64,000 nucleotides of DNA from Bacteroidia bacterium. Lineage in GTDB: Bacteria; Bacteroidota; Bacteroidia; Flavobacteriales_D; Cryomorphaceae. The position numbers and the translations under genes are program-made. The stretch is from contig JAUICL010000001.1 of NCBI GenBank assembly GCA_030427905.1, positions 868,001-932,000 on the forward strand, in the 5' to 3' direction. Every line of letters begins with the position of its first letter. Position 1 is the stretch's first letter. Below, piece by piece: positions 1 through 64,000 of this stretch. A model generated the notes under the pieces. That model had not been told where the DNA came from. It saw only the letters and a list, made by a program, of their open reading frames with translations, and ran no database searches.

Positions 1-415
1 TGATGATTTTATCTCTTCCGGTATATCCGCGAGCCAACCTAATTGCCGACATGGTTCCTTCTGTCCCTGAGTTTACAAACCTGATTTTTTCGAGAAAGCG
101 GTGGTTCGAAATAATCAATTCAGCCAGGTCATTTTCGAGTCTGGTTGGCGCACCAAATGTAGTGCCGCGCTCGCAAGCCTCTTGCACTGCTTTTTTGACT
201 TCTTCGGGGGCATGCCCCAAAATAAGTGGACCATACGAGCAGCAGAAATCCAAAAAGGTGTTTCCATCCGCATCGGTAATTTCGGCTCCTTCTCCTTTCT
301 CGATAAACAAGGGGCTACCACCCACAGCTCTAAATGCTCGCACAGGGCTGTTTACACCTCCCGGAAATAGGGATTTTGACTTCTCGAACAATGCTTCTGA
401 CGCTTCTCTTCTCAT
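1..415 (-). CDS. hemL: Glutamate-1-semialdehyde 2,1-aminomutase, N-terminal part (runs off the window)
   Basis: PLP enzyme that converts glutamate-1-semialdehyde to 5-aminolevulinate in C5-pathway tetrapyrrole synthesis. Translating the reverse strand gives a protein starting MRREASEALFEKSKSLFPGG, followed by VNSPVRAF, the LDFCCSYGPLILGHAP segment, and FVNSGTEGTMSAIRLARGYT. These are the ordered N-terminal hallmarks of the HemL family, including the SGTE phosphate-binding region. About 138 of an expected roughly 430 residues are present, and the catalytic lysine lies beyond the window. The ATG at 415 is the only in-frame start nearby and fits family length. It is divergent from kynU, with 85 bp between the two starts. 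A plus-strand open frame over the same bases is a shadow of this gene. Confidence 0.93.
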   Translation of the reverse strand, partial: MRREASEALFEKSKSLFPGGVNSPVRAFRAVGGSPLFIEKGEGAEITDADGNTFLDFCCSYGPLILGHAPEEVKKAVQEACERGTTFGAPTRLENDLAELIISNHRFLEKIRFVNSGTEGTMSAIRLARGYTGRDKII

Positions 416-435
416 TTCAGGTATTGAATTTCTGA

Positions 436-466
436 TTGGGCATTTATCCCAAATGCCGTACTTTCG
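436..466 (+). promoter_or_regulatory. Putative kynU-kmo promoter with an inverted repeat in its spacer
   Basis: TTG at 436-438, 20 bases, then TACTTTCG at 459-466, close to the Bacteroidota -33/-7 pattern TTG-N19-TAnnTTTG. The spacer is almost filled by an inverted repeat, GGCATTT (439-445), ATCCC, AAATGCC (451-457). It sits where an operator would block polymerase, but also 24 bp upstream of the hemL start on the other strand. The promoter call is pattern matching only. Confidence 0.4.
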
Positions 467-500
467 GGGGCAAATTTACATTTAATATTCCCTCAATAAA

Positions 501-1760
501 ATGGATGATTTTCTTTCTCGTGCCAAAGCCTTGGATGCGGCCGACGAGCTGAGTTCATACCGAGATCAGTTTTATTTTCCCGAAACGCCGGGCGACCATT
601 GTGTGTATTTTACAGGAAACTCCCTTGGACTACAGCCCAAAGCTGTTCGAGATGCCATAGAAGTAGAGCTCGATGATTGGGCCAAATATGGTGTGGAAGG
701 ACATTTTGATGCGAGAAATCCCTGGTTTAGCTACCACGAACTCCTTATGAAACCCGCTGCCGATCTGGTTGGGGCAAAACGCGAAGAAGTCGTTCATATG
801 AATGGGTTGACTACAAATATTCATCTGCTTATGGTGAGTTTTTACCGTCCAACTCAAGAGCGTTACAAGATTATCTGTGAAGCCAAGGCTTTTCCGAGTG
901 ATCAATATGCGGTAGAGTCCCAAGTGAAATTTCATGGTTTTGACCCGGCTGATGCCATTGTGGAAGTGAAACCACGAGAAGGAGAACACACCATTCGAGA
1001 AGAAGATATTGAAGCGGCCATTGCCGAGCATGGCGATAGTGTGGCGCTCGTGTTCTGGGGTGGTGTGAATTACTACACCGGTCAGCTGTTTGACATAGAG
1101 CGAATCACTAAAGCTGGTCATGCAGCTGGAGCGATGGTGGGAATTGATTTAGCTCATGGAGCTGGAAATGTTCCACTTCAACTAAACCAATGGGGAGTTG
1201 ATTTTGCCGCGTGGTGTTCGTATAAGTATTTGAATTCGGGGCCGGGCTCAGTGTCTGGAATTTTCGTTCACGAAAAGCACCATACATCAGATCTACCCAG
1301 ATTTGCAGGCTGGTGGGGCTACAATAAAGAAAAGCGCTTCCAAATGGAGCAAGGCTTCGATCCGATCCCATCGGCTGAGTCGTGGCAGCTTAGCAATGCC
1401 CCGGTATTTGTTATGGCCCCGCATCTCGCTTCGTTGAAAATTTTTGCTGAAGTAGGCATGGAAAAGCTTCGAGCCAAAAGTGTGAAGCTCACGAATTTTC
1501 TCGAAGAAGTCATCCTTTCTGTGGCCAAATCGAAAGGAGCTACCATAGAAATCATTACACCTTCGGAAACCGACCGACGAGGGGCCCAATTGAGCTTGCT
1601 CACTCATGGCTACGGAAAAGAAGTGTTCAAAAAATTACAAGATGCAGGTGTTGTAGCCGACTGGCGAGAGCCAAATGTCATTCGGATTGCGCCTGTGCCC
1701 ATGTACAATTCATTCGAAGATTGTTATTTATTCGGAAAGATTCTCTCAGAATCACTTTAA
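501..1760 (+). CDS. kynU: Kynureninase
   Basis: PLP-dependent hydrolase that cleaves kynurenine or 3-hydroxykynurenine to anthranilate or 3-hydroxyanthranilate plus alanine. At 419 residues it has family length. Visible hallmarks are FTGNSLGLQP near residue 38, the GIDLAHGAGN segment with the PLP-ring aspartate near 216, and WCSYKYLNSGPGS with the Schiff-base lysine at about 242, followed by the GIFVHE stretch. It is nine bases upstream of kmo, so the two are almost certainly cotranscribed. The pairing suggests production of 3-hydroxyanthranilate for de novo NAD synthesis from tryptophan. The dioxygenases at either end of that route are not in this window. Confidence 0.97.
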   Translation: MDDFLSRAKALDAADELSSYRDQFYFPETPGDHCVYFTGNSLGLQPKAVRDAIEVELDDWAKYGVEGHFDARNPWFSYHELLMKPAADLVGAKREEVVHMNGLTTNIHLLMVSFYRPTQERYKIICEAKAFPSDQYAVESQVKFHGFDPADAIVEVKPREGEHTIREEDIEAAIAEHGDSVALVFWGGVNYYTGQLFDIERITKAGHAAGAMVGIDLAHGAGNVPLQLNQWGVDFAAWCSYKYLNSGPGSVSGIFVHEKHHTSDLPRFAGWWGYNKEKRFQMEQGFDPIPSAESWQLSNAPVFVMAPHLASLKIFAEVGMEKLRAKSVKLTNFLEEVILSVAKSKGATIEIITPSETDRRGAQLSLLTHGYGKEVFKKLQDAGVVADWREPNVIRIAPVPMYNSFEDCYLFGKILSESL

Positions 1761-1769
1761 GGAGATAAA

Positions 1770-3107
1770 ATGAAAGCAGCACTGGTAATAGGCGGAGGAT
1801 TGGTTGGCTCGATGTTGGCCGCAAACTTGTCCCGACGTGGGTATGAAGTAAAAGTATTTGAAAGACGAAGAGATCTGAGATCTGTTGAGCTTGCGGCCGG
1901 TAAGTCCATAAATCTGGCCCTGAGCACAAGGGGTTGGAAGGGAATGGATATGCTCGGAATTCGCGAAGATGTCGAGTCCATAGCGATTCCGATGTACGGG
2001 AGAATCATACACGATGTAGAAGGAAACACCGCTTTTTATTCCTACGGGAAAGCCGATGAAGCGATTTACTCTATTTCTCGGGGCGATTTGAATGGGAAGC
2101 TTCTCGATGCGGCTGAGCACAAGTACAGCGTTGAAACGCATTTTCACTGGAAGTGCAACAAAGTGGATTTCGAAAACAGCAAAGCATATTTCGAGCACAC
2201 TCAAACGGGTGAAAAGCGCGTCGAATCAGCCGACTTGATCTTCGGTACGGATGGAGCTTTTTCGAATGTGCGTGCCAGCATGCAAAAACAGAGAAGGTTT
2301 GACTACCAACAGGAGTACATTCCACACGGCTATCGAGAATTGCTCCTTCCAGCCAACGCCGATGGGTCTTTTAGGCTTGACAAAAACGCGCTTCACATTT
2401 GGCCTCGAGGCGAGTTTATGCTCATAGCGCTTCCTAATTTGGACGGGAGTTTTACTTGCACTTTGTTTATGCCCTACGAAGGGCCCAATTCTTTCGAAGC
2501 GATGGAAAAGGAAAAAGGTGTAGACCAATTTTTCAAAGAAGTTTTTCCAGACTTTCACGCTATCATGCCTGAACTCACCGCCAATTATGACGAGCATCCC
2601 CTTTCTGATTTAGTGATCATTCGTTGCTACCCTTGGGTTCAAAATAAGACGGCTATTCTCGGAGATGCATCGCATGCTATCGTACCCTTTTATGGACAGG
2701 GAATGAATTCTGGGTTTGAAGACTGTACCGTGTTGGATAGATTGATGGAGAAGCACGGCCAGAATTGGGATGCGATTTTGGAAGAGTTTCAAGTGGAGCG
2801 CAAACCAGATGGAGATGCGATCGCAGAGCTCGCCATGCGCAATTACATCGAAATGCGCGATCTCGTAGCCGATCCAGCCTTTATCTTGAGAAAAAAGATA
2901 GAAGGAAGAATATATGAGAAGCACCCCGATAAATGGATGCCCTTGTACAGTCAGGTCACTTTTAGTCACATTCGCTATAGCGAGGCGCTACGCGTTGGGA
3001 AATTGCAAGATGCCATTATGGAAGATGTTCTAGAGATGGACGAGATTGCTCAAAAATGGGATAGCCAAGAAGTTGAAGACTATATCTTGAGCCGCATCGG
3101 GCAATAG
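1770..3107 (+). CDS. kmo: Kynurenine 3-monooxygenase
   Basis: FAD- and NADPH-dependent aromatic hydroxylase that turns kynurenine into 3-hydroxykynurenine. At 445 residues it has normal length. It begins with a Rossmann FAD motif, GGGLVGSMLA at residues 8-17, ending in an acidic residue (VFERR). The second FAD motif, GDASHAIVPFYGQGMNSGFED, is split here as GDASHA at 298-303 followed by PFYGQGMNSG, which is characteristic of KMO. A Shine-Dalgarno-like AAGGAG lies just upstream of the ATG. It is the second gene of the kynU-kmo operon. Confidence 0.97.
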   Translation: MKAALVIGGGLVGSMLAANLSRRGYEVKVFERRRDLRSVELAAGKSINLALSTRGWKGMDMLGIREDVESIAIPMYGRIIHDVEGNTAFYSYGKADEAIYSISRGDLNGKLLDAAEHKYSVETHFHWKCNKVDFENSKAYFEHTQTGEKRVESADLIFGTDGAFSNVRASMQKQRRFDYQQEYIPHGYRELLLPANADGSFRLDKNALHIWPRGEFMLIALPNLDGSFTCTLFMPYEGPNSFEAMEKEKGVDQFFKEVFPDFHAIMPELTANYDEHPLSDLVIIRCYPWVQNKTAILGDASHAIVPFYGQGMNSGFEDCTVLDRLMEKHGQNWDAILEEFQVERKPDGDAIAELAMRNYIEMRDLVADPAFILRKKIEGRIYEKHPDKWMPLYSQVTFSHIRYSEALRVGKLQDAIMEDVLEMDEIAQKWDSQEVEDYILSRIGQ

Positions 3108-3136
3108 AATTTTAAACTTTTTCGTTTTTTTCTCGT

Positions 3137-4018
3137 ATGCGACTCAAGATGAATACGAACATGGTTAAAACATCTGGTTTAAAATACGTCGCAGTTCTTG
3201 GACTGCTCTTGGTTCTGGGATTCCATTCTCATGCTCAAATGCAAAAGAGCAATGGTGATATCTTTCCGCATTACGGAAACTATGAAAAGAAAGGATGGAT
3301 TGTTCAGCCTGGGTTTTCCTACATGCTAAGACCTCTTAAGCAAACCCAATCGAGATTGTGGGTGGCTTCAGATTCGGTTTACGATGTGAGTTTCAATGCT
3401 CAAGGTCGTATCGGACCTATTCTAGAAATAGGACGTTTTTACGCAATCGAATCATCTAAGATTATTTCTTACGTTGACTTTTCGATAGGTGGTAAAATGC
3501 TGCGAGGAGAAGAGACTTTCGAAGCTGTATTGGATGATCCTGATCGAGCACAACCCTATGTGGTGAATGGTATTGGGACGTTTTCGCAAACCTATCTAAC
3601 GGCGAGTTTTAATGCGACCAACACCCTGGCTTTGTCAAAGTCAATGGCTGTTCACAATAGCCTAGGGATTAATGGAGACTATTCTTTTGCTTCGATATAC
3701 GAATACGATGTTCAAGGAATTCCAGTGGAACAAAATGAGCCGACGAGCTTTATTTTTCAGATGCACTACAAACTTGGTTTCGGATTCAAGGTTTCACAAA
3801 GTGTTTTTGTGGTCCCTTCGGTCGAAGTGCCAATTCTGACCATGTACGAGTACGACGACATGAAGTCGAATACCTTGGTTTTCAATTCGCGCTACCGCCC
3901 GTTCCTTTTTCGGATCAATGTGATGGTTCTCGACAAGAAGGCAGATCGAAAATGTCCGACAAAGAAGACAAATCGAAAGAAGTCGGAATCCCTATTTGGT
4001 TCTAAGCGACCTTGGTAG
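3137..4018 (+). CDS. Secreted protein of unknown function, possibly outer-membrane associated
   Basis: 293 residues. I do not recognise a named family. The start could be the first Met or one of two further Met codons within nine residues. A hydrophobic stretch VAVLGLLLVLGF ending in HSHAQ looks like a signal peptide. The mature part alternates polar and hydrophobic residues with many aromatics (for example VQPGFSYMLRPL, YVDFSIGGKML, FGFKVSQSVFVVPSVEV), as in small outer-membrane beta-barrels of this phylum. The tail is very basic (KKTNRKKS). It lies 29 bp after kmo and may be read through from that operon. It ends one base before the convergent hydrolase gene. Confidence 0.75.
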   Translation: MRLKMNTNMVKTSGLKYVAVLGLLLVLGFHSHAQMQKSNGDIFPHYGNYEKKGWIVQPGFSYMLRPLKQTQSRLWVASDSVYDVSFNAQGRIGPILEIGRFYAIESSKIISYVDFSIGGKMLRGEETFEAVLDDPDRAQPYVVNGIGTFSQTYLTASFNATNTLALSKSMAVHNSLGINGDYSFASIYEYDVQGIPVEQNEPTSFIFQMHYKLGFGFKVSQSVFVVPSVEVPILTMYEYDDMKSNTLVFNSRYRPFLFRINVMVLDKKADRKCPTKKTNRKKSESLFGSKRPW

Positions 4019-4019
4019 A

Positions 4020-4652
4020 CTAGTTGAAAAAAGGGTTTTCCCTTTTCTCTTCGCCAATTGTTGTCTCTTCCATGTGCCCAGCATAAACCACCGTTTCATC
4101 AGGTAGTTTGAAGAGTACATTTCGCACACTATTGTAGAGGGTGCTCATATCACCACCCGGTAGATCAGTCCGGCCAATACTCCTTTTGAACAGCACATCA
4201 CCTGACAGGAGTGTAGATGATTCGGGATGGTAGAGCGCAATATGTCCTGGGCTATGTCCGGGCACAAAAAGTATTTTGAATCGCAAATTCCCCAAGTCGA
4301 AAAAGTCTTGATCCAAGATCTCTGGATCGGGCGAAGGGGTGAAAGGAATCCCGTACATTTCCGCTACTTTTTCGGCATTTTGAAGCACGATTAGATCATC
4401 GCGATGAATCAACGGCTTCAATCCATACTTTTCAAACACAAATCGATTCCCGAAAACGTGATCAATATGACCGTGTGTGTTGATCAACGCCTTCGGCTTT
4501 AGCTTTTTGGCTTCGATAAACGAAGTGATCTCAGCTTCTTCTTCTCGGTTAAAACATCCCGGATCTACAATCAAACAATCGCCTTCATCGTTGTATGCGA
4601 TGTAGGTGTTTTCTTGAAAAGGATTGAATGTGAATTTCTCAATATGCAACAT
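4020..4652 (-). CDS. MBL-fold metallo-hydrolase (glyoxalase II-like)
   Basis: 210-residue metallo-beta-lactamase-fold hydrolase. The metal motif THGHIDH is at residues 59-65. GHSPGHIALYH supplies the next histidine, LLSGDVLF the bridging aspartate, and VYAGHMEET the last histidine. The N-terminus FTFNPFQENTYIAY is typical of the YcbL/GloB-like subgroup common in Bacteroidota. Substrate is unknown; a thioester such as S-lactoylglutathione or an analogue is the usual guess. The open frame extends upstream to 5243, but that extension is antisense to the next gene. The ATG at 4652 gives the standard N-terminus, and a TACTTTTG motif (reverse strand, 4671-4678) lies upstream of it. Confidence 0.9.
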   Translation of the reverse strand: MLHIEKFTFNPFQENTYIAYNDEGDCLIVDPGCFNREEEAEITSFIEAKKLKPKALINTHGHIDHVFGNRFVFEKYGLKPLIHRDDLIVLQNAEKVAEMYGIPFTPSPDPEILDQDFFDLGNLRFKILFVPGHSPGHIALYHPESSTLLSGDVLFKRSIGRTDLPGGDMSTLYNSVRNVLFKLPDETVVYAGHMEETTIGEEKRENPFFN

Positions 4653-4778
4653 GTCGGTAAATCTTGGTGTCAAAAGTAGGGAATTGCCTTGTCCATCTGT
4701 TTTAATTGGAGATGTAAATCTTGTTGTGAAAACCGTTTCTATCCGTGGGAGCAAATGGTTATCTTTACGTTTCGCTCT

Positions 4779-7700
4779 ATGAGTAAGCGCTTGCAAAAAA
4801 TACTTCTGCTTTTCATCTTGGTCGGCTCCTTGCCTTCGCAAGTATTTGCGCAGTTTTATCAAGGTTCTCAGAACGAATTTGGTAAGAATCGCGTGCAGTA
4901 CCGAGAGTTTCTCTGGCAGCAATACCGGTTCGAAGAGTATGACACGTATTTCTACGAAGGCGGTCAGCAGCTCGCAACGTTTGTAAGCAAGATCGCACGT
5001 CAAAGCATCTTTGAAATCGAAGAGACTTTCGATTATTCCATGTCCGACAAGATTCAATTTATCGTCTACAACACGCATTCCGACTTCAAACAGAGCAATG
5101 TAGGTATCAGTGGCGATGATCAGTTCAATATCGGAGGTGTAACGCGCATCGTAGGGTCCAAAGTATTCGTCTACTTCACGGGTGACTATATTGAGTTTGC
5201 TCAGCAGGTGAAAGATGGATTGGCCCGCGTTTTGGTTAATCAAATGCTCTATGGCGGGAATTGGCGTCAGGTAATCAAAAACTCAACCCTTCTCAATCTG
5301 CCCGAATGGTATATCGAAGGATTGATCATCTACAGCTCAGGAAACTTTCCCAGAAATGTCGATAGCCGAATTCGCCACGGGATCATGAGTGGAAGCTACG
5401 ATAACTTTAACCGGCTGGAAGGGCAAGACGCACATATAGCTGGGTATGCCTTGTGGAATTACGTAGCCGAAACCTACGGTGAAAACGTTCTTCCAAACAT
5501 TCTCTACATGTCTAAAGTCAGTAGGAATGTCGAAAGCGGATTTTTGTTCGTTTTAGGGAAGTCGCTGGAGACGATTACAAAGGAATTTGTGGCTTATTAT
5601 CGGGGAGAATTTGCCGTACGCGACGTTCAGAAAATGCCGATAGAACTCGAGAAACTCCCTATTAAAACCAAGAAGAAGAGAATCTATACCCAGTTTGAAG
5701 TGAGTCCAGATGGTATGAATGCTGCCTACGTGAGCAATGTGATGGGCCAGTACCGCATTTACATCTACGACATTGCCACGGGTAAGCGAAAAAAAATCCT
5801 GAAGGCCGAGCACAGATTGGAGCGAATTGTAGATTACAGTTTTCCCATTATCAAATGGCATCCTTCGGGTCAGGCCTTGTCGTATGTGCAAGAATGGCGA
5901 GGTAAGTTGATGCTGTGTTCGTACAATCTCGAAGACAAGAAGACCACGAAAAGAGAGCTTTTCCAACTCGACAAGATTCTCTCGATGGAGTACAGCCCAA
6001 ATGGGCAGCAGATCATTTTGTCGGGAGTGGACAATGGTCAGACAGATTTGTATTTATACTACAACATTGGAAATCGCCAGGAAAGGTTGACCAACGATTA
6101 TTACGGCGATTTTGACCCGACATTTTCGAAAGATGGGAAACGGGTAATCTTCACATCCACCCGCCCCGACGATACGCTTAGAGTGAATCCGGAGCTGAAG
6201 GTGTTTCGAGAGAATCGCGATGTGTTTGCGTACAACTTAGAGTCTCGATCTCCATATCTCGAGCGCATTACCGATACGCCAAATATTATTGAATACGAAC
6301 CATTCCAGTACGACAGTATTCGCTATAGTTTCAGGGGAATGTACGACGACACGTACAACCGCTATGTAGCTACCTACGACAGTGTGATCAGCCGAATTGA
6401 TACCACCATACACTACCGCTATTTTACAACGGCTAGTCCGGTGACTAACTACAACGTAGATATTCTCAACTACTCATCACAACCCAATGAACGTCGATAC
6501 GGGTTTATGACTTACACCGAAGACGGGTATGAGTTTTACGTAGGTGATATGGATGATGACGTGATCATTCAAGATGGTAAGGGGATCACAAAACTCACCA
6601 GTGATGATGGTGGCGAAAAGATTGATGATGGAATCGAAACCCTTGAAACCATCCGACTCGATGATCCAAAACCGAAACCCGAACAAGGCGATGTGGTCAT
6701 TTCAGACTATCAATTTGAAGGGGAAAAGGACTTTGAGTATCAAAAGGAGACCATTACCATAGGCGAATCGAAAGTTCAGGAGTCAGATTACAGCATGTTG
6801 CAGTCTGATGGGACCATTTTGATGGATACCATTCCGCTGCCTGGGGCGAGGAACTACAACACCAACTTTACGACAGATAAGGTGTTGGCCCAACTCGATA
6901 ACTCCTTTATGACTGAGTTTTACCAACCCATTTCCGGGTTGGATAATCTCAACCCCGGATTGAGTGGATTGATTCAGTATGCCGCAAGCGATCTGCTCGA
7001 AGACTACAAAGTGGTTGGAGGGTTCCGATTGGCCGGAAACCTCGATAACAACACGGTGATGCTTCAGGGGCAAGATTTATCCAAAAGGTTGGATAAACGG
7101 CTCCAGCTTTTCAGATTACAGCAACGCGGAACCCAAGGATTCAATACGGTATTTGAAACCGTGACCTACTCAGGAGCCTTGCGCTACAGCTGGCCATTCA
7201 ACGAAGTGTTGAGCGTGCGTGGATCGTTTATGTATCGTACCGATGAGCTGATTATTCTAGCTACTGATCGCTTGCCTGCCGAAACCCCGAGCACACGAGA
7301 CCACTACGTGGGCTTGAAAGGAGAGTTTGTATTTGATAATACCCTCCATCTTGGATTGAACCTTCGAAGGGGAATGCGCTGGAAAGTTTGGGGAGAATAC
7401 TATAAGGACCCGACCAATTTCAGTACCGATTTTATCGTTTTTGGAATGGACTTCCGACACTACACTAAAATTCACCGAAATCTCGTCTGGGCCAATCGCG
7501 TAGCGGGTAGCTCTTCTATCGGAAAAGAAAGACTGGTGCATTACCTCGGTGGGGTGGATGACTGGTTGAGTCCAAGAGAAGATAACTCCCTACCGCTCGA
7601 TCCCGATCAGAATTACAAGTTTCAAACGCGAGGTAGCCCCATGCGTGGTTTCTATGCCAATAGCCGGAATGGGAATAGTTTTGCAGTCATCAATACCGAG

Positions 7701-8033
7701 ATCAGATGGCCAATTTTTAGCTATTTGTACAATAAGCCCATCAAGAGCGATTTGATTGAAAACTTCCAGATCATTGCCTTTGGTGATGTCGGTTCGGCCT
7801 GGACAGGCCCACACCCGTATTCTGATGAAAACGAGTTTAATCGTCAGACCATCAATACTGGAAATCTTGAAATTCTCGTTAAGAACAACAAAGATCCCGT
7901 GGTCTATGGGTATGGATTCGGGATTCGAAGTAGGTTTCTCGGGTACTTTGTTCGCCTCGATTGGGCATGGGGTGTAGATGATGGTGTAGTCCTTGACCGC
8001 GTATTTTATCTATCTTTAGCGATGGACTTTTAA
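4779..8033 (+). CDS. Outer-membrane protein: degenerate peptidase-MA-like domain, TolB-like propeller, C-terminal barrel
   Basis: 1084 residues from the ATG at 4779. That start was chosen because it opens a clean signal peptide (MSKRLQKILLLFILVGSLPS...FAQ); the frame is open about 90 bases further upstream. Residues about 40-290 resemble the peptidase-MA/gluzincin fold and keep the LPEWYIEGL segment with its glutamate near 180. The position where HExxH should be reads KDGLAR (about 145-150), so zinc catalysis looks lost. Residues about 300-500 carry WD40/PD40-type TolB propeller repeats (FEVSPDGMNAAYVSN, YSPNGQQIILSG, FSKDGKRVIFTST). The last third resembles a BamA/surface-antigen-like barrel and ends in an aromatic (SLAMDF). 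Likely at the cell surface; role unknown. Confidence 0.8.
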   Translation: MSKRLQKILLLFILVGSLPSQVFAQFYQGSQNEFGKNRVQYREFLWQQYRFEEYDTYFYEGGQQLATFVSKIARQSIFEIEETFDYSMSDKIQFIVYNTHSDFKQSNVGISGDDQFNIGGVTRIVGSKVFVYFTGDYIEFAQQVKDGLARVLVNQMLYGGNWRQVIKNSTLLNLPEWYIEGLIIYSSGNFPRNVDSRIRHGIMSGSYDNFNRLEGQDAHIAGYALWNYVAETYGENVLPNILYMSKVSRNVESGFLFVLGKSLETITKEFVAYYRGEFAVRDVQKMPIELEKLPIKTKKKRIYTQFEVSPDGMNAAYVSNVMGQYRIYIYDIATGKRKKILKAEHRLERIVDYSFPIIKWHPSGQALSYVQEWRGKLMLCSYNLEDKKTTKRELFQLDKILSMEYSPNGQQIILSGVDNGQTDLYLYYNIGNRQERLTNDYYGDFDPTFSKDGKRVIFTSTRPDDTLRVNPELKVFRENRDVFAYNLESRSPYLERITDTPNIIEYEPFQYDSIRYSFRGMYDDTYNRYVATYDSVISRIDTTIHYRYFTTASPVTNYNVDILNYSSQPNERRYGFMTYTEDGYEFYVGDMDDDVIIQDGKGITKLTSDDGGEKIDDGIETLETIRLDDPKPKPEQGDVVISDYQFEGEKDFEYQKETITIGESKVQESDYSMLQSDGTILMDTIPLPGARNYNTNFTTDKVLAQLDNSFMTEFYQPISGLDNLNPGLSGLIQYAASDLLEDYKVVGGFRLAGNLDNNTVMLQGQDLSKRLDKRLQLFRLQQRGTQGFNTVFETVTYSGALRYSWPFNEVLSVRGSFMYRTDELIILATDRLPAETPSTRDHYVGLKGEFVFDNTLHLGLNLRRGMRWKVWGEYYKDPTNFSTDFIVFGMDFRHYTKIHRNLVWANRVAGSSSIGKERLVHYLGGVDDWLSPREDNSLPLDPDQNYKFQTRGSPMRGFYANSRNGNSFAVINTEIRWPIFSYLYNKPIKSDLIENFQIIAFGDVGSAWTGPHPYSDENEFNRQTINTGNLEILVKNNKDPVVYGYGFGIRSRFLGYFVRLDWAWGVDDGVVLDRVFYLSLAMDF

Positions 8034-8041
8034 TCTCCCTC

Positions 8042-8440
8042 ATGAAAATGGATTTATCTACTGTATTTATCCTGGTTTGTATCGGGATGTTCGCAGGGAT
8101 TTTATCTGGATTTATTGGTGTCGGTGGTGGCATCATAATCGTTCCCGGACTCATATATTTTCTAGGATTGCCTCAGCATACTGCTCAAGGTACAAGCCTG
8201 GCGCTAATGCTCCCACCCATTGGGATTTTGGCCGCCTACAATTATCACAAAGCTGGCCATATGAATCTGTCATATGCAGCTGTAATAGCTGCCGCATTTA
8301 TACTGGGTGGTTTTTTTGGATCCAAGCTTTCCCTCAGGCTCTCTCCAAATGCGGTCAAATTCTTTTTTGGCATCCTGATGCTTTACGTCTCGGTGCGGAT
8401 GATCGCAACGTCGTATAAGTCCTTCTTCAACGAACTTTAA
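8042..8440 (+). CDS. Half-length TauE/SafE (TSUP) family membrane protein
   Basis: 132 residues with about four membrane segments. The segment FAGILSGFIGVGGGIIIVPGL carries the glycine-rich signature of the TauE/SafE/TSUP family of anion exporters; the key run is GFIGVGGG near residues 23-30. Full-length members are about 250 residues and contain two such repeats. This one has only a single repeat, so it may work as a dimer or be a shortened form. No frameshift is evident, since the downstream gene follows after two bases. The tight spacing (8 bp after the propeller protein, 2 bp before the amidohydrolase) suggests cotranscription. Substrate unknown. Confidence 0.85.
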   Translation: MKMDLSTVFILVCIGMFAGILSGFIGVGGGIIIVPGLIYFLGLPQHTAQGTSLALMLPPIGILAAYNYHKAGHMNLSYAAVIAAAFILGGFFGSKLSLRLSPNAVKFFFGILMLYVSVRMIATSYKSFFNEL

Positions 8441-8442
8441 TT

Positions 8443-9615
8443 ATGGTAGAAACAATTAAGGAAGTAGTTGCCAGCAAGAAAGACTGGCTAGTGGAAGTGC
8501 GTAGGTATATTCACGCTAACCCCGAGCTTTCATTTCACGAAGAAAAGACGGCTGCATTTGTATGTGAGAAGCTGGATGAAATGGGGATTTCCTACCGAAC
8601 GAATATCGGTGGTCACGGCGTGGTGGCTGAGATCGGTTCAGGTGATCGGGTTATTGCTCTTCGTGGTGACATGGATGCATTGCCCATTCAAGAAGAAAAT
8701 CAAGTGCCTTACGCTTCAAAAAATACCGGGGTGATGCACGCTTGCGGCCACGATGTGCATACCACCTGCATGCTGGGAGCTGCTGGAGTTTTGAAGAAGA
8801 TGGAAGCCGAGCTCAATGGTGTGGTGAGAATTATCTTTCAACCCGCCGAGGAGAAAATTCCTGGTGGAGCTTCTCTCATGATAGCGGATGGTGTGTTGAA
8901 GAATCCCGATGTGGAATTGATTTTTGGTCAGCACGTGTTTCCCGATATGGAAGTTGGTGGAGTAGGATTCAAATCAGGAATGTACATGGCTTCGGCCGAT
9001 GAATTATACATTCACGTAGAAGGAAAGGGTGGGCACGCTGCCCTGCCAAATAAGGCGATTGATCCAATACTGATCGGTTCTCATCTTGTGGTTGCTTTGC
9101 AGCAAATGGTGAGCCGAAAGTCGCGCCCCGATTTCCCAACAGTACTGACTATCGGAAAGTTTGAAGGTTTGGGAGCCACAAATGTGATCCCCAAGTCCGT
9201 GAAGATGGAGGGTACCTTGCGGGCAATGAATGAAGAACATCGGGCTGACTTGCACCATCATATCACGAAACTCGTTACAGAACTTTGTAGTTCTATGGGA
9301 GCCGTGGGACATGTTGAAATTCGCAAGGGATACCCTTGTCTAGTGAACGATGATTCGCTTACCAACTGGGCCAAAGAGCAAGCTGTAGATTTGCTTGGAG
9401 CTGAGAATGTACACGATTTACCACTTCGTATGACGGCTGAAGACTTCGCTTATTTTGCTCAAGAAGTTCCAGCTTGCTTCTACCGGCTAGGAACTTCTAA
9501 TAAGTCAAAAAACATCGGAGCACCCCTGCACACGAGCACCTTTGATGTGGACGAAGATTCGCTTGTAATCGGGACGAGCTTGATGTCGCTTTTGGCGATC
9601 CGGCAGCTGGCCTAG
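8443..9615 (+). CDS. M20-family amidohydrolase (N-acyl-amino-acid hydrolase type)
   Basis: 390-residue metallopeptidase of the M20D subfamily, which includes hippurate hydrolase, IAA-amino-acid hydrolase and N-acetyl-diaminopimelate deacetylase. Visible motifs are ALRGDMDALPIQEEN near 72, MHACGHDVHTT near 99-108 (Cys and His metal ligands), FQPAEEKIPGGA with the catalytic glutamate near 136, GKGGHAALP of the dimerisation domain, and MTAEDFAYF near the end. It probably removes an acyl group from an amino acid or peptide in the cytoplasm; I cannot assign the substrate. It follows the TauE-like gene after two bases and its 3' end overlaps recQ by four bases. Confidence 0.93.
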   Translation: MVETIKEVVASKKDWLVEVRRYIHANPELSFHEEKTAAFVCEKLDEMGISYRTNIGGHGVVAEIGSGDRVIALRGDMDALPIQEENQVPYASKNTGVMHACGHDVHTTCMLGAAGVLKKMEAELNGVVRIIFQPAEEKIPGGASLMIADGVLKNPDVELIFGQHVFPDMEVGGVGFKSGMYMASADELYIHVEGKGGHAALPNKAIDPILIGSHLVVALQQMVSRKSRPDFPTVLTIGKFEGLGATNVIPKSVKMEGTLRAMNEEHRADLHHHITKLVTELCSSMGAVGHVEIRKGYPCLVNDDSLTNWAKEQAVDLLGAENVHDLPLRMTAEDFAYFAQEVPACFYRLGTSNKSKNIGAPLHTSTFDVDEDSLVIGTSLMSLLAIRQLA

Positions 9616-11801
9616 TTTGCTACTTCACTCATGAACTTGATTCGCATCAGCCGCAATTGCTCATGCGTGTAGTCTTCATCAAACTCTTCAAAAGCTTCAT
9701 CAATGCCATCGGTTTCGGCTTCCATGAAGTACTCGAAAATCTCCTCCTGTTCATCTTCATCGAGCATATCATCGATGTAGTATTTGATGTCGATTTTCGT
9801 ACCGGAATTTACAATGGCTTCGATTTCTGAGATAATGTCGTCGAGTTCCTTTCCTTTGGCGCTGGCAATATCTTCGAGCGGAAGCTTTCTGTCGACATTC
9901 TGAATGATGTGGACTTTCAAGCCCGACTTATTGACTACCGATTTCACTACGAGATCTTGAACACGTTCAATGTCATTTTCATCAACGTATTTCTCGATCA
10001 ACTCAATAAAAGGTTTTCCAAATTTTCTCGCTTTTCCGGCACCTACTCCTACAATATTGGTCAGCTCATCCATCGTAATTGGATACTGCGTAGCCATTTC
10101 TTGCAATGATGGGTCTTGGAAGATGACAAATCCTGGAAGGTTTTTCTTAGAAGCGATCTGCTTTCGAAGACTCTCCAGCATTTTGTAGAGGGTAGCATCT
10201 GTTGCCGAACGGGCTCCATCTCGCGCAGCACCGTCGTTTACATCATCTACATCGCTATAGTCGTTTTCCTTCAGAAGCATAAAAGAATGTGGCGACTCGA
10301 TAAACTTATGCCCTTCTTCGGTTACTTCAAGTGTTCCGTACGTTTCTATGTTCTTTCGGATCAGGCCGCGAATTGTGGCTTGTCGAATTACGGCATTCCA
10401 GTGGTTTGCTTCGTGATCTTTACCCGCACCGTACAGGGCTAGTTCATCATCCTTATACGTTTTGATCTCGGCGGTTTCTGTACCAGTCAGTATGTTGATG
10501 ATATGTTTTCCTTTGTGCCGCTCTTTGGCTTCGATGATGGTTTCCAACAGAAGCTTCACTTCATTTTTTCCTTCGGTTTGCTCCTTGGGATGGCGGCAAT
10601 TATCGCACATTTCGCCGCACTTATCACTGTCAAAATACTCGCCAAAATAGTGGAGTACAAACTTGCGTCGACACATTGAAGTCTCGGCGTACGAAACGAT
10701 CTCCTGAAGGAGTTGACGCCCAATTTCCATTTCTGAGACGTGCTTTCCTTGCAAGAATTTTTCGAGCTTCTCTATATCCTTGTAGCTGTAGAAGGAAAGA
10801 CAATGTCCTTCGCCTCCGTCTCTTCCGGCTCTACCCGTTTCCTGATAGTAGCTTTCGATGCTTTTGGGAATATCGTGGTGGATTACGAATCGCACATCTG
10901 GCTTGTCAATCCCCATTCCAAAGGCTATGGTGGCTACAATTACATCTACTTCTTCTTTGAGAAAGGCATCTTGATGACGGCTTCTCATAGCCGCGTCCAT
11001 TCCCGCGTGGTAGGGTAGAGCTTTTATCCCGTTTACCTGAAGGGCTTCGGCTATTTCTTCTACCTTCTTGCGGCTGAGACAGTACACTACCCCAGACTTG
11101 CCGGGTTTGGAGCGAACAAATTTGATGATCTCCTTTGACACATTCTTCTTCGGGCGTACTTCGTAATAGAGATTACTGCGGTTAAAAGAAGCTTTGAAAA
11201 CCATTGCATCGGTCATCGCAAGGTTCTTTTGAATGTCTTGCTGCACCTTGTCGGTGGCGGTGGCCGTTAACGCGATGATCGGGGCGTATTTAATTTCTTC
11301 TATGATGTATCTCAATCGTCGGTATTCCGGCCTGAAGTCGTGGCCCCATTCAGAAATACAGTGGGCTTCATCTATGGCAAAAAACGAAATCTCCGACTGT
11401 TTGAGAAAGTCGATATAATCCTGTTTCGTCAGACTTTCAGGCGCCATGTAGAGCAGCTTAGTGACACCATTGGTCACGTCAGTTTTTACACGCTGTATAT
11501 CGGACTTGTTTAGCGAAGAATTTAGAAAGTGGGCCACACCTTCATTCGAACTTACGGCTCGGATTGCATCTACCTGATTCTTCATCAAGGCGATAAGCGG
11601 AGAGACAACAATGGCAGTCCCTGGCATCATCAAGGCTGGCAACTGGTAGCACAGCGACTTTCCACCACCCGTGGGCATGATCACAAAGGTGTGTTTTCCA
11701 TCGAGTACACTCTGTACAATTTTTTCCTGTTCGCCTTTAAAACTTGAAAATCCGAAATATTTGGAAAGGGCCTCTTTTGGCTTCAATGTATCGGTAATCA
11801 T
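9612..11801 (-). CDS. recQ: ATP-dependent DNA helicase RecQ
   Basis: 729-residue 3'-5' DNA helicase used in recombination and fork repair. Domains in order: DEAD/DEAH core with Walker A PTGGGKS at 43-49 and the DEAH box in FAIDEAHCISEWGHDFRPEY; second RecA lobe with TIAFGMGIDKPDVRFVIH and the arginine motif QETGRAGRDG; RecQ zinc domain with CRRKFVLHYF and CGEMCDNC; winged helix; an HRDC domain at about 525-610; and an acidic C-terminal tail. It is slightly longer than E. coli RecQ (about 610) because of that tail. It converges on the amidohydrolase with a four-base overlap and diverges from tatC. Confidence 0.97.
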   Translation of the reverse strand: MITDTLKPKEALSKYFGFSSFKGEQEKIVQSVLDGKHTFVIMPTGGGKSLCYQLPALMMPGTAIVVSPLIALMKNQVDAIRAVSSNEGVAHFLNSSLNKSDIQRVKTDVTNGVTKLLYMAPESLTKQDYIDFLKQSEISFFAIDEAHCISEWGHDFRPEYRRLRYIIEEIKYAPIIALTATATDKVQQDIQKNLAMTDAMVFKASFNRSNLYYEVRPKKNVSKEIIKFVRSKPGKSGVVYCLSRKKVEEIAEALQVNGIKALPYHAGMDAAMRSRHQDAFLKEEVDVIVATIAFGMGIDKPDVRFVIHHDIPKSIESYYQETGRAGRDGGEGHCLSFYSYKDIEKLEKFLQGKHVSEMEIGRQLLQEIVSYAETSMCRRKFVLHYFGEYFDSDKCGEMCDNCRHPKEQTEGKNEVKLLLETIIEAKERHKGKHIINILTGTETAEIKTYKDDELALYGAGKDHEANHWNAVIRQATIRGLIRKNIETYGTLEVTEEGHKFIESPHSFMLLKENDYSDVDDVNDGAARDGARSATDATLYKMLESLRKQIASKKNLPGFVIFQDPSLQEMATQYPITMDELTNIVGVGAGKARKFGKPFIELIEKYVDENDIERVQDLVVKSVVNKSGLKVHIIQNVDRKLPLEDIASAKGKELDDIISEIEAIVNSGTKIDIKYYIDDMLDEDEQEEIFEYFMEAETDGIDEAFEEFDEDYTHEQLRLMRIKFMSEVAN

Positions 11802-11854
11802 TTCTTCTCAGTCATGCCCTCGAAGGGAGAGCTCATTTTCCTTGTATTGTTCAA

Positions 11855-11884
11855 TTAAGATACGACATATATACAGAATTGCAA
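11855..11884 (-). promoter_or_regulatory. Putative recQ promoter
   Basis: On the reverse strand, TTG (11884-11882), exactly 19 bases, then TATCTTAA (11862-11855). The -33 element and spacing match the Bacteroidota consensus; the -7 element matches only in its first six bases. It lies about 54 bp upstream of the recQ ATG. Confidence 0.38.
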
Positions 11885-12022
11885 CTCGAAACCCGACCGA
11901 ATTCTGCACGTGACGCGTTTTTGCGCTATTCCTTACGGAATCGAGCAATTGAAGTTACTAATGAAAGTGTTACCAAACACCTTTTAATTAGATTTGCACT
12001 TCATTTTTATTCTGCATTCAGC

Positions 12023-12844
12023 ATGAGTAACCCCAATGAGATGTCATTTCTGGAGCACCTAGAAGAGTTGAGGTGGAAGATAATACGTGCATTTCTTGCC
12101 ATTATTGTTTGCGCTACCGCTGCTTTTATCTTCAAAGGCATCGTTTTCGATAAGATCATTTTAGCTCCCAAAAGCCCAGATTTTTTCACCTACCGCTTGC
12201 TCTGCAAAATATCTCGTGCGCTGGGTATGGATGATAGTTTATGTGTCACCAATACCTTCGACCTTCAAAACATCAGCATGAGTGGCCAGTTCACAAGCCA
12301 TATCGTGGTGTCTTTGGTGGCGGGAATCGTCGTTTCTTTTCCATTCGTCTTTTATCAGATATGGTCGTTTGTGCAGCCAGGACTCAAGGAGAAAGAAAAG
12401 CGTTCGGCTACAGGAGTGGTGTTTGCAACATCCTTCCTTTTTGCATTGGGCATTTTATTTGGTTACTACGCTATCGCTCCACTTTCTGTGCAGTTTTTAG
12501 GAAATTACCAGGTTAGCGACTTGGTGGCAAACAGCATTACGCTCAATTCGTTTATTACAACTGTAACCACCACTACGCTTGCCAGTGGGCTAGTCTTTCA
12601 GCTACCTATGGCTATCTTCTTTTTGGCCAAAGCCGGTTTGGTTACCCCACAGACGCTCAAGCAATACCGAAAACACGCTATTGTTGGGGTTTTAATACTA
12701 TCCGCGGTCATCACACCACCTGATATCACAAGTCAAATTTTGGTATCTTTACCTTTACTGATTCTCTACGAAGTCAGCATACACATAGCTCGCATAGTTG
12801 TGAAGCGGTCAGAGCGATCTGAAGCTGTTAGGAGAAGGCAATAA
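12023..12844 (+). CDS. tatC: Twin-arginine translocase subunit TatC
   Basis: 273-residue polytopic inner-membrane protein, the receptor for twin-arginine signal peptides in the Tat export pathway. The ATG at 12023 gives the canonical amphipathic N-terminus MSNPNEMSFLEHLEELRWKI, where the family-defining HLEELR motif follows about ten residues in. The open frame upstream is not part of the family. Six membrane segments can be seen, with FQIWSFVQPGLKEKEK-like conserved residues between segments 2 and 3 (here YQIWSFVQPGL) and LILSAVITPPD near the end. A TAGATTTG -7-like motif lies at 11989-11996. TatA/B are not in this window. Confidence 0.95.
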   Translation: MSNPNEMSFLEHLEELRWKIIRAFLAIIVCATAAFIFKGIVFDKIILAPKSPDFFTYRLLCKISRALGMDDSLCVTNTFDLQNISMSGQFTSHIVVSLVAGIVVSFPFVFYQIWSFVQPGLKEKEKRSATGVVFATSFLFALGILFGYYAIAPLSVQFLGNYQVSDLVANSITLNSFITTVTTTTLASGLVFQLPMAIFFLAKAGLVTPQTLKQYRKHAIVGVLILSAVITPPDITSQILVSLPLLILYEVSIHIARIVVKRSERSEAVRRRQ

Positions 12845-12882
12845 TGATAAGGGTAAATGCGATTTAAGGTGAGATTGACACA

Positions 12883-15384
12883 GTGAATTCCAACCGATTT
12901 ATAAACTATAGTATTTGCCTTCGAGGGCTGTTTCTGCTCTCTCTTTCTCTTTTCTTGGGGGGGAATGCTTTCGCCCAAAAGACTATAGTGGCTGGAGCTG
13001 TGTACGATGCGGAGACTAAAGAACCACTGCCTTTTGTAAATGTTGCTTTTCAAAATACCAAGACAGGCACTACGACAGATATCGACGGAAACTATCGGAT
13101 AGAGACCTACTACGCATCCGATTCGCTCACGGCCACCTTTGTAGGCTACAAGCCCAAAACAGTCAAAGTGAAGCGAGATCAGGCTCAAGATATCGACTTC
13201 TTTTTGGAGCCTGGAGCCTTCAGCTTGGGCGAGGTGGTCATCAATGCCCAAGATTTCGAAGATCCCGCCGAAGTTCTTCTTAAGAGAATCATCAACAACA
13301 AGCCGATAAATAACCGTGCTAAACTGGACTCGTATGAATACGAGACGTACAACAAGATTCAGTTTGACATGAATAATCTGGGTGAGAAATTCATGGAACG
13401 GAAGCTCTGGAAGGACATGGAGTTTATTTTTGACCGGATAGACTCGACCAACGAGAAGGTGTCGCTGCCCTTTTTTCTTACCGAAACCGTCTCGGATTAC
13501 TACTATCAACGTCAGCCACGCGGCCGAAAAGAGATCATAAAAGCGACCAAGGTGTCGGGTATAAACAATGCCAGTATCCAGCAGTTTCTTGGGCAAATGT
13601 ATCTGGATGTCAACATCTACGACAATTCAATCGGGATTTTCGGAAAGAATTTTATCAGCCCAATCTCAAACTACGGAGGCGCCTTTTACAAATATTCGCT
13701 TGTGGATAGTATGTACATCGATTCGAAATGGTGCTATCGGCTAGATTTTCAACCAAAGAATGAGTCAGACCTGGTGTTCAAAGGTCATATTTGGGTTAAT
13801 GACACTTCCTACGCAGTCAAAGAAGTGGATGCACAGATATTGGAGTCGGCCAATATCAACTTTATCACCGATCTCAAAGTGCATCACGATTACCAAGAAG
13901 TTGAAAAAGAAGTTTGGATGCTCGTGGAAGAAAACATTCTGGCCGACATCAATATAGCTGAGACCACGACGGGATTCTATGCTAAAAAGCTGACTACTTA
14001 CCAGGACTTTGTCATCAATCAGCCCAAGGAAGATAGCTTCTATGGTGGTGCAGAATATGTGGTGGTCGAATCGGAAGTCAACGAAAAGGATGAGCAGTAT
14101 TGGGAAGGAGCCAGACACGAGGAGATCACGACGAACCAGCAAGCCATATACGATATGGTAGACAGCCTGAAGACCGTACCCCGATTTCGCACCTATATCG
14201 ATATTGTAAACTTTCTATTTCAAGGCTACAAGGAAAGTGGGATGGTCGAGTACGGACCTGTGTTCACGTTCTTGAGTTACAATTTTGTTGAGGGCTTGCG
14301 TCCAAAATTTGGACTGCGTACGAGCAATGCATTTAGCACCAATCTTCAATTGGAAGGATACGTAGCTTACGGCACCAAAGACAAGCGATTTAAGTACATG
14401 CTTGGCGGTCAGTATTTCTTGAGCAAAAAGCCAAGGCACATTGTAGGCGCCTACTATTCCGAAGACCTGGAGCTCATAGGGCAGGTGCCAAACTATTTCG
14501 GAAGAGACCACATCGTTACTTTTTTGACGGTTCGAAACCCACAAGACCGATTGATCTTAAACAAGCAATTTAGGGTGTTTACAGAGCGCGAATGGTTTAC
14601 TGGTTTCTCTACCACACTCGAGTACAGACATCGCGATTTGGCGGCTCGTGGTGCTTGGGAATTTGAGCAGGAAAAGCCCGTGGATGACGGAATAGAGATT
14701 GTCGATCTGGGCTATATTACGTCCTCGGAAGTTTCAGTGGGAGTCCGCTTCGCCTATCGCGAAAGTTTTGTACAAGGAGAATTTACCCGCATTAGCCTAG
14801 GATCTATTTGGCCTATTATTGATGTGAAAGCCGACTTTGGTATGAAAGGTGTATTTGGTGGCGAATACGGATACCAGAAATTGACGGCAAGTGTAACAGA
14901 TAAAATACCTCTAGGTCCTTTTGGAACGATGCGCTATGCCCTGCAGGGTGGGAAAACGTGGAATCCGATACCTTACCCATTGCAGTTTGTGCATGCAGGT
15001 AATGAAAGTTTTTTTCAGAACAATAGGGCATTTAACACGATGAATTTCTTTGAATTTGTAAGTGATGAATATGTGTCCTTGCGAGCTGAACACCATTTCG
15101 AAGGGCTGTTCTTCAACAAAATTCCCCTTTTCAAAAAGCTCAAGTGGCGTGAGCTGGTTGGGGTGAATGCCATCTATGGGAATTTTAATGAAGCCAATCT
15201 GGAAGAAATGCTGCTTCCCGAGTTCACCTACTCATTCGATAATCGGCCTTTTGCTGAAGCTTATGTCGGAATCGAGAATATCTTTAAGTTTATGCGGATC
15301 GATGCCATCTGGCGTATGACTTACCGAGAGCTTCCGCGAACACAAAATTTCAGTATTCTCCTTGGCTTCGACATTCAATTCTAA
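12883..15384 (+). CDS. DUF5686/carboxypeptidase-regulatory-like domain outer-membrane protein
   Basis: 833 residues from a GTG start. A signal peptide (GLFLLSLSLFLGGNAFAQ) is followed by a carboxypeptidase-D regulatory-like beta-sandwich at about 32-110: VAGAVYDAETKEPLPFVNV, then GTTTDIDGNYRI. This is the same module found at the N-terminus of SusC/TonB-dependent receptors. The rest matches the DUF5686 family of Bacteroidota, with FFLTETVSDYYYQ and a long, aromatic-rich C-terminal part consistent with an outer-membrane barrel ending in IQF. Function is unknown. It sits 38 bp after tatC and 9 bp before lptB, so it may be co-expressed with the LPS export ATPase. Confidence 0.88.
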   Translation: MNSNRFINYSICLRGLFLLSLSLFLGGNAFAQKTIVAGAVYDAETKEPLPFVNVAFQNTKTGTTTDIDGNYRIETYYASDSLTATFVGYKPKTVKVKRDQAQDIDFFLEPGAFSLGEVVINAQDFEDPAEVLLKRIINNKPINNRAKLDSYEYETYNKIQFDMNNLGEKFMERKLWKDMEFIFDRIDSTNEKVSLPFFLTETVSDYYYQRQPRGRKEIIKATKVSGINNASIQQFLGQMYLDVNIYDNSIGIFGKNFISPISNYGGAFYKYSLVDSMYIDSKWCYRLDFQPKNESDLVFKGHIWVNDTSYAVKEVDAQILESANINFITDLKVHHDYQEVEKEVWMLVEENILADINIAETTTGFYAKKLTTYQDFVINQPKEDSFYGGAEYVVVESEVNEKDEQYWEGARHEEITTNQQAIYDMVDSLKTVPRFRTYIDIVNFLFQGYKESGMVEYGPVFTFLSYNFVEGLRPKFGLRTSNAFSTNLQLEGYVAYGTKDKRFKYMLGGQYFLSKKPRHIVGAYYSEDLELIGQVPNYFGRDHIVTFLTVRNPQDRLILNKQFRVFTEREWFTGFSTTLEYRHRDLAARGAWEFEQEKPVDDGIEIVDLGYITSSEVSVGVRFAYRESFVQGEFTRISLGSIWPIIDVKADFGMKGVFGGEYGYQKLTASVTDKIPLGPFGTMRYALQGGKTWNPIPYPLQFVHAGNESFFQNNRAFNTMNFFEFVSDEYVSLRAEHHFEGLFFNKIPLFKKLKWRELVGVNAIYGNFNEANLEEMLLPEFTYSFDNRPFAEAYVGIENIFKFMRIDAIWRMTYRELPRTQNFSILLGFDIQF

Positions 15385-15393
15385 ATTTGTCTC

Positions 15394-16128
15394 ATGATCC
15401 TTCGCACAGAAAATCTAATCAAAAAGTACAAGAGCAGAACCGTTGTAAAGGGAGTCTCCGTTTCAGTAGAGCAGGGTGAGATTGTTGGGCTTCTTGGGCC
15501 TAATGGTGCGGGGAAAACCACGACATTTTACATGACCGTCGGTTTGGTGCGGCCTAATTCCGGACGGATCTTTCTAGATGATAAGGACATCACCGAAGCC
15601 GCGATGTATGAGCGAGCTCAACTGGGAGTAGGCTACCTTCCACAAGAAGCTAGTGTATTTAGAAAGTTGAGTATCGAAGATAACTTGAAAGCGGTACTCG
15701 AAATGACCAAGCTCACCAAGAAGGAGCAAGCCATGAAGCTCGAATCCTTGATCGATGAATTTAGCTTGGGGCACGTTCGTAAAAACCGAGGCGATTTTCT
15801 CTCTGGTGGCGAAAGAAGGCGAACTGAGATTGCCCGATCACTGGCGACTGACCCGAAGTTTATCCTGCTAGATGAACCGTTTGCTGGGGTAGATCCCATC
15901 GCCGTAGAGGATATTCAGTCTATCGTTGCCCAGCTCAAAAACAAGAATATCGGTATTTTGATTACCGACCACAACGTGCAGGAGACCCTTTCGATTACCG
16001 ATCGGGCTTACCTTCTGTTTGAAGGAAATATTCTAAAGGCAGGTACGGCCGAAGAGCTTGCTGCAGATGAGCAAGTCCGCAAAGTGTACTTAGGGAAAAA
16101 CTTCGAGTTAAAGCGAAAGACGTTTTAG
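15394..16128 (+). CDS. lptB: LPS export ABC transporter ATP-binding protein
   Basis: 244-residue ATPase that powers LptB2FG, which lifts lipopolysaccharide from the inner membrane to the Lpt bridge. Walker A is GPNGAGKT at 35-42, the Q-loop lies in [13 protein letters not shown] (the LptB-typical PQEASVFR stretch), the signature is LSGGERRR, and Walker B is [16 protein letters not shown]. The H-loop is in LITDHNV. The sequence is very close to the LptB subgroup rather than to generic importers. It directly follows the DUF5686 gene and its stop overlaps purS by four bases on the opposite strand. No lptF/G/C is present here. Confidence 0.95.
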
Positions 16129-16385
16129 GCTTCAGCCAGCGCTTCGATAGTGAAGCTGTACTTCTCCATGATCTGATTGGCGAGCAATTTCTTGCATGCT
16201 TCATCTACTTTCTGCTCAGCTTCTGCTTTCGATGCAGCAGTAACTTTCAAGGTGATGTGCTTTCCAATTCTCACGTTTGTGATTTCGCTCAACCCCAGGT
16301 TACTCATGCTTGATGTAACGGCTTTTCCTTGTGGGTCTAGCAATGCGTCAAGTGGCATGATGTCAATGGCAGCAGTAAATTCCAT
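16125..16385 (-). CDS. purS: Phosphoribosylformylglycinamidine synthase subunit PurS
   Basis: 86 residues, the normal PurS length. PurS forms a complex with PurL and PurQ to make FGAM in purine synthesis. Diagnostic stretches are LLDPQGKAV near residue 15, [10 protein letters not shown] near 36 and [18 protein letters not shown] near the C-terminus, which align throughout with the Bacillus-type protein. It is not next to purQ or purL, unlike in many Gram-positives. It follows pssA on the same strand after one base. Confidence 0.92.
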
Positions 16386-16386
16386 G

Positions 16387-17106
16387 TTATTTCCGAGTAA
16401 AGTTTTCTACAATCGATAATACGAGGTACAAAAGTAATATAATCGGGACAGCTTCCACCCATAATATGGCAAGCAAAACGCATGTCACTCCTATCAACAA
16501 GTACTTAAACAGGTTTTCTTTTAGTTCGAATGATTTGAACTTGAGCGCCAGCATCGGGATTTCGCTTACCATCATCAAGCTCCAAAATAGAGCTGCTAGC
16601 AATATAAATACCGGATTGCTGAGAAACTCTTGATAGAAAAGATAAAGCGCACCTTCGGGATTGCCAAAAGTCATGATCAATGGAAAGGAAAGCCAAAAAA
16701 TAGCTACGGCTGGGGTGGGTACACCTATGAATCCCAGAGACTGCCTGGTATCAATATTGAACTTTCCGAGCCGGTAGGCGGCAAATGCGGCCATGATCAG
16801 CGGGGCGAATGAAAGAAGTGAAAATCCAAGGGACGGCTCAAATGCGCCAGCGTAAAAGATGGCGATAAAGGCCGGCGCTGCACCAAAGGTGATTACATCG
16901 GCCAAAGAATCGAGTTGCTTACCTAGCTCGCCCGCTACACCGAGTGCCCTGGCTACCAATCCATCGAGAAAATCAAAACCAGCTCCGAGCAAAATAAGCC
17001 AAGCGGCCATAGTCATGTTGCCAGTGGAAGTCAGGTAAATAGAGCCCATCCCACAGAGAAGATTACTCAGGGTGAAAAGATTGGGAATTTGAGATTTAAA
17101 ATTCAT
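16387..17106 (-). CDS. pssA: CDP-diacylglycerol--serine O-phosphatidyltransferase
   Basis: 239-residue integral membrane enzyme that makes phosphatidylserine, the precursor of phosphatidylethanolamine. The CDP-alcohol phosphotransferase signature DG-x2-AR-x8-G-x3-D-x3-D is intact within LDGLVARALGVAGELGK followed by QLDSLADVITFG. Seven or so hydrophobic segments follow. The ATG at 17106 (MNFKSQIPNLFTLSNLLCG) is preferred because the IPNLFTLxNLxCG N-terminus is standard; ten upstream in-frame residues are probably not translated. It forms a two-gene unit with purS and diverges from porV2. Confidence 0.94.
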   Translation of the reverse strand: MNFKSQIPNLFTLSNLLCGMGSIYLTSTGNMTMAAWLILLGAGFDFLDGLVARALGVAGELGKQLDSLADVITFGAAPAFIAIFYAGAFEPSLGFSLLSFAPLIMAAFAAYRLGKFNIDTRQSLGFIGVPTPAVAIFWLSFPLIMTFGNPEGALYLFYQEFLSNPVFILLAALFWSLMMVSEIPMLALKFKSFELKENLFKYLLIGVTCVLLAILWVEAVPIILLLYLVLSIVENFTRK

Positions 17107-17189
17107 TGTGGCCGAAATTAACCATATCAGGTGCAATTTTTTAAGTGAATTTCAGTTAAAACAAAGATTCGATAACTAATTTCGGCTTT

Positions 17190-18284
17190 ATGTGGAAGAT
17201 GAATCGCTGTGCGATTGCCTTTTTTGGATTGGCGACATGCTTGCTCTTTGGTACGAGTGGAAACGCCCAGACCAGAAAGTATAGTAATGAATTTCTGAAT
17301 ATTGGGGTTGGTGCCCGAGGGCTTGGTATGTCAGGAGCTAACGTAGCCAGTGTAAATGACGTTACGGCTGGGTATTGGAATCCGGCAAACCTGAATTTTA
17401 TCGAATCTGATCTTGAAGTAGGATTGATGCACGCTGAATATTTCGCGGGGATAGCCAATTACGACTATGGAGCAATAGCTAAGCCCATCGACTCTACGAG
17501 TACCATAGCCCTATCTGTCATTCGGTTTGGGGTAGACGATATTCCCAATACCACCCAGCTGATTGACGCCGAAGGAAATTTAAATTACGATCGGATTACG
17601 AGCTTTTCTGCCGTTGATTATGCCTTTTTGATCTCATACGCCAAAGATCTGAAGACTCCAGGCTTATCGGTAGGAGGTAATGTGAAAGTGGTGCACCGAA
17701 TGATCGGAGATTTCGCCAAGAGTTGGGGATTCGGCATTGATCTAGCAGCGACTTATAAAACAGACCATTGGAAGTTTTCGCTCGTAGGGCGAGACATCAC
17801 ATCCACCTACAACGCTTGGTCTTACACGCTCGACGAAGAAACGAAGAACGTATTTGAAGCCACCGACAACGATATTCCCGAGAACGGACTCGAAATTACC
17901 CTTCCAAAATTCATCCTAGGCGCAGCCTATCGCACGGATATCAACAAATTCTCTGTCTTGGGAGAAATCAACGCGATTGTTACAACAGATGGTCAGCGAA
18001 ATGTACTTGTTAGCGCCGACCCGATCAGTGTGGAGCCCGTTTTAGGTTTGGAGTTCGGCTATGTGAATCGTATCTTTCTTAGAGCTGGTATTGGTAACAT
18101 GCAGCGGATTACCACCTTTCGGGGTACGGAAGATTTCAGTGTGCAACCCAATATGGGTATTGGTTTGAGATTGGGTAATTTCTTTCTCGACTACGCTATC
18201 ACCGATATAGGGAATACCAGCGAAGCATTGTATTCAAATATATTTTCCCTGAGATTTCAGGTGTTTAATAAGAACAAATCGTGA
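17190..18284 (+). CDS. PorV/PorQ-family outer-membrane protein (PorV2 type)
   Basis: 364 residues. A signal peptide (LATCLLFGTSGNAQ) is followed by SNEFLNIGVGARGLGMSGA, the stretch that defines the PorV/PorQ branch of the FadL-like outer-membrane barrels, then GYWNPANLNFIES. PorV shuttles T9SS cargo from the translocon to the PorU sortase. This copy precedes a PorU-like protease and overlaps it by four bases (GTGA), so it is best read as the accessory PorV2 of a PorV2-PorU2 pair. The next gene supports this reading. Whether it handles the main cargo flow or a subset is not visible from sequence. Confidence 0.88.
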   Translation: MWKMNRCAIAFFGLATCLLFGTSGNAQTRKYSNEFLNIGVGARGLGMSGANVASVNDVTAGYWNPANLNFIESDLEVGLMHAEYFAGIANYDYGAIAKPIDSTSTIALSVIRFGVDDIPNTTQLIDAEGNLNYDRITSFSAVDYAFLISYAKDLKTPGLSVGGNVKVVHRMIGDFAKSWGFGIDLAATYKTDHWKFSLVGRDITSTYNAWSYTLDEETKNVFEATDNDIPENGLEITLPKFILGAAYRTDINKFSVLGEINAIVTTDGQRNVLVSADPISVEPVLGLEFGYVNRIFLRAGIGNMQRITTFRGTEDFSVQPNMGIGLRLGNFFLDYAITDIGNTSEALYSNIFSLRFQVFNKNKS

Positions 18285-21200
18285 AACATTTCTTCCTCGT
18301 CTTCTTCGCTTTCATCATTTCGTGGGTAGCAAAGGGGCAGGATTTTGGAAACGAGTGGATCAATTACGACCAGACTTACTACAAGTTTCCGGTTTATGAA
18401 GACGGTGTTTACCGCATCACTTACCAGGATTTTACCGCGGCGGGTATTCCCATTTCTCTCGTTTCTCCAGACAATATCCAGATTTTTGCCAATAGCCAGG
18501 AAGTACCGCTTTTTATAAGTGGGACCGATGATGGAGTTTTCAATTCAAGCGATTACATCGAACTAGTTGGAAGAAAAAACGATGGGGCTCAAGAAGCTCT
18601 ACTCTACAACAACCCAGCTCAGCAAGGAAATCCGGATTACAGCCTTTTCAACGATACTATTTTCTACTACATCACCATCTCCCCGGGGGTAAGCGGTCTG
18701 CGATACGAAGTGGAAACGGACGCCAATTATGACGACTACCCGGGTAGGGAATTCTTCTGGAAGAAGGACGAGATTGTTTTTAAGGAAGCCTATCACACAC
18801 AAGCTCAGCTCTTAGAAATTCCTCCGATCAACGATCCAAACTTCAGAGTGGCCATAGCTGAGTACTCTGATGGTGAGTCTTACGCCAGTACAGCTCTCAC
18901 CCTTTCCAACCCGAACCGGCAAGTCAATCTAAACTCATCAGGAATTTACCGAACAGGTGATGTTTCTGGGCGTCTTACCGCTCGAATGCTCGGTGTGAGT
19001 GACCTTTTTGGCGAAGGAGATGACCACCACATTCAAATAAAATACGGTACCCAGGGATATCTCGCCGTCAATGACCGATTCAACGGTTATCGCGCTGCCG
19101 ATTACACCTTCGATGTTTTAAATCAGTACATCGGCGATACAGAAACGCAAGTCAATTTTTCGGTCATTAGTTCGATGGGCCTTGCGAGAGATGATCAAGC
19201 TATTGCCTCCATCCAGTTCACTTACCCCCACGCGATGAGTGTCAATGGAGAATCTGATTTCATCTTCGAGTACAGACAGAATATTTCACAGAACAAAACC
19301 CTCTACGCTTTTACCGATGTGGTAGGTGAGATGCCGCGTGTGTTTACCATGGCGAGTACTCCACATCTTGTTTTTCTGGAAGAAGTGGGTGGTGAATTCA
19401 AAGGGATTCTGTCCAATGATGTGCTCTCGGATGCCTACGATTGTGCCTTTGTAACCAATGCCGATTTGAAATCGATTGACCCGATAATCCCGGCTGGGCA
19501 GTCGGGCACATTTACCGACTTTAGTCAATCGCAGATTGATTCGGCTTTTCTTATCGTGACTCATAGTGCGCTGTGGGAAAGTGCTGAACAATACCGAATA
19601 TACAAGCAAGGCTCTTTGAATACGGTGATGGTGGATGTGGAAGAGATCTACGATCAATTTGGCTATGGCGTTCGAAAAAGCGGTTTGGCCATCCGCAATT
19701 TTGCGGCTCATCTGATGAGCGTTTGGTCAAATCCGCCGCAATACCTTTTCCTTCTGGGCAAAAGTATCTCTCCGACTGGTTCTCGCAATAATGCCGAACG
19801 CTATGCACAAAATCTTGTCCCCAGCCTGGGGCATCCAGCCAGCGACAACTTTATAACAGCTCCCATTGGCGGAAACCCGCTGGTGCCCACGCTCAAAACT
19901 GGGCGTCTGAGTGCCCGCACCCCCGAAGAAGTGGAGTGGTACCTGAGTAAAGTGATGGAACACGATGCACATGAGCCGGCGATGTGGCAGAAGAATGTAC
20001 TTCACTTCGGCGGTGGAAATAGCGGTGGGGAGCAAGAGCGGATGGCGAGCTATCTGGCTACTTACGGTTCTATAGCCGCCGACTCGAGCTATGGGGCAGA
20101 AGTGCATACGTTTTTGAAAACTTCACTGGCGCCCATTGAGATCAACGCGTCAGAAGAAGTGGCTCACCTGATCGAAAACGAAGGAGTCGGATTGATGACC
20201 TTCTTCAGCCACTCGAGTGCCGATGGATTTGATCAATCGATCGACGATCCAGAGAATTACAATTGGAATGGACGTTATCCCTTTTTGCTGGCCAACGGGT
20301 GTTATAGTGGAGATATCCATGGTACCAATGTAAGTATCATGGAGCGCTACACCATTCTTCAAGATAAGGGTGTCATGGGTTTTATCTCATCTTCGGTGCA
20401 GGGGTATGAAAACGACCTAAAGATTTTTAGTCTCAATTTTTATGAGCAGCTGTCTGTGCTGGGATATGGAAACTCGGTGGGTAGCCATATGCAGGCTTCT
20501 TGCTTATCGACCGCTTCCAATACCGTTTTGCGAAAGAACCTTTGCTACGGAATGACCCTTCAGGGCGATCCATCGCTTAAAATTCCATCCTGGTCGCTAC
20601 CCGATCTGGAGATAAAACCGCAGAATATCTTCTTCACCCCCGAAGTGATTACCAATGAAGTCGATAGCTTCGATGTGAGTGTGATTGTTCAAAACCTGGC
20701 TCGGGGCACCAATCAGCCGGTGAGTGTAACCATCGAGCATTCAGCTCCCGAAGGGATCGGAAATGGTGTGTTTACAGGAGAGATTAATGGCTCGCTCCAC
20801 ACCGATACCATAACCTTCAGGGTGGGGCTCAATCCACAGTACGGAGTTGGGCTACACAGTTTTAATGCCTATGTGGATTTACCGCAAAACACCATTCCCG
20901 AGTACAATGGTAATGAGACGATCAACAACCAGGTGCTCAACAAAACTCTTTTGGTTTCGAATGGGGGAGTGGTGCCGATCTATCCAGCAAACAACGCCGT
21001 GGTAGGATCTCCAAAAGTCACGCTCAAGGCGGCTACTGGAAATCCCTTGGCCGACATGAGTACCTATCGCATTCAAATTGACACGGTCGATACATTCAAT
21101 AGCCCGTATTTTCAGGAGATCGATGTCACTCAGACTGGTGGCGTGGTGGAATGGACCCCCAGCGTAGTCTATCCCGATAGCATTGTGTATTTCTGGCGCT

Positions 21201-23329
21201 GTGCCGAAATTGCCGATGAAGACTGGGTTTGGCGAAATAGTAGTTTTCAATACATCCCCGATAGGCAGGGTTGGGGACAGGACCACCTATACCAGTTCGA
21301 TTACAATACCCTAAGTAGCATCGAAATCGATCGCGAAGAACGGGATTTTGACTTCCAGTCAGGTACGGTAACGCTCCAAAGCAATGTACTGGGAAATAGT
21401 GTGAGTAATGAGAATAATGTAGTGCTTGGAACCGACGAAGTGGAGTACGGCGTGTGCTACAGCTTCCCTTCAATTCATGTGGTGGTATTTGATCCTGTGA
21501 GTTTTGAAGCTTGGGGTACCAGGTTCGGAAGCGAAAATCCAGACAACGATTTTGGTAACATCAATGACAATGCGGGTGGTGGCTGCCGAGCTCGGGTGGA
21601 GTACTTTTTTATCTACCGACAAAATGACCCAACTCAGCTCGAAGCCTTGGCAAACTTTCTCTCATCTTCCGATATTCCGGACGGTCACTTTGTGTTGGTT
21701 TATACATCAAGGTATGTCGATTACGAAAACTGGCCAGGAACTGGCCTAAGCGAAGCGTTCGCGCAGAATGGGGCTCAGTTGGTTGGCGCCGAAGGATCGG
21801 CAGATCAAGTACCATTTTCCATGGTTTTTCAAAAGGGAAATCTGGATTTCGTTTTTGAAGAATACGCCACTCAGATCGATCAAGTCATCAATCTGCAGGT
21901 AGAGTTGCCGCGAAGCGGTTCTTCGGGTTATTTTTCTTCCCGAAAAATTGGTCCGGCTCTCTCGTGGGAAACGGCTTCCTGGAAGATGAGATCGGTAGAT
22001 GTGGATGAAACGGCAGATGAATCGCGGATTGTAATTTCTGGAGTTGGATCAAACGGTGTAGAAACAGAATTGGGCCAGTACACGCAAAATGACGGTGACT
22101 TGGCGCTCGATGATTTGCTAAGCGGTCAAAACTTCCCCTACCTCCTTCTGGAATCGTACCACACTGATGAAGTCTTTCAAACGCCAAAGCAAACCGACCG
22201 ATGGCATGTGCTATTTCAGCCGGCTCCCGAAGCGGCCATCGACCCAAATTCTCACTACGTTTTTGAAAGTGAAACGCTGCAAGCGGGGGAAGATGGAATG
22301 GTTTCTGTCGCTATCCGCAATATTTCTGACGTGGATATGGACTCGCTTCTCGTCCATTATTGGATCGAAGATTCCGAGCGAAATCGGATCGATATTGATT
22401 ACCCTAGACAAGCTCCACTTTTAGCCGGACAATCCCTGATCGACACCGTTTACTTCGATACTCGCTACCTCTCGGGAGCAAACTCGCTTTGGGTGGAAGT
22501 AAACCCAGAAAATCCGGCTACCGGGGAGTACGATCAGCTCGAGCAAGAGCACTTTAACAACTTGATCCAAATTCCGTTTGACGTCACCGTCGATAACCAA
22601 AACCCGATTCTAGATGTCACCTTCGACGGGATACATATTATAAATGGTGAGGTGGTTTCGCCTAGCGCTATGATCCGAATTGCACTCAAGGACGAGAATC
22701 CGTTTTTGATTATGGATGAACCTTCAGACACGGCTTTGTTTAAGGTGTTTTTAGCTGCCCCGGGTGGAAATTTGGAGCGATACTATTTCGGCAACTCGAC
22801 ACCCGACCAATCTATGACCTTTATCCCAGCCATGGACCAGAACAACCGAGCCAAGATCGACTTCCAGCCAGGGATGAAGCAGGATGGTACCTACAAACTT
22901 CTGGTGCAGGCCAATGATAAATCCGGAAATCCATCTGGAAATACCGATTACCAAATCGAATTTGAAGTTATCAATCGATCGACGATTACCGAAGTACTGA
23001 ATTACCCAAACCCATTCTCAACGAGTACCCAGTTTGTATTTACGCTTACCGGATCTCAGGTACCCGATGAGTTTATGATTCAAATTATGACGATCAGCGG
23101 AAAGGTGGTAAAAGAGATCACAGCCGAAGAATTTGGACCAATCCGAATTGGGAGAAATTTCTCAGAATACCGATGGGATGGGCGAGACAACTATGGTGAC
23201 AGGCTCGCAAATGGCGTTTATCTCTATCGGGTTTTTGCTAGGCTCAATGGAGAAAACATCGATTTGAATGAAACCGAAGCATCCCAGTATTTCACCAAGT
23301 CGTTTGGGAAGATGGTGCTCTTCAGATAG
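18281..23329 (+). CDS. PorU2-like T9SS sortase (C25 gingipain-type peptidase)
   Basis: 1682 residues from a GTG start coupled to porV2. A short signal peptide (FLVFFAFIISWVAKGQ) is followed by an N-terminal beta domain. A C25-type catalytic domain follows at about 430-760, with the histidine at 644 (LMTFFSHSSADGF) and the nucleophile cysteine at 674 (FLLANGCYSGD). The spacing of 30 fits the His-Cys dyad. Ig-like repeats follow, and a C-terminal module begins NYPNPFSTSTQFVFTLTG and ends GDRLANGVYLYRVFA...KMVLFR, a type A T9SS sorting domain of FlgD-like form. PorU removes these domains from cargo and links cargo to anionic LPS. PorU2 homologues are longer and less studied. No frame breaks. Confidence 0.88.
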   Translation: MKHFFLVFFAFIISWVAKGQDFGNEWINYDQTYYKFPVYEDGVYRITYQDFTAAGIPISLVSPDNIQIFANSQEVPLFISGTDDGVFNSSDYIELVGRKNDGAQEALLYNNPAQQGNPDYSLFNDTIFYYITISPGVSGLRYEVETDANYDDYPGREFFWKKDEIVFKEAYHTQAQLLEIPPINDPNFRVAIAEYSDGESYASTALTLSNPNRQVNLNSSGIYRTGDVSGRLTARMLGVSDLFGEGDDHHIQIKYGTQGYLAVNDRFNGYRAADYTFDVLNQYIGDTETQVNFSVISSMGLARDDQAIASIQFTYPHAMSVNGESDFIFEYRQNISQNKTLYAFTDVVGEMPRVFTMASTPHLVFLEEVGGEFKGILSNDVLSDAYDCAFVTNADLKSIDPIIPAGQSGTFTDFSQSQIDSAFLIVTHSALWESAEQYRIYKQGSLNTVMVDVEEIYDQFGYGVRKSGLAIRNFAAHLMSVWSNPPQYLFLLGKSISPTGSRNNAERYAQNLVPSLGHPASDNFITAPIGGNPLVPTLKTGRLSARTPEEVEWYLSKVMEHDAHEPAMWQKNVLHFGGGNSGGEQERMASYLATYGSIAADSSYGAEVHTFLKTSLAPIEINASEEVAHLIENEGVGLMTFFSHSSADGFDQSIDDPENYNWNGRYPFLLANGCYSGDIHGTNVSIMERYTILQDKGVMGFISSSVQGYENDLKIFSLNFYEQLSVLGYGNSVGSHMQASCLSTASNTVLRKNLCYGMTLQGDPSLKIPSWSLPDLEIKPQNIFFTPEVITNEVDSFDVSVIVQNLARGTNQPVSVTIEHSAPEGIGNGVFTGEINGSLHTDTITFRVGLNPQYGVGLHSFNAYVDLPQNTIPEYNGNETINNQVLNKTLLVSNGGVVPIYPANNAVVGSPKVTLKAATGNPLADMSTYRIQIDTVDTFNSPYFQEIDVTQTGGVVEWTPSVVYPDSIVYFWRCAEIADEDWVWRNSSFQYIPDRQGWGQDHLYQFDYNTLSSIEIDREERDFDFQSGTVTLQSNVLGNSVSNENNVVLGTDEVEYGVCYSFPSIHVVVFDPVSFEAWGTRFGSENPDNDFGNINDNAGGGCRARVEYFFIYRQNDPTQLEALANFLSSSDIPDGHFVLVYTSRYVDYENWPGTGLSEAFAQNGAQLVGAEGSADQVPFSMVFQKGNLDFVFEEYATQIDQVINLQVELPRSGSSGYFSSRKIGPALSWETASWKMRSVDVDETADESRIVISGVGSNGVETELGQYTQNDGDLALDDLLSGQNFPYLLLESYHTDEVFQTPKQTDRWHVLFQPAPEAAIDPNSHYVFESETLQAGEDGMVSVAIRNISDVDMDSLLVHYWIEDSERNRIDIDYPRQAPLLAGQSLIDTVYFDTRYLSGANSLWVEVNPENPATGEYDQLEQEHFNNLIQIPFDVTVDNQNPILDVTFDGIHIINGEVVSPSAMIRIALKDENPFLIMDEPSDTALFKVFLAAPGGNLERYYFGNSTPDQSMTFIPAMDQNNRAKIDFQPGMKQDGTYKLLVQANDKSGNPSGNTDYQIEFEVINRSTITEVLNYPNPFSTSTQFVFTLTGSQVPDEFMIQIMTISGKVVKEITAEEFGPIRIGRNFSEYRWDGRDNYGDRLANGVYLYRVFARLNGENIDLNETEASQYFTKSFGKMVLFR

Positions 23330-23434
23330 ATCAAATTGATTTCATCAATACGCGCTTCGTTTCAATAGATAAAACTAAGGGCAAATCAGTCCCTTTCTTT
23401 CGTATTTTCGCAGCCATAAACAAGAATTGAATTC

Positions 23435-24835
23435 ATGGAACAGTACGATGTTATCGTAATCGGATCGGGACCAGGTGGATATATTGCCGCTGTAAGGTCA
23501 GCACAGCTTGGTTTTAAAACGGCAATCATTGAGAAATACGACAAACTTGGGGGTACTTGCCTCAACGTGGGTTGCATTCCTTCCAAAGCTCTCCTAGACT
23601 CATCAGAGCACTTCTTTAAGGCCAAACACGAGTTTACCGACCATGGAATCAATACATCAGATCTTCAAGTTGACCTCGCCAAAATGATGGAGCGCAAGCA
23701 GTCGGTGGTCGATCAAACCACTTCGGGAGTGGCTTACTTGATGGACAAGAATAAAATTACCACCTACCACGGTCTGGGTACTTTTGAGTCGAAGGATACC
23801 GTGAAAGTGGCCACAGCCGATGGCGACGTAACCATTCAAGGAAAAAACATCATCATCGCAACGGGTTCTAAGCCAAACTTCTTCCCGGGAATGGAGCCAG
23901 ACAAAGATCGAATCATCACTTCTACAGAAGCCCTTCAGCTCAAAGAGATTCCAAAGAAACTCGTAGTAGTAGGTGGTGGAGTAATCGGGTTGGAGCTCGG
24001 GTCTGTATACGCGCGTCTCGGTTCAGAGATTACCGTTGTCGAATTCGCTGACTCGATCATCCCGACGATGGACCGCACCATGGGTAAGGAGCTCCAAAAG
24101 GTACTTAAGAAAGAAGGATTCACATTCAAATACAATCACCGCGTTCAAAAAGTAGAGAACACAGGCAAAGGCATTAAAGTGACCGCCCTTGATAAGAAAG
24201 ATCAGGAAGTGGTTTTTGAAGCCGATTACTGCTTGGTTTCTGTAGGCAGAAAGCCATACACAGATGGTCTCGGACTTGAAAAGGCTGGTGTGAAAGTGAA
24301 CGAACGTGGGCAGATCGAAACCAATGATCACCTGCAAACAAATATTCCTGGCATTTACGCCATTGGCGATGTTGTAAAAGGAGCTATGCTCGCACACAAA
24401 GCCGAAGAAGAAGGTGTTTTTGTAGCAGAAGTTATTGCTGGTCAAAAACCGCATATAAACTATAAGCTCATTCCGGGTGTTGTTTACACCTGGCCTGAAG
24501 TAGCAGCCGTCGGGTACACCGAAGAAGAGCTCAAAGCCGAAGGGAAAGACTATAAAGTTGGTTCATTCCCTATGCGTGCCCTTGGAAGAGCAAGAGCCAG
24601 TGGAGATATCAATGGGTTGGTTAAAATTCTCGCTGATAAGGAAACTGACGAAGTGCTTGGCGTACACATGATCGGTGCTCGAGTTGCCGACTTGATTGCC
24701 GAAGCCGTTGTGGCTATGGAGTACCGCGCCAGCGCCGAAGATATTTCGCGCATGAGCCACGCTCACCCGACGTATGCAGAAGCAGTAAAAGAAGCAGCCC
24801 TTGCCGCTACAGACAACAGGCCATTGAATATTTAA
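23435..24835 (+). CDS. lpdA: Dihydrolipoyl dehydrogenase
   Basis: 466-residue flavoenzyme (E3) that reoxidises lipoamide in the pyruvate, 2-oxoglutarate and branched-chain dehydrogenase complexes. FAD motif GSGPGGYIAA at 10-19; redox disulfide GGTCLNVGCIPSK with Cys 42 and 47; NAD motif VVVGGGVIGLELGSVYARLG near 175; second FAD motif IYAIGDVVKGAMLAHKAEEEG; and the His-Glu pair in SHAHPTYAEAVKEA near the C-terminus. It precedes hemH by seven bases. No E1/E2 genes are adjacent, so this copy probably serves several complexes. Confidence 0.97.
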   Translation: MEQYDVIVIGSGPGGYIAAVRSAQLGFKTAIIEKYDKLGGTCLNVGCIPSKALLDSSEHFFKAKHEFTDHGINTSDLQVDLAKMMERKQSVVDQTTSGVAYLMDKNKITTYHGLGTFESKDTVKVATADGDVTIQGKNIIIATGSKPNFFPGMEPDKDRIITSTEALQLKEIPKKLVVVGGGVIGLELGSVYARLGSEITVVEFADSIIPTMDRTMGKELQKVLKKEGFTFKYNHRVQKVENTGKGIKVTALDKKDQEVVFEADYCLVSVGRKPYTDGLGLEKAGVKVNERGQIETNDHLQTNIPGIYAIGDVVKGAMLAHKAEEEGVFVAEVIAGQKPHINYKLIPGVVYTWPEVAAVGYTEEELKAEGKDYKVGSFPMRALGRARASGDINGLVKILADKETDEVLGVHMIGARVADLIAEAVVAMEYRASAEDISRMSHAHPTYAEAVKEAALAATDNRPLNI

Positions 24836-24842
24836 TCTTTCT

Positions 24843-25865
24843 ATGGCAAAAAAGACAGGCGTTCTTGTAATCAACCTGGGTACTCCCGACAGTCCCAAAA
24901 CATCTGACGTACGCAGATATTTGACCGAGTTTCTCAACGACCCCCGGGTGATCGATATTTCACCTTTGGGCCGATTCTTCCTGGTAAACTTTATCATCGT
25001 TCCTTTCCGAGCGCCAAAGTCTGCCAAGATTTACAAAGAGCTTTTCGATCTCAAAGGCGGGGAGTCGCCGCTATTGGTTTATGGACACAAATTGATCAAG
25101 GCCCTCGAAGAGCGTTTCACTGGTGATAATGTTCACTTTGAATTGGCTATGCGCTACGGCAAGCCATCGCTCGATGAAGTTTGTGCTCGGATGGAAAAGG
25201 CCGGTTATGATGAGGTCATCATTCTACCGCTTTTCCCACAATACGCATCGGCGAGTACGGGATCAGCTCTAGAGAAGGCCATGCGCTTGATCCGAAACTG
25301 GTACGTTATTCCCGAGTTGAAAGTGATCAGCCAGTACTACGATCACCCCGGATATATTGATACGGTGGTGGATCGGGCGTCGAAGTACGATTTGAGTGAA
25401 TACGATCACATTCTCTTTTCCTACCACGGATTGCCCGTACGGCAGGTCGATAAGGTCTACGAAGATCGCCAGTGCGACAACCACGATTGCGAAAAGGAGA
25501 TCAACGACGAAAATAGATTTTGCTACAAAGCTACTTCCTACGCTACTACTCGGTTGATTGCTGAGAAACTCGGCATTAAGGAAGAAGATTATACGGTTTG
25601 TTTCCAGTCGCGATTAGATAAGGAGTGGTTGGAGCCATTCTCAGACAAAGTGGTTGAAGAGTGGGGAAAGAAGGGAGCCAAGAAGCTTTTGGTTTTCTCA
25701 CCTGCTTTTGTTGCTGATTGTTTGGAAACTACCATTGAGATCGGCGATGAGTATCAAGAGATTTTCGAAGCTCACGGTGGCGAAAAAGTACAACTCGTTG
25801 AAAGTCTGAATGACCACCCAATGTGGGTGAGTGCTTGTGAATCAATGATCAGAGAGCGACTCTGA
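24843..25865 (+). CDS. hemH: Ferrochelatase
   Basis: 340-residue enzyme that inserts ferrous iron into protoporphyrin IX (or coproporphyrin III). It starts with VLVINLGTPDSPKTSDVRRYL, the family's phosphate-loop-like N-terminus, and contains DPRVIDI, LPLFPQYASASTGSA, LFSYHGLPVRQ with the catalytic histidine, VCFQSRLDKEWLEPF, and LLVFSPAFVADCLETTIEI with the second metal-site region. The length matches the family. It may be cotranscribed with lpdA. Together with hemL at the start of the window it accounts for two haem steps, though the two loci are 24 kb apart. Confidence 0.97.
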   Translation: MAKKTGVLVINLGTPDSPKTSDVRRYLTEFLNDPRVIDISPLGRFFLVNFIIVPFRAPKSAKIYKELFDLKGGESPLLVYGHKLIKALEERFTGDNVHFELAMRYGKPSLDEVCARMEKAGYDEVIILPLFPQYASASTGSALEKAMRLIRNWYVIPELKVISQYYDHPGYIDTVVDRASKYDLSEYDHILFSYHGLPVRQVDKVYEDRQCDNHDCEKEINDENRFCYKATSYATTRLIAEKLGIKEEDYTVCFQSRLDKEWLEPFSDKVVEEWGKKGAKKLLVFSPAFVADCLETTIEIGDEYQEIFEAHGGEKVQLVESLNDHPMWVSACESMIRERL

Positions 25866-25895
25866 GATTGACCCAATAATTTCTAAATTGGAACG

Positions 25896-27176
25896 GTGAA
25901 AAGAATCGAGCGCATAGATCACGACCACATATTAGAGAATCTGGTCATTTGGTCTGCGCGATTCACTCATTTCGCATTCTACATTACATCCAAAAAGGAG
26001 TTTAAGGCAGGCTTCGGATCTAAGTCGTCTATTTCGCTAAGTACTACACAGGGAGCTTTCGATAGACTCGAATCTTACCAGAGTGGCCTAGAAACCACGG
26101 CTATGGGATTCTTGGGGTATGATTTGAAGAACGATCTCGAATCTTTGAGTTCCATTAATACGGATCCGATCAAGGCTCCGGAAGCATCCTTTTTTGAACC
26201 TCAGGTGAAAATCAGTTTTGCTGATGGTGCACTGGAATTGGAATCTGATGATTCAGATCTCATTCTAGAACTGATTCAAGTGGCTCATGGAGCCGTTCCA
26301 AATTTTAACCAGAATTTACCTGTGTCGCTTGATCCACAGACCAGTAGGGACGGATATTTGGAGCAGGCCTACCGTATCAAGGACCACTTGAAAAAAGGTG
26401 ACATTTACGAAGCCAATTACTGCATTCAGTTCAGCGGCAATTCACTGAGCTTTGACCCGCACACATACTTTATCGATCTGCAGAAAAAGACGGAAGCGCC
26501 ATTTTCGGTCTTTGCCAAGTTTGATGAATTCTATGTGATGTCGGCTTCTCCTGAACGGTTTTTGAAGCGAACCGGATCGCACGTTATTTCGCAGCCTATC
26601 AAGGGTACGAAGAAGCGCAGCGAAGATCCCATCATAGACTTGAGTCTCAAAAATGACTTGAGAGAAGATAAGAAGGAGCAATCCGAAAACGTGATGATTG
26701 TCGATCTAGTCAGAAACGATTTGTCGCGGGTAGCGAAGCGCGGCACCGTGCGTGTGGATGAACTTTTTGGAGTTCAGACGTTCAGAACGGTGCACCATCT
26801 CGTGAGCGCCGTCTCTTGTGAGTTGGATGCTGGGAAAAACTCCTGGGACCTGATCAAGGCCTGCTTTCCGATGGGATCTATGACCGGAGCGCCTAAGGTG
26901 AGCGCCATGCAGATCATAGGAGAAACGGAGAGTTTTAAGCGCGGTGTCTACTCCGGCGCATTCGGATTTATGGAGCCAAACGGCGATTTCGACTTCAATG
27001 TTCTGATCAGAACCATGCTCTACAATTCGGCTACTGGTGCGCTTGGTCTATCGGTGGGATCGGCCATTACCATCGACGCAGTACCCGAAAAAGAATACGA
27101 AGAATGCTTGCTCAAGGCCCACGCCTTAATGGACATCATCGCTCAAAAATCTCACGATCATGAGTCTGTGGGATAA
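25896..27176 (+). CDS. pabB: Aminodeoxychorismate synthase component I
   Basis: 426-residue chorismate-binding enzyme that makes 4-amino-4-deoxychorismate for folate. The catalytic PIKGT motif, with the lysine that separates PabB from anthranilate synthase (PIAGT), appears in SQPIKGTKKRSEDP. Other hallmarks are ASPERFLKR, MIVDLVRNDLSRV, and SMTGAPKVSAMQIIGETE followed by GVYSGAFGF. The start is a GTG at 25896. The last 17 bases overlap tilS, so translation is probably coupled. folC, another folate gene, is at 53.6 kb, but no pabA or pabC is nearby. Confidence 0.93.
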   Translation: MKRIERIDHDHILENLVIWSARFTHFAFYITSKKEFKAGFGSKSSISLSTTQGAFDRLESYQSGLETTAMGFLGYDLKNDLESLSSINTDPIKAPEASFFEPQVKISFADGALELESDDSDLILELIQVAHGAVPNFNQNLPVSLDPQTSRDGYLEQAYRIKDHLKKGDIYEANYCIQFSGNSLSFDPHTYFIDLQKKTEAPFSVFAKFDEFYVMSASPERFLKRTGSHVISQPIKGTKKRSEDPIIDLSLKNDLREDKKEQSENVMIVDLVRNDLSRVAKRGTVRVDELFGVQTFRTVHHLVSAVSCELDAGKNSWDLIKACFPMGSMTGAPKVSAMQIIGETESFKRGVYSGAFGFMEPNGDFDFNVLIRTMLYNSATGALGLSVGSAITIDAVPEKEYEECLLKAHALMDIIAQKSHDHESVG

Positions 27177-28461
27177 GTTCAGCGATTTCTTTCGAGCACA
27201 CGATCAAATAAGCAATTCCAAGTTTTTGTTGGCGGTAAGCGGTGGAGTCGATTCCATGGTGTTGCTCCACTTGTTTTCAAAATCTGACTTCCAGTTTGAA
27301 GTCGCGCATATGAACTACGGCCTGCGCGGAGCAGATAGCGATGCCGATCAAGATCTCGTGGAAAAATGGTGTCGGGATCGAAGCCTTGTATGCCACACAA
27401 CAAAGACCGTCATCACCAAAGGCCGGAATGTGCAATTGGAAGCCCGCCAACTCAGGTATGGTTGGTTTCGGAGTTTGCTCACAGAGCGCGACTTGGATTT
27501 TATCGCGACGGCTCACCACGGCGACGATCTGGTAGAGACCTTTTTTATCAATCTGATCAGAGGTAGTGGACTGAAGGGGTTGAAATCGATTCCGGAGATT
27601 ACATCAGAAGTCATTCGTCCACTTCTTTCAGCCAGTAGAGAAGAGATTGAAGCCTATGCCGTTGAAAATGAAACTCCTTGGAGAGAAGATGCTTCTAACC
27701 AAACGGACAAGTACCTAAGAAATCAAATTCGACACAACATTCTCCCTGTGCTGAGTGGGTTGAAAGATCAGGCGCTTGACCAAGTGAAAGCTTCTATTGG
27801 GCACTTGGCGGATGCTGATGCCTTAATCGTTTCACTAGCAGAAGGTAAAATCGACTCTTGGAAAATATCGGGCGATTTGATTTTCATTCCAGAGCAAGAA
27901 TTCCATGAACTCATCGAGACTCCAGCTTTGGCTCAATATGTCTTCGCTGAATGGGAATTGTCTTTTAAAAGCGTCGAAGCAGCTCGTGACTTGGCTTCAA
28001 GTCAGCCGGGGCGTTACATCGAAGAAGGTGATGTCAAAATATACCGCGATCGGAGTCAGTATGTGGTGGAGACAAAACCCTTCGATGAAAATCAAGAATA
28101 CAATTTTGAACTCCCTTCGGTTGAACAGAATGCTGTACCCCATTTGAAATGGTCTAGGGCAGAACAAGGCGAAATGCCGAGCGGAACGGGGTCGATACTT
28201 TTGGATGCCTATCAATTCGACGGACCTTTAGAATTGAGACCGTGGAAAAGCGGCGACGCGATATTCCCGAAGGGAATGAAAGGACGAAAAAAGGTGAGTG
28301 ACTTGCTTACTGATCTCAAATTATCGGTTCCTGAAAAGAAGCGGGTTTGGGTTTTGATCTATAAAGATGATGTGGTTTGGGTTTGCGGATACCGGATGAG
28401 CAAGGCTTTTATCCCGGGCGATGATGCCACGCGACTGTATAAACTCGAATGGCATGGATAA
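27160..28461 (+). CDS. tilS: tRNA(Ile)-lysidine synthetase
   Basis: 433-residue enzyme that converts the wobble cytidine of tRNA-Ile(CAU) to lysidine, so that it reads AUA. The PP-loop ATP motif is SGGVDSMVLLHLF, with SGGVDS at 27-32. It continues with HMNYGLRGADSDAD, ATAHHGDDLVETFFINLIRGSGLKGL, and the REDASN-like WREDASNQTDKYLRNQIRH. The C-terminal TilS domain ends with LELRPWKSGDAIFPKGMKG and KRVWVLIYKDDVVWVCG. It overlaps pabB by 17 bases and the downstream transporter by 8 bases. Confidence 0.96.
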   Translation: MSLWDKFSDFFRAHDQISNSKFLLAVSGGVDSMVLLHLFSKSDFQFEVAHMNYGLRGADSDADQDLVEKWCRDRSLVCHTTKTVITKGRNVQLEARQLRYGWFRSLLTERDLDFIATAHHGDDLVETFFINLIRGSGLKGLKSIPEITSEVIRPLLSASREEIEAYAVENETPWREDASNQTDKYLRNQIRHNILPVLSGLKDQALDQVKASIGHLADADALIVSLAEGKIDSWKISGDLIFIPEQEFHELIETPALAQYVFAEWELSFKSVEAARDLASSQPGRYIEEGDVKIYRDRSQYVVETKPFDENQEYNFELPSVEQNAVPHLKWSRAEQGEMPSGTGSILLDAYQFDGPLELRPWKSGDAIFPKGMKGRKKVSDLLTDLKLSVPEKKRVWVLIYKDDVVWVCGYRMSKAFIPGDDATRLYKLEWHG

Positions 28462-29140
28462 GAAGCTCATCAAATCGCAGGCGTTTTATCTCTACATGGC
28501 TTTGGCAGGGCTTTTCGTGACGGCACTTGTCGCCTGCAACTTGGTGGCCAACAAATTCGTGACGGTTGATCTGGGTTTTAAAGTCTTCGTTATTTCTGCG
28601 GGAGTTTTGCCGTATCCCATCACCTTCTTAATCACCGATATACTCTCTGAGATTTTCGGTCGGCGAAAAACCAATCTCGTGGTCTATGTCGGCTTCCTTG
28701 CTTCCATTTTCGTCTTGTTTATCCTTTGGCTCGGTGGGCAATTTGATGCCATTCCCAATTCGCCCGTTTCCGATATGGATTACAATACGGTCTTCCAAAA
28801 CTCTTGGCGGGTAATCTTGGCAAGTATGGCCGCTTACCTCGTAGCTCAACTTGTCGATGTGCGATTATTCCACTTTTGGAAATCTTTAACAAATGGCAAA
28901 AAGCTGTGGCTGCGCAATAATGCATCCACCATCCTTTCTCAATTTGTGGATACTACCTTGGTGGTTTTGGTGCTTTTCGTTGGCGTGCTTCCTGCCGAGA
29001 CGCTCTTCGAATACATCCGCGATGGTTGGTTTTTTAAAGTGATTTGCGCCCTGCTCGACACCGTTCTCATTTATGCCATCGTCGGTTTTATCCGAAAGAA
29101 ATTTAAACTAAAAGAAGGCGAAGAAGTCGAGTTTTTGTGA
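28454..29140 (+). CDS. Queuosine precursor transporter (YhhQ/VUT family)
   Basis: 228 residues from the ATG at 28454, which overlaps the tilS stop by eight bases. Five to six membrane segments are visible. The family pattern is clear in LVACNLVANKFVTVDLGF, VLPYPITFLITDILSEIFGRRKT near the second segment, AQLVDVRLFHFWKSLTNGK, and RNNASTILSQFVDTTLVVLVLF. It imports a queuine precursor such as preQ0, preQ1 or queuine. The coupling with tilS places two tRNA-modification functions in one transcript. Confidence 0.92.
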   Translation: MDKKLIKSQAFYLYMALAGLFVTALVACNLVANKFVTVDLGFKVFVISAGVLPYPITFLITDILSEIFGRRKTNLVVYVGFLASIFVLFILWLGGQFDAIPNSPVSDMDYNTVFQNSWRVILASMAAYLVAQLVDVRLFHFWKSLTNGKKLWLRNNASTILSQFVDTTLVVLVLFVGVLPAETLFEYIRDGWFFKVICALLDTVLIYAIVGFIRKKFKLKEGEEVEFL

Positions 29141-29225
29141 TTGGGTTTACAAGAATGATTTTTGAATCTCTGCATTAGTTTATCAAATTCAGTAGCTTTA
29201 CGGGCTCATTTTATACGCGGATTCA

Positions 29226-31691
29226 ATGTTGAATTTCAAAGCATTCTTCGTCGCGATTCTGGCGACTTTTACTCTCGGTTTAGGTGTACTTCAAGCACAG
29301 GTTTACGACCCGGTTGATTGGACATTCGAAATGTCGCCAAAAGGCGATAATTACGTTTTGACTTTCAAAGCCACAATCGAGGCGGGCTGGCACGTATATG
29401 CCCAGGAGCTTCCGAGTGATGAAGGGCCACTTCCTACCGAGTTTATTTTTACCGAATCTTCGGATTATAAGAAAGTTGGCAAGACAAAAGAAGGAGAGTT
29501 CATCACCCACTACGATCCAAATTTCGGTATGGATCTGAACTACTTCGAAAACGAAGCAGTTTTTACCCAAGAGATTAAAAGAAAGTCGGCTGAAGCCTTC
29601 TCCGTAAAGGGGGAGCTGTCGTACATGGTGTGCAACGAAGAAATGTGTTTGCCACCAGACTACGTCGAGTTCAGCTTTGATATCCCCGCTGGAGAAGTTG
29701 CCTCGGCAGCACCTGGCAGCGCTGTGCCAGACTTGAGCGGTATGAACAGCGGCGAGTCGGGCATTCTTGACCCGATTAAATGGAATTTCAGCCTAGAGAA
29801 TGAAACACCTACCGAAGTCACTTTTGTGGCCACGGCTACCATCGACGAAGGGTGGCACCTATACTCAGCCGTGTCTGACCCTGAAGCAGGGCCAGATTCA
29901 CCGATTCCAACAGCCGTTATTTTTGATGAAAGTGATGCTTTCGCTGCGGTAGGAGATCTTCAGGAAGAAGAGCCGCATATCAAGTACGATCCCAATTTCG
30001 ATATGGACGTGGGCTCACACGAAGGTGTGGTTTCATTCCGCCAGAAAATTGAAAAGAAGAGCAGTAAAGACGCCAAGCTTACCGGTTATGTGAGCTTTAT
30101 GACTTGCGATGATTCAAAGTGCATCTTCCCACCTGATGTGTATTTTGAACTCGATTTAAAAGCTGGAAGCGCAGACTCTGTGCAATCTAGCGTTGGAGAT
30201 TCTGAACCGAAAACAATTGGATCGGAGAAAGGTGAAAAGCGAAGTAACTGGGGGATTTTCATCATCTCATTTTTGAGTGGATTTGCCGCCCTGCTTACGC
30301 CTTGTGTTTTCCCAATGATCCCCATGACGGTGAGTTTCTTCACCAAGCAGAGCAAAACGCGCGCGGCGGGTATCAAGAATGCCATTCTCTACGGACTCTC
30401 GATTATCGTTATCTACGTAGCGTTGGGGGTAGGAGTCACTGCCATTTTTGGAGCCAGCGTGCTCTCTGAATTGGCTACAGACCCCTGGTTCAACTTGTTC
30501 TTCTTTGCTCTGTTAATCGTTTTCGCGATTTCATTTTTGGGAGCATTTGAAATTACCCTACCAAGCTCTTGGGTAAATAAGGCCGATGCGAATGCCGATA
30601 AGGGCGGAATCATCGGTATTTTCTTTATGGCCTTCACTTTGGCACTTGTGTCTTTCTCGTGTACAGGACCTATCGTTGGTACGCTTATCGTAGAAGCTGC
30701 ATCGAAGGGTGGCTTAGCGCCGATGATCGGAATGCTTGGCTTCTCTTTAGCGATCGCACTTCCATTTGCTTTGTTTGCCGCTTTCCCGGGATGGTTGAAC
30801 TCACTACCACAATCTGGTGGATGGCTGAATTCTGTGAAAGTTGTACTAGGTTTCCTGGAGCTAGCTTTAGCTTTCAAGTTCCTTTCAAACGCTGACTTAG
30901 TACTCCAAAAACACCTACTAGAAAGAGAGTTGTTTATCGCTATTTGGATTGTCATATTCGGAATGCTTACGCTCTACCTACTTGGTAAAATAAAGCTTCC
31001 CCACGACAGCGACTTGAAACATGTATCGGTCACTCGGCTCTTATTGGCTGTGGTTACCGGTATGTTCACGATATACATGATTCCTGGTCTTTGGGGCGCT
31101 CCGCTGAAATTGATTGCAGCATTTCCTCCTCCACTGCAGTACAGTGAAAGTCCGAAGGGAGTTGGATTTGTCGGTGGTGGTGATGGCGGTGGCGATGGCC
31201 ATGCACTCGATCATCCCGAGCAGCACGTTGGTCCGCAGAATATTCCGGTTTTCCACGATTACGATCAAGGATTGGCCTTTGCTAAGGAAAAGGGCAAACC
31301 TCTCATGCTCGACTTTACTGGCTGGGCTTGTGTAAACTGCCGAAAGATGGAGCAGAATGTATGGTCTGATCAACAAATCAAGGACATGTTGGCCAATGAT
31401 GTGATTCTCGTTTCACTCTACGTAGATGAGAAGCTTCCACTGCCCGAAAGCGAGCAAAAGACGGTAGAGCTCGGTGGTGGTCGAAAGCGAAAGCTGCGAC
31501 GCGTAGGGGACAAGTGGGCAGCGTTTCAGGAGTTGAAATACGGCGTGAATGCGCAGCCATACTACGTTCTTTTGGATCACAACGAAGAGATGTTGATCGA
31601 ACCGGCAAACTATCAGGATTACGGCGAGATTGACCTTTTCACCGACTGGCTACAGCGCGGTATTGAAAAGTTTGGTGGATCGGGACACTAA
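29226..31691 (+). CDS. dsbD: Thiol:disulfide interchange protein DsbD-like, with two N-terminal domains
   Basis: 821 residues. DsbD carries electrons from cytoplasmic thioredoxin across the inner membrane to periplasmic partners. A signal peptide is followed by two successive nDsbD-like domains: [11 protein letters not shown]...[13 protein letters not shown], and [11 protein letters not shown]...[14 protein letters not shown], each with a Cys-x4-Cys-type pair. The membrane core follows (about residues 340-630), with [16 protein letters not shown] and [12 protein letters not shown]. After a Gly/Asp-rich linker there is a thioredoxin-like domain with CVNC at 702-705 in [15 protein letters not shown]. 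Typical proteins have one N-terminal domain, so the duplication is unusual. A TAGCTTTA motif lies upstream at 29193. Confidence 0.93.
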
Positions 31692-31741
31692 GCTCCGTTC
31701 TCAGACCAAAGATTTTTTACTTTTGGTCAAACCGAAATTTC

Positions 31742-32317
31742 ATGAGCCAAGCCATTCGCGATCACTTTGAAGAAGCCCAAAAAGTACTCACCGCTTTTTT
31801 GGCTGACGACACCCTTTTCTCGAAAATAGAAGAAGCCGGAGATGCCATGGTGGCGGCTATGAAAAACGGCGGTAAGGTCATCTCATGCGGAAATGGTGGC
31901 TCTATGTGCGACGCCATGCACTTTGCCGAAGAGCTTACCGGGCGCTACCGCGATAACAGACCGGCCCTGGCAGCGATTTCCATTTCAGACCCATCTCACA
32001 TTGCCTGCGTTGGAAACGATTACGGTTACGACTTTGTCTTTAGCCGCTTTGTGGAAGGAATGGGTCAGCCTCAAGATGTACTGCTGGGAATCAGCACCAG
32101 CGGAAACTCCAAAAATGTAGTGGAAGCAGCAAAAGTGGCTCGGAAGAAGGGAATGAAAGTGGTGATTTTGAGCGGAAACTCAGGTGGAGCCCTCGCCGAT
32201 CTCGCCGATGTGGAAATCCGCGTACCGCACCAAGGCTACGCCGATCGCATTCAAGAGCTCCATATCAAGATCATCCACAGCCTGATAGATCACATCGAGC
32301 GCAAGACCTTTTCTTGA
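31742..32317 (+). CDS. gmhA: Phosphoheptose isomerase
   Basis: 191-residue SIS-fold isomerase that converts sedoheptulose 7-phosphate to D-glycero-D-manno-heptose 7-phosphate, the first step to ADP-heptose for LPS core. It aligns end to end with the E. coli-type enzyme: [70 protein letters not shown], and [19 protein letters not shown] with metal and catalytic residues in place. Other heptose genes are absent here. TACTTTTG at 31718-31725 is a possible -7 element with no clear TTG upstream. Confidence 0.96.
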
Positions 32318-32352
32318 TATTTTCTATCTTACGGGAAACCAACCCGCACAAG

Positions 32353-32976
32353 ATGAAATACTTTCTATATGCCCTGCTTGGGCTTTTCTTGGTCTCAGCT
32401 TACAGTTGCGATGATGATGATCCCTGCGAAGAATGTCAGGATGCTATCGATCATATGCATTCCAAAATTGAAGACAATTCGTGCAATCCCGATTTTATGG
32501 GAAATGCTGTTGACCGTTTAGAAGACGATTGTGGTTTTTCTTCGGGTCATGTCTTCGCCGGGTATATGGCTATCACATGCGCTAATACTGGTGTGGCGAG
32601 TCGGCCGGAGTGCAATTCTACAGATGGAGATATTTTTACGTCATTTTTGAGTGTTAGCGGTGTAGAGTTTGAAATTCGGTTGATCAACACGCAATTCGCA
32701 GATGACACCCTGGATGTTTCGATTTCCAATTCGAGCTCAGATCCGAGCTGGTATGAGATGATGGCGGGCGACTATGAATATCCGCAGCGCGATGGATTGT
32801 CTAATGGTGATGAAGTGGAGATCACAATTGTAGACCCGAACACTGATAAAGTCTTGCTCCAAAAGTCAGAGACCTTCCGGTACTGGCGGCCAGGAAAGTG
32901 GACCATTATACCACGCGCCGAAATCGTTTGGGTGCCTTTGGTCGAAACCTATGATGTCAATTTTATCGACTGGTGA
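32353..32976 (+). CDS. Putative lipoprotein of unknown function
   Basis: 207 residues. The ATG at 32353 opens a lipoprotein signal peptide, MKYFLYALLGLFLVSAYSC, with cysteine as the predicted lipidated residue. The next residues are DDDDP, the acidic start often seen on Bacteroidota lipoproteins exported to the surface. The mature region has five or more cysteines (CEECQDAI, NSCNPDF, DDCGF, ITCANTG, PECNST), suggesting disulfides, and a C-terminal beta-rich domain (VSGVEFEIRLINTQFADDTLDVSISN). I do not recognise the family. It begins 35 bp after gmhA and may be cotranscribed with it. Confidence 0.8.
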   Translation: MKYFLYALLGLFLVSAYSCDDDDPCEECQDAIDHMHSKIEDNSCNPDFMGNAVDRLEDDCGFSSGHVFAGYMAITCANTGVASRPECNSTDGDIFTSFLSVSGVEFEIRLINTQFADDTLDVSISNSSSDPSWYEMMAGDYEYPQRDGLSNGDEVEITIVDPNTDKVLLQKSETFRYWRPGKWTIIPRAEIVWVPLVETYDVNFIDW

Positions 32977-32985
32977 TTTTAACCC

Positions 32986-33012
32986 TTTCTCGGGAATCAC
33001 TACCCCGAGAAG
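32986..33012. terminator. Hairpin between the lipoprotein gene and yifB
   Basis: TTCTCGGG (32987-32994), a nine-base loop, CCCGAGAA (33004-33011): eight perfect base pairs. There is no clear T-run on either side, so it may be a weak terminator or part of the yifB leader. Confidence 0.4.
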
Positions 33013-33049
33013 TAGACATATTCCTATTTTGGAGTCTTAGACCGATTTT

Positions 33050-34585
33050 ATGCTTGTAAAAACTTTTGGAAGTGCTGTTTACGGTGTGGATGCCATTCCC
33101 ATCACCATCGAAGTCAATATCGATACGGGCGTCAACTTTTTCCTTGTCGGACTTCCCGATAGTGCTGTCAAAGAAAGTCAGCAACGCATAGAAGCTTCGC
33201 TGAGCAATAACGGGTATCGCCTTCCCGGAAAAAAGATTACCATCAATATGGCTCCGGCCGATATTCGGAAGGAAGGCTCCGCCTACGACTTGCCACTGGC
33301 TCTCGGAATTTTGGCGGCTAGCGATCAGATTTCGGCACCAAAGATCGACGAATACATGATCATGGGGGAGCTTTCGCTCGATGGTGGACTTCAGCCCATA
33401 AAAGGCGCGCTCCCGATGGCCATTAAAGCACGAAACGATGGGTTCAAAGGCTTTATCCTTCCAGAGCAGAATGCCCAAGAAGCGGCCATAGTCGAAGGGC
33501 TGGAAGTATATGGGGTCAATCATTTAGACCAGGCCATCGATGTGCTGACTGAAGGAGGGAGCATTAGCCCGACAAAAGTAGATATCGCTGAGGCCTTTGA
33601 AGGACAACTCTCGACTTACCCCTTCGATTTTGCCGATGTAAAAGGGCAGGAGAATGTAAAACGAGCCCTGGAGATAGCCGCTGCGGGTGGACACAATATT
33701 ATTCTCATCGGTCCGCCGGGTGTAGGGAAAACCATGCTCGCCAAACGGATACCCACCATTTTGCCGCCACTGAGTTTGGAAGAAGCTTTGGAGACCACGA
33801 AAATTCACTCGGTCAGTGGAATTCTCCCAGAAAAGAAAGCACTAGTCACCCAGCGTCCTTTTCGAAATCCGCACCACACGGTATCGGATGTGGCTTTGGT
33901 AGGTGGCGGGAGCAACCCAAAGCCCGGAGAGATTTCGCTGGCGCACAACGGGATATTATTTCTCGATGAGCTTCCAGAGTTTCAACGGTCGGCGCTCGAA
34001 GTGCTCCGTCAGCCGCTGGAAGATCGCGTCGTGACTATTTCGCGCGCGCGAATCACGGTCGATTACCCATCGAGCTTTATGCTTGTGGCATCGATGAATC
34101 CTTCGCCGAGCGGTGATTTTTACAAACCAGGCGAGTCGCCGGATAGCGAGTACGCTGTGCGCCGATATCTCGGCAAGATTTCAGGGCCGCTGATGGATCG
34201 GATCGATCTCCATATTGAAGTAAACCCTGTGCCTTTTGAGCAGCTCAGAGATCGGGCGGAAGGAGAGCAATCCGCATCGATAAGAAAAAGGGTCGTAGCT
34301 GCCCGCGCTATTCAAACCGAGCGATTCAAATCGGAAGAAGGAATACACTGCAATGCGCAGCTATCGCCCAAGTTGATCAAGAAGCACTGCGATATCGATA
34401 AGGCCGGTGAAGTGCTTCTGAAAAATGCGGTTGACCGACTCGGGTTCTCAGCTCGTTCTTACGCCCGAATCTTAAAGGTAGCGCGTACCATAGCCGATTT
34501 GGAAGGAAAAGAAAACCTCGGCACAAATCACTTGGCTGAGGCTATCCAGTATCGTTCGCTCGATCGCGAAGGGTGGTTGACCTAG
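33050..34585 (+). CDS. YifB/ComM family AAA+ ATPase (Mg-chelatase-like)
   Basis: 511 residues. ComM-type helicases promote branch migration during integration of transforming DNA. The N-terminal Lon-protease-like domain ([24 protein letters not shown]) is followed by the ChlI-like AAA+ core with Walker [16 protein letters not shown] near 220-230, [17 protein letters not shown], Walker [18 protein letters not shown], and the sensor stretch [10 protein letters not shown]. The C-terminal helical domain has [19 protein letters not shown]. The length is typical. It converges on the next gene with a four-base overlap. Many non-competent species also carry it, so it does not prove natural transformation. 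Confidence 0.95.
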
Positions 34586-35595
34586 TAAACAGTCAGCTTC
34601 CGCTCAATAGATTGATCCGCTGATTGGATTTTTAAAATATATACGCCAGCCGATAAACCTTGAACATCAATTGTAGTTCGGTTAAATCCTGGTACGAGCT
34701 GAAGGTTTTTCATGTCTTGTACTTGACGACCATCAAGAGAGAATAAGTAAACTTCGGTATCTACATTTTCCTCTACAGAAATTTCAATGTTGACTTGGTC
34801 AACTGCTGGGTTTGGGAAAACGCGCACATTGTTTGAAAGAATCTCGTCTTCAATCCCAAGTACACCGCTCACATACATTGTGGCTGTTGTAGTGCTATTA
34901 AACTCCATTTCAAAGTTTACAAAGCTCAAGAGGGCTATTGGCACACCACTTGTAATCCAAGTATAAGTTACATCAGTAAACGGATCCGATGAATAAACTT
35001 CTCCATCAATTAGTCCTTCCAAAACGCCATTGTTTGTGTGCTTCAATCTCAAAACGTTCGTGTAAGTGGCGTTTGGCAAAATCAGGGTTCCATACCCATC
35101 CACAACTACGTCGATTGTACCCGATTCGATGTTCTCAATTCCTGGAGCGAGTTCAACCTCACGTACGTAAGTATCGCTGTAGGTTGAATTGTATGTAATA
35201 GGAAGTTGAACCTGAGTACGTGGATTTGGGAAGTCCATCACTACGCCGCTTTGAACCAAGCCCATTATTTCAATTCCATTTTCTGAATAATTCGAGTATC
35301 CAATTTGAGACCCATCTTCCATAACGGAGGCAATATTGGAGCCTGGAAACATCGAGAAGTACTCAGTTTCTGATGCGGTAAGGTGTGTGAATTCCATATT
35401 CTGGAGAACTGGCAGGTCAGAAAAGTCCCAAGTTTGGTCCGCTCCTGCAGGGCCAGCTTCCATGTAGTTGGTTACCGCATTCGTAATTTGATTACCAGAA
35501 GCCGTTTGCAAATCTGAAATCGTTAAAGTAGGCTGCGCCAAAGCAGTACAAGTAATAGCGCACATAGAAAGTGCTGAAAGTAGATTTTTCATCAT
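34582..35595 (-). CDS. Secreted protein with T9SS type A sorting domain
   Basis: 337 residues from the ATG at 35595 ([22 protein letters not shown], a signal peptide). The middle part has no family I recognise; it is beta-rich and low in cysteine. The C-terminus is a type A T9SS sorting domain: [42 protein letters not shown], ending ERKLTVY. It is therefore predicted to cross the outer membrane by the T9SS and be cleaved or anchored at the surface, possibly by the PorU family. It converges on yifB and is divergent from the YwqK-like gene. Confidence 0.88.
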
Positions 35596-35714
35596 AATTT
35601 TTCTGTTTAAGATTTTGTCCAAGATATACAATTCAATTAAATGTAGGTGCTGAAAGGGTTGCTCTCGAAACTTTTCTGAATTCTGTACGTATGTGACTGT
35701 ATAAACATGAAGTT

Positions 35715-36137
35715 ATGCGTGGAGCAAAGTATTTAGTGATGATTGCGGCTTCCTTGGCGCTTACCACAGGTAGGGCCAGCGGAGAAGATGAGAAGGGACT
35801 CTATTTCAACGCGATGATGGAGCCAGTGAAGAACAAGAAATCGGCGGTGTACTACGGCGAACTTGTAGAGAAAACCGATGATGGTTACCACTATCAAGTT
35901 TTCTATTTGTCGGGTGAAGTGAAGATGGATGGCTGGTATCAAGACGAAGCGATGACGCAGCCAGAAGGCCAATTTACCTACTACTACCGCTCAGGTCAGA
36001 TCGAAAGCCAGGGAACTTACTATGAAGGTGTGAAGTTTGGCCTTTGGGAACGATACACCAGAGCTGGAGATGAACTCCCGGAAAAATTATACGCATCGAA
36101 TCAGATGATGAAGGCGATTGCTAGAAAAGAAAATTAA
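35715..36137 (+). CDS. YwqK-like MORN-repeat protein
   Basis: 140 residues with an N-terminal signal-like segment (YLVMIAASLALTTGRASG). The body shows MORN-variant repeats: VFYLSGEVKMDGWYQDE, FTYYYRSGQIESQGTYYEG, VKFGLWERYTRAG. Databases name many such proteins YwqK-family antitoxins after a Bacillus locus, but the secreted Bacteroidota members are not shown to be antitoxins, and I see no toxin gene next to this one. A strong terminator follows 21 bp after the stop, so it is monocistronic or last in its unit. Confidence 0.8.
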   Translation: MRGAKYLVMIAASLALTTGRASGEDEKGLYFNAMMEPVKNKKSAVYYGELVEKTDDGYHYQVFYLSGEVKMDGWYQDEAMTQPEGQFTYYYRSGQIESQGTYYEGVKFGLWERYTRAGDELPEKLYASNQMMKAIARKEN

Positions 36138-36156
36138 TCGCTTTCTAAAGCACTGA

Positions 36157-36191
36157 AAAGCCCCCTTGGTTATGATCAAGGGGGCTTTTTT
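36157..36191 (+). terminator. Rho-independent terminator after the YwqK-like gene
   Basis: AAGCCCCCTTG, an eight-base loop, CAAGGGGGCTT, then a run of T. The stem (36159-36168 with 36177-36186) is perfect and GC-rich. Confidence 0.93.
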
Positions 36192-36416
36192 GTTTTATGA
36201 CTTTAGGTTTGAGATTAATCCGCTCAGGGTGGATCTGATCCCAGATACTGGAAATTTAAGTGTTTTCGAGGAAGTGTGTCATTTCACTGTTTTGGCTCTA
36301 GCACTGATTGGCTCACAGCTAGCCGAGTTGAAGTCGGACAATTCGCAATTGCGGTCGTGAGCCAAGTCTCAGTTTGAGTAATCTAAATTGCGTACTTTTA
36401 AGGCAAACGTTGAGCA

Positions 36417-36990
36417 ATGAGACAAATTAGACGCCTTACTATTATTCTTTCAACCATAGTTTTGATTGCTTGGGCTTGTGAAAAAGTCGATGATACGCGA
36501 AACGAAATAGGTTCCCCTTATGGGGCCGAGTATTTTAAGTGCGATCTCAATGGGATTCCATTTAAGACGGATGCCACATTTAATTGCTCTAGTCTAAAAT
36601 TTTCTTACTCGCCGGAGCCATATTTAGGTGCACCTGAAGGATATTGCATAATTTGGAGGGAAAAACTGCCCTGATAGAGAATCCGTTACAATACGTATTG
36701 ACGGCCTTATTGATACTACAGGGTATTTGGACTTCTCCCGCCCAGCAATAGCCGATTCATGTTATCCATACTATAGAATTAACCGTGAAGAATTAATGGA
36801 AATTTTTCTCTATGAAAACCTCATAGATGGATACATGGACATCGAGCATTTTATTCCAAGAAAAGATAATAACTCTCCTTTTGGGAGCATAAAAGGCACT
36901 TTCGAATTTACGGTTACCGATGAAGCGAGAATGGATACCATGCGCATTACCAATGGGCGGTTCAGGTTCGACGTTCCGCAAATTTTTTAA
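36417..36990 (+). pseudogene. Frameshifted small lipoprotein gene, copy A
   Basis: Two adjacent open segments, 36417-36674 in one frame and 36655-36990 in the next, together match copy B (37277-37839) along its length. The N-terminal half has a lipoprotein signal (TIVLIAWACEKVDD), then KCDLNGIPFKTDATFNCSS. Skipping one base in 36652-36660 joins EGYCII to GGKNCPDRESVTIRI, which lines up without a gap to SGYMVL-SGRHCPSSTSVAIRM in copy B. The segment then continues ADSCYPYY, FIPRKDNN, FGSIKGTFEFTV and DTMRITNGRF. The one-base insertion could be a true mutation or an assembly error in the GGAGGGAAAAA stretch. Family and function are unknown. Confidence 0.82.
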
Positions 36991-37097
36991 TTCTCAACTG
37001 AGCAAGAACACAGAGATTGCTCCTTGCGATAACTACGCTGAATAACGATTTTTACGTCGAAAAGAAATCCGCAAAATGCAAAAGCACTGTTAAACAC

Positions 37098-37155
37098 AAA
37101 GCCCCCGATTAACTCGAGGGCTTGTTCGTTTTATGCCGATACGGCTTTACCGTGA
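37098..37155. repeat. Duplicated terminator plus secA 3' tail (copy A)
   Basis: 58 bases identical at 57 positions to 37887-37944, which contains the real secA terminator and the last eight secA codons. Read on the reverse strand, this copy encodes HGKAVSA and a stop codon, with TAA in place of secA's TAG. Similarity to secA ends at once beyond it, so it is a stranded fragment. The hairpin AAGCCCCCGA/TCGAGGGCTT (one mismatch, TTAAC loop) can still act as a terminator for copy A of the lipoprotein gene. Confidence 0.93.
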
Positions 37156-37229
37156 TATCTATTGTGCGAAGTTTCACCAAAGCTGCCTAGTAGATTCTTC
37201 AATTGATTTATGATGACTGTATTTTTAAT

Positions 37230-37260
37230 TTGAGAATCAGAAAAAAATTGCTATAATTTA
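37230..37260 (+). promoter_or_regulatory. Putative promoter of lipoprotein copy B
   Basis: TTG (37230-37232), 19 bases, then TATAATTTA (37252-37260), a partial match to the Bacteroidota pattern. A related block lies upstream of copy A (TTTGAGTAATC at 36373 and TACTTTTA at 36393), with a shorter spacer of 16 bases. Confidence 0.35.
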
Positions 37261-37276
37261 ATCTACTGAAAAAGTG

Positions 37277-37839
37277 ATGGCGAAATTTAGCTTTGGTAAA
37301 ATATTTCTATTTCTGCTTGCCTGCAGCATCTTTACAGGATGCGAAAAGGAGAGTGCTTCATCACAAGACGAGATAAATTCAGATCATTTTTCCTGCACCA
37401 TTGATGGCGTTCCGTTTAATACGAGTGGCCATTTCTCCTGTGATGGGCTCTTGTTTTCCTATACACCTTTGTTAGAAGATGATGAGCAGAGTGGTTACAT
37501 GGTGCTTAGTGGAAGGCACTGTCCTTCCAGTACTTCTGTCGCGATTCGGATGTTTGGAATGGAGCCTTTCACTGGAAGTATAGATATGACAAACCCGAAT
37601 TACGCAGACTCATGTTCACCATTTGTTGCTAATTGGACGGGTGCGAATTATGATGTGTATGATGACCTTATATCAGGAACTTTGAATGTTTCTACAATGT
37701 ATCCAAGGAATAAAGAAAACACAGATGAATTTGGGAGCTTCAAGGGCACCTTCAATTTTAAGGTGAGACTAGGCGAACGGGGGATACCTTAAATGTTACA
37801 AACGGTGCCTTCCTTATTCGGGTATCGAGTATTTGGTAG
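37277..37839 (+). pseudogene. Small lipoprotein gene, copy B, apparently frameshifted near its 3' end
   Basis: The open frame from the ATG at 37277 to the stop at 37790-37792 encodes about 171 residues. It has a lipoprotein signal (FLFLLACSIFTGCEKE), then FSCTIDGVPFNTSGHFSCDG, MYPRNKENTDEFGSFKGTFNFKV. After GERG the frame stops soon, but the neighbouring frame from 37783 reads DTLNVTNGAFLIRVSSIW and ends at 37839. That matches the C-terminus of copy A (DTMRITNGRFRFDVPQIF). One missing G in the GGGGG run at 37779-37783 explains it. The truncated protein may still be made. Two related genes with separate indels within 1.2 kb suggest decay or errors at homopolymers. Confidence 0.75.
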
Positions 37840-37886
37840 TCAATTACGAAGTTGTGTTGGTGCAGATTGAAAAAATACCCTTAAAA

Positions 37887-37919
37887 AAAGCCCCCGATTA
37901 ACTCGAGGGCTTGTTCGTT

Positions 37920-37944
<25 letters not shown>
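37887..37944. repeat. Terminator plus secA 3' tail (copy B, the genuine one)
   Basis: Partner of 37098-37155. It includes a hairpin AGCCCCCGA-TTAAC-TCGAGGGCT which, read on the reverse strand, is followed by a T7 run and so terminates secA. Read on the plus strand it can end copy B of the lipoprotein gene. The last eight codons of secA lie within it. Confidence 0.9.
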
Positions 37945-41261
<3,317 letters not shown>

Positions 41262-41390
41262 ATTTTCTGTATTTCAATACCCTTTTTTAAGGGGGCGTAA
41301 ATTTACCCAAATAGGCGAGACAGCCCATGATAATCGGGGACTTTCTCCAAGCATAAATAATACCATGGATGGGTAGGTGCCAAATTGACA

Positions 41391-41423
41391 TAAAATGCCC
41401 CCGAACGAAAATCGTCCAGGGGC
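41391..41423 (-). terminator. Terminator of the metalloprotease gene
   Basis: On the reverse strand: GCCCC, an interrupted ACGA/TCGT inner stem, GGGGGC (41397-41423), then ATTTTATG. It lies 22 bp beyond the metalloprotease stop and before the secA start region. Confidence 0.75.
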
Positions 41424-41444
41424 TTATTTCTGCTATGAAATGTC

Positions 41445-44400
41445 TTAGTTGTTGAGGTATGTCGAATACGCTCCAACGAGTCCAAAGCCAGGGTTAACGA
41501 TGGAAACATCTACGATGTTAATGCTTCCACTACAATCCAGGTCAGCAAGTGGATTGTAGTTTAAATCGCCCTGCTGGGAGTTGAAAGCTGCGTTTAGAAT
41601 CGAAATGTCTACGATGTTAATTGAATCGTCCAGGTTGATGTCTCCGCGCACGAGACCAGACAGCTCAAGGCCATTGCTCCCAGCATCGAGTGTAGTCGAT
41701 TCGAAGCCGATGGATAGGTAGCCATCTACCCTGACAAATATGTCATACTCTCCCGGAGCCAAATCTGTATCGATCAGCGTTTCGCCTTCATCCAAAGTCG
41801 TACTCAGCGTAGAAATCAAGGCTCCGCTAACCGGATCGTGCACAAACACGTGTACTTCTCGTTCTCCACAGACGGCCAGTCCAGACGTGTTTATGGAAAT
41901 TGTAGTCTCATCGGCATCGCAGATTCCATCACCATCGCTATCAATCAAGTCTAGTCCGTCGTTTGATTCATTACACTCTGTGCAGTTTGGAACTGGCTCG
42001 ATACAAGAGTCGTCATCAACTGTGGCTAATGGATCGTAGTTACATGCCGTAGGGCTTGTACATCCGATTACACAAGGATCCATACCCGTATCGCCGCCAA
42101 CGCAAGTGCCGCAATCGTCCACGTAGGCTGAACCGTTTGGTGTTCCTTCGCAATCCGCGCAAGTCTCATTGTCGTTAGCTGGATTATCGTCACAGACGCC
42201 ACATTCATCCACATACGCCGATCCATTCGGAGTTCCTTCACAGTCTGCACAGGTCTCGTTATCGTTCGCTGGGTTGTCATCGCAAACGCCGCATTCATCC
42301 ACGTAGGCCGATCCATTTGGGGTGCCTTCGCAGTCTGCACAGGTCTCGTTATCGTTTGCTGGATTGTCATCGCATACGCCACAGGCATCCACGTAGGCAG
42401 AACCGTTTGGAGTTCCTTCGCAATCTGCACAGGTCTCGTTGTCGTTCGCTGGATTATCATCACAAACACCACACTCATCCACGTAGGCCGATCCATTCGG
42501 AGTTCCTTCGCAATCCGCGCAAGTCACATTGTCATTCGCTGGATTATCGTCACAGACGCCGCATTCATCCACGTAAGCCGATCCGTTCGGAGTTCCTTCG
42601 CAATCCGCGCAAGTCTCATTGTCGTTGGCTGGATTGTCATCGCAGACCCCACAATCATCAACATAAGCTGATCCGTTTGGAGTTCCTTGGCAGTCAGTAC
42701 AGGTCTCATTGTCGTTGGCTGGGTTGTCATCGCAAACGCCACAGGCATCTACGTAAGCCGATCCATTCGGTGTTCCTTCGCAGTCAGCGCAGGTTTCGTT
42801 GTCGTTCGCTGGATTGTCGTCGCAGACGCCACATGCATCTACGTAGGCTGATCCATTTGGGGTGCCTTCGCAGTCAGCACAAGTCTCATTGTCGTTAGCT
42901 GGATTGTCATCGCAGACGCCACAGGCATCTACGTAGGCAGAACCGTTTGGTGTTCCTTCGCAATCTGCGCAAGTCTCGTTGTCGTTAGCTGGATTATCGT
43001 CACAAATGCCGCATTCATCCACATAAGCTGATCCGTTTGGAGTGCCTTCGCAGTCTGCACAGGTCTCGTTGTCATTCGCTGGATTGTCGTCACAGACACC
43101 ACATTCATCCACGTAAGCCGATCCATTCGGAGTTCCTTCACAGTCAGCACAGGTCTGGTTATCGTTAGCTGGGTTATCGTCACAAACACCACACTCATCC
43201 ACGTAGGCAGATCCGTTTGGAGTGCCTTCGCAATCAGCACAGGTCTCGTTGTCGTTCGCTGGGTTGTCGTCGCAAACGCCGCACGCATCTACGTAAGCTG
43301 ATCCGTTTGGAGTGCCTTCACAGTCGAGAATCACATCATCTTCGATATTGATATTATCGAGATAAAGATTGTTACCCCAGCCGGTGATTCCTCGGAATCG
43401 GATTTGGACGATATCTCCTGTATAATCGGATAGATCGATGTTCACTGTTTCCCAATCTGAGCAGCTTGGCGCGTAATCAGAAGTCACACTACCTGCGGTA
43501 GCAAGCTGCAAGTTTGATTGATCCCAAAGGGTGATCCACCCGGGATCGCATCCCGATTGAATTTGCACTTGCATCCGATCGAAGAAGCTGCTGCTGTAGC
43601 GCGCATAGGCATAATCGAAACTGAGTTCAGGAGCATTCGCATTGAGCAAGTCAACAAGAGGGCTCACGATGTCGTCAGTCTCACCTGGCGAATTGTAGTT
43701 GTAGAAATTGATTTTGGCAACGCTTCCATTCGTGCAGTTGCTCTGAGTCTCCGTTTCCTGTACCCAAGTAGTTGATCCGTCGGGGTTTTCAACACTCCAT
43801 CCCGTGCCTGGGAAAGATCCGCTAAAGTTGTTTGTGATCGGAAGCTCTTCTCCTTCGAGTTCAGTAACATCAAACCCGAAGCTGTTCGCATCATTCGAAG
43901 GGTTTTCGTCGGTCTGACCATTCGGGCTCAATAGTAAAATGTTCAGCGTTTGACTTCCCGATGACAAAGTGAAATTACCGAGATCTATTACTTCGATTTC
44001 ACCCGAATCGATAGATCCAGTCCAAGTTTCGAAGCCGCTAGGACCACCTACAAACTCATAAAAGATACTTAGAGATGTGATAGTTTCTGATCCCAAGTTC
44101 ATGACTTCAAAAGATGCAGCCACTTCTGTGCCGCAGACGTCACCTTCTGGAGAGACTAGATTTCCTAAGCCAGCGTCTAGCTCATATACTACGCCCGGCT
44201 CGATGGTGATATTCTGATTCGAGATATCGAAGAAAATATTGTCGTGGGCTTTTACTTTCACCCGCCCTGCAGTGGTGCTTAAGTTAGGGACAGTAATCCC
44301 TGCCGAACCGGAGTTAGGTACATCGGTAGCCAGTGTGAAAGGGTAGGTGTAACCGCCATCCACCGAAAGGAAAATGTCAACGGTGCTGCAGTTTACCGGC

Positions 44401-46229
44401 GCTTGATCGGTGTTGGCCACATCCCAAGTCACCATTTGGATGGAATTCCCATTCCATGTGGTCGATGTATTCGGCGAAGTGACCAAAAATGGGCCCGCAT
44501 TGTCCGTAGCTTCAAATTCGACTTCAGCGTCGCTCACACCTCCACCGCCAGCACGGTTGTCGCGAACTGTACATCTAAAAGTCAAGTCTCTTGAATAAGT
44601 CGGAAGGTGTTCTCCGATCACCGTTGAGTTGTTTACCAAATTGAAAAGTCTTGGAAAAACTCTGGTATCATCTAGAGTAGGAGACCAGGATCTGAAAATA
44701 GGGGCGTTTCCGCTCGGATCTGTCAGGTCGTTATCGCCTGATGATGTAGCTGGTCCCAAATCGTATTGCTCCCAGCAATAGGTGAGCTCATCGCCATTCA
44801 CATCAGACGCTGTGGCAGTCAGCTCAAAAGGTGTCTCGACTGGAATAAAAAATCCACCAGCAATTACCGAAACTGTTGGCGGGGTGTTGCCAGTTGAAGA
44901 TGTTGTAGCGCAGTTGTCACCAGATCCGGTCACCGAGAAGCTGTACATCTGGTTGTAGCTTCTATTGTGGAAATGATCGTCGCTATTGCTCTGAAGGTTT
45001 GGAGAGCAGATTCCAGCATACCCCATAATGGTAGACGCCGATCCAGGCTCATAGGCCGATGAAGAAGTTCGGTTGCACGAGTTGTTTTGTGTGTGGTTTG
45101 CACCCCATTGATGTCCCATTTCGTGAGCCACGTAGTCTATGTCGAAGGGGTCTCCTACGGGCGATGACTGTCCGGTAACGCCACCGGCTTTTATATTGTT
45201 GTTGCAAGTAGCTCCAAGGTATGCCACTCCACCACCACCAGTGCTGAAGACGTGCCCAATATCGTAATTGCTCGATCCAATGATGTCATCGCAGGTCTCT
45301 TGGTTCTGGCCGAGCATGGCGCTTCCGTTCCCGTTTGAGTAGGGGTCGGTAGAGCTATTTAGAAAGATGAGTTCATCGGTGTCATCTACCATGATCATCT
45401 GCAAGCTCAAATCTCGTTCAAAGACACCGTTCACGCGGTTCATACTGGTGGTGTATGCCGCCATTACATCTGTGACATTTCCTCCGTGAAAGCTGGCGTA
45501 CTCACCGGTACATGCCAAAGCTAGGTCGTAGGTTCGAAGCTGAGTTCCGTTGGATGCAAGTGGCAGGATATCCTGGCTGGAAGGAATAAAGTCACCTCCA
45601 ACGCTATTCTTCGGGTGGCCCAGCTCAAGGCCCGATCCCAATTCTTCAGTCACCGAATGTGTTTGTGGTTCACAAGATGGTAGCGTTTTCGTATTGGTGG
45701 CGTAAAAATCCTTTCTAGTATAGGCGATGTACGTATCTGTAACGCTAGGGCTGTATGGGTCTATGTAAAAAGTTCCCCCTGGAATAATAATCTGCCCGTG
45801 AAATCCCTTTGGAGTGAAATCAAATCGGGCTGTGGCGTGTCTATAATCGCCTGTTCCCTGACCAATATAAGTTCTCATATTTGGATACTCAGCCTGCAAA
45901 TTGGGGTGCATGATTGAGGATTCAGCTATAATAAAAGTCCATGATTCACCATCGGGGTGGGGGATATCAATGGTGTAGGTCGACTCTTGAATTGGGGTGT
46001 TCGTCACATTTGGGGCGCCGAGTAGATGGGATTTAAGCGCTTCGAAATCCACAGAAACAGTCCTGAATTTCGCCGGTTTTATTTGCGGATCCGTATTTGG
46101 GGTGGGGGCATTTCGCCATGCTGGACTCTGTGAAAAGCCCGATACGACTGACAAGAGAAAAATAAGAGATAGGGCATGGCTCCAATTGAACGCGCGCCCA
46201 AAGGTGTTGGTAAATGACTTCGCTAGCAT
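41445..46229 (-). CDS. Secreted zinc metalloprotease with Cys-rich 30-residue repeats and dockerin-like tail
   Basis: 1594 residues. A signal peptide (ALSLIFLLSVVSGFSQ) precedes a propeptide-like region. A reprolysin-like (M12B-type) catalytic domain has HEMGHQWGANH with zinc ligands His 369, 373 and 379 and Glu 370, plus the Met-turn ASTIMGYAG. Ig-like domains follow at about 440-700 and a jelly-roll/MAM-like domain at about 800-965. Residues 970-1389 are fourteen 30-residue units (CEGTPNGSAYVD...). After that come one CNYDPLATVDDDSC unit, a calcium-type DSDGDGICDADE, and a C-terminal pair that looks like type I dockerin loops (DINLDDSINIVDIS and DLDCSGSINIVDVS). I see no ordinary T9SS sorting domain at the end. 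Confidence 0.9.
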   Translation of the reverse strand: MLAKSFTNTFGRAFNWSHALSLIFLLSVVSGFSQSPAWRNAPTPNTDPQIKPAKFRTVSVDFEALKSHLLGAPNVTNTPIQESTYTIDIPHPDGESWTFIIAESSIMHPNLQAEYPNMRTYIGQGTGDYRHATARFDFTPKGFHGQIIIPGGTFYIDPYSPSVTDTYIAYTRKDFYATNTKTLPSCEPQTHSVTEELGSGLELGHPKNSVGGDFIPSSQDILPLASNGTQLRTYDLALACTGEYASFHGGNVTDVMAAYTTSMNRVNGVFERDLSLQMIMVDDTDELIFLNSSTDPYSNGNGSAMLGQNQETCDDIIGSSNYDIGHVFSTGGGGVAYLGATCNNNIKAGGVTGQSSPVGDPFDIDYVAHEMGHQWGANHTQNNSCNRTSSSAYEPGSASTIMGYAGICSPNLQSNSDDHFHNRSYNQMYSFSVTGSGDNCATTSSTGNTPPTVSVIAGGFFIPVETPFELTATASDVNGDELTYCWEQYDLGPATSSGDNDLTDPSGNAPIFRSWSPTLDDTRVFPRLFNLVNNSTVIGEHLPTYSRDLTFRCTVRDNRAGGGGVSDAEVEFEATDNAGPFLVTSPNTSTTWNGNSIQMVTWDVANTDQAPVNCSTVDIFLSVDGGYTYPFTLATDVPNSGSAGITVPNLSTTAGRVKVKAHDNIFFDISNQNITIEPGVVYELDAGLGNLVSPEGDVCGTEVAASFEVMNLGSETITSLSIFYEFVGGPSGFETWTGSIDSGEIEVIDLGNFTLSSGSQTLNILLLSPNGQTDENPSNDANSFGFDVTELEGEELPITNNFSGSFPGTGWSVENPDGSTTWVQETETQSNCTNGSVAKINFYNYNSPGETDDIVSPLVDLLNANAPELSFDYAYARYSSSFFDRMQVQIQSGCDPGWITLWDQSNLQLATAGSVTSDYAPSCSDWETVNIDLSDYTGDIVQIRFRGITGWGNNLYLDNINIEDDVILDCEGTPNGSAYVDACGVCDDNPANDNETCADCEGTPNGSAYVDECGVCDDNPANDNQTCADCEGTPNGSAYVDECGVCDDNPANDNETCADCEGTPNGSAYVDECGICDDNPANDNETCADCEGTPNGSAYVDACGVCDDNPANDNETCADCEGTPNGSAYVDACGVCDDNPANDNETCADCEGTPNGSAYVDACGVCDDNPANDNETCTDCQGTPNGSAYVDDCGVCDDNPANDNETCADCEGTPNGSAYVDECGVCDDNPANDNVTCADCEGTPNGSAYVDECGVCDDNPANDNETCADCEGTPNGSAYVDACGVCDDNPANDNETCADCEGTPNGSAYVDECGVCDDNPANDNETCADCEGTPNGSAYVDECGVCDDNPANDNETCADCEGTPNGSAYVDDCGTCVGGDTGMDPCVIGCTSPTACNYDPLATVDDDSCIEPVPNCTECNESNDGLDLIDSDGDGICDADETTISINTSGLAVCGEREVHVFVHDPVSGALISTLSTTLDEGETLIDTDLAPGEYDIFVRVDGYLSIGFESTTLDAGSNGLELSGLVRGDINLDDSINIVDISILNAAFNSQQGDLNYNPLADLDCSGSINIVDVSIVNPGFGLVGAYSTYLNN
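42063..43322 (-). repeat. Fourteen in-frame 90-bp repeats inside the metalloprotease gene
   Basis: The period is exactly 90 bases: the Cys codon that opens unit 1 is at 43322 and that of unit 14 at 42152. Thirteen units follow the pattern CEGTPNGSAYVDxCGVCDDN then PANDNETCAD; the fourteenth diverges after CGTC. Protein changes are confined to a few positions (A/E/D before CG, E/Q/V before TC, one Cys-Ile for Cys-Val), whereas many third codon positions differ. Six cysteines per unit suggest disulfides. Confidence 0.97.
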
Positions 46230-46266
46230 ACTTATTTGATCGGTTTTCGGAATATATCCGAGGCTC

Positions 46267-46297
46267 GAAAGTTAACAAGACATTGGCTCAAAGTCAA
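46267..46297 (-). promoter_or_regulatory. Putative metalloprotease promoter
   Basis: Reverse strand: TTG (46297-46295), 20 bases, TAACTTTC (46274-46267). It is close to the Bacteroidota consensus and 38 bp before the ATG. A short palindrome, CGGAATATATCCG, lies between promoter and start. Confidence 0.4.
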
Positions 46298-46326
46298 TTA
46301 AATAAATAGGTATCACTTGGAAACAA

Positions 46327-46358
46327 AAAAGGGCCGCTTCAAATGAAACAGCCCTTTT
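46327..46358 (-). terminator. Terminator of the DUF2795 gene
   Basis: Reverse strand: AAAAGGGC, a 16-base interior that can pair further (GTTTC/GAAGC), GCCCTTTT followed by more T. It lies 24 bp after the DUF2795 stop and upstream of the metalloprotease promoter. Confidence 0.85.
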
Positions 46359-46382
46359 ACTAAGAAATCTTATCTGGTAGTA

Positions 46383-46604
46383 TCAATATTCATCTTCATT
46401 GAAGAAGAAGTCTTCTTTAGTTGGATAATCTGGCCAAATGTCTTCAATTGTTTCATACACCTCTCCAATCTCTTCAATCTCCTGCAGGTTCTCAACCACT
46501 TCTAGCGGCGCACCAGTTCTCATGGCAAAGTCGATCAACTCGTCTTTAGTAGCCGGCCATGGAGCGTCTTCAAGATAAGATGCAAGTTCTAGTGTCCAAT
46601 ACAT
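46383..46604 (-). CDS. DUF2795-family small acidic protein
   Basis: 73 residues, starting MYWTLELASYLEDAPWPATK and ending FFFNEDEY. The DELIDFAMRTGAPLEVVENL stretch is the DUF2795 helical core, and the whole sequence matches a small family that is highly conserved across Bacteroidota. Its function is not known. The strong conservation suggests a housekeeping or regulatory role. It is flanked by its own consensus promoter and its own terminator, so it is a single-gene unit. Confidence 0.9.
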   Translation of the reverse strand: MYWTLELASYLEDAPWPATKDELIDFAMRTGAPLEVVENLQEIEEIGEVYETIEDIWPDYPTKEDFFFNEDEY

Positions 46605-46641
46605 ATTCCTGGCGTTTTTATTTGTTCTTCTTTTGGATACG

Positions 46642-46671
46642 CAAAAGTATATTTTTTGTTATCACTTCCAA
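46642..46671 (-). promoter_or_regulatory. Consensus Bacteroidota promoter of the DUF2795 gene
   Basis: Reverse strand: TTG (46671-46669), exactly 19 bases, TACTTTTG (46649-46642). Both elements and the spacing match TTG-N19-TAnnTTTG in full. The start codon is 37 bp downstream. This is the best protein-gene promoter in the window. Confidence 0.75.
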
Positions 46672-46711
46672 GTGAATTTAAAAACCGCGCAAAACACGTG
46701 AAATCAGTTAG

Positions 46712-47263
46712 TTACTTGTTTCTGGGCGTCCATGGGATTTCTTCAGCCCCGTTGTCTTGCGTCAATTTTCTACTTAGTACAAACAAAAAGTCGGATAACC
46801 TATTCAAATAGATCCGAATATCTTCTTCAACACCTTCCAAGTCATTTAGTTCAAGCACGATGCGTTCTGCTCTCCTGCATACACATCTGGCTACGTGCGT
46901 TTGAGCGACGGCCAAATCGCCACCGGGAAGCACAAAATTGCACATGGGCGGGAGCTCCTCGTTCATTTCATCAATCCGATTTTCAAGGTCTGTGGTATTT
47001 TCAGAAGTGAGTTTGGGAATCTTGACTTTGTCATTTCCAGGTTCGGTAGCCAATTGAGAACCCATCGTAAAGAGCTCATCTTGAATTTTGATCAGAAACT
47101 CACGATCACGCTCTTTCATGTCGTAGCTGCGCACGAGACCAATACTCGAGTTTAACTCGTCAATGGTTCCATAGGCTTCTATACGCAAATGGTGTTTGGG
47201 AACGCGGGCGCCCCCGAGTAGTGAAGTGGTGCCTTTGTCACCACCTTTGGTGTATATTTTCAT
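46712..47263 (-). CDS. PduO-type cob(I)alamin adenosyltransferase
   Basis: 183 residues. It transfers adenosyl from ATP to cob(I)alamin, making coenzyme B12. The family signatures are clear: MKIYTKGGDKGTTSLLGG at the N-terminus (ATP-binding loop), EAYGTIDELNSSIGLVRS, FVLPGGDLAVAQTHVARCVCRRAER, and YLNRLSDFLFVLSRK. It implies an adenosylcobalamin-dependent enzyme in the cell, methylmalonyl-CoA mutase being the usual one, although no such gene is in this window. It is downstream of the ABC ATPase gene by 10 bp. Confidence 0.94.
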   Translation of the reverse strand: MKIYTKGGDKGTTSLLGGARVPKHHLRIEAYGTIDELNSSIGLVRSYDMKERDREFLIKIQDELFTMGSQLATEPGNDKVKIPKLTSENTTDLENRIDEMNEELPPMCNFVLPGGDLAVAQTHVARCVCRRAERIVLELNDLEGVEEDIRIYLNRLSDFLFVLSRKLTQDNGAEEIPWTPRNK

Positions 47264-47273
47264 AAGTGTTTTC

Positions 47274-47981
47274 CTAGTGATTTTGCATAAATGCTTCTAC
47301 TGACTGGTCGGATTCGACCACACCATCACGCATTCGAACAATTCGTTTTGCACGTTCAGCTATATCTTCTTCGTGAGTAACCAAGATGATGGTGTTTCCT
47401 AGAGAGTGGATTTCGTCAAAAAGGGCCATAATCTCGTAAGAAGTTTTGGTGTCCAGGTTTCCGGTAGGCTCATCGGCCAGAATGATCGAAGGTTTGTTGA
47501 CGAGTGCGCGGGCTACGGCCACACGTTGACGCTGTCCACCCGATAGCTCATTGGGTTTGTGATCCATCCTCGAACCAAGGCCCACCTGATCGAGCACTTC
47601 CTTGGCTCGCTCCAGTCGATCTGCTTTTCCAACTCCTTTGTATATCAATGGCAAGGCCACATTTTCCAAAGCCGAATACCTCGGAAGGAGATTAAACGTC
47701 TGGAAAACAAATCCGATTTCTCGATTTCGAACTTCCGCCAGCTGATCATCTACCATTTGACTCACATCCTGACTGTTGAGTTTGTACATCCCGCGCGACG
47801 GTGTGTCCAGGCACCCAAGTATGTTCATTAACGTAGACTTCCCACTTCCCGAAGGACCCATCAAGGCGACGTATTCGTTCGTGTGAATGTCGAGATCTAC
47901 AGAGCGGAGAGCGTGAACTTCCTGCGTACCTACTTGGTAGATTTTTGCAAGGTCTCTGACTTCTATTAGCGCGTTACTCAT
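47274..47981 (-). CDS. ABC transporter ATP-binding protein (LolD/MacB-like)
   Basis: 235 residues. Walker [10 protein letters not shown] near 39-47, [22 protein letters not shown] with the Q-loop, signature [15 protein letters not shown], Walker [17 protein letters not shown]-loop in [10 protein letters not shown]. These are traits of the LolD/MacB/FtsE branch, which acts with FtsX-like permeases on lipoproteins, antibiotics or cell-wall hydrolases. No permease lies beside it, so the partner must be encoded elsewhere. It overlaps the methyltransferase gene by four bases and precedes the adenosyltransferase gene by 10 bp; the three probably form an operon. Confidence 0.92.
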
Positions 47982-48751
47982 TTGTATTTGATTGTAAAAT
48001 GTTCATTTGAAAATCCTGGGTCGAAGAATACCAAGCCCATATCGAATAGGTCAATTGAGATTCTCACCCTTTCATTATTTTTAATGACTTCCCAAGCTCT
48101 TTCCATTCCTTCTGACCAATGAATATCTCCAACTATAATGACGGAATGTGGGTGAATATGTTGTGAGATTTCATCAAAATAATGAATCGTCGCTTCTTCC
48201 TGATGATTTCCGTCAATGTAAGCCATATCCACCCGATCTAGCTTGGTAAGGGCTTCGCTAAGCTTCTCTTCGAAAGATCCCACAATTACTTCGGCTGGTA
48301 AAGACCTTTTCGCCAAATTTTGTGAAGCGATTTCTGCCAGAGACGGATCGCCTTCGATAGAGATCAGCTTTTGCACGGAAGGAGCAGAAGCCATAGCAAC
48401 AGCTCCTACACCTAGGTTAGTTCCTAATTCAATGATATTCTTTACTTCCAGCTTTTCAGCTAAAAGGTAGAGCCTGCGTGCCTGATCTAAAGTCGCCCCA
48501 CTAACTTTTGCTATGTCTTTGACTTTCCGCGAAGCGTCATGCATTTTTCTAGAGCCAGCCCCAAGATCATTTACGTCAATCATACGGCCATCTCGCTTCA
48601 GTTCTTTTCGCAAGGCTACAATGCTCTCTTTAGCTGCCCAGCGCTTCTTTCGAAAGACGTTTTCTACCAGATCATAAACAAAAGGAGAGTGCACCCCGTG
48701 ACGGGTCTTTGCTTCTTTCCAATAGGCGATATATGATTTGGCCATGCTCAT
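47978..48751 (-). CDS. Class I SAM-dependent methyltransferase (O-methyltransferase-like)
   Basis: 257 residues. It begins [24 protein letters not shown], an N-terminus common in Bacteroidota members of this group. The SAM-binding motif is [19 protein letters not shown] near 105-125, followed by [17 protein letters not shown] and [21 protein letters not shown], where the aspartate-rich loop resembles catechol-type O-methyltransferases. The substrate cannot be told. It is the first gene of the unit with the ABC ATPase and adenosyltransferase. Met 1 and Met 3 are equally possible starts. Confidence 0.83.
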
Positions 48752-48905
48752 GCAGCGAATTTAAGATGAATATCGAAGAAAGTGACCCATTCTTGTTGAT
48801 ATGGGCAATGCGACTTACCGGCGGTAATTAGCTAGTTTTAAAGGAGTGAACTGAGCATCGAAAATCCGGACAAAAAATTTTTTTCGAAATTTTTTAGTTT
48901 GGTGT

Positions 48906-48934
48906 TTGCGACACAGAATTTTCGTCTATATTTG
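48906..48934 (+). promoter_or_regulatory. tRNA-Val promoter
   Basis: TTG (48906-48908), 18 bases, TATATTTG (48927-48934); the tRNA begins 15 bp later. Both elements match the Bacteroidota consensus. Upstream, 48752-48905 holds no gene and includes an AT-rich hairpin-like stretch. Confidence 0.7.
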
Positions 48935-48949
48935 CAATCCCAATTTCAA

Positions 48950-49024
48950 GGGCGATTAGCTCAGTTGGTTCAGAGCACCTGCCTTACAAGCAGGGGGTCA
49001 CTGGTTCGAATCCAGTATCGCCCA
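48950..49024 (+). tRNA. tRNA-Val (anticodon UAC)
   Basis: A complete cloverleaf. The acceptor stem GGGCGAT (48950-48956) pairs with ATCGCCC (49017-49023), with discriminator A at 49024. The anticodon stem CCTGC/GCAGG (48978-48982 with 48990-48994) encloses the loop CTTACAA, giving anticodon TAC at 48985-48987. The T arm contains GGTTCGAATCC. CCA is not encoded. It is a lone tRNA with its own promoter and terminator. Confidence 0.98.
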
Positions 49025-49030
49025 CAAGAA

Positions 49031-49063
49031 AACCCATCAGACGCGAGTCTGATGGGTTTTTTT
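49031..49063 (+). terminator. Terminator of tRNA-Val
   Basis: AACCCATCAGAC (49031-49042), loop GCGA, GTCTGATGGGTT (49047-49058), then a T-run to 49063. The 12-bp stem is perfect. Confidence 0.95.
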
Positions 49064-49113
49064 CTGCGCTCTAAAATTTTGGAAGTGAGCTTCCGAAAAT
49101 TTTAGTCGCAGAA
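49062..49113. repeat. Long imperfect inverted repeat right after the tRNA terminator
   Basis: TTCTGCG-CT-CTAAAATTTT-GGAAG, loop TGAG, CTTCC-GAAAATTTTAG-T-CGCAGAA. About 22 of 24 positions per arm can pair. A second, perfect small hairpin ATTCAGC-GATA-GCTGAAT follows at 49121-49138. Neither overlaps a coding region. Confidence 0.9.
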
Positions 49114-49146
49114 AAAATACATTCAGCGATAGCTGAATTGTTTTTC

Positions 49147-49461
49147 TTGGGTACTAGGGCTCTTGATACAATGGATCACGCCAGTAATCCTTCGTTTGTA
49201 GCGTACTAAGTACTATTTACAAAGACGGGGCTCTTCAGAAGCGGTTTACTTTGTTTGGGTACTAGGGCTCTTGATACAATGGATCACGCCAGTAATCCTT
49301 CATTTGTAGCGTACTAAGTACTATGTACAAAGATGGGGCTCTTTTCGAGCGGTTTACTTTGTTTGGGTACCAGGGCTTTTGATACAATGGATCACGCAGT
49401 AATCCTTCTTTTGTAGCGTACTAAGTACAATGTACAAAGACGGGGCTCTTTTGGAGCGATT
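49147..49461. repeat. Three 108-bp tandem repeats in non-coding DNA
   Basis: Units start at 49147, 49255 and 49363, each opening TTGGGTACTAGGGCTCTTGA or a one- or two-base variant. Units 1 and 2 differ at only about six positions. Unit 3 has more changes and one deleted C, and loses similarity near 49461. Each unit holds the palindrome GTACTAAGTAC, a second GTAC, and two copies of GGGCTCTT about 70 bp apart. No open frame runs through it. It is not a CRISPR: the units abut without unique spacers. Confidence 0.93.
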
Positions 49462-49726
49462 ACATCATAGTTTCATTTCTTGGTTTTCGTCGAATTCAAA
49501 ATTGCGTAAAGCGCAGAATTGCAAATTCAGCGCAGCACTATTGTGAAAACTGAAATAAGTCGTTTTCGCGCTGCCGCGCGATTAGCCGATGGCGTATCGC
49601 GTGGTTTCTGGGGCAGTAACGTGCAAAAGCTCTGTACTAAGTAGCAAGTACTATGTACAAAGCCAGGGTGATTAGGGACTTACCCTACTCCGGCGGTGAA
49701 CAATTCAACCCAATCATTTTCAATCC
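49462..49726. other. Non-coding stretch after the tandem repeats
   Basis: No gene is supported here. It contains CGCGC-TGCC-GCGCG (a short GC hairpin near 49567-49580) and, at 49634-49662, a diverged fragment of the tandem repeat (TGTACTAAGTA, then AGTACTATGTACAAAG). The segment runs up to the stop of the DUF3667 gene, which reads toward it. Confidence 0.6.
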
Positions 49727-50533
49727 CTACCCCAAAGACTTCTGCACCAGGACGAAGGCGATTCCAATGAGCCCCATGGCTAGTGTAAATGCGATCATAA
49801 GTCCAACAAACTTCAGGAATGCCAGAACGACTTTTCCAAAAGACAAATTGTATAACCTTCGGTAGGCGTATAGGTAGTACACAACTCCAAGGATCATACT
49901 AAATGAGAATAGACTGGGATGGATAAAGACACTCCCCAAAAACAATAAGATCGAAATGGTGAATAGGAAGCCTTGGAAGTAAGCGGTTACAACGAGGTGT
50001 TCGCCGTAGTTGAAAGGTTTGCCAAAAACGAGCTTCGACATCCAAGCATAAACGGGTACTAACAAAAAGGTAAGAATATTGAAGTACTTCAAAACCGAAG
50101 ACTGGATGTCTTTGTTTAGTTGAAGCTGACTGAGGCGTTGTTCTTCCAACGCTTGCAGCTGTTCTGGAGTATCGTATTGCGATTGTAAAAAATCGTATTC
50201 AGTGTCGTTGATCACTTCCACCATTTTCATGTACTCATCACTAAACTGATTGAAAATGAGCATCGAAATAGCGGTACCTATCGCCAAAAAGGCAAATGGA
50301 GCCACAAAGCGCTTCCTCGTTCCATCGAAGTAAGGCATAAGTACCGTTTCAGGTCTTAGGAGCAATGCCTTTACCGTGCGCAGGTATTTGTTATCCCAGC
50401 CAAAAAATTGGTTGGTCAGGCTATGCCAAATCTTCTTTCCGGTGAGCCTGCCCGTTACGACCTCTGCTCCACAACTGTGACAATAGTGCGCATCATCTCC
50501 AATTCTTGTTTCACAGTTCTTGCAATTCATCAT
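49727..50533 (-). CDS. DUF3667 membrane protein with N-terminal zinc ribbon
   Basis: 268 residues from the ATG at 50533, preferred because it is preceded by AAGGAAA at suitable distance and gives MMNCKNCETRIGDDAHYCHSCG at the N-terminus, a four-cysteine zinc-ribbon. The frame is open further upstream. Next come WHSLTNQFFGWDNKYLRTVKALLLRPE and YFDGTRKRFVAPFAFLAIGTAISM, typical of DUF3667, and about five membrane segments. Function unknown. Confidence 0.85.
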   Translation of the reverse strand: MMNCKNCETRIGDDAHYCHSCGAEVVTGRLTGKKIWHSLTNQFFGWDNKYLRTVKALLLRPETVLMPYFDGTRKRFVAPFAFLAIGTAISMLIFNQFSDEYMKMVEVINDTEYDFLQSQYDTPEQLQALEEQRLSQLQLNKDIQSSVLKYFNILTFLLVPVYAWMSKLVFGKPFNYGEHLVVTAYFQGFLFTISILLFLGSVFIHPSLFSFSMILGVVYYLYAYRRLYNLSFGKVVLAFLKFVGLMIAFTLAMGLIGIAFVLVQKSLG

Positions 50534-50632
50534 ACGGTCGTTTCCTTCAAATGTATGTAAATCAGGGTTTCGCAAAAGTGAATCCATCATTTTAAATTTT
50601 TTGAAACATCTATGCACCTTTTTTTACGTCTA

Positions 50633-50640
50633 TATCTTTG
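50633..50640 (+). promoter_or_regulatory. Possible -7 element for the CotH-domain gene
   Basis: TATCTTTG, a full match to the Bacteroidota -7 consensus, 82 bp upstream of the start. There is no TTG at the expected upstream distance. Confidence 0.35.
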
Positions 50641-50721
50641 GTGAATTACCCTTAGCGAAATCTGGTATAGTGCTATCTTGCAGGTTTTTTCGTGTGGTGA
50701 GTAAATTGAGCATTGAAGAAT

Positions 50722-53061
50722 ATGAGTAGAGCCATTCTCGCAGTCAGTAGTGTTGTATTTTCCTTTTTCTTTCTGGTGGAAGCCCATGGTCAGGCGGTTT
50801 GGCTGAATGAGCTGGTGTCGAATAGCCAGGGCTTATATCCTGATGAAGACGGCGATAGCAGTGATTGGATAGAGCTCTACAACGCTTCTTCAGAGAGCAT
50901 TTCTTTATCGGGTTTCACTTTGAGTGATGATCCGGATGAACTGGACAAATGGACGTTTCCGGAGGTAAGCATTCCGGCTAATGACTATCTCGTAGTTTTC
51001 TGCTCAAGCAAGGACAGATACACAGAACCGCTCCATACCAATTTTGGGGTGAAATCTTCTGGTGAGTCCGTGCTTCTGAGCAATCCGCAGGGCCTGGTAA
51101 TCAGTGAAATTAGTCCGAGACCGCTTGCTGAAGGATTTGCCTTGGCGCGCTTTTGCGGAGAAGATTGTTACTGGGAAGTGATGCAGCACGAAAGCCCTGG
51201 TGTGAGCAATATGGATCAAAGCGTTGTTTCGTTCTCCCACCCTTCTGGGGTTTATGAAGACGATTTACTCCTCGAAATGGCTCATCCCTTTGGACATGAA
51301 ATACGCTACACTACCGACGGATCGGAGCCAACCGCTGAGAGCGCTTTGTACACAGAGCCGTTTACATTGACCGATGCCACTTTGACGGATCACGTCATTT
51401 CCAATATTTCAACTTCTACCTATTGGTCGGCCCCTTCGGATGATGTGATGGAAATTAATGTGGTGCGTGCCCAATCATTTGTGGCTGGCGTGCCTACATC
51501 GCAGGTGTTTTCAAAGACCTACGCCATAGGCGATGAAGTGGAAGAGCTGTTTAATGAATATCCCGTTTTCTCTTTGCAATGCCACGCCGATTCGCTTTTT
51601 AGTGCTGAGCGGGGAATCTACGTACCTGGAGTAAATTTTGACTCTGGAAATTCCATCTGGTCGGGAAACTATTTTATGCGCGGAGCTGAGTGGGAGCGAC
51701 CAATCCATATCGAGTATTTCGAAAATATGGAAGCAGTTTGGGCGCAGGAAGTGGGTGTGCGGATACATGGAGGTAGGACCCGGGGAGCACCGCAAAAATC
51801 TCTTCGTCTTTACGCCAGAAACGAACTTGGCGCTGGTGAATTCCACCATTCCTTCTTCGAGACTAAGGAAAAGACCGTTTTTGACAAGCTATTGCTTCGT
51901 TGCCACTACGGATGCTGGAATAAGACTATTATTAAAGATGAAGTAACGGCCTACGTTTGTAGGGACTTGAATTTTGTGAGTCAGCATGCAAGACCTTGTG
52001 TGGTATTTATCAATGGGGAGTATTGGGGAATGTATACTATCCGCGATTTTATTGATGCTCAGTTTATCGAAGAAGATTACGGATTTCACCAAGACTCTGT
52101 CGATATCCTGAATCACGGATCGGGATTTAGGCCTGGAGCAGACCCCGATTGGGGAATATACGAAGGCGAGAATGACCACTATGCAGCGATGATGGATTTT
52201 ATCGAAAATGCCGATATGACTGACGTGGCCAATTATGAGTACATCGACACGCAGATGGATATTTCGAGCATGATCGAGTATTACGCAACTCAAATTTTCT
52301 TTGCTCAGAAAGATTGGCCGGCAGGAAATCACAAAGTGTGGCGTGGTGGATATGAGGGAACCCGATGGAGATGGGTGCTCTTTGACACCGATTCGGGTTG
52401 GGGCTACCTCGGGCCAAACAACAACACCTTTATCAGAGCGACCACCACCACGAGCTCAGATTATTCCAATCCACCATGGGCCACATTTCTCTTCCGAAAA
52501 ATGCTGGAATCGCCAGAATATGAAGAAGCCTTTAAGGCAAGGTTGGCTTGCTTAATGAGACAGGAGTTTCATCCAGATACTTTGAATTCTGCTATTGACC
52601 GATTTGTAGATATCTACACGCCGGGTATGCCGCGAAATTTGGATCGCTGGCACTTCTTGACGGGTATGTCTGATTGGACTTCGCGCGTGTCAAATGAACT
52701 CAGAGATTTTGGCGAAGAGCGTAGACCTTACCTTGAAGGCTACGTTGAATCTTTCTTTGATGCGCCATATGATCCAGAAGACTATGACTGCGGACTTGAT
52801 CCCATAGGTACAGATGATGTAGCTTTTGAGACTAGATTGGCAGTTTATCCTAATCCTGCTTCTAGTCATATCTGGATTGACGTGAATGCGGTAGAACCTG
52901 GTGCAAATGTTCATGTATACGACATACAGGGAAGGCAGGTACACAGTGGTAGCTACTCTTTTCATCAAACCCTTGATATTTCCCGGTTTGTCTCTGGTGT
53001 GTATGTGGTAGTCGTTCAGTTTGAAAACAGTGTTGTTACTGGACGTTTTATAAAGCAGTAA
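50722..53061 (+). CDS. Secreted CotH-kinase-like protein with lamin-tail domain and T9SS sorting domain
   Basis: 779 residues from the ATG at 50722 (a TTG nine bases earlier is also in frame). A signal peptide (LAVSSVVFSFFFLVEAHGQ) is followed by a lamin-tail domain (VWLNELVSNSQG...SDWIELYNASSE) at about 25-130, a chitobiase-type segment (IRYTTDGSEPTAESALY), and a CotH domain at about 310-600: VRIHGGRTRGAPQKSLRLYA, INGEYWGMYTIRDFIDAQF, WVLFDTDSGWG. The C-terminus is a type A sorting domain (AVYPNPASSHIWIDV...VSGVYVVVVQFE). CotH proteins are atypical protein kinases of spore coats; secreted bacterial members with LTD are common in Bacteroidota, and their role is unclear. Confidence 0.88.
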   Translation: MSRAILAVSSVVFSFFFLVEAHGQAVWLNELVSNSQGLYPDEDGDSSDWIELYNASSESISLSGFTLSDDPDELDKWTFPEVSIPANDYLVVFCSSKDRYTEPLHTNFGVKSSGESVLLSNPQGLVISEISPRPLAEGFALARFCGEDCYWEVMQHESPGVSNMDQSVVSFSHPSGVYEDDLLLEMAHPFGHEIRYTTDGSEPTAESALYTEPFTLTDATLTDHVISNISTSTYWSAPSDDVMEINVVRAQSFVAGVPTSQVFSKTYAIGDEVEELFNEYPVFSLQCHADSLFSAERGIYVPGVNFDSGNSIWSGNYFMRGAEWERPIHIEYFENMEAVWAQEVGVRIHGGRTRGAPQKSLRLYARNELGAGEFHHSFFETKEKTVFDKLLLRCHYGCWNKTIIKDEVTAYVCRDLNFVSQHARPCVVFINGEYWGMYTIRDFIDAQFIEEDYGFHQDSVDILNHGSGFRPGADPDWGIYEGENDHYAAMMDFIENADMTDVANYEYIDTQMDISSMIEYYATQIFFAQKDWPAGNHKVWRGGYEGTRWRWVLFDTDSGWGYLGPNNNTFIRATTTTSSDYSNPPWATFLFRKMLESPEYEEAFKARLACLMRQEFHPDTLNSAIDRFVDIYTPGMPRNLDRWHFLTGMSDWTSRVSNELRDFGEERRPYLEGYVESFFDAPYDPEDYDCGLDPIGTDDVAFETRLAVYPNPASSHIWIDVNAVEPGANVHVYDIQGRQVHSGSYSFHQTLDISRFVSGVYVVVVQFENSVVTGRFIKQ

Positions 53062-53105
53062 GGCCCATTTCTTCCGCACTTTCCCGATCTTCCTATATTT
53101 AGGAA

Positions 53106-53630
53106 ATGGAACATTTTGATTTCGAGCAATTGCATGTGCGACCGAGATTTCGGTTTACCGTGCCATATGAAACGGCACCACTTGTTGAGCATTTGAGATC
53201 AAAGTTTAAATCAGGTGACCACCCCTTTCCAACTACCGTGGTCGACAATCATTTCACCTTGGATGTTCCTGATCAGATTGCTCATTACTGGTCGCCGAGA
53301 GTGAGCTTCGAAATCGTAGAAGATGAATCTGATCCCAGTAAGAGTTTGGTCAGAGGGCTGATTGGCCCTAAACCGAATGTTTGGACCATGTTCGTATTCA
53401 TCTACTCGAGTATCGGCTTAATTGGACTTTTTCTTTCGATGTATGGATTTTCCCGCCGAAGTCTCAATCACGAGTCTGAGATGGTTTGGGCATTTCCGGT
53501 AGCACTCGTCTTGATGAGTACGGCCTATCTCGTCAGCAGGTCAGGGCAAAAAATGGGAGCAAAGCAGATTGATCTGCTCAAAACCTTTTTTCGGGATTCA
53601 TGGAAGGAGCTACAAAATAAAGAAGACTAG
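53106..53630 (+). CDS. Small membrane protein of unknown function
   Basis: 174 residues. A soluble N-terminal part of about 95 residues (beginning MEHFDFEQLHVRPRFRFTV) is followed by two membrane helices, VWTMFVFIYSSIGLIGLFL and WAFPVALVLMSTAYLV, and a charged C-terminal tail. I do not recognise the family. It follows the CotH gene by 44 bp on the same strand, and overlaps folC's 3' end by four bases. There is no signal peptide. Confidence 0.7.
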   Translation: MEHFDFEQLHVRPRFRFTVPYETAPLVEHLRSKFKSGDHPFPTTVVDNHFTLDVPDQIAHYWSPRVSFEIVEDESDPSKSLVRGLIGPKPNVWTMFVFIYSSIGLIGLFLSMYGFSRRSLNHESEMVWAFPVALVLMSTAYLVSRSGQKMGAKQIDLLKTFFRDSWKELQNKED

Positions 53631-54844
53631 TTCAGGACTTCAGCCACGACAAAAACGCTTCCACCGACAAATATCAAGTCATTTATTTGGGCATCTTCCT
53701 TGGCCGCTTCCAACGCATCAGCGACCGAAGCGTAGGATTTACCTTCTAGCGCAAATTTGATGGCTTCCGCCTGGAGTTGGTCTTGATCTTTCCCACGTGG
53801 CACATCGGGTTTGCACCAGTAGTAGGTAGCCGATTTTGGCAATAGGTTCAGAATTTCTTTGGCATTCTTATCACCTACCATGCCCCAGACGATGTGCAGC
53901 CGCACAAAGGTTTCTTTTCTCAAAAGACCAACCACTTGTTCCACACCAGCCGCGTTGTGGCCAACATCGGCGATAATTTTTGGGTTCTGTCCAATGGTTT
54001 CCCACCGTCCGCGCAGTCCGGCTTGCTCCCTTACGCGCAAGGCTCCTTCTTCCACTTTCTTCTCGGGAAGATTCCAGCCGAGTTCGCGCATGATCTCAAT
54101 TGCTTTCGAAACCACTTGCATATTCTCGCGCTGATAGGAGCCGGTTAGATCGGTTTCGAGATAGGGAGCCTTAGCCCAGATGTCGTGCCAGGGCGCTCCA
54201 CGATCGGCCGCGATGTGACTTAATTCGTCGAGTACATCTAACTCATTGCGCCCAACAACAACTGGAACACCAGGCTTGATGATACCGCCCTTTTCCCGAG
54301 CTATAGCGGTAAGGGTGTCCCCCAAGAATTGCTCGTGATCTTTCGAAATACTTGTGATTACCGATAGCTCAGGGTTGATGACGTTCGTAGAATCCAGCCT
54401 TCCGCCCATTCCCACTTCAAAAATGGCGATATCGACCTTTTCGTTGGCGAAGTGATCGAATGCCATAGCACAGGTGATCTCAAAGAACGATGGGCTAAAC
54501 TGGCTCGCTTCGGCTTGAATCCGCTCTACAAAATTGGTGACTGAGTCTTCGTGAATCAATTCTCCGTTTATGCGAATGCGCTCTCGATAATCGAGTAAAT
54601 GGGGTGATGTAAAAAGTCCTGTTTTGTATCCACAAGACTGAAAAATGGACGCCAGTGCCGAAGAGACAGATCCTTTTCCGTTGGTGCCAGCCACATGAAT
54701 GCATTTAATGCCATTTTGCGGATTTCCCAGTGCTTCACAAAGGGCAATGGTATTGGACAAATCGGCTTTATAAGCAGGGGCGCCCACGCGTTGAAACATG
54801 GGTAGCTGGGTAAAAAGGTAGTCCAGGGCTTCTGAATACTTCAT
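53627..54844 (-). CDS. folC: Bifunctional folylpolyglutamate synthase/dihydrofolate synthase
   Basis: 405 residues. It adds L-glutamate to dihydropteroate and folates, in an ATP-dependent Mur-ligase-like reaction. ATP loop HVAGTNGKGSVSSALASIF near 49-60; FTSPHLLDYRERIRING; FEITCAMAFDHFANEKVD; EVGMGGRLDSTNVI; SISKDHEQFLGDT; and ADVGHNAAGVEQV in the C-terminal domain. It is last in the exbB-exbD-tonB-folC series, and its start overlaps the tonB stop by one base. Confidence 0.96.
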   Translation of the reverse strand: MKYSEALDYLFTQLPMFQRVGAPAYKADLSNTIALCEALGNPQNGIKCIHVAGTNGKGSVSSALASIFQSCGYKTGLFTSPHLLDYRERIRINGELIHEDSVTNFVERIQAEASQFSPSFFEITCAMAFDHFANEKVDIAIFEVGMGGRLDSTNVINPELSVITSISKDHEQFLGDTLTAIAREKGGIIKPGVPVVVGRNELDVLDELSHIAADRGAPWHDIWAKAPYLETDLTGSYQRENMQVVSKAIEIMRELGWNLPEKKVEEGALRVREQAGLRGRWETIGQNPKIIADVGHNAAGVEQVVGLLRKETFVRLHIVWGMVGDKNAKEILNLLPKSATYYWCKPDVPRGKDQDQLQAEAIKFALEGKSYASVADALEAAKEDAQINDLIFVGGSVFVVAEVLN

Positions 54845-55647
54845 TACTTAAGTTGGAACACATAACGCACTTTTCCCCTTTGCTCAACCATGGCACTGGG
54901 GTCGCCATTAAACTTAAAGTTATTCAGAACGTCGTTCTTCGCCAAATTAATTAGGTATTGGGAAGTCGTGTTTGACTCTTTTAGATCTGGCTGTACTTTG
55001 GTTACATTTCCATTTCGGTCCACCCAAATCTTCAAAACCACAACGCCTTCTTCGCGGGTGGTAGAAATCTTGGTTCCGTAGCCTGGAAGCATACTTCGCC
55101 CATCGAGCTGCCAGCTTCCATTTCCCTGGCCCAGGGCCCCCTGTCCTTTGGTTCCGTCTGGATTTCCTTTGTCGCCAGTGCCCGTATCGTCAGGGCCTTG
55201 GCTGCCACCACCGCTGGGGTTTGAAAGAGCATCAAGGGCATTATTGAGCCTGTCTGAGATCTGTGGCTCAGGTTCGGGCTCTTCTTCTACTTCTTCTGGT
55301 GTGGTTTCTTCCACCACGGGTTGAGACTCTTCCTGAGATGGAACCGCCACATCACTTGCTTCATCTGTCACTACTTCTTCGACAGTCTCAGTCACCGTTT
55401 CTTCTACAGGTGGAGTAGGGGCTTGTACTTGCTCTTGAACAGGCTCAGGACTGATATCAGCTACGGCGTCGCCACTAGCCACTTCATCCCAACCGAATTC
55501 AATTGAAGCTCCTTCTTCTTCGGGGAGGGGCACAGGCTGCTCCAATCCGAAAATGAAGAACGCAATCAAGGCCAGCACGTGAAATACGACCGTGGCAATG
55601 ATGGCAATCCGCTTTCGCTTTTTTTCTTCTGGGCTTTCAGCTTCCAT
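54844..55647 (-). CDS. TonB-like energy transducer
   Basis: 267 residues. One membrane helix near the N-terminus (IAIIATVVFHVLALIAFFIFGL) precedes a long Pro/Glu/Val-rich periplasmic linker (QEQVQAPTPPVEETVTETV, EEVEEEPEPEP), a Gly-rich stretch, and a C-terminal TonB-type domain (ILKIWVDRNGNVTKVQPDLK). TonB passes the energy of ExbB/ExbD to outer-membrane receptors. It directly follows exbD (2 bp). Acidic residues dominate the linker, unlike the Pro-Lys type in E. coli. Confidence 0.88.
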   Translation of the reverse strand: MEAESPEEKKRKRIAIIATVVFHVLALIAFFIFGLEQPVPLPEEEGASIEFGWDEVASGDAVADISPEPVQEQVQAPTPPVEETVTETVEEVVTDEASDVAVPSQEESQPVVEETTPEEVEEEPEPEPQISDRLNNALDALSNPSGGGSQGPDDTGTGDKGNPDGTKGQGALGQGNGSWQLDGRSMLPGYGTKISTTREEGVVVLKIWVDRNGNVTKVQPDLKESNTTSQYLINLAKNDVLNNFKFNGDPSAMVEQRGKVRYVFQLK

Positions 55648-55649
55648 GA

Positions 55650-56042
55650 TTACTTGGGTTTAGTAGCCAGTACAATCTTCCACTTGTTTCGTTTAGCGAT
55701 ATCTAAAACTTTAACAGTTTCGCCCGTTGGCACGGCCTGATCAACGTGAAAAACAATACTCGGTTCGTCGCCGTTAGTCAGGCTATTGGCAAGTACGCTC
55801 TCCAATTCAGTCGGGTCAATAATTTTATTGTTGACAGAGTAAATCAAGTCCCGGTCGATGCGAAGTGAGATGTTTTGCTTTTTCGTCGTTTTATTCGCGC
55901 TCACAGGCAGGTCTACGGGCAACGCGTATGGGCTTACGAGGGTAGAAACGATGATAAAGAAGATAAGTAGGAGAAACACCAGGTCGGTCATGGACGACAT
56001 GGAGAAACTTGCATTGACTTTATTTCTGGATCTTAGATTCAT
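55650..56042 (-). CDS. exbD: ExbD/TolR-family biopolymer transporter
   Basis: 130 residues. One N-terminal membrane helix, SMTDLVFLLLIFFIIVSTLV, contains the aspartate that carries protons in ExbD/TolR (the D of MTDLVF). The periplasmic part has the family stretch PSIVFHVDQAVPTGETVKVLDIAKR. It works with ExbB to energise TonB-dependent uptake. It follows exbB by 6 bp and precedes tonB by 2 bp. Confidence 0.93.
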   Translation of the reverse strand: MNLRSRNKVNASFSMSSMTDLVFLLLIFFIIVSTLVSPYALPVDLPVSANKTTKKQNISLRIDRDLIYSVNNKIIDPTELESVLANSLTNGDEPSIVFHVDQAVPTGETVKVLDIAKRNKWKIVLATKPK

Positions 56043-56048
56043 ACGATC

Positions 56049-56753
56049 TTATTTACCGGGTTCTTCCAAAAGATCGATAAACTCGAGCGATCGCGCTTCC
56101 ATGCGGTGTACCACTTTATCTACTTTCACCACCAGGGTATTGTAGGCGATGTAAGCAATAATACCAATGATCAAACCGGCTACCGTCGTAACCATGGCTT
56201 GCATAATTCCCCCTGACAATTCGGAAATCTCTACGCCGTTTCCAGAAATCTTCATGGAGTGGAAGGTCATGATCATTCCAATAACAGTTCCCAAGAAACC
56301 GATCATTGGAGCAGCACCAGCTACGGTAGCTAAGACTGCAAGACCCTTTTCGAGCTTGTACACTTCCAGCTTACCGACGTTTTCGATCGAAGCACCGATG
56401 TCGTCCATGGGTTTTCCGATACGGGCTACACCTTTGTCGATCATTCGTGCAATCGGAGTATTGGTTGTTGCACAAAGGCTTCGAGCCGCGTCGAGTTTTC
56501 CGTCGCTCACGTAGTCCTTAATGCGATTCATAAAGTCCTTGTCTTCCTTGGAAGCCTTGCTGATGGCCATCCAGCGCTCAGCGAAAATGTAAATGGCTAT
56601 AATCGACAAGATTGCCAGCGGAATCATGATATACCATCCACCGTCTACAATCAATTGCCAGATTGAAATTGTCTCTGTAGTTCCTGCAGCCGCAGCCAGG
56701 CTATCGCTTGCGGCCACACCCGCATCGATTTGCAATAAGAAGTGTTTGTTCAT
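56049..56753 (-). CDS. exbB: MotA/TolQ/ExbB-family proton channel protein
   Basis: 234 residues with three membrane segments. The first segment is WYIMIPLAILSIIAIYIFAERW, and the second and third are GLAVLATVAGAAPMIGFLGTVIGM and GIMQAMVTTVAGLIIGIIAYIAYN, the ExbB pattern with GFLGTVIGMI and ALVTT-like AMVTTVAGL. A proton path runs between ExbB and ExbD. It is the first gene of the tight exbB-exbD-tonB-folC series. Confidence 0.94.
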   Translation of the reverse strand: MNKHFLLQIDAGVAASDSLAAAAGTTETISIWQLIVDGGWYIMIPLAILSIIAIYIFAERWMAISKASKEDKDFMNRIKDYVSDGKLDAARSLCATTNTPIARMIDKGVARIGKPMDDIGASIENVGKLEVYKLEKGLAVLATVAGAAPMIGFLGTVIGMIMTFHSMKISGNGVEISELSGGIMQAMVTTVAGLIIGIIAYIAYNTLVVKVDKVVHRMEARSLEFIDLLEEPGK

Positions 56754-56803
56754 ACAACAAGAATATGGCAGTTTACCATATAAACGATGTATCTAGAAAC
56801 AAA

Positions 56804-58117
56804 TTATGCACTCATGAGTATGAATACTGCAGCACCTGCAATATACCCCACGATGGCAAGCCAGCTAAGCTTCTTCAAGTACCAAATAAAGTCGATGCGC
56901 TCCAGCCCCATAGCAGCTACACCAGCTGCAGAACCAATGATAAGCGCTGATCCACCTGTACCGGCACAATAGGCAAGAAATAGCCAGAAATCTCCATTTG
57001 CCGCAAATACACCTTCGGCAGCTATGGGGTACATCCCTTGAGCGGCTGCAACGAGTGGTACGTTATCAACAATGGCAGACAAAAGTCCGATGGTCAAGTC
57101 AATGGCGTAGATGTTTCCGATTGCCTCGTCGAGGTAAGCCGCCACATTTCCTAAAATACCCACTTCTTGAAGTGCCGAAACACCGAGAAGGATACCTAAG
57201 AAGAACAGAACCGATGCCATATCGATCTTCTTTAAAACACCGATAATGGTCAGTTTTTTCTTTGCTGCCATAGGTTTGTGACGGTGCATCAATTCTGTGA
57301 CGAGCCACATAACTCCGAGCGAAAGCATCATCCCCATGAATGGTGGAAGGTGAGTCACCGTTTTGAAAACGGGGACAAATAGAAGTCCAGCTACCCCGAG
57401 AATGAAAATAGTCATGCGCTCTTTGTCGCTCGCGGGATTCTCTTCCGCGTTTTCATCAATGGCAGGTCGAGTCACATTTCCTTTCATTGTCATAGAAAGA
57501 ATACCAAGTGGCACCAATACGGTCACGAGACTCGGAACGAAAAGTTCCTTGATAATCACGGGAACATCGGGCAACTGCTGCTTGATCCAAAGCATCGTGG
57601 TGGTTACATCACCAATAGGCGACCAGGCACCACCAGCATTGGCAGCAATTACCAGGAATCCGACAAAGAACCATCTGGTTTTCTTATCGTCAACGAGCTT
57701 TCGCAGTAGCGAAACCATAACGATGGTGGTCGTCAAATTGTCGAGTACGGCACTGAAGAAAAATGTCAGAATACTCAGTATCCATAGGAGCTTCACCTTA
57801 TTGGTGGTCTTAATCTTGTCGGTAATGACTCTAAAGCCTTCGTGGGCATCGACCGTTTCTACAATGGTCATAGCTCCCATCAGGAAGAAGAGAATACTCG
57901 ATATCTCGTAGAGATGGTGAATCAATCCACCTTGCCCATCGACACCGTGCTCAATAATGTGGTGTACCGCATCGCCTGCAGGAATGGTGAAAACGTACAA
58001 AGTCCAACATCCTATTCCCAATAGAAGGGCCGAAGCTGCTTTGTCAATATGCAATGGGTGTTCTAGGGCTATGGCTAGATAACCGAGAACAAAAACAATA
58101 ATTATGGCTATTTCCAT
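56804..58117 (-). CDS. nhaD: Sodium:proton antiporter, NhaD type
   Basis: 437 residues with about 12 membrane segments. Recognisable parts are AIALEHPLHIDKAASALLLG, LTFFFSAVLDNLTTTIVMVSLLRKL, ANAGGAWSPIGDVTTTMLWI, and LLSAIVDNVPLVAAAQGM, in which NLTT and DNVPL are the conserved ion-path motifs of the IT superfamily. NhaD exports sodium in exchange for protons, as is common in marine bacteria. The start follows the upstream dehydrogenase stop by three bases, so they are cotranscribed. Confidence 0.93.
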   Translation of the reverse strand: MEIAIIIVFVLGYLAIALEHPLHIDKAASALLLGIGCWTLYVFTIPAGDAVHHIIEHGVDGQGGLIHHLYEISSILFFLMGAMTIVETVDAHEGFRVITDKIKTTNKVKLLWILSILTFFFSAVLDNLTTTIVMVSLLRKLVDDKKTRWFFVGFLVIAANAGGAWSPIGDVTTTMLWIKQQLPDVPVIIKELFVPSLVTVLVPLGILSMTMKGNVTRPAIDENAEENPASDKERMTIFILGVAGLLFVPVFKTVTHLPPFMGMMLSLGVMWLVTELMHRHKPMAAKKKLTIIGVLKKIDMASVLFFLGILLGVSALQEVGILGNVAAYLDEAIGNIYAIDLTIGLLSAIVDNVPLVAAAQGMYPIAAEGVFAANGDFWLFLAYCAGTGGSALIIGSAAGVAAMGLERIDFIWYLKKLSWLAIVGYIAGAAVFILMSA

Positions 58118-58120
58118 GGT

Positions 58121-59347
58121 TTATATCAGTTGTGACAAGGCGATTTCGAACCCCGTCTCTGCCAAATTTTTTCCGGTAGGATTTTTTTCGTGGATGGCTT
58201 CAAGTGCCTTGAGAATGATATTGGAAGTGTCGTTGAAAATCGCTTCATCGCTCATTTCTACATCGCGCTCCATGCAGTAGGCAAACACTCTCGCCATTCC
58301 GCAATTTGAGATAAAATCAGGGATGATAGAAAGGTGCTTATCGGTATGTGCCATGATCGGGCCGAAGAAGATTTCCGGATCGGCAAATGGTACATTTGCT
58401 CCGCAGGCAATCACTTCCATACCTGCTTTAATCATGCGGTCTACTTGTTCTTGGGTTACGAGCCTCGAAGCGGCACACGGTAGGAAGATTTCTGCAGGCG
58501 TGTCCCAAACTTTGGCATTCACTTCATCAAAGCTCATCATGTTGTCGGCCCTCAGACTATTCCCTTCTTTGTCTAGGAAAAGTTGCTTGATTTCATCAAA
58601 ACTCAGGCCTTCCGTATTGATTATTCCACCAACGCGGTCTATGATTCCGACTACTTTTACTTCGGCTTGAGCGAGGTAATATGCTGCCGCAGCGCCTACA
58701 TTACCCCATCCTTGTATGATGGCTCGCTTTCCTTTATAGTCTACTTTTTGGAGGTCGTAGTGGTGAAGTACACTCATCGCAACACCATAGCCTGTAATCA
58801 TATCGGCTATGACAAATTTGCGCGAAGGCTCTGGTGAATAATTCGGGTCTTCAACAACTTTTGAAACCCCAAATCTCAATTGACCGATCTGCTGGATCTT
58901 TTCGTTCTCACGTGGATTGAAGTGACCATTTACAACACCTTCTTGCGGATGCCAAAGACCAAATTCTTCGGTGATTGGAATTACTTCGTGAATTTCATCT
59001 ACATTTAGATCACCTCCCGTACCGTAGTAATTTTTTAGAAGGGGAGTTACAGCTCTATACCACCGCTCTAAAACGCCTTTCTTACGCGGGTCGCTCGGAT
59101 CGAAGTCAATACCGCTTTTGGCACCACCAATGGGCGGTCCAGAAACTGAAAATTTAACTTCCATTGTTTTGGCCAGCGATTCTACTTCTCGACGGTCAAG
59201 TCCTTGACGCATTCTAGTTCCACCTCCAGCGGCTCCTCCACGCAATGAGTTGATAACCACCCATCCTCGCGCTTCGGTTTCAGCATCGTGCCATTCGAAA
59301 ACAATTTCTGGCTTCTTTTCTTCAAATTTCCTTAAAAGGTCTCGCAT
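58121..59347 (-). CDS. Glu/Leu/Phe/Val-type amino-acid dehydrogenase
   Basis: 408 residues. The N-terminal substrate domain has RGGAAGGGTRMRQGLDRREVESLA and the catalytic GPPIGGAKSGIDFDP, where the lysine in GGAKSGI is conserved, and YYGTGGDLNVDE with the catalytic aspartate. The NAD domain has RAIIQGWGNVGAAAAYYLAQA. It converts an L-amino acid to its 2-oxo acid and ammonia; glutamate is likely but leucine or another residue is possible. It is first in a run that continues into nhaD and perhaps exbB. A TATATTTG promoter element lies 24 bp before the ATG. Confidence 0.88.
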   Translation of the reverse strand: MRDLLRKFEEKKPEIVFEWHDAETEARGWVVINSLRGGAAGGGTRMRQGLDRREVESLAKTMEVKFSVSGPPIGGAKSGIDFDPSDPRKKGVLERWYRAVTPLLKNYYGTGGDLNVDEIHEVIPITEEFGLWHPQEGVVNGHFNPRENEKIQQIGQLRFGVSKVVEDPNYSPEPSRKFVIADMITGYGVAMSVLHHYDLQKVDYKGKRAIIQGWGNVGAAAAYYLAQAEVKVVGIIDRVGGIINTEGLSFDEIKQLFLDKEGNSLRADNMMSFDEVNAKVWDTPAEIFLPCAASRLVTQEQVDRMIKAGMEVIACGANVPFADPEIFFGPIMAHTDKHLSIIPDFISNCGMARVFAYCMERDVEMSDEAIFNDTSNIILKALEAIHEKNPTGKNLAETGFEIALSQLI

Positions 59348-59370
59348 TTTTCAGTTTTGTGCAGTGTCCG

Positions 59371-59378
59371 CAAATATA
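59371..59378 (-). promoter_or_regulatory. -7 element of the dehydrogenase-nhaD transcript
   Basis: TATATTTG on the reverse strand, matching TAnnTTTG in full. The expected TTG upstream is only approximated (TTC). Confidence 0.45.
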
Positions 59379-59438
59379 TCAAAACTGAGGGCTGAGAATG
59401 AAGAGGCCTGACTTTTTTGACACTTAATTATTCAATTC

Positions 59439-60488
59439 TTAACGCGGAAGATACATTGCCCCACCACAGCTGTTTGTGCGGGCTCCTGTAACGCTGCAAA
59501 GTGTGTTGGTATGCTCATCTAGTCTGAGTTTGGCGAGGAATGCAAAAATGATGGATTCCTTGTAGTCGATTATTTCTTTCGACGGAAGCAGGATCTCGGA
59601 ATCTACTCGTTTGGCAATTTCCTTTAGAAGAAACTTGTTGTGAGCTCCACCTCCCGTTGTAAGTACGGAGTCGGGGCCAATTTCATCAATGCTTGCAGCA
59701 CATTGATCGGCAATATGGGCGACGTAGGTGGCGAGCAAATTTTGAGTTGAATCACCATCAATCAGTGGGAAAACTTCTGCTTCTACCCATTCTCTCCCCA
59801 GCGATTTCGGTGCCTTGCGTTTGAAATACTTGAGACTATTGAGCGATTCAAGAAGCGCGTTATTGACCGTTCCTTGAGATGCTAATTTTCCATTTTCGTC
59901 ATATTCTAAGCCAAGTTTTTTCGATAGGTGATTGAGCACAATATTGGCAGGGCAAATATCAAAAGCGGTTCGTATTCCCTTCGATTTGAAACTGATATTG
60001 GCAAAGCCTCCAATATTCAAACAGGCGTCGTATTGATGAAACAACAGTTCATCGCCCACCGGTACTAGTGGAGCACCTTGTCCGCCTAGAGCTACATCGA
60101 GCGAACGGAAGTCGCAAACGGTTACGCACCCCGTACGTGCCGCCACAATAGATCCATCGAGCATTTGATGGGTAATGTTTTCATTGGGGCGGTGGAAAAT
60201 AGTATGGCCGTGACACCCGATAAATTCTGGATCTATTTGGTGCACTTCGATAAAATTGGTGAGATGTTGTGCGGTGAACTCAGAATAATCCCGCTCCAGG
60301 ACCAATAGTTCTAGTGCCGATAGATCGTGCGCTTCCGATAGTCTTTGCACCCATTCTTTTGGGTAGGGTACATGCGCGAATTTTTCCAGCCTAAACTGCC
60401 GACTGTCTTTGAAATCACAAAATGCCAGATCGAGCCCATCTAGAGATGTTCCTGACATCACTCCAATGCCTTTGGTATTAAAATCCAT
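59439..60488 (-). CDS. anmK: Anhydro-N-acetylmuramic acid kinase
   Basis: 349 residues from the ATG at 60488 (MDFNTKGIGVMSGTSLDGLD), which gives the usual few residues before the GVMSGTSLDG signature; an in-frame ATG 12 codons upstream is less likely. It phosphorylates 1,6-anhydroMurNAc to MurNAc-6-P in cell-wall recycling. Other motifs are CHGHTIFHRP, GGQGAPLVPVGD, NIGGFANIS and LTTGGGAHNKFLL, with ATP-binding residues. murF, at 61.7 kb, acts in synthesis of the same polymer. Confidence 0.95.
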   Translation of the reverse strand: MDFNTKGIGVMSGTSLDGLDLAFCDFKDSRQFRLEKFAHVPYPKEWVQRLSEAHDLSALELLVLERDYSEFTAQHLTNFIEVHQIDPEFIGCHGHTIFHRPNENITHQMLDGSIVAARTGCVTVCDFRSLDVALGGQGAPLVPVGDELLFHQYDACLNIGGFANISFKSKGIRTAFDICPANIVLNHLSKKLGLEYDENGKLASQGTVNNALLESLNSLKYFKRKAPKSLGREWVEAEVFPLIDGDSTQNLLATYVAHIADQCAASIDEIGPDSVLTTGGGAHNKFLLKEIAKRVDSEILLPSKEIIDYKESIIFAFLAKLRLDEHTNTLCSVTGARTNSCGGAMYLPR

Positions 60489-60532
60489 ATGGTAATATGA
60501 ATTACCAAAGTAGGATAATTCCACGAATGGCT

Positions 60533-60540
60533 TAAATTTG
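60533..60540 (+). promoter_or_regulatory. -7 element of the acyl-CoA dehydrogenase gene
   Basis: TAAATTTG, a match to the consensus, 32 bp upstream of the ATG. No TTG is found at the right distance. Confidence 0.4.
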
Positions 60541-60571
60541 CGGCACCTAAATCAAATCCAACGATAAGATT

Positions 60572-61714
60572 ATGAATTTCGAATTGACAGAAGAGCAGAT
60601 AGCTGTACGTGATGCGGCGAGAGATTTTGCTCAAAACGTACTTAAGCCCGGCGTTATCGAAAGAGATACCGAGCAGCGTTTTCCCACTGAAGAGATCAAG
60701 CAATTGGGAGAACTCGGATTTATGGGGATGATGGTAAGCCCAGAGTACGGCGGAAGCGGGATGGATACTGTTTCCTACGTTTTAGCGATGGAAGAGATTT
60801 CTAAAATCGATGCTTCAGCTTCAGTTTGTATGTCTGTAAATAATAGCCTTGTATGTTGGGGTATTGAGAAATTTGGAACTGAAGAGCAGAAGCAGAAGTA
60901 CCTTAAGCCACTAGCTAGTGGCGAGAAAATAGGTGCTTTTTGTTTGAGCGAGCCAGAAGCGGGGTCTGATGCCACTTCACAGCGCACTACGGCAGTTGAT
61001 AAAGGAGATCATTACCTACTTAATGGAACTAAGAACTGGATTACCAATGGTGGCACAGCATCTATTTACCTTGTAATTGCCCAAACCGATGTAGAAAAAG
61101 GTCACCGTGGAATCAACTGTCTTATCGTAGAGAAGGACATGGAAGGATTTATTGTTGGTGCGAAAGAAGATAAATTGGGAATCCGTGGTAGTGACACGCA
61201 CACGCTGATGTTTCAGGATGTGAAAGTGCCAAAAGAGAATAGAATCGGTGAAGATGGATTCGGATTCAAGTTTGCCATGAAGACACTCTCGGGTGGGCGA
61301 ATCGGAATTGCATCTCAGGCTCTAGGTATAGCCAGTGGTGCATACGAGTTGGCGCTTGCCTACAGTAAGGAACGCGAAGCTTTTGGAAAGCCAATTCACC
61401 AGCACCAGGCCATCGCATTTAAGCTAGCCGATATGGCAACTGAAATCGAAGCGGCACGCTTGCTTTGCTTGAAAGCAGCCCAAGAAAAAGACAACGGCGA
61501 AAACTTCGACCTTTCTTCTTCAATGGCAAAATTGTTTGCTTCACGCGTGGCGATGGAAACGACTGTAGAAGCTGTGCAAGTGCACGGAGGATATGGATTT
61601 GTTAAAGAATACCACGTTGAGCGATTGATGCGCGATGCGAAGATCACACAGATCTACGAAGGAACGAGTGAAGTACAGAAGATTGTAATTTCTCGTTCAG
61701 TACTGCAGGATTAA
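60572..61714 (+). CDS. Acyl-CoA dehydrogenase (short-chain type)
   Basis: 380-residue flavoenzyme that forms the first double bond in beta-oxidation. Features include GELGFMGMMVSPEYGGSGMD, AFCLSEPEAGSDATSQRTTA, NWITNGGTAS at the FAD site, GIRGSDTHTLMFQDVKVPKEN, YSKEREAFGKPIHQHQAIAFKLADMAT and QIYEGTSEVQKIVISR near the C-terminus, where the glutamate of YEGT is the catalytic base of the short-chain subgroup. The chain length preference cannot be told for certain. It overlaps murF's end by four bases. Confidence 0.95.
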   Translation: MNFELTEEQIAVRDAARDFAQNVLKPGVIERDTEQRFPTEEIKQLGELGFMGMMVSPEYGGSGMDTVSYVLAMEEISKIDASASVCMSVNNSLVCWGIEKFGTEEQKQKYLKPLASGEKIGAFCLSEPEAGSDATSQRTTAVDKGDHYLLNGTKNWITNGGTASIYLVIAQTDVEKGHRGINCLIVEKDMEGFIVGAKEDKLGIRGSDTHTLMFQDVKVPKENRIGEDGFGFKFAMKTLSGGRIGIASQALGIASGAYELALAYSKEREAFGKPIHQHQAIAFKLADMATEIEAARLLCLKAAQEKDNGENFDLSSSMAKLFASRVAMETTVEAVQVHGGYGFVKEYHVERLMRDAKITQIYEGTSEVQKIVISRSVLQD

Positions 61715-62994
61715 AGTACGGGAAGTACTTTTTCCATCTGAACTGAGCGACTTCCTTTCACGAGGATATAGCTATTTTTAACGGGGTCCTTTCTGAGGTA
61801 ATCAGAAAGGACTTCTACATTTTGGAACTTTCTGAATTTCGTAGTCACCTTTTCAAACTCGGCACCAACCAATATGGCGCTCAGGCCGAGTTGGGCTAAT
61901 CTGTCGGCTACCTTTTGGTGTTCCACTTGTGAAGTCTCGCCCAATTCCATCATATGACCCAACAATACAAGCTTCGATGGATGTTCGATTTGGCTTAGAT
62001 TTTCGATTGCAGCCATGACGCTAGTTGGGTTGGCGTTGTATGCGTCCAGAACCACTTGGTTGCGCTCGGTTACCGTCAGTTGAGAACGGTTGTTTTCGGG
62101 GATGTATGCTGCTAAACTGGCTGCGATCTTTTCATCTGGTATCTGGAAGTACTTCCCTATACCTACTGCCGCCATCAAGTTGGGGAAATTGTAGGATCCC
62201 ACAAGATTCGTCTCGACAAGAATCCACTCATTATTTTCACCCCGAAACTCAAACGACAATTTTGGGCTCGTACTGACAAGCCTTCCTTGCGTTCCCGAGT
62301 TGTCTATGGCATTATAGATGGTTCGATCAAGATGATCCGATAGATCCATGAGTAAGGGATCGCTACCGTTTACAAAAACTTTTCCGGCCGATTTCTCAAT
62401 ATAATCGTAGAGTTCTTTTTTTCCTTTTTTCACTCCTTCCTCGCCACCGAAGCCTTCTAAATGAGCCTTTCCGATATTGGTGATCATTCCAAAGTCGGGT
62501 TCAGAAATCCCACAAAGCATTTTGATCTCACCCTGATGGTTTGCCCCCATTTCTACAATCGCCATTTCGGCATCTAAGGGGATGGAAAGAAGGGTGAGGG
62601 GGACACCGATGTGGTTGTTTAAATTTCCTTTGGTGGCATAGGTTCTGAGCGAGCTATTGAGTACTGCGTGGATAAGCTCTTTGTTTGTAGTCTTTCCATT
62701 GCTACCAGTAAGGCCGATCACCGGAAATTTGAACTGCCGACGATGATACTGCGCAAGCTCTTGAAGTGTTGTCAATACATCTTCAACCAGTGCCACGCCT
62801 TTAATGTTAGCGTTTTTTTTATCATCCGACACGACAAGACTAGCGCCTTGCTCAACAGCTTTTTCAGCAAATTCATTCGCGTCAAAATTCGGTCCTTTTA
62901 AGCAAAAGAAGATACTTCCTTTTAGATCCTTTCGAGTGTCGGTGGTAACTACAGGTGTAGCTGAAAACTGGTTGTAGATTTCTTCGATGCGCAT
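61711..62994 (-). CDS. murF: UDP-N-acetylmuramoyl-tripeptide--D-alanyl-D-alanine ligase
   Basis: 427 residues. MurF adds D-Ala-D-Ala to UDP-MurNAc-tripeptide, the last cytoplasmic step of peptide-stem assembly. Motifs: FFCLKGPNFDANEFAEKA, IGLTGSNGKTTNKELI (ATP loop), TKGNLNNHIGVPLTLL, IVEMGANHQGEIK, NIGKAHLEGFGG and LDAYNANPTSVMAAI. Length is typical for Bacteroidota. It follows gldJ on the same strand, separated by a terminator. The gldJ-murF adjacency is familiar in Flavobacteriia. Confidence 0.96.
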   Translation of the reverse strand: MRIEEIYNQFSATPVVTTDTRKDLKGSIFFCLKGPNFDANEFAEKAVEQGASLVVSDDKKNANIKGVALVEDVLTTLQELAQYHRRQFKFPVIGLTGSNGKTTNKELIHAVLNSSLRTYATKGNLNNHIGVPLTLLSIPLDAEMAIVEMGANHQGEIKMLCGISEPDFGMITNIGKAHLEGFGGEEGVKKGKKELYDYIEKSAGKVFVNGSDPLLMDLSDHLDRTIYNAIDNSGTQGRLVSTSPKLSFEFRGENNEWILVETNLVGSYNFPNLMAAVGIGKYFQIPDEKIAASLAAYIPENNRSQLTVTERNQVVLDAYNANPTSVMAAIENLSQIEHPSKLVLLGHMMELGETSQVEHQKVADRLAQLGLSAILVGAEFEKVTTKFRKFQNVEVLSDYLRKDPVKNSYILVKGSRSVQMEKVLPVL

Positions 62995-63005
62995 AGCTCA
63001 AAAAT

Positions 63006-63039
63006 AAAAAGCCCGATACCATCAGGCATCGGGCTTTTT
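63006..63039. terminator. Terminator between gldJ and murF
   Basis: AAAAAGCCCGAT (63006-63017), ten-base loop, ATCGGGCTTTTT (63028-63039). The stem is perfect and has A/T tails on both sides, so it can act in both directions. On the reverse strand it ends gldJ, so murF needs a promoter or leaky read-through. Confidence 0.92.
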
Positions 63040-63061
63040 AAAAGTTTTAAACTGATTGAGT

Positions 63062-64000
63062 TTACTTACTTTGGTTTAGTCCAACTGGGCTACCAACGCG
63101 ATCCATCGCACATCTGAAACCGATGGTTGATGTAGACTTGCGCTCATCAAGGAATCTTCTCGTTCCAGGGCTCAAGTAATAGGCTCGATCATTCCAGCTT
63201 GCTCCTTTGTACACTCTAGAGCGATTGCTGATCAAGGTTGTTGTACCGTAATCGTACATGCTGTTTTCGCTCGCACCCGAGCCGGCTAGCATGTAGTCCT
63301 TGCTCGATTCCAAATCTCCATCTCGGAAATTGATGTTGTCGGCAATTCGGTAGTTATCTCTGTCGATGTTTTCTTCAGGACGTACTTTACGCATGCGAAG
63401 TTCACCAGGCGTATCTTGCACGTAGTCACCGTATCCGCTCAATAGCTCAGGAGCTATACGCAAGTCGCTAGACTGAATCTCTTGAATACCATCTCTGATA
63501 AGCGTATTGGCTTCTTCAAATTTCCCGTCTTCATAACGCTCATTAGCTTGGTCTGAGTAAGAAATCAGGTTGTCGATAAGCTGTTGTTCTTCTGGGTTTA
63601 ACTTTCCTTCGGTCAATTTTGCAAACTGAGCGATGTAAGTGGCAACACCTTCAACATCGTAAGTAACGATTGTCAATTTATCATCGATGTTTCCTTCACT
63701 GTTGAGAACTTTCGTTTCAAACACATTACCACGGAAAGGACGGAAATCATCCATGTCTTCCGGGCTCAATGGTCTGTAAACGTCCATTACCCATTCACTC
63801 ACGTTACCCGCCATGTTGTAAAGACCGTAGTCATTTGGTTGGTAAGCGTAGACATTTGCTGTAATATCAGCGTTATCGTTAAGTGAACCGGCTGTACCCA
63901 TGTTATCACCACGTCCTCTCTTAAAGTTGGCAACATACTCACCGTAGAAACGGCTGTTGTTGTTACCATCACGTACGAAGTGTCCATTCCAAGGATAAAC
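63062..64000 (-). CDS. gldJ: Gliding motility lipoprotein GldJ, C-terminal part (start lies beyond the window)
   Basis: 313 codons are seen, open to the window edge; the methionine at 63901 is internal. The reading frame enters with VYPWNGHFVRDG, then SRFYGEYVANFKRGRGDN and NDYGLYNMAGNVSEWVMDVYRP, a formylglycine-generating-enzyme/sulfatase-modifying (FGE) fold. The C-terminus is RVYKGASWNDRAYYLSPGTRRF and STIGFRCAMDRVGSP. A helical insert at about residue 110-200 of the visible part is typical of GldJ. GldJ is an outer-membrane lipoprotein needed for gliding and for stable GldK/T9SS complexes. Confidence 0.94.
   Translation of the reverse strand, partial: VYPWNGHFVRDGNNNSRFYGEYVANFKRGRGDNMGTAGSLNDNADITANVYAYQPNDYGLYNMAGNVSEWVMDVYRPLSPEDMDDFRPFRGNVFETKVLNSEGNIDDKLTIVTYDVEGVATYIAQFAKLTEGKLNPEEQQLIDNLISYSDQANERYEDGKFEEANTLIRDGIQEIQSSDLRIAPELLSGYGDYVQDTPGELRMRKVRPEENIDRDNYRIADNINFRDGDLESSKDYMLAGSGASENSMYDYGTTTLISNRSRVYKGASWNDRAYYLSPGTRRFLDERKSTSTIGFRCAMDRVGSPVGLNQSK

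Follow-up and report, generated by a model that had tools for sequence, protein, structure and literature searches.

To our knowledge, tandem repeats that lie behind a tRNA gene and carry copies of its 3' end have so far been an oddity confined to E. coli and its relatives (tyrT/RtT), and there is no agreed account of their origin. In the E. coli tyrT region that we examined, 178-bp units follow tRNA-Tyr and end ...GAGTAATCC or ...GAATAATCC, after which comes the tRNA 3' end. In PMC4986893 (citing Bosl and Kersten 1991), RtT is described as being released from tRNA operon transcripts and as having a connection with amino-acid limitation and the stringent response, and RtT relatives occur in interspersed mosaic elements (PMC2965389). 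Our literature search on post-tRNA repeats returned nothing further than these two E. coli RtT papers. Two other described systems involve heptamers. The Coxiella 23S intervening sequence (IVS) has the heptamer GACAGAT just ahead of the start codon of its S23p ORF, and intergenic 7-nt direct repeats, often before start codons, occur in Beggiatoaceae, cyanobacteria and some Bacteroidetes (PMC4990558 and PMC4679880, respectively); a search on heptamers and S23 outside rRNA likewise returned nothing beyond these.

The locus described here lies in a 64,000-nt stretch of a Cryomorphaceae genome (JAUICL010000001.1, hereafter the window), behind a tRNA-Val gene, and is organised as follows. R2 is a covariance model described below, and nhmmer E-values for the heptamer arms refer to a profile built from the other heptamer sites.

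48950-49025, + strand: tRNA-Val, anticodon TAC (ARAGORN; Rfam tRNA, 75.5 bits), with the T-arm ACTGGTTCGAATCCAGT
49029-49064, + strand: hairpin 1, intrinsic-terminator-like, abutting tRNA-Val (sequence and fold)
49064-49111, no strand assigned: hairpin 2, a long near-perfect inverted repeat with a GAGC loop region (fold)
49120-49146, + strand: hairpin 3 and a T-run, the lead-in to the first conserved element (fold)
49147-49458, + strand: tandem array, 2.9 units of 108 bp (TRF)
49139-49190, + strand: post-tRNA element copy 1 (R2, 59.1 bits), terminal hairpin GGATCACGCCAGTAATCC at 49173-49190
49198-49224, + strand: heptamer arm of unit 1, a truncated GTAGC, three heptamers and G (nhmmer E 0.14)
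49247-49298, + strand: post-tRNA element copy 2 (R2, 59.5 bits), terminal hairpin at 49281-49298
49306-49332, + strand: heptamer arm of unit 2 (nhmmer E 5e-5)
49355-49405, + strand: post-tRNA element copy 3 (R2, 59.9 bits), terminal hairpin at 49389-49405
49413-49439, + strand: heptamer arm of unit 3 (nhmmer E 0.026)
49480-49609, + strand: copy of a dispersed ~131-bp repeat, unrelated to the array
49634-49662, + strand: complete four-heptamer arm, GTACTAA GTAGCAA GTACTAT GTACAAA G, 29 bp (nhmmer E 1.2e-5)
49727-50617: DUF3667 gene of unknown function, convergent to tRNA-Val

The initial annotation had described tandem 108-bp repeats in non-coding DNA behind tRNA-Val, and this description holds, coordinates included: TRF returns a period of 108 with 2.9 copies and 93% matches, and the open reading frames examined across the array include no convincing gene. 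Identity between units 1 and 2 is 93.5%; unit 3 carries a 1-base deletion, and similarity fades at about 49460. The palindrome GTACTAAGTAC occurs at 49203, 49311 and 49418 only. Two copies per unit of a second motif had also been reported; unit 3 has one exact GGGCTCTT, its first copy reading GGGCTTTT. The suggestion that change between units spares the palindromes does not survive counting, with 2/27 variable columns in the heptamer arm against 10/73 elsewhere, a difference that is not notable. Similarly, the segment 49634-49662, which had been taken for a decayed fourth fragment, is an intact and canonical arm of four heptamers and not a decayed unit, separated from the array by a copy of another dispersed repeat.

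The array is more than noise, and chance is excluded. The pattern of the unit's palindromic core has 53 matches genome-wide against 0 for a reversed-pattern control, and the three units match model R2 at E-values of 2e-18 to 4e-18 (units 1 and 3 being among its training sequences). The whole 108-bp unit has no second copy in the genome and none in 60 relatives. It is a composite of a 5' conserved element and a 3' heptamer arm and, as we read it, not a single functional module; the GTAC palindromes, which had been put forward as the core of the unit, come from another, independent family of repeats, that of S23/IVP element termini. A reading of the whole unit as one structured RNA was rejected, as the + strand folds are not superior to those of shuffled sequences (z -0.8 to 0.8); of the - strand folds, that of one unit reaches z = -3.1 and that of another, weakly, z = -1.4. 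Covariation among the three window units was also set aside, since the changes are too few. No known Rfam family accounts for the array, the best chance matches being weak. The locus does not resemble a CRISPR array, in that whole 108-bp units repeat, would-be spacers included, and neither the ORFs that overlap 44-55 kb nor the five flanking proteins compared with Pfam give any sign of cas genes. A genomic island was rejected, with no integrase beside the array and with the MTase/tRNA-Val adjacency recurring in relatives. The synteny of the DUF3667 neighbour in GTDB contigs yielded distant homologues only and was left out of the comparison.

The 5' part of the unit is a conserved element of ~50 nt that ends in the hairpin GGATC-NN-GN(N)A-NN-AATCC. 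Four genomes of the same family, spanning three genera (G003, G004, G006 and G007), carry it behind tRNA-Val, where the downstream order is hairpins 1, 2 and 3 and then TTGGGTACNAGGGC..GAT..A.TGGATCACG.AGTAATCC. Hairpin 2 has a counterpart in all four, laid out as in the window, and hairpin 3 keeps its position in relatives with an unrelated sequence; the segment 49020-49145, over the stretch of three terminator-like hairpins (49029-49146), folds at z = -9.85. The element is present as two tandem copies in G004, G006 and G007, and further copies may be hidden by an N run in G006.

A covariance model of 42 positions (R1), built from the same-family tRNA-Val loci and the window, found previously unseen copies behind tRNA-Val in another family (G091, 164-bp unit) and in G008 (contig-end array of about 125 bp), behind tRNA-Arg(tct) in G015 and G198, and as further strong copies in G166 and G184. 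It also found a second array in the window's own genome, with 177-bp units behind tRNA-Arg(tcg). A model of 17 sequences (R2), searched over 399 genomes of the order, matched 26 of them at E <= 1e-4, which is about the limit to which we interpret either model. Fourteen new loci have a readable context. A same-strand tRNA gene lies within 400 bp upstream in seven, namely Cys(gca) once, Ser(gga) twice and Arg(acg) four times, against an expectation of about 0.3% (binomial 7e-15, where the tRNA density is our own rough estimate and the four loci with Arg(acg) are relatives of one another). The other seven have no tRNA called nearby; some are near contig ends, and two, L305 and L306, run into sequence that resembles a tRNA 3' end. 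About half of the weaker model matches lack a nearby tRNA, some of them at contig ends. A loose regular-expression scan for GGGTACNAGGGC gave mostly noise. In total the element accompanies six tRNA species (Val, Arg with the three anticodons tct, tcg and acg, Cys and Ser). It is often tandem, with unit lengths of 100, 101, 108, 125, 144, 164 and 177 bp (about 85-177 overall); the sequence between elements is not conserved between genera, and copy number differs between genomes. Neither a recombinase nor a transposase was linked to it. The post-tRNA repeat family is thus real and conserved, and has no match in Rfam 15. One of the initial proposals, a family of structured elements beside tRNA genes, is borne out, since this element, with its covarying hairpin, turns up again behind tRNA genes of further genera and families.

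The last 16-19 bases of the element, compared across 18 copies, lead from GGAT and a C through two or three pairs into a GN(N)A loop, and from there back through the pairing bases to an A and ATCC. The hairpin is under constraint because its inner pairs covary. The first two are paired in all 36 cells (n = 18 sequences) by A-T, G-C, C-G and T-A combinations, whereas permuted partners gave a mean of 26.8 paired cells and reached 36 in 0 of 20,000 trials, a p value that is optimistic given that the 18 hairpins are phylogenetically related. The C opposite A is retained in 17 of 18 copies, and the flanks of the hairpin are near-invariant across families. RNAalifold on nine copies recovers the outer four pairs only, since the inner pairs are broken up in the alignment. 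Loops are GNA in 9/18 and GNNA in 7/18, GNRA making up five of the seven tetraloops. Loops of the GNA and GNNA types form very stable minihairpins in DNA, and the GN(N)A loops fit these as well as they fit RNA hairpins. The covariation, too, fits both alike and does not discriminate between them.

The element stops exactly at AATCC, the sequence that likewise forms the 3' strand of the T-arm in these tRNAs (GGTTCGAATCC); the terminal hairpin appears to be a copy of the tRNA T-arm with an enlarged loop. What follows AATCC is at several loci a piece of tRNA. At the tRNA-Arg(tcg) locus of the window's own genome, AATCC of unit 1 is followed by the tRNA 3' end TTCCCGGGTCACAAGC. The exact tRNA 3' end TTACGAGGTCAC follows at L307, and tRNA 3' end copies follow at L312 (CCCTCTCTCTGC) and in G166 (AGTAAGGCCCACT); in G184 and at L305 and L306 the stretch resembles a tRNA 3' end, with no intact tRNA called nearby. 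The window units do not continue into the tRNA-Val 3' end, so that this duplication signature is absent from the locus itself. A locus in G166 (L263, contig C1) contains, at about locus positions 1320-1560, a tRNA-Val 3' half whose 5' half is not tRNA-like and which ARAGORN does not call; about 170 bp past it lies the element, together with another copy of the tRNA-Val 3' end.

The resemblance to RtT (RF00391, rttR) is one of architecture. In both cases, and in the window too, tandem non-coding units lie directly behind a tRNA gene on the same strand, and a T-arm 5' strand leads into a larger loop or hairpin. The E. coli units end in (A/G)TAATCC and a tRNA 3' end copy, as at the tRNA-Arg locus of the window's genome, and their ending ...GAGTAATCC is strikingly similar to the element's ...AGTAATCC. 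However, the window contains no RtT match (at gathering or at E <= 1), while an identical search of E. coli tyrT reports four copies, and model R2 finds nothing in E. coli. Furthermore, the window belongs to a different phylum, its units are preceded by terminators, and they lack the tRNA 3' end copy. The element is therefore built like the tyrT repeats without being a member of RtT by the sequence-structure model; by analogy, it may also work like them.

The 3' part of the unit leads to a different family. Arrays of GTAYNAA heptamers occur at about 27 other sites in the genome, 26 of which have exactly four heptamers and then a G (for example C1:192403-192431, C7:46858-46886 and C5:671171-671199); two pattern matches (L045, L069) were excluded as apparently lying, by eye, inside a glycosyltransferase-like coding frame. 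A slippage microsatellite was rejected for the GTAC part on account of this fixed number at dispersed sites. Among 100 relatives searched, the arrays are confined to three genera of the family; often two of them face each other in inverted orientation across a gene-free gap of about 90 bp to 2.2 kb. Neighbouring arrays mostly point toward each other (7/11 pairs inverted, p 0.008). One inverted pair bounds a gene for an S23/IVP four-helix bundle at C5:24020-24483 (L053, G000 C5:24015-24490; PF05635, 139 bits; a relative of PDB 2gsc), and its arms fold into a terminal stem. This element is inserted between fadB and fadA, where G003, G006, G001 and G007 have only 12-29 nt, which provides a natural comparison of empty and filled sites. 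Solo heptamer arrays are found at the same junction in G013 and G021.

The association extends beyond this sequence type. In a survey of Flavobacteriales IVP genes (loci including L042-L044 and L090-L162), a 7-nt array was present in 60 of 150 flanks as against 4 of 121 non-coding controls (Fisher 4e-14), and the two flanks of one gene, 5' and 3', formed inverted repeats with each other in 41 of 72 genes, compared with 0 of 144 mixed pairs. S23/IVP (PF05635) genes in Flavobacteriales are thus commonly bounded by locus-specific inverted 7-nt arrays. The likeness to the Coxiella IVS (PMC4990558) concerns the heptamer arms only, and comprises an S23-family gene, inverted arms and tandem heptamers before the start codon; the intact copy here lies in fadB-fadA and not in rRNA, whereas the window has solo arms and no gene. 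The heptamers of PMC4679880 (TAACTGA) differ in sequence and, in the relevant parts of that paper, in having a unit number that is not fixed at four and no link to an S23/IVP gene. PF05635 has no match in the window and three elsewhere in the genome. The window likewise has no inverted terminal arms, all four of its arms being solo and in direct orientation; the first heptamer is truncated in the arms of all three units, and the arms of units 1 and 3 score weakly on their own against the heptamer profile. Relatives with the post-tRNA array have no heptamer arms, and for this reason we read the in-unit arms as probable passengers.

We interpret the array as a post-tRNA repeat in which a core element has become joined to the tRNA 3' region and whose units recombine, as DNA, at the AATCC/T-arm site, and assign this a probability of about 0.48. 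Units would be gained and lost by DNA-level recombination at this site, with the hairpin perhaps serving as the recognised end in joining; once two copies exist, unequal crossing-over could multiply or remove units. In the present species, an arm of the S23/IVP type would have landed inside one unit and then multiplied along with it. The initial idea of a recombination hot spot beside the tRNA is plausible in view of the tandem arrangement, the differing copy numbers among genomes and the duplicated tRNA 3' ends. A broader version, which we consider rather unlikely, sees these elements as an undescribed class of tiny gene-less Flavobacteriales satellites that attach to the 3' ends of many different tRNAs through a T-arm-mimicking GN(N)A hairpin and AATCC and pile up in tandem as integron cassettes do, RtT being a distant parallel. 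By contrast, the element might be transcribed behind the tRNA as an RtT-like RNA whose T-arm-like hairpin acts as RNA, for instance, once set free while the tRNA is processed, on tRNA-processing enzymes or in the stringent response, a role that has been proposed for the E. coli rtT RNA. We regard this as a tentative alternative that is nearly as likely as recombination of DNA. Strand and position match the E. coli tyrT repeats, unit ends are similar, the hairpin covaries, and RtT is reported (PMC4986893) to be released from tRNA operon transcripts with stringent-response effects. Nonetheless, a strong terminator-like hairpin sits right behind the tRNA and another ahead of the element, so that its transcription is doubtful, and GNA triloops outnumber GNRA tetraloops.

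Passive tandem duplication, in which the hairpin is a remnant of an old terminator or tRNA gene and the array drifts with no present function, would account for the varying unit lengths and for an inter-unit sequence that is unconserved between genera. It is improbable, as it explains neither the covariation and near-invariant flanks across families nor the recurrence of the element behind different tRNAs, and neutral drift is the reading least compatible with a covarying hairpin. We give very little credence to the GTAC heptamers being the working part, whether as a protein-binding array or as one of IVS type cut by RNase III. The constancy of four heptamers at 26 of 27 dispersed sites and the stem-forming arms around the S23/IVP gene speak for such a role, yet the window arms are all direct, partnerless and truncated in three units, the same array in relatives does without them, and single units on the + strand fold no better than shuffles.

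With a covarying Flavobacteriales family found on six tRNA species at differing copy numbers, the origin and function of post-tRNA repeats become testable by comparison, which could address the joining base, whether the hairpin acts as RNA or DNA, and how arrays change between strains. The IVP genes with inverted heptamer arrays, together with the empty fadB-fadA sites, offer a tractable system for the 'selfish intervening sequence' idea outside rRNA.

Several other repeats were observed in the same genome. The dispersed ~131-bp repeat at 49480-49609 is a GC-rich imperfect palindrome with 10 long and about 20 partial copies (G000 C2:110019-111166, C2:144393-145250, C9:43412-43542 and others), which often occur in clusters and in some cases lie next to IVP genes (C1:7070, C13:19880) or tRNA-Ser (C2:111.4 kb). 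Long arrays of another heptamer type, GGGTAGT/GAGTAGT, at L059 (G000 C7:45852-46053) indicate that several heptamer families coexist in the genome. Finally, a 1594-aa reprolysin-like metalloprotease encoded in the window contains an in-frame 90-bp tandem repeat of 13.4 copies (42118-43325, - strand), whose unit is the cysteine-rich DCEGTPNGSAYVDxCGVCDDNPANDNETCA.
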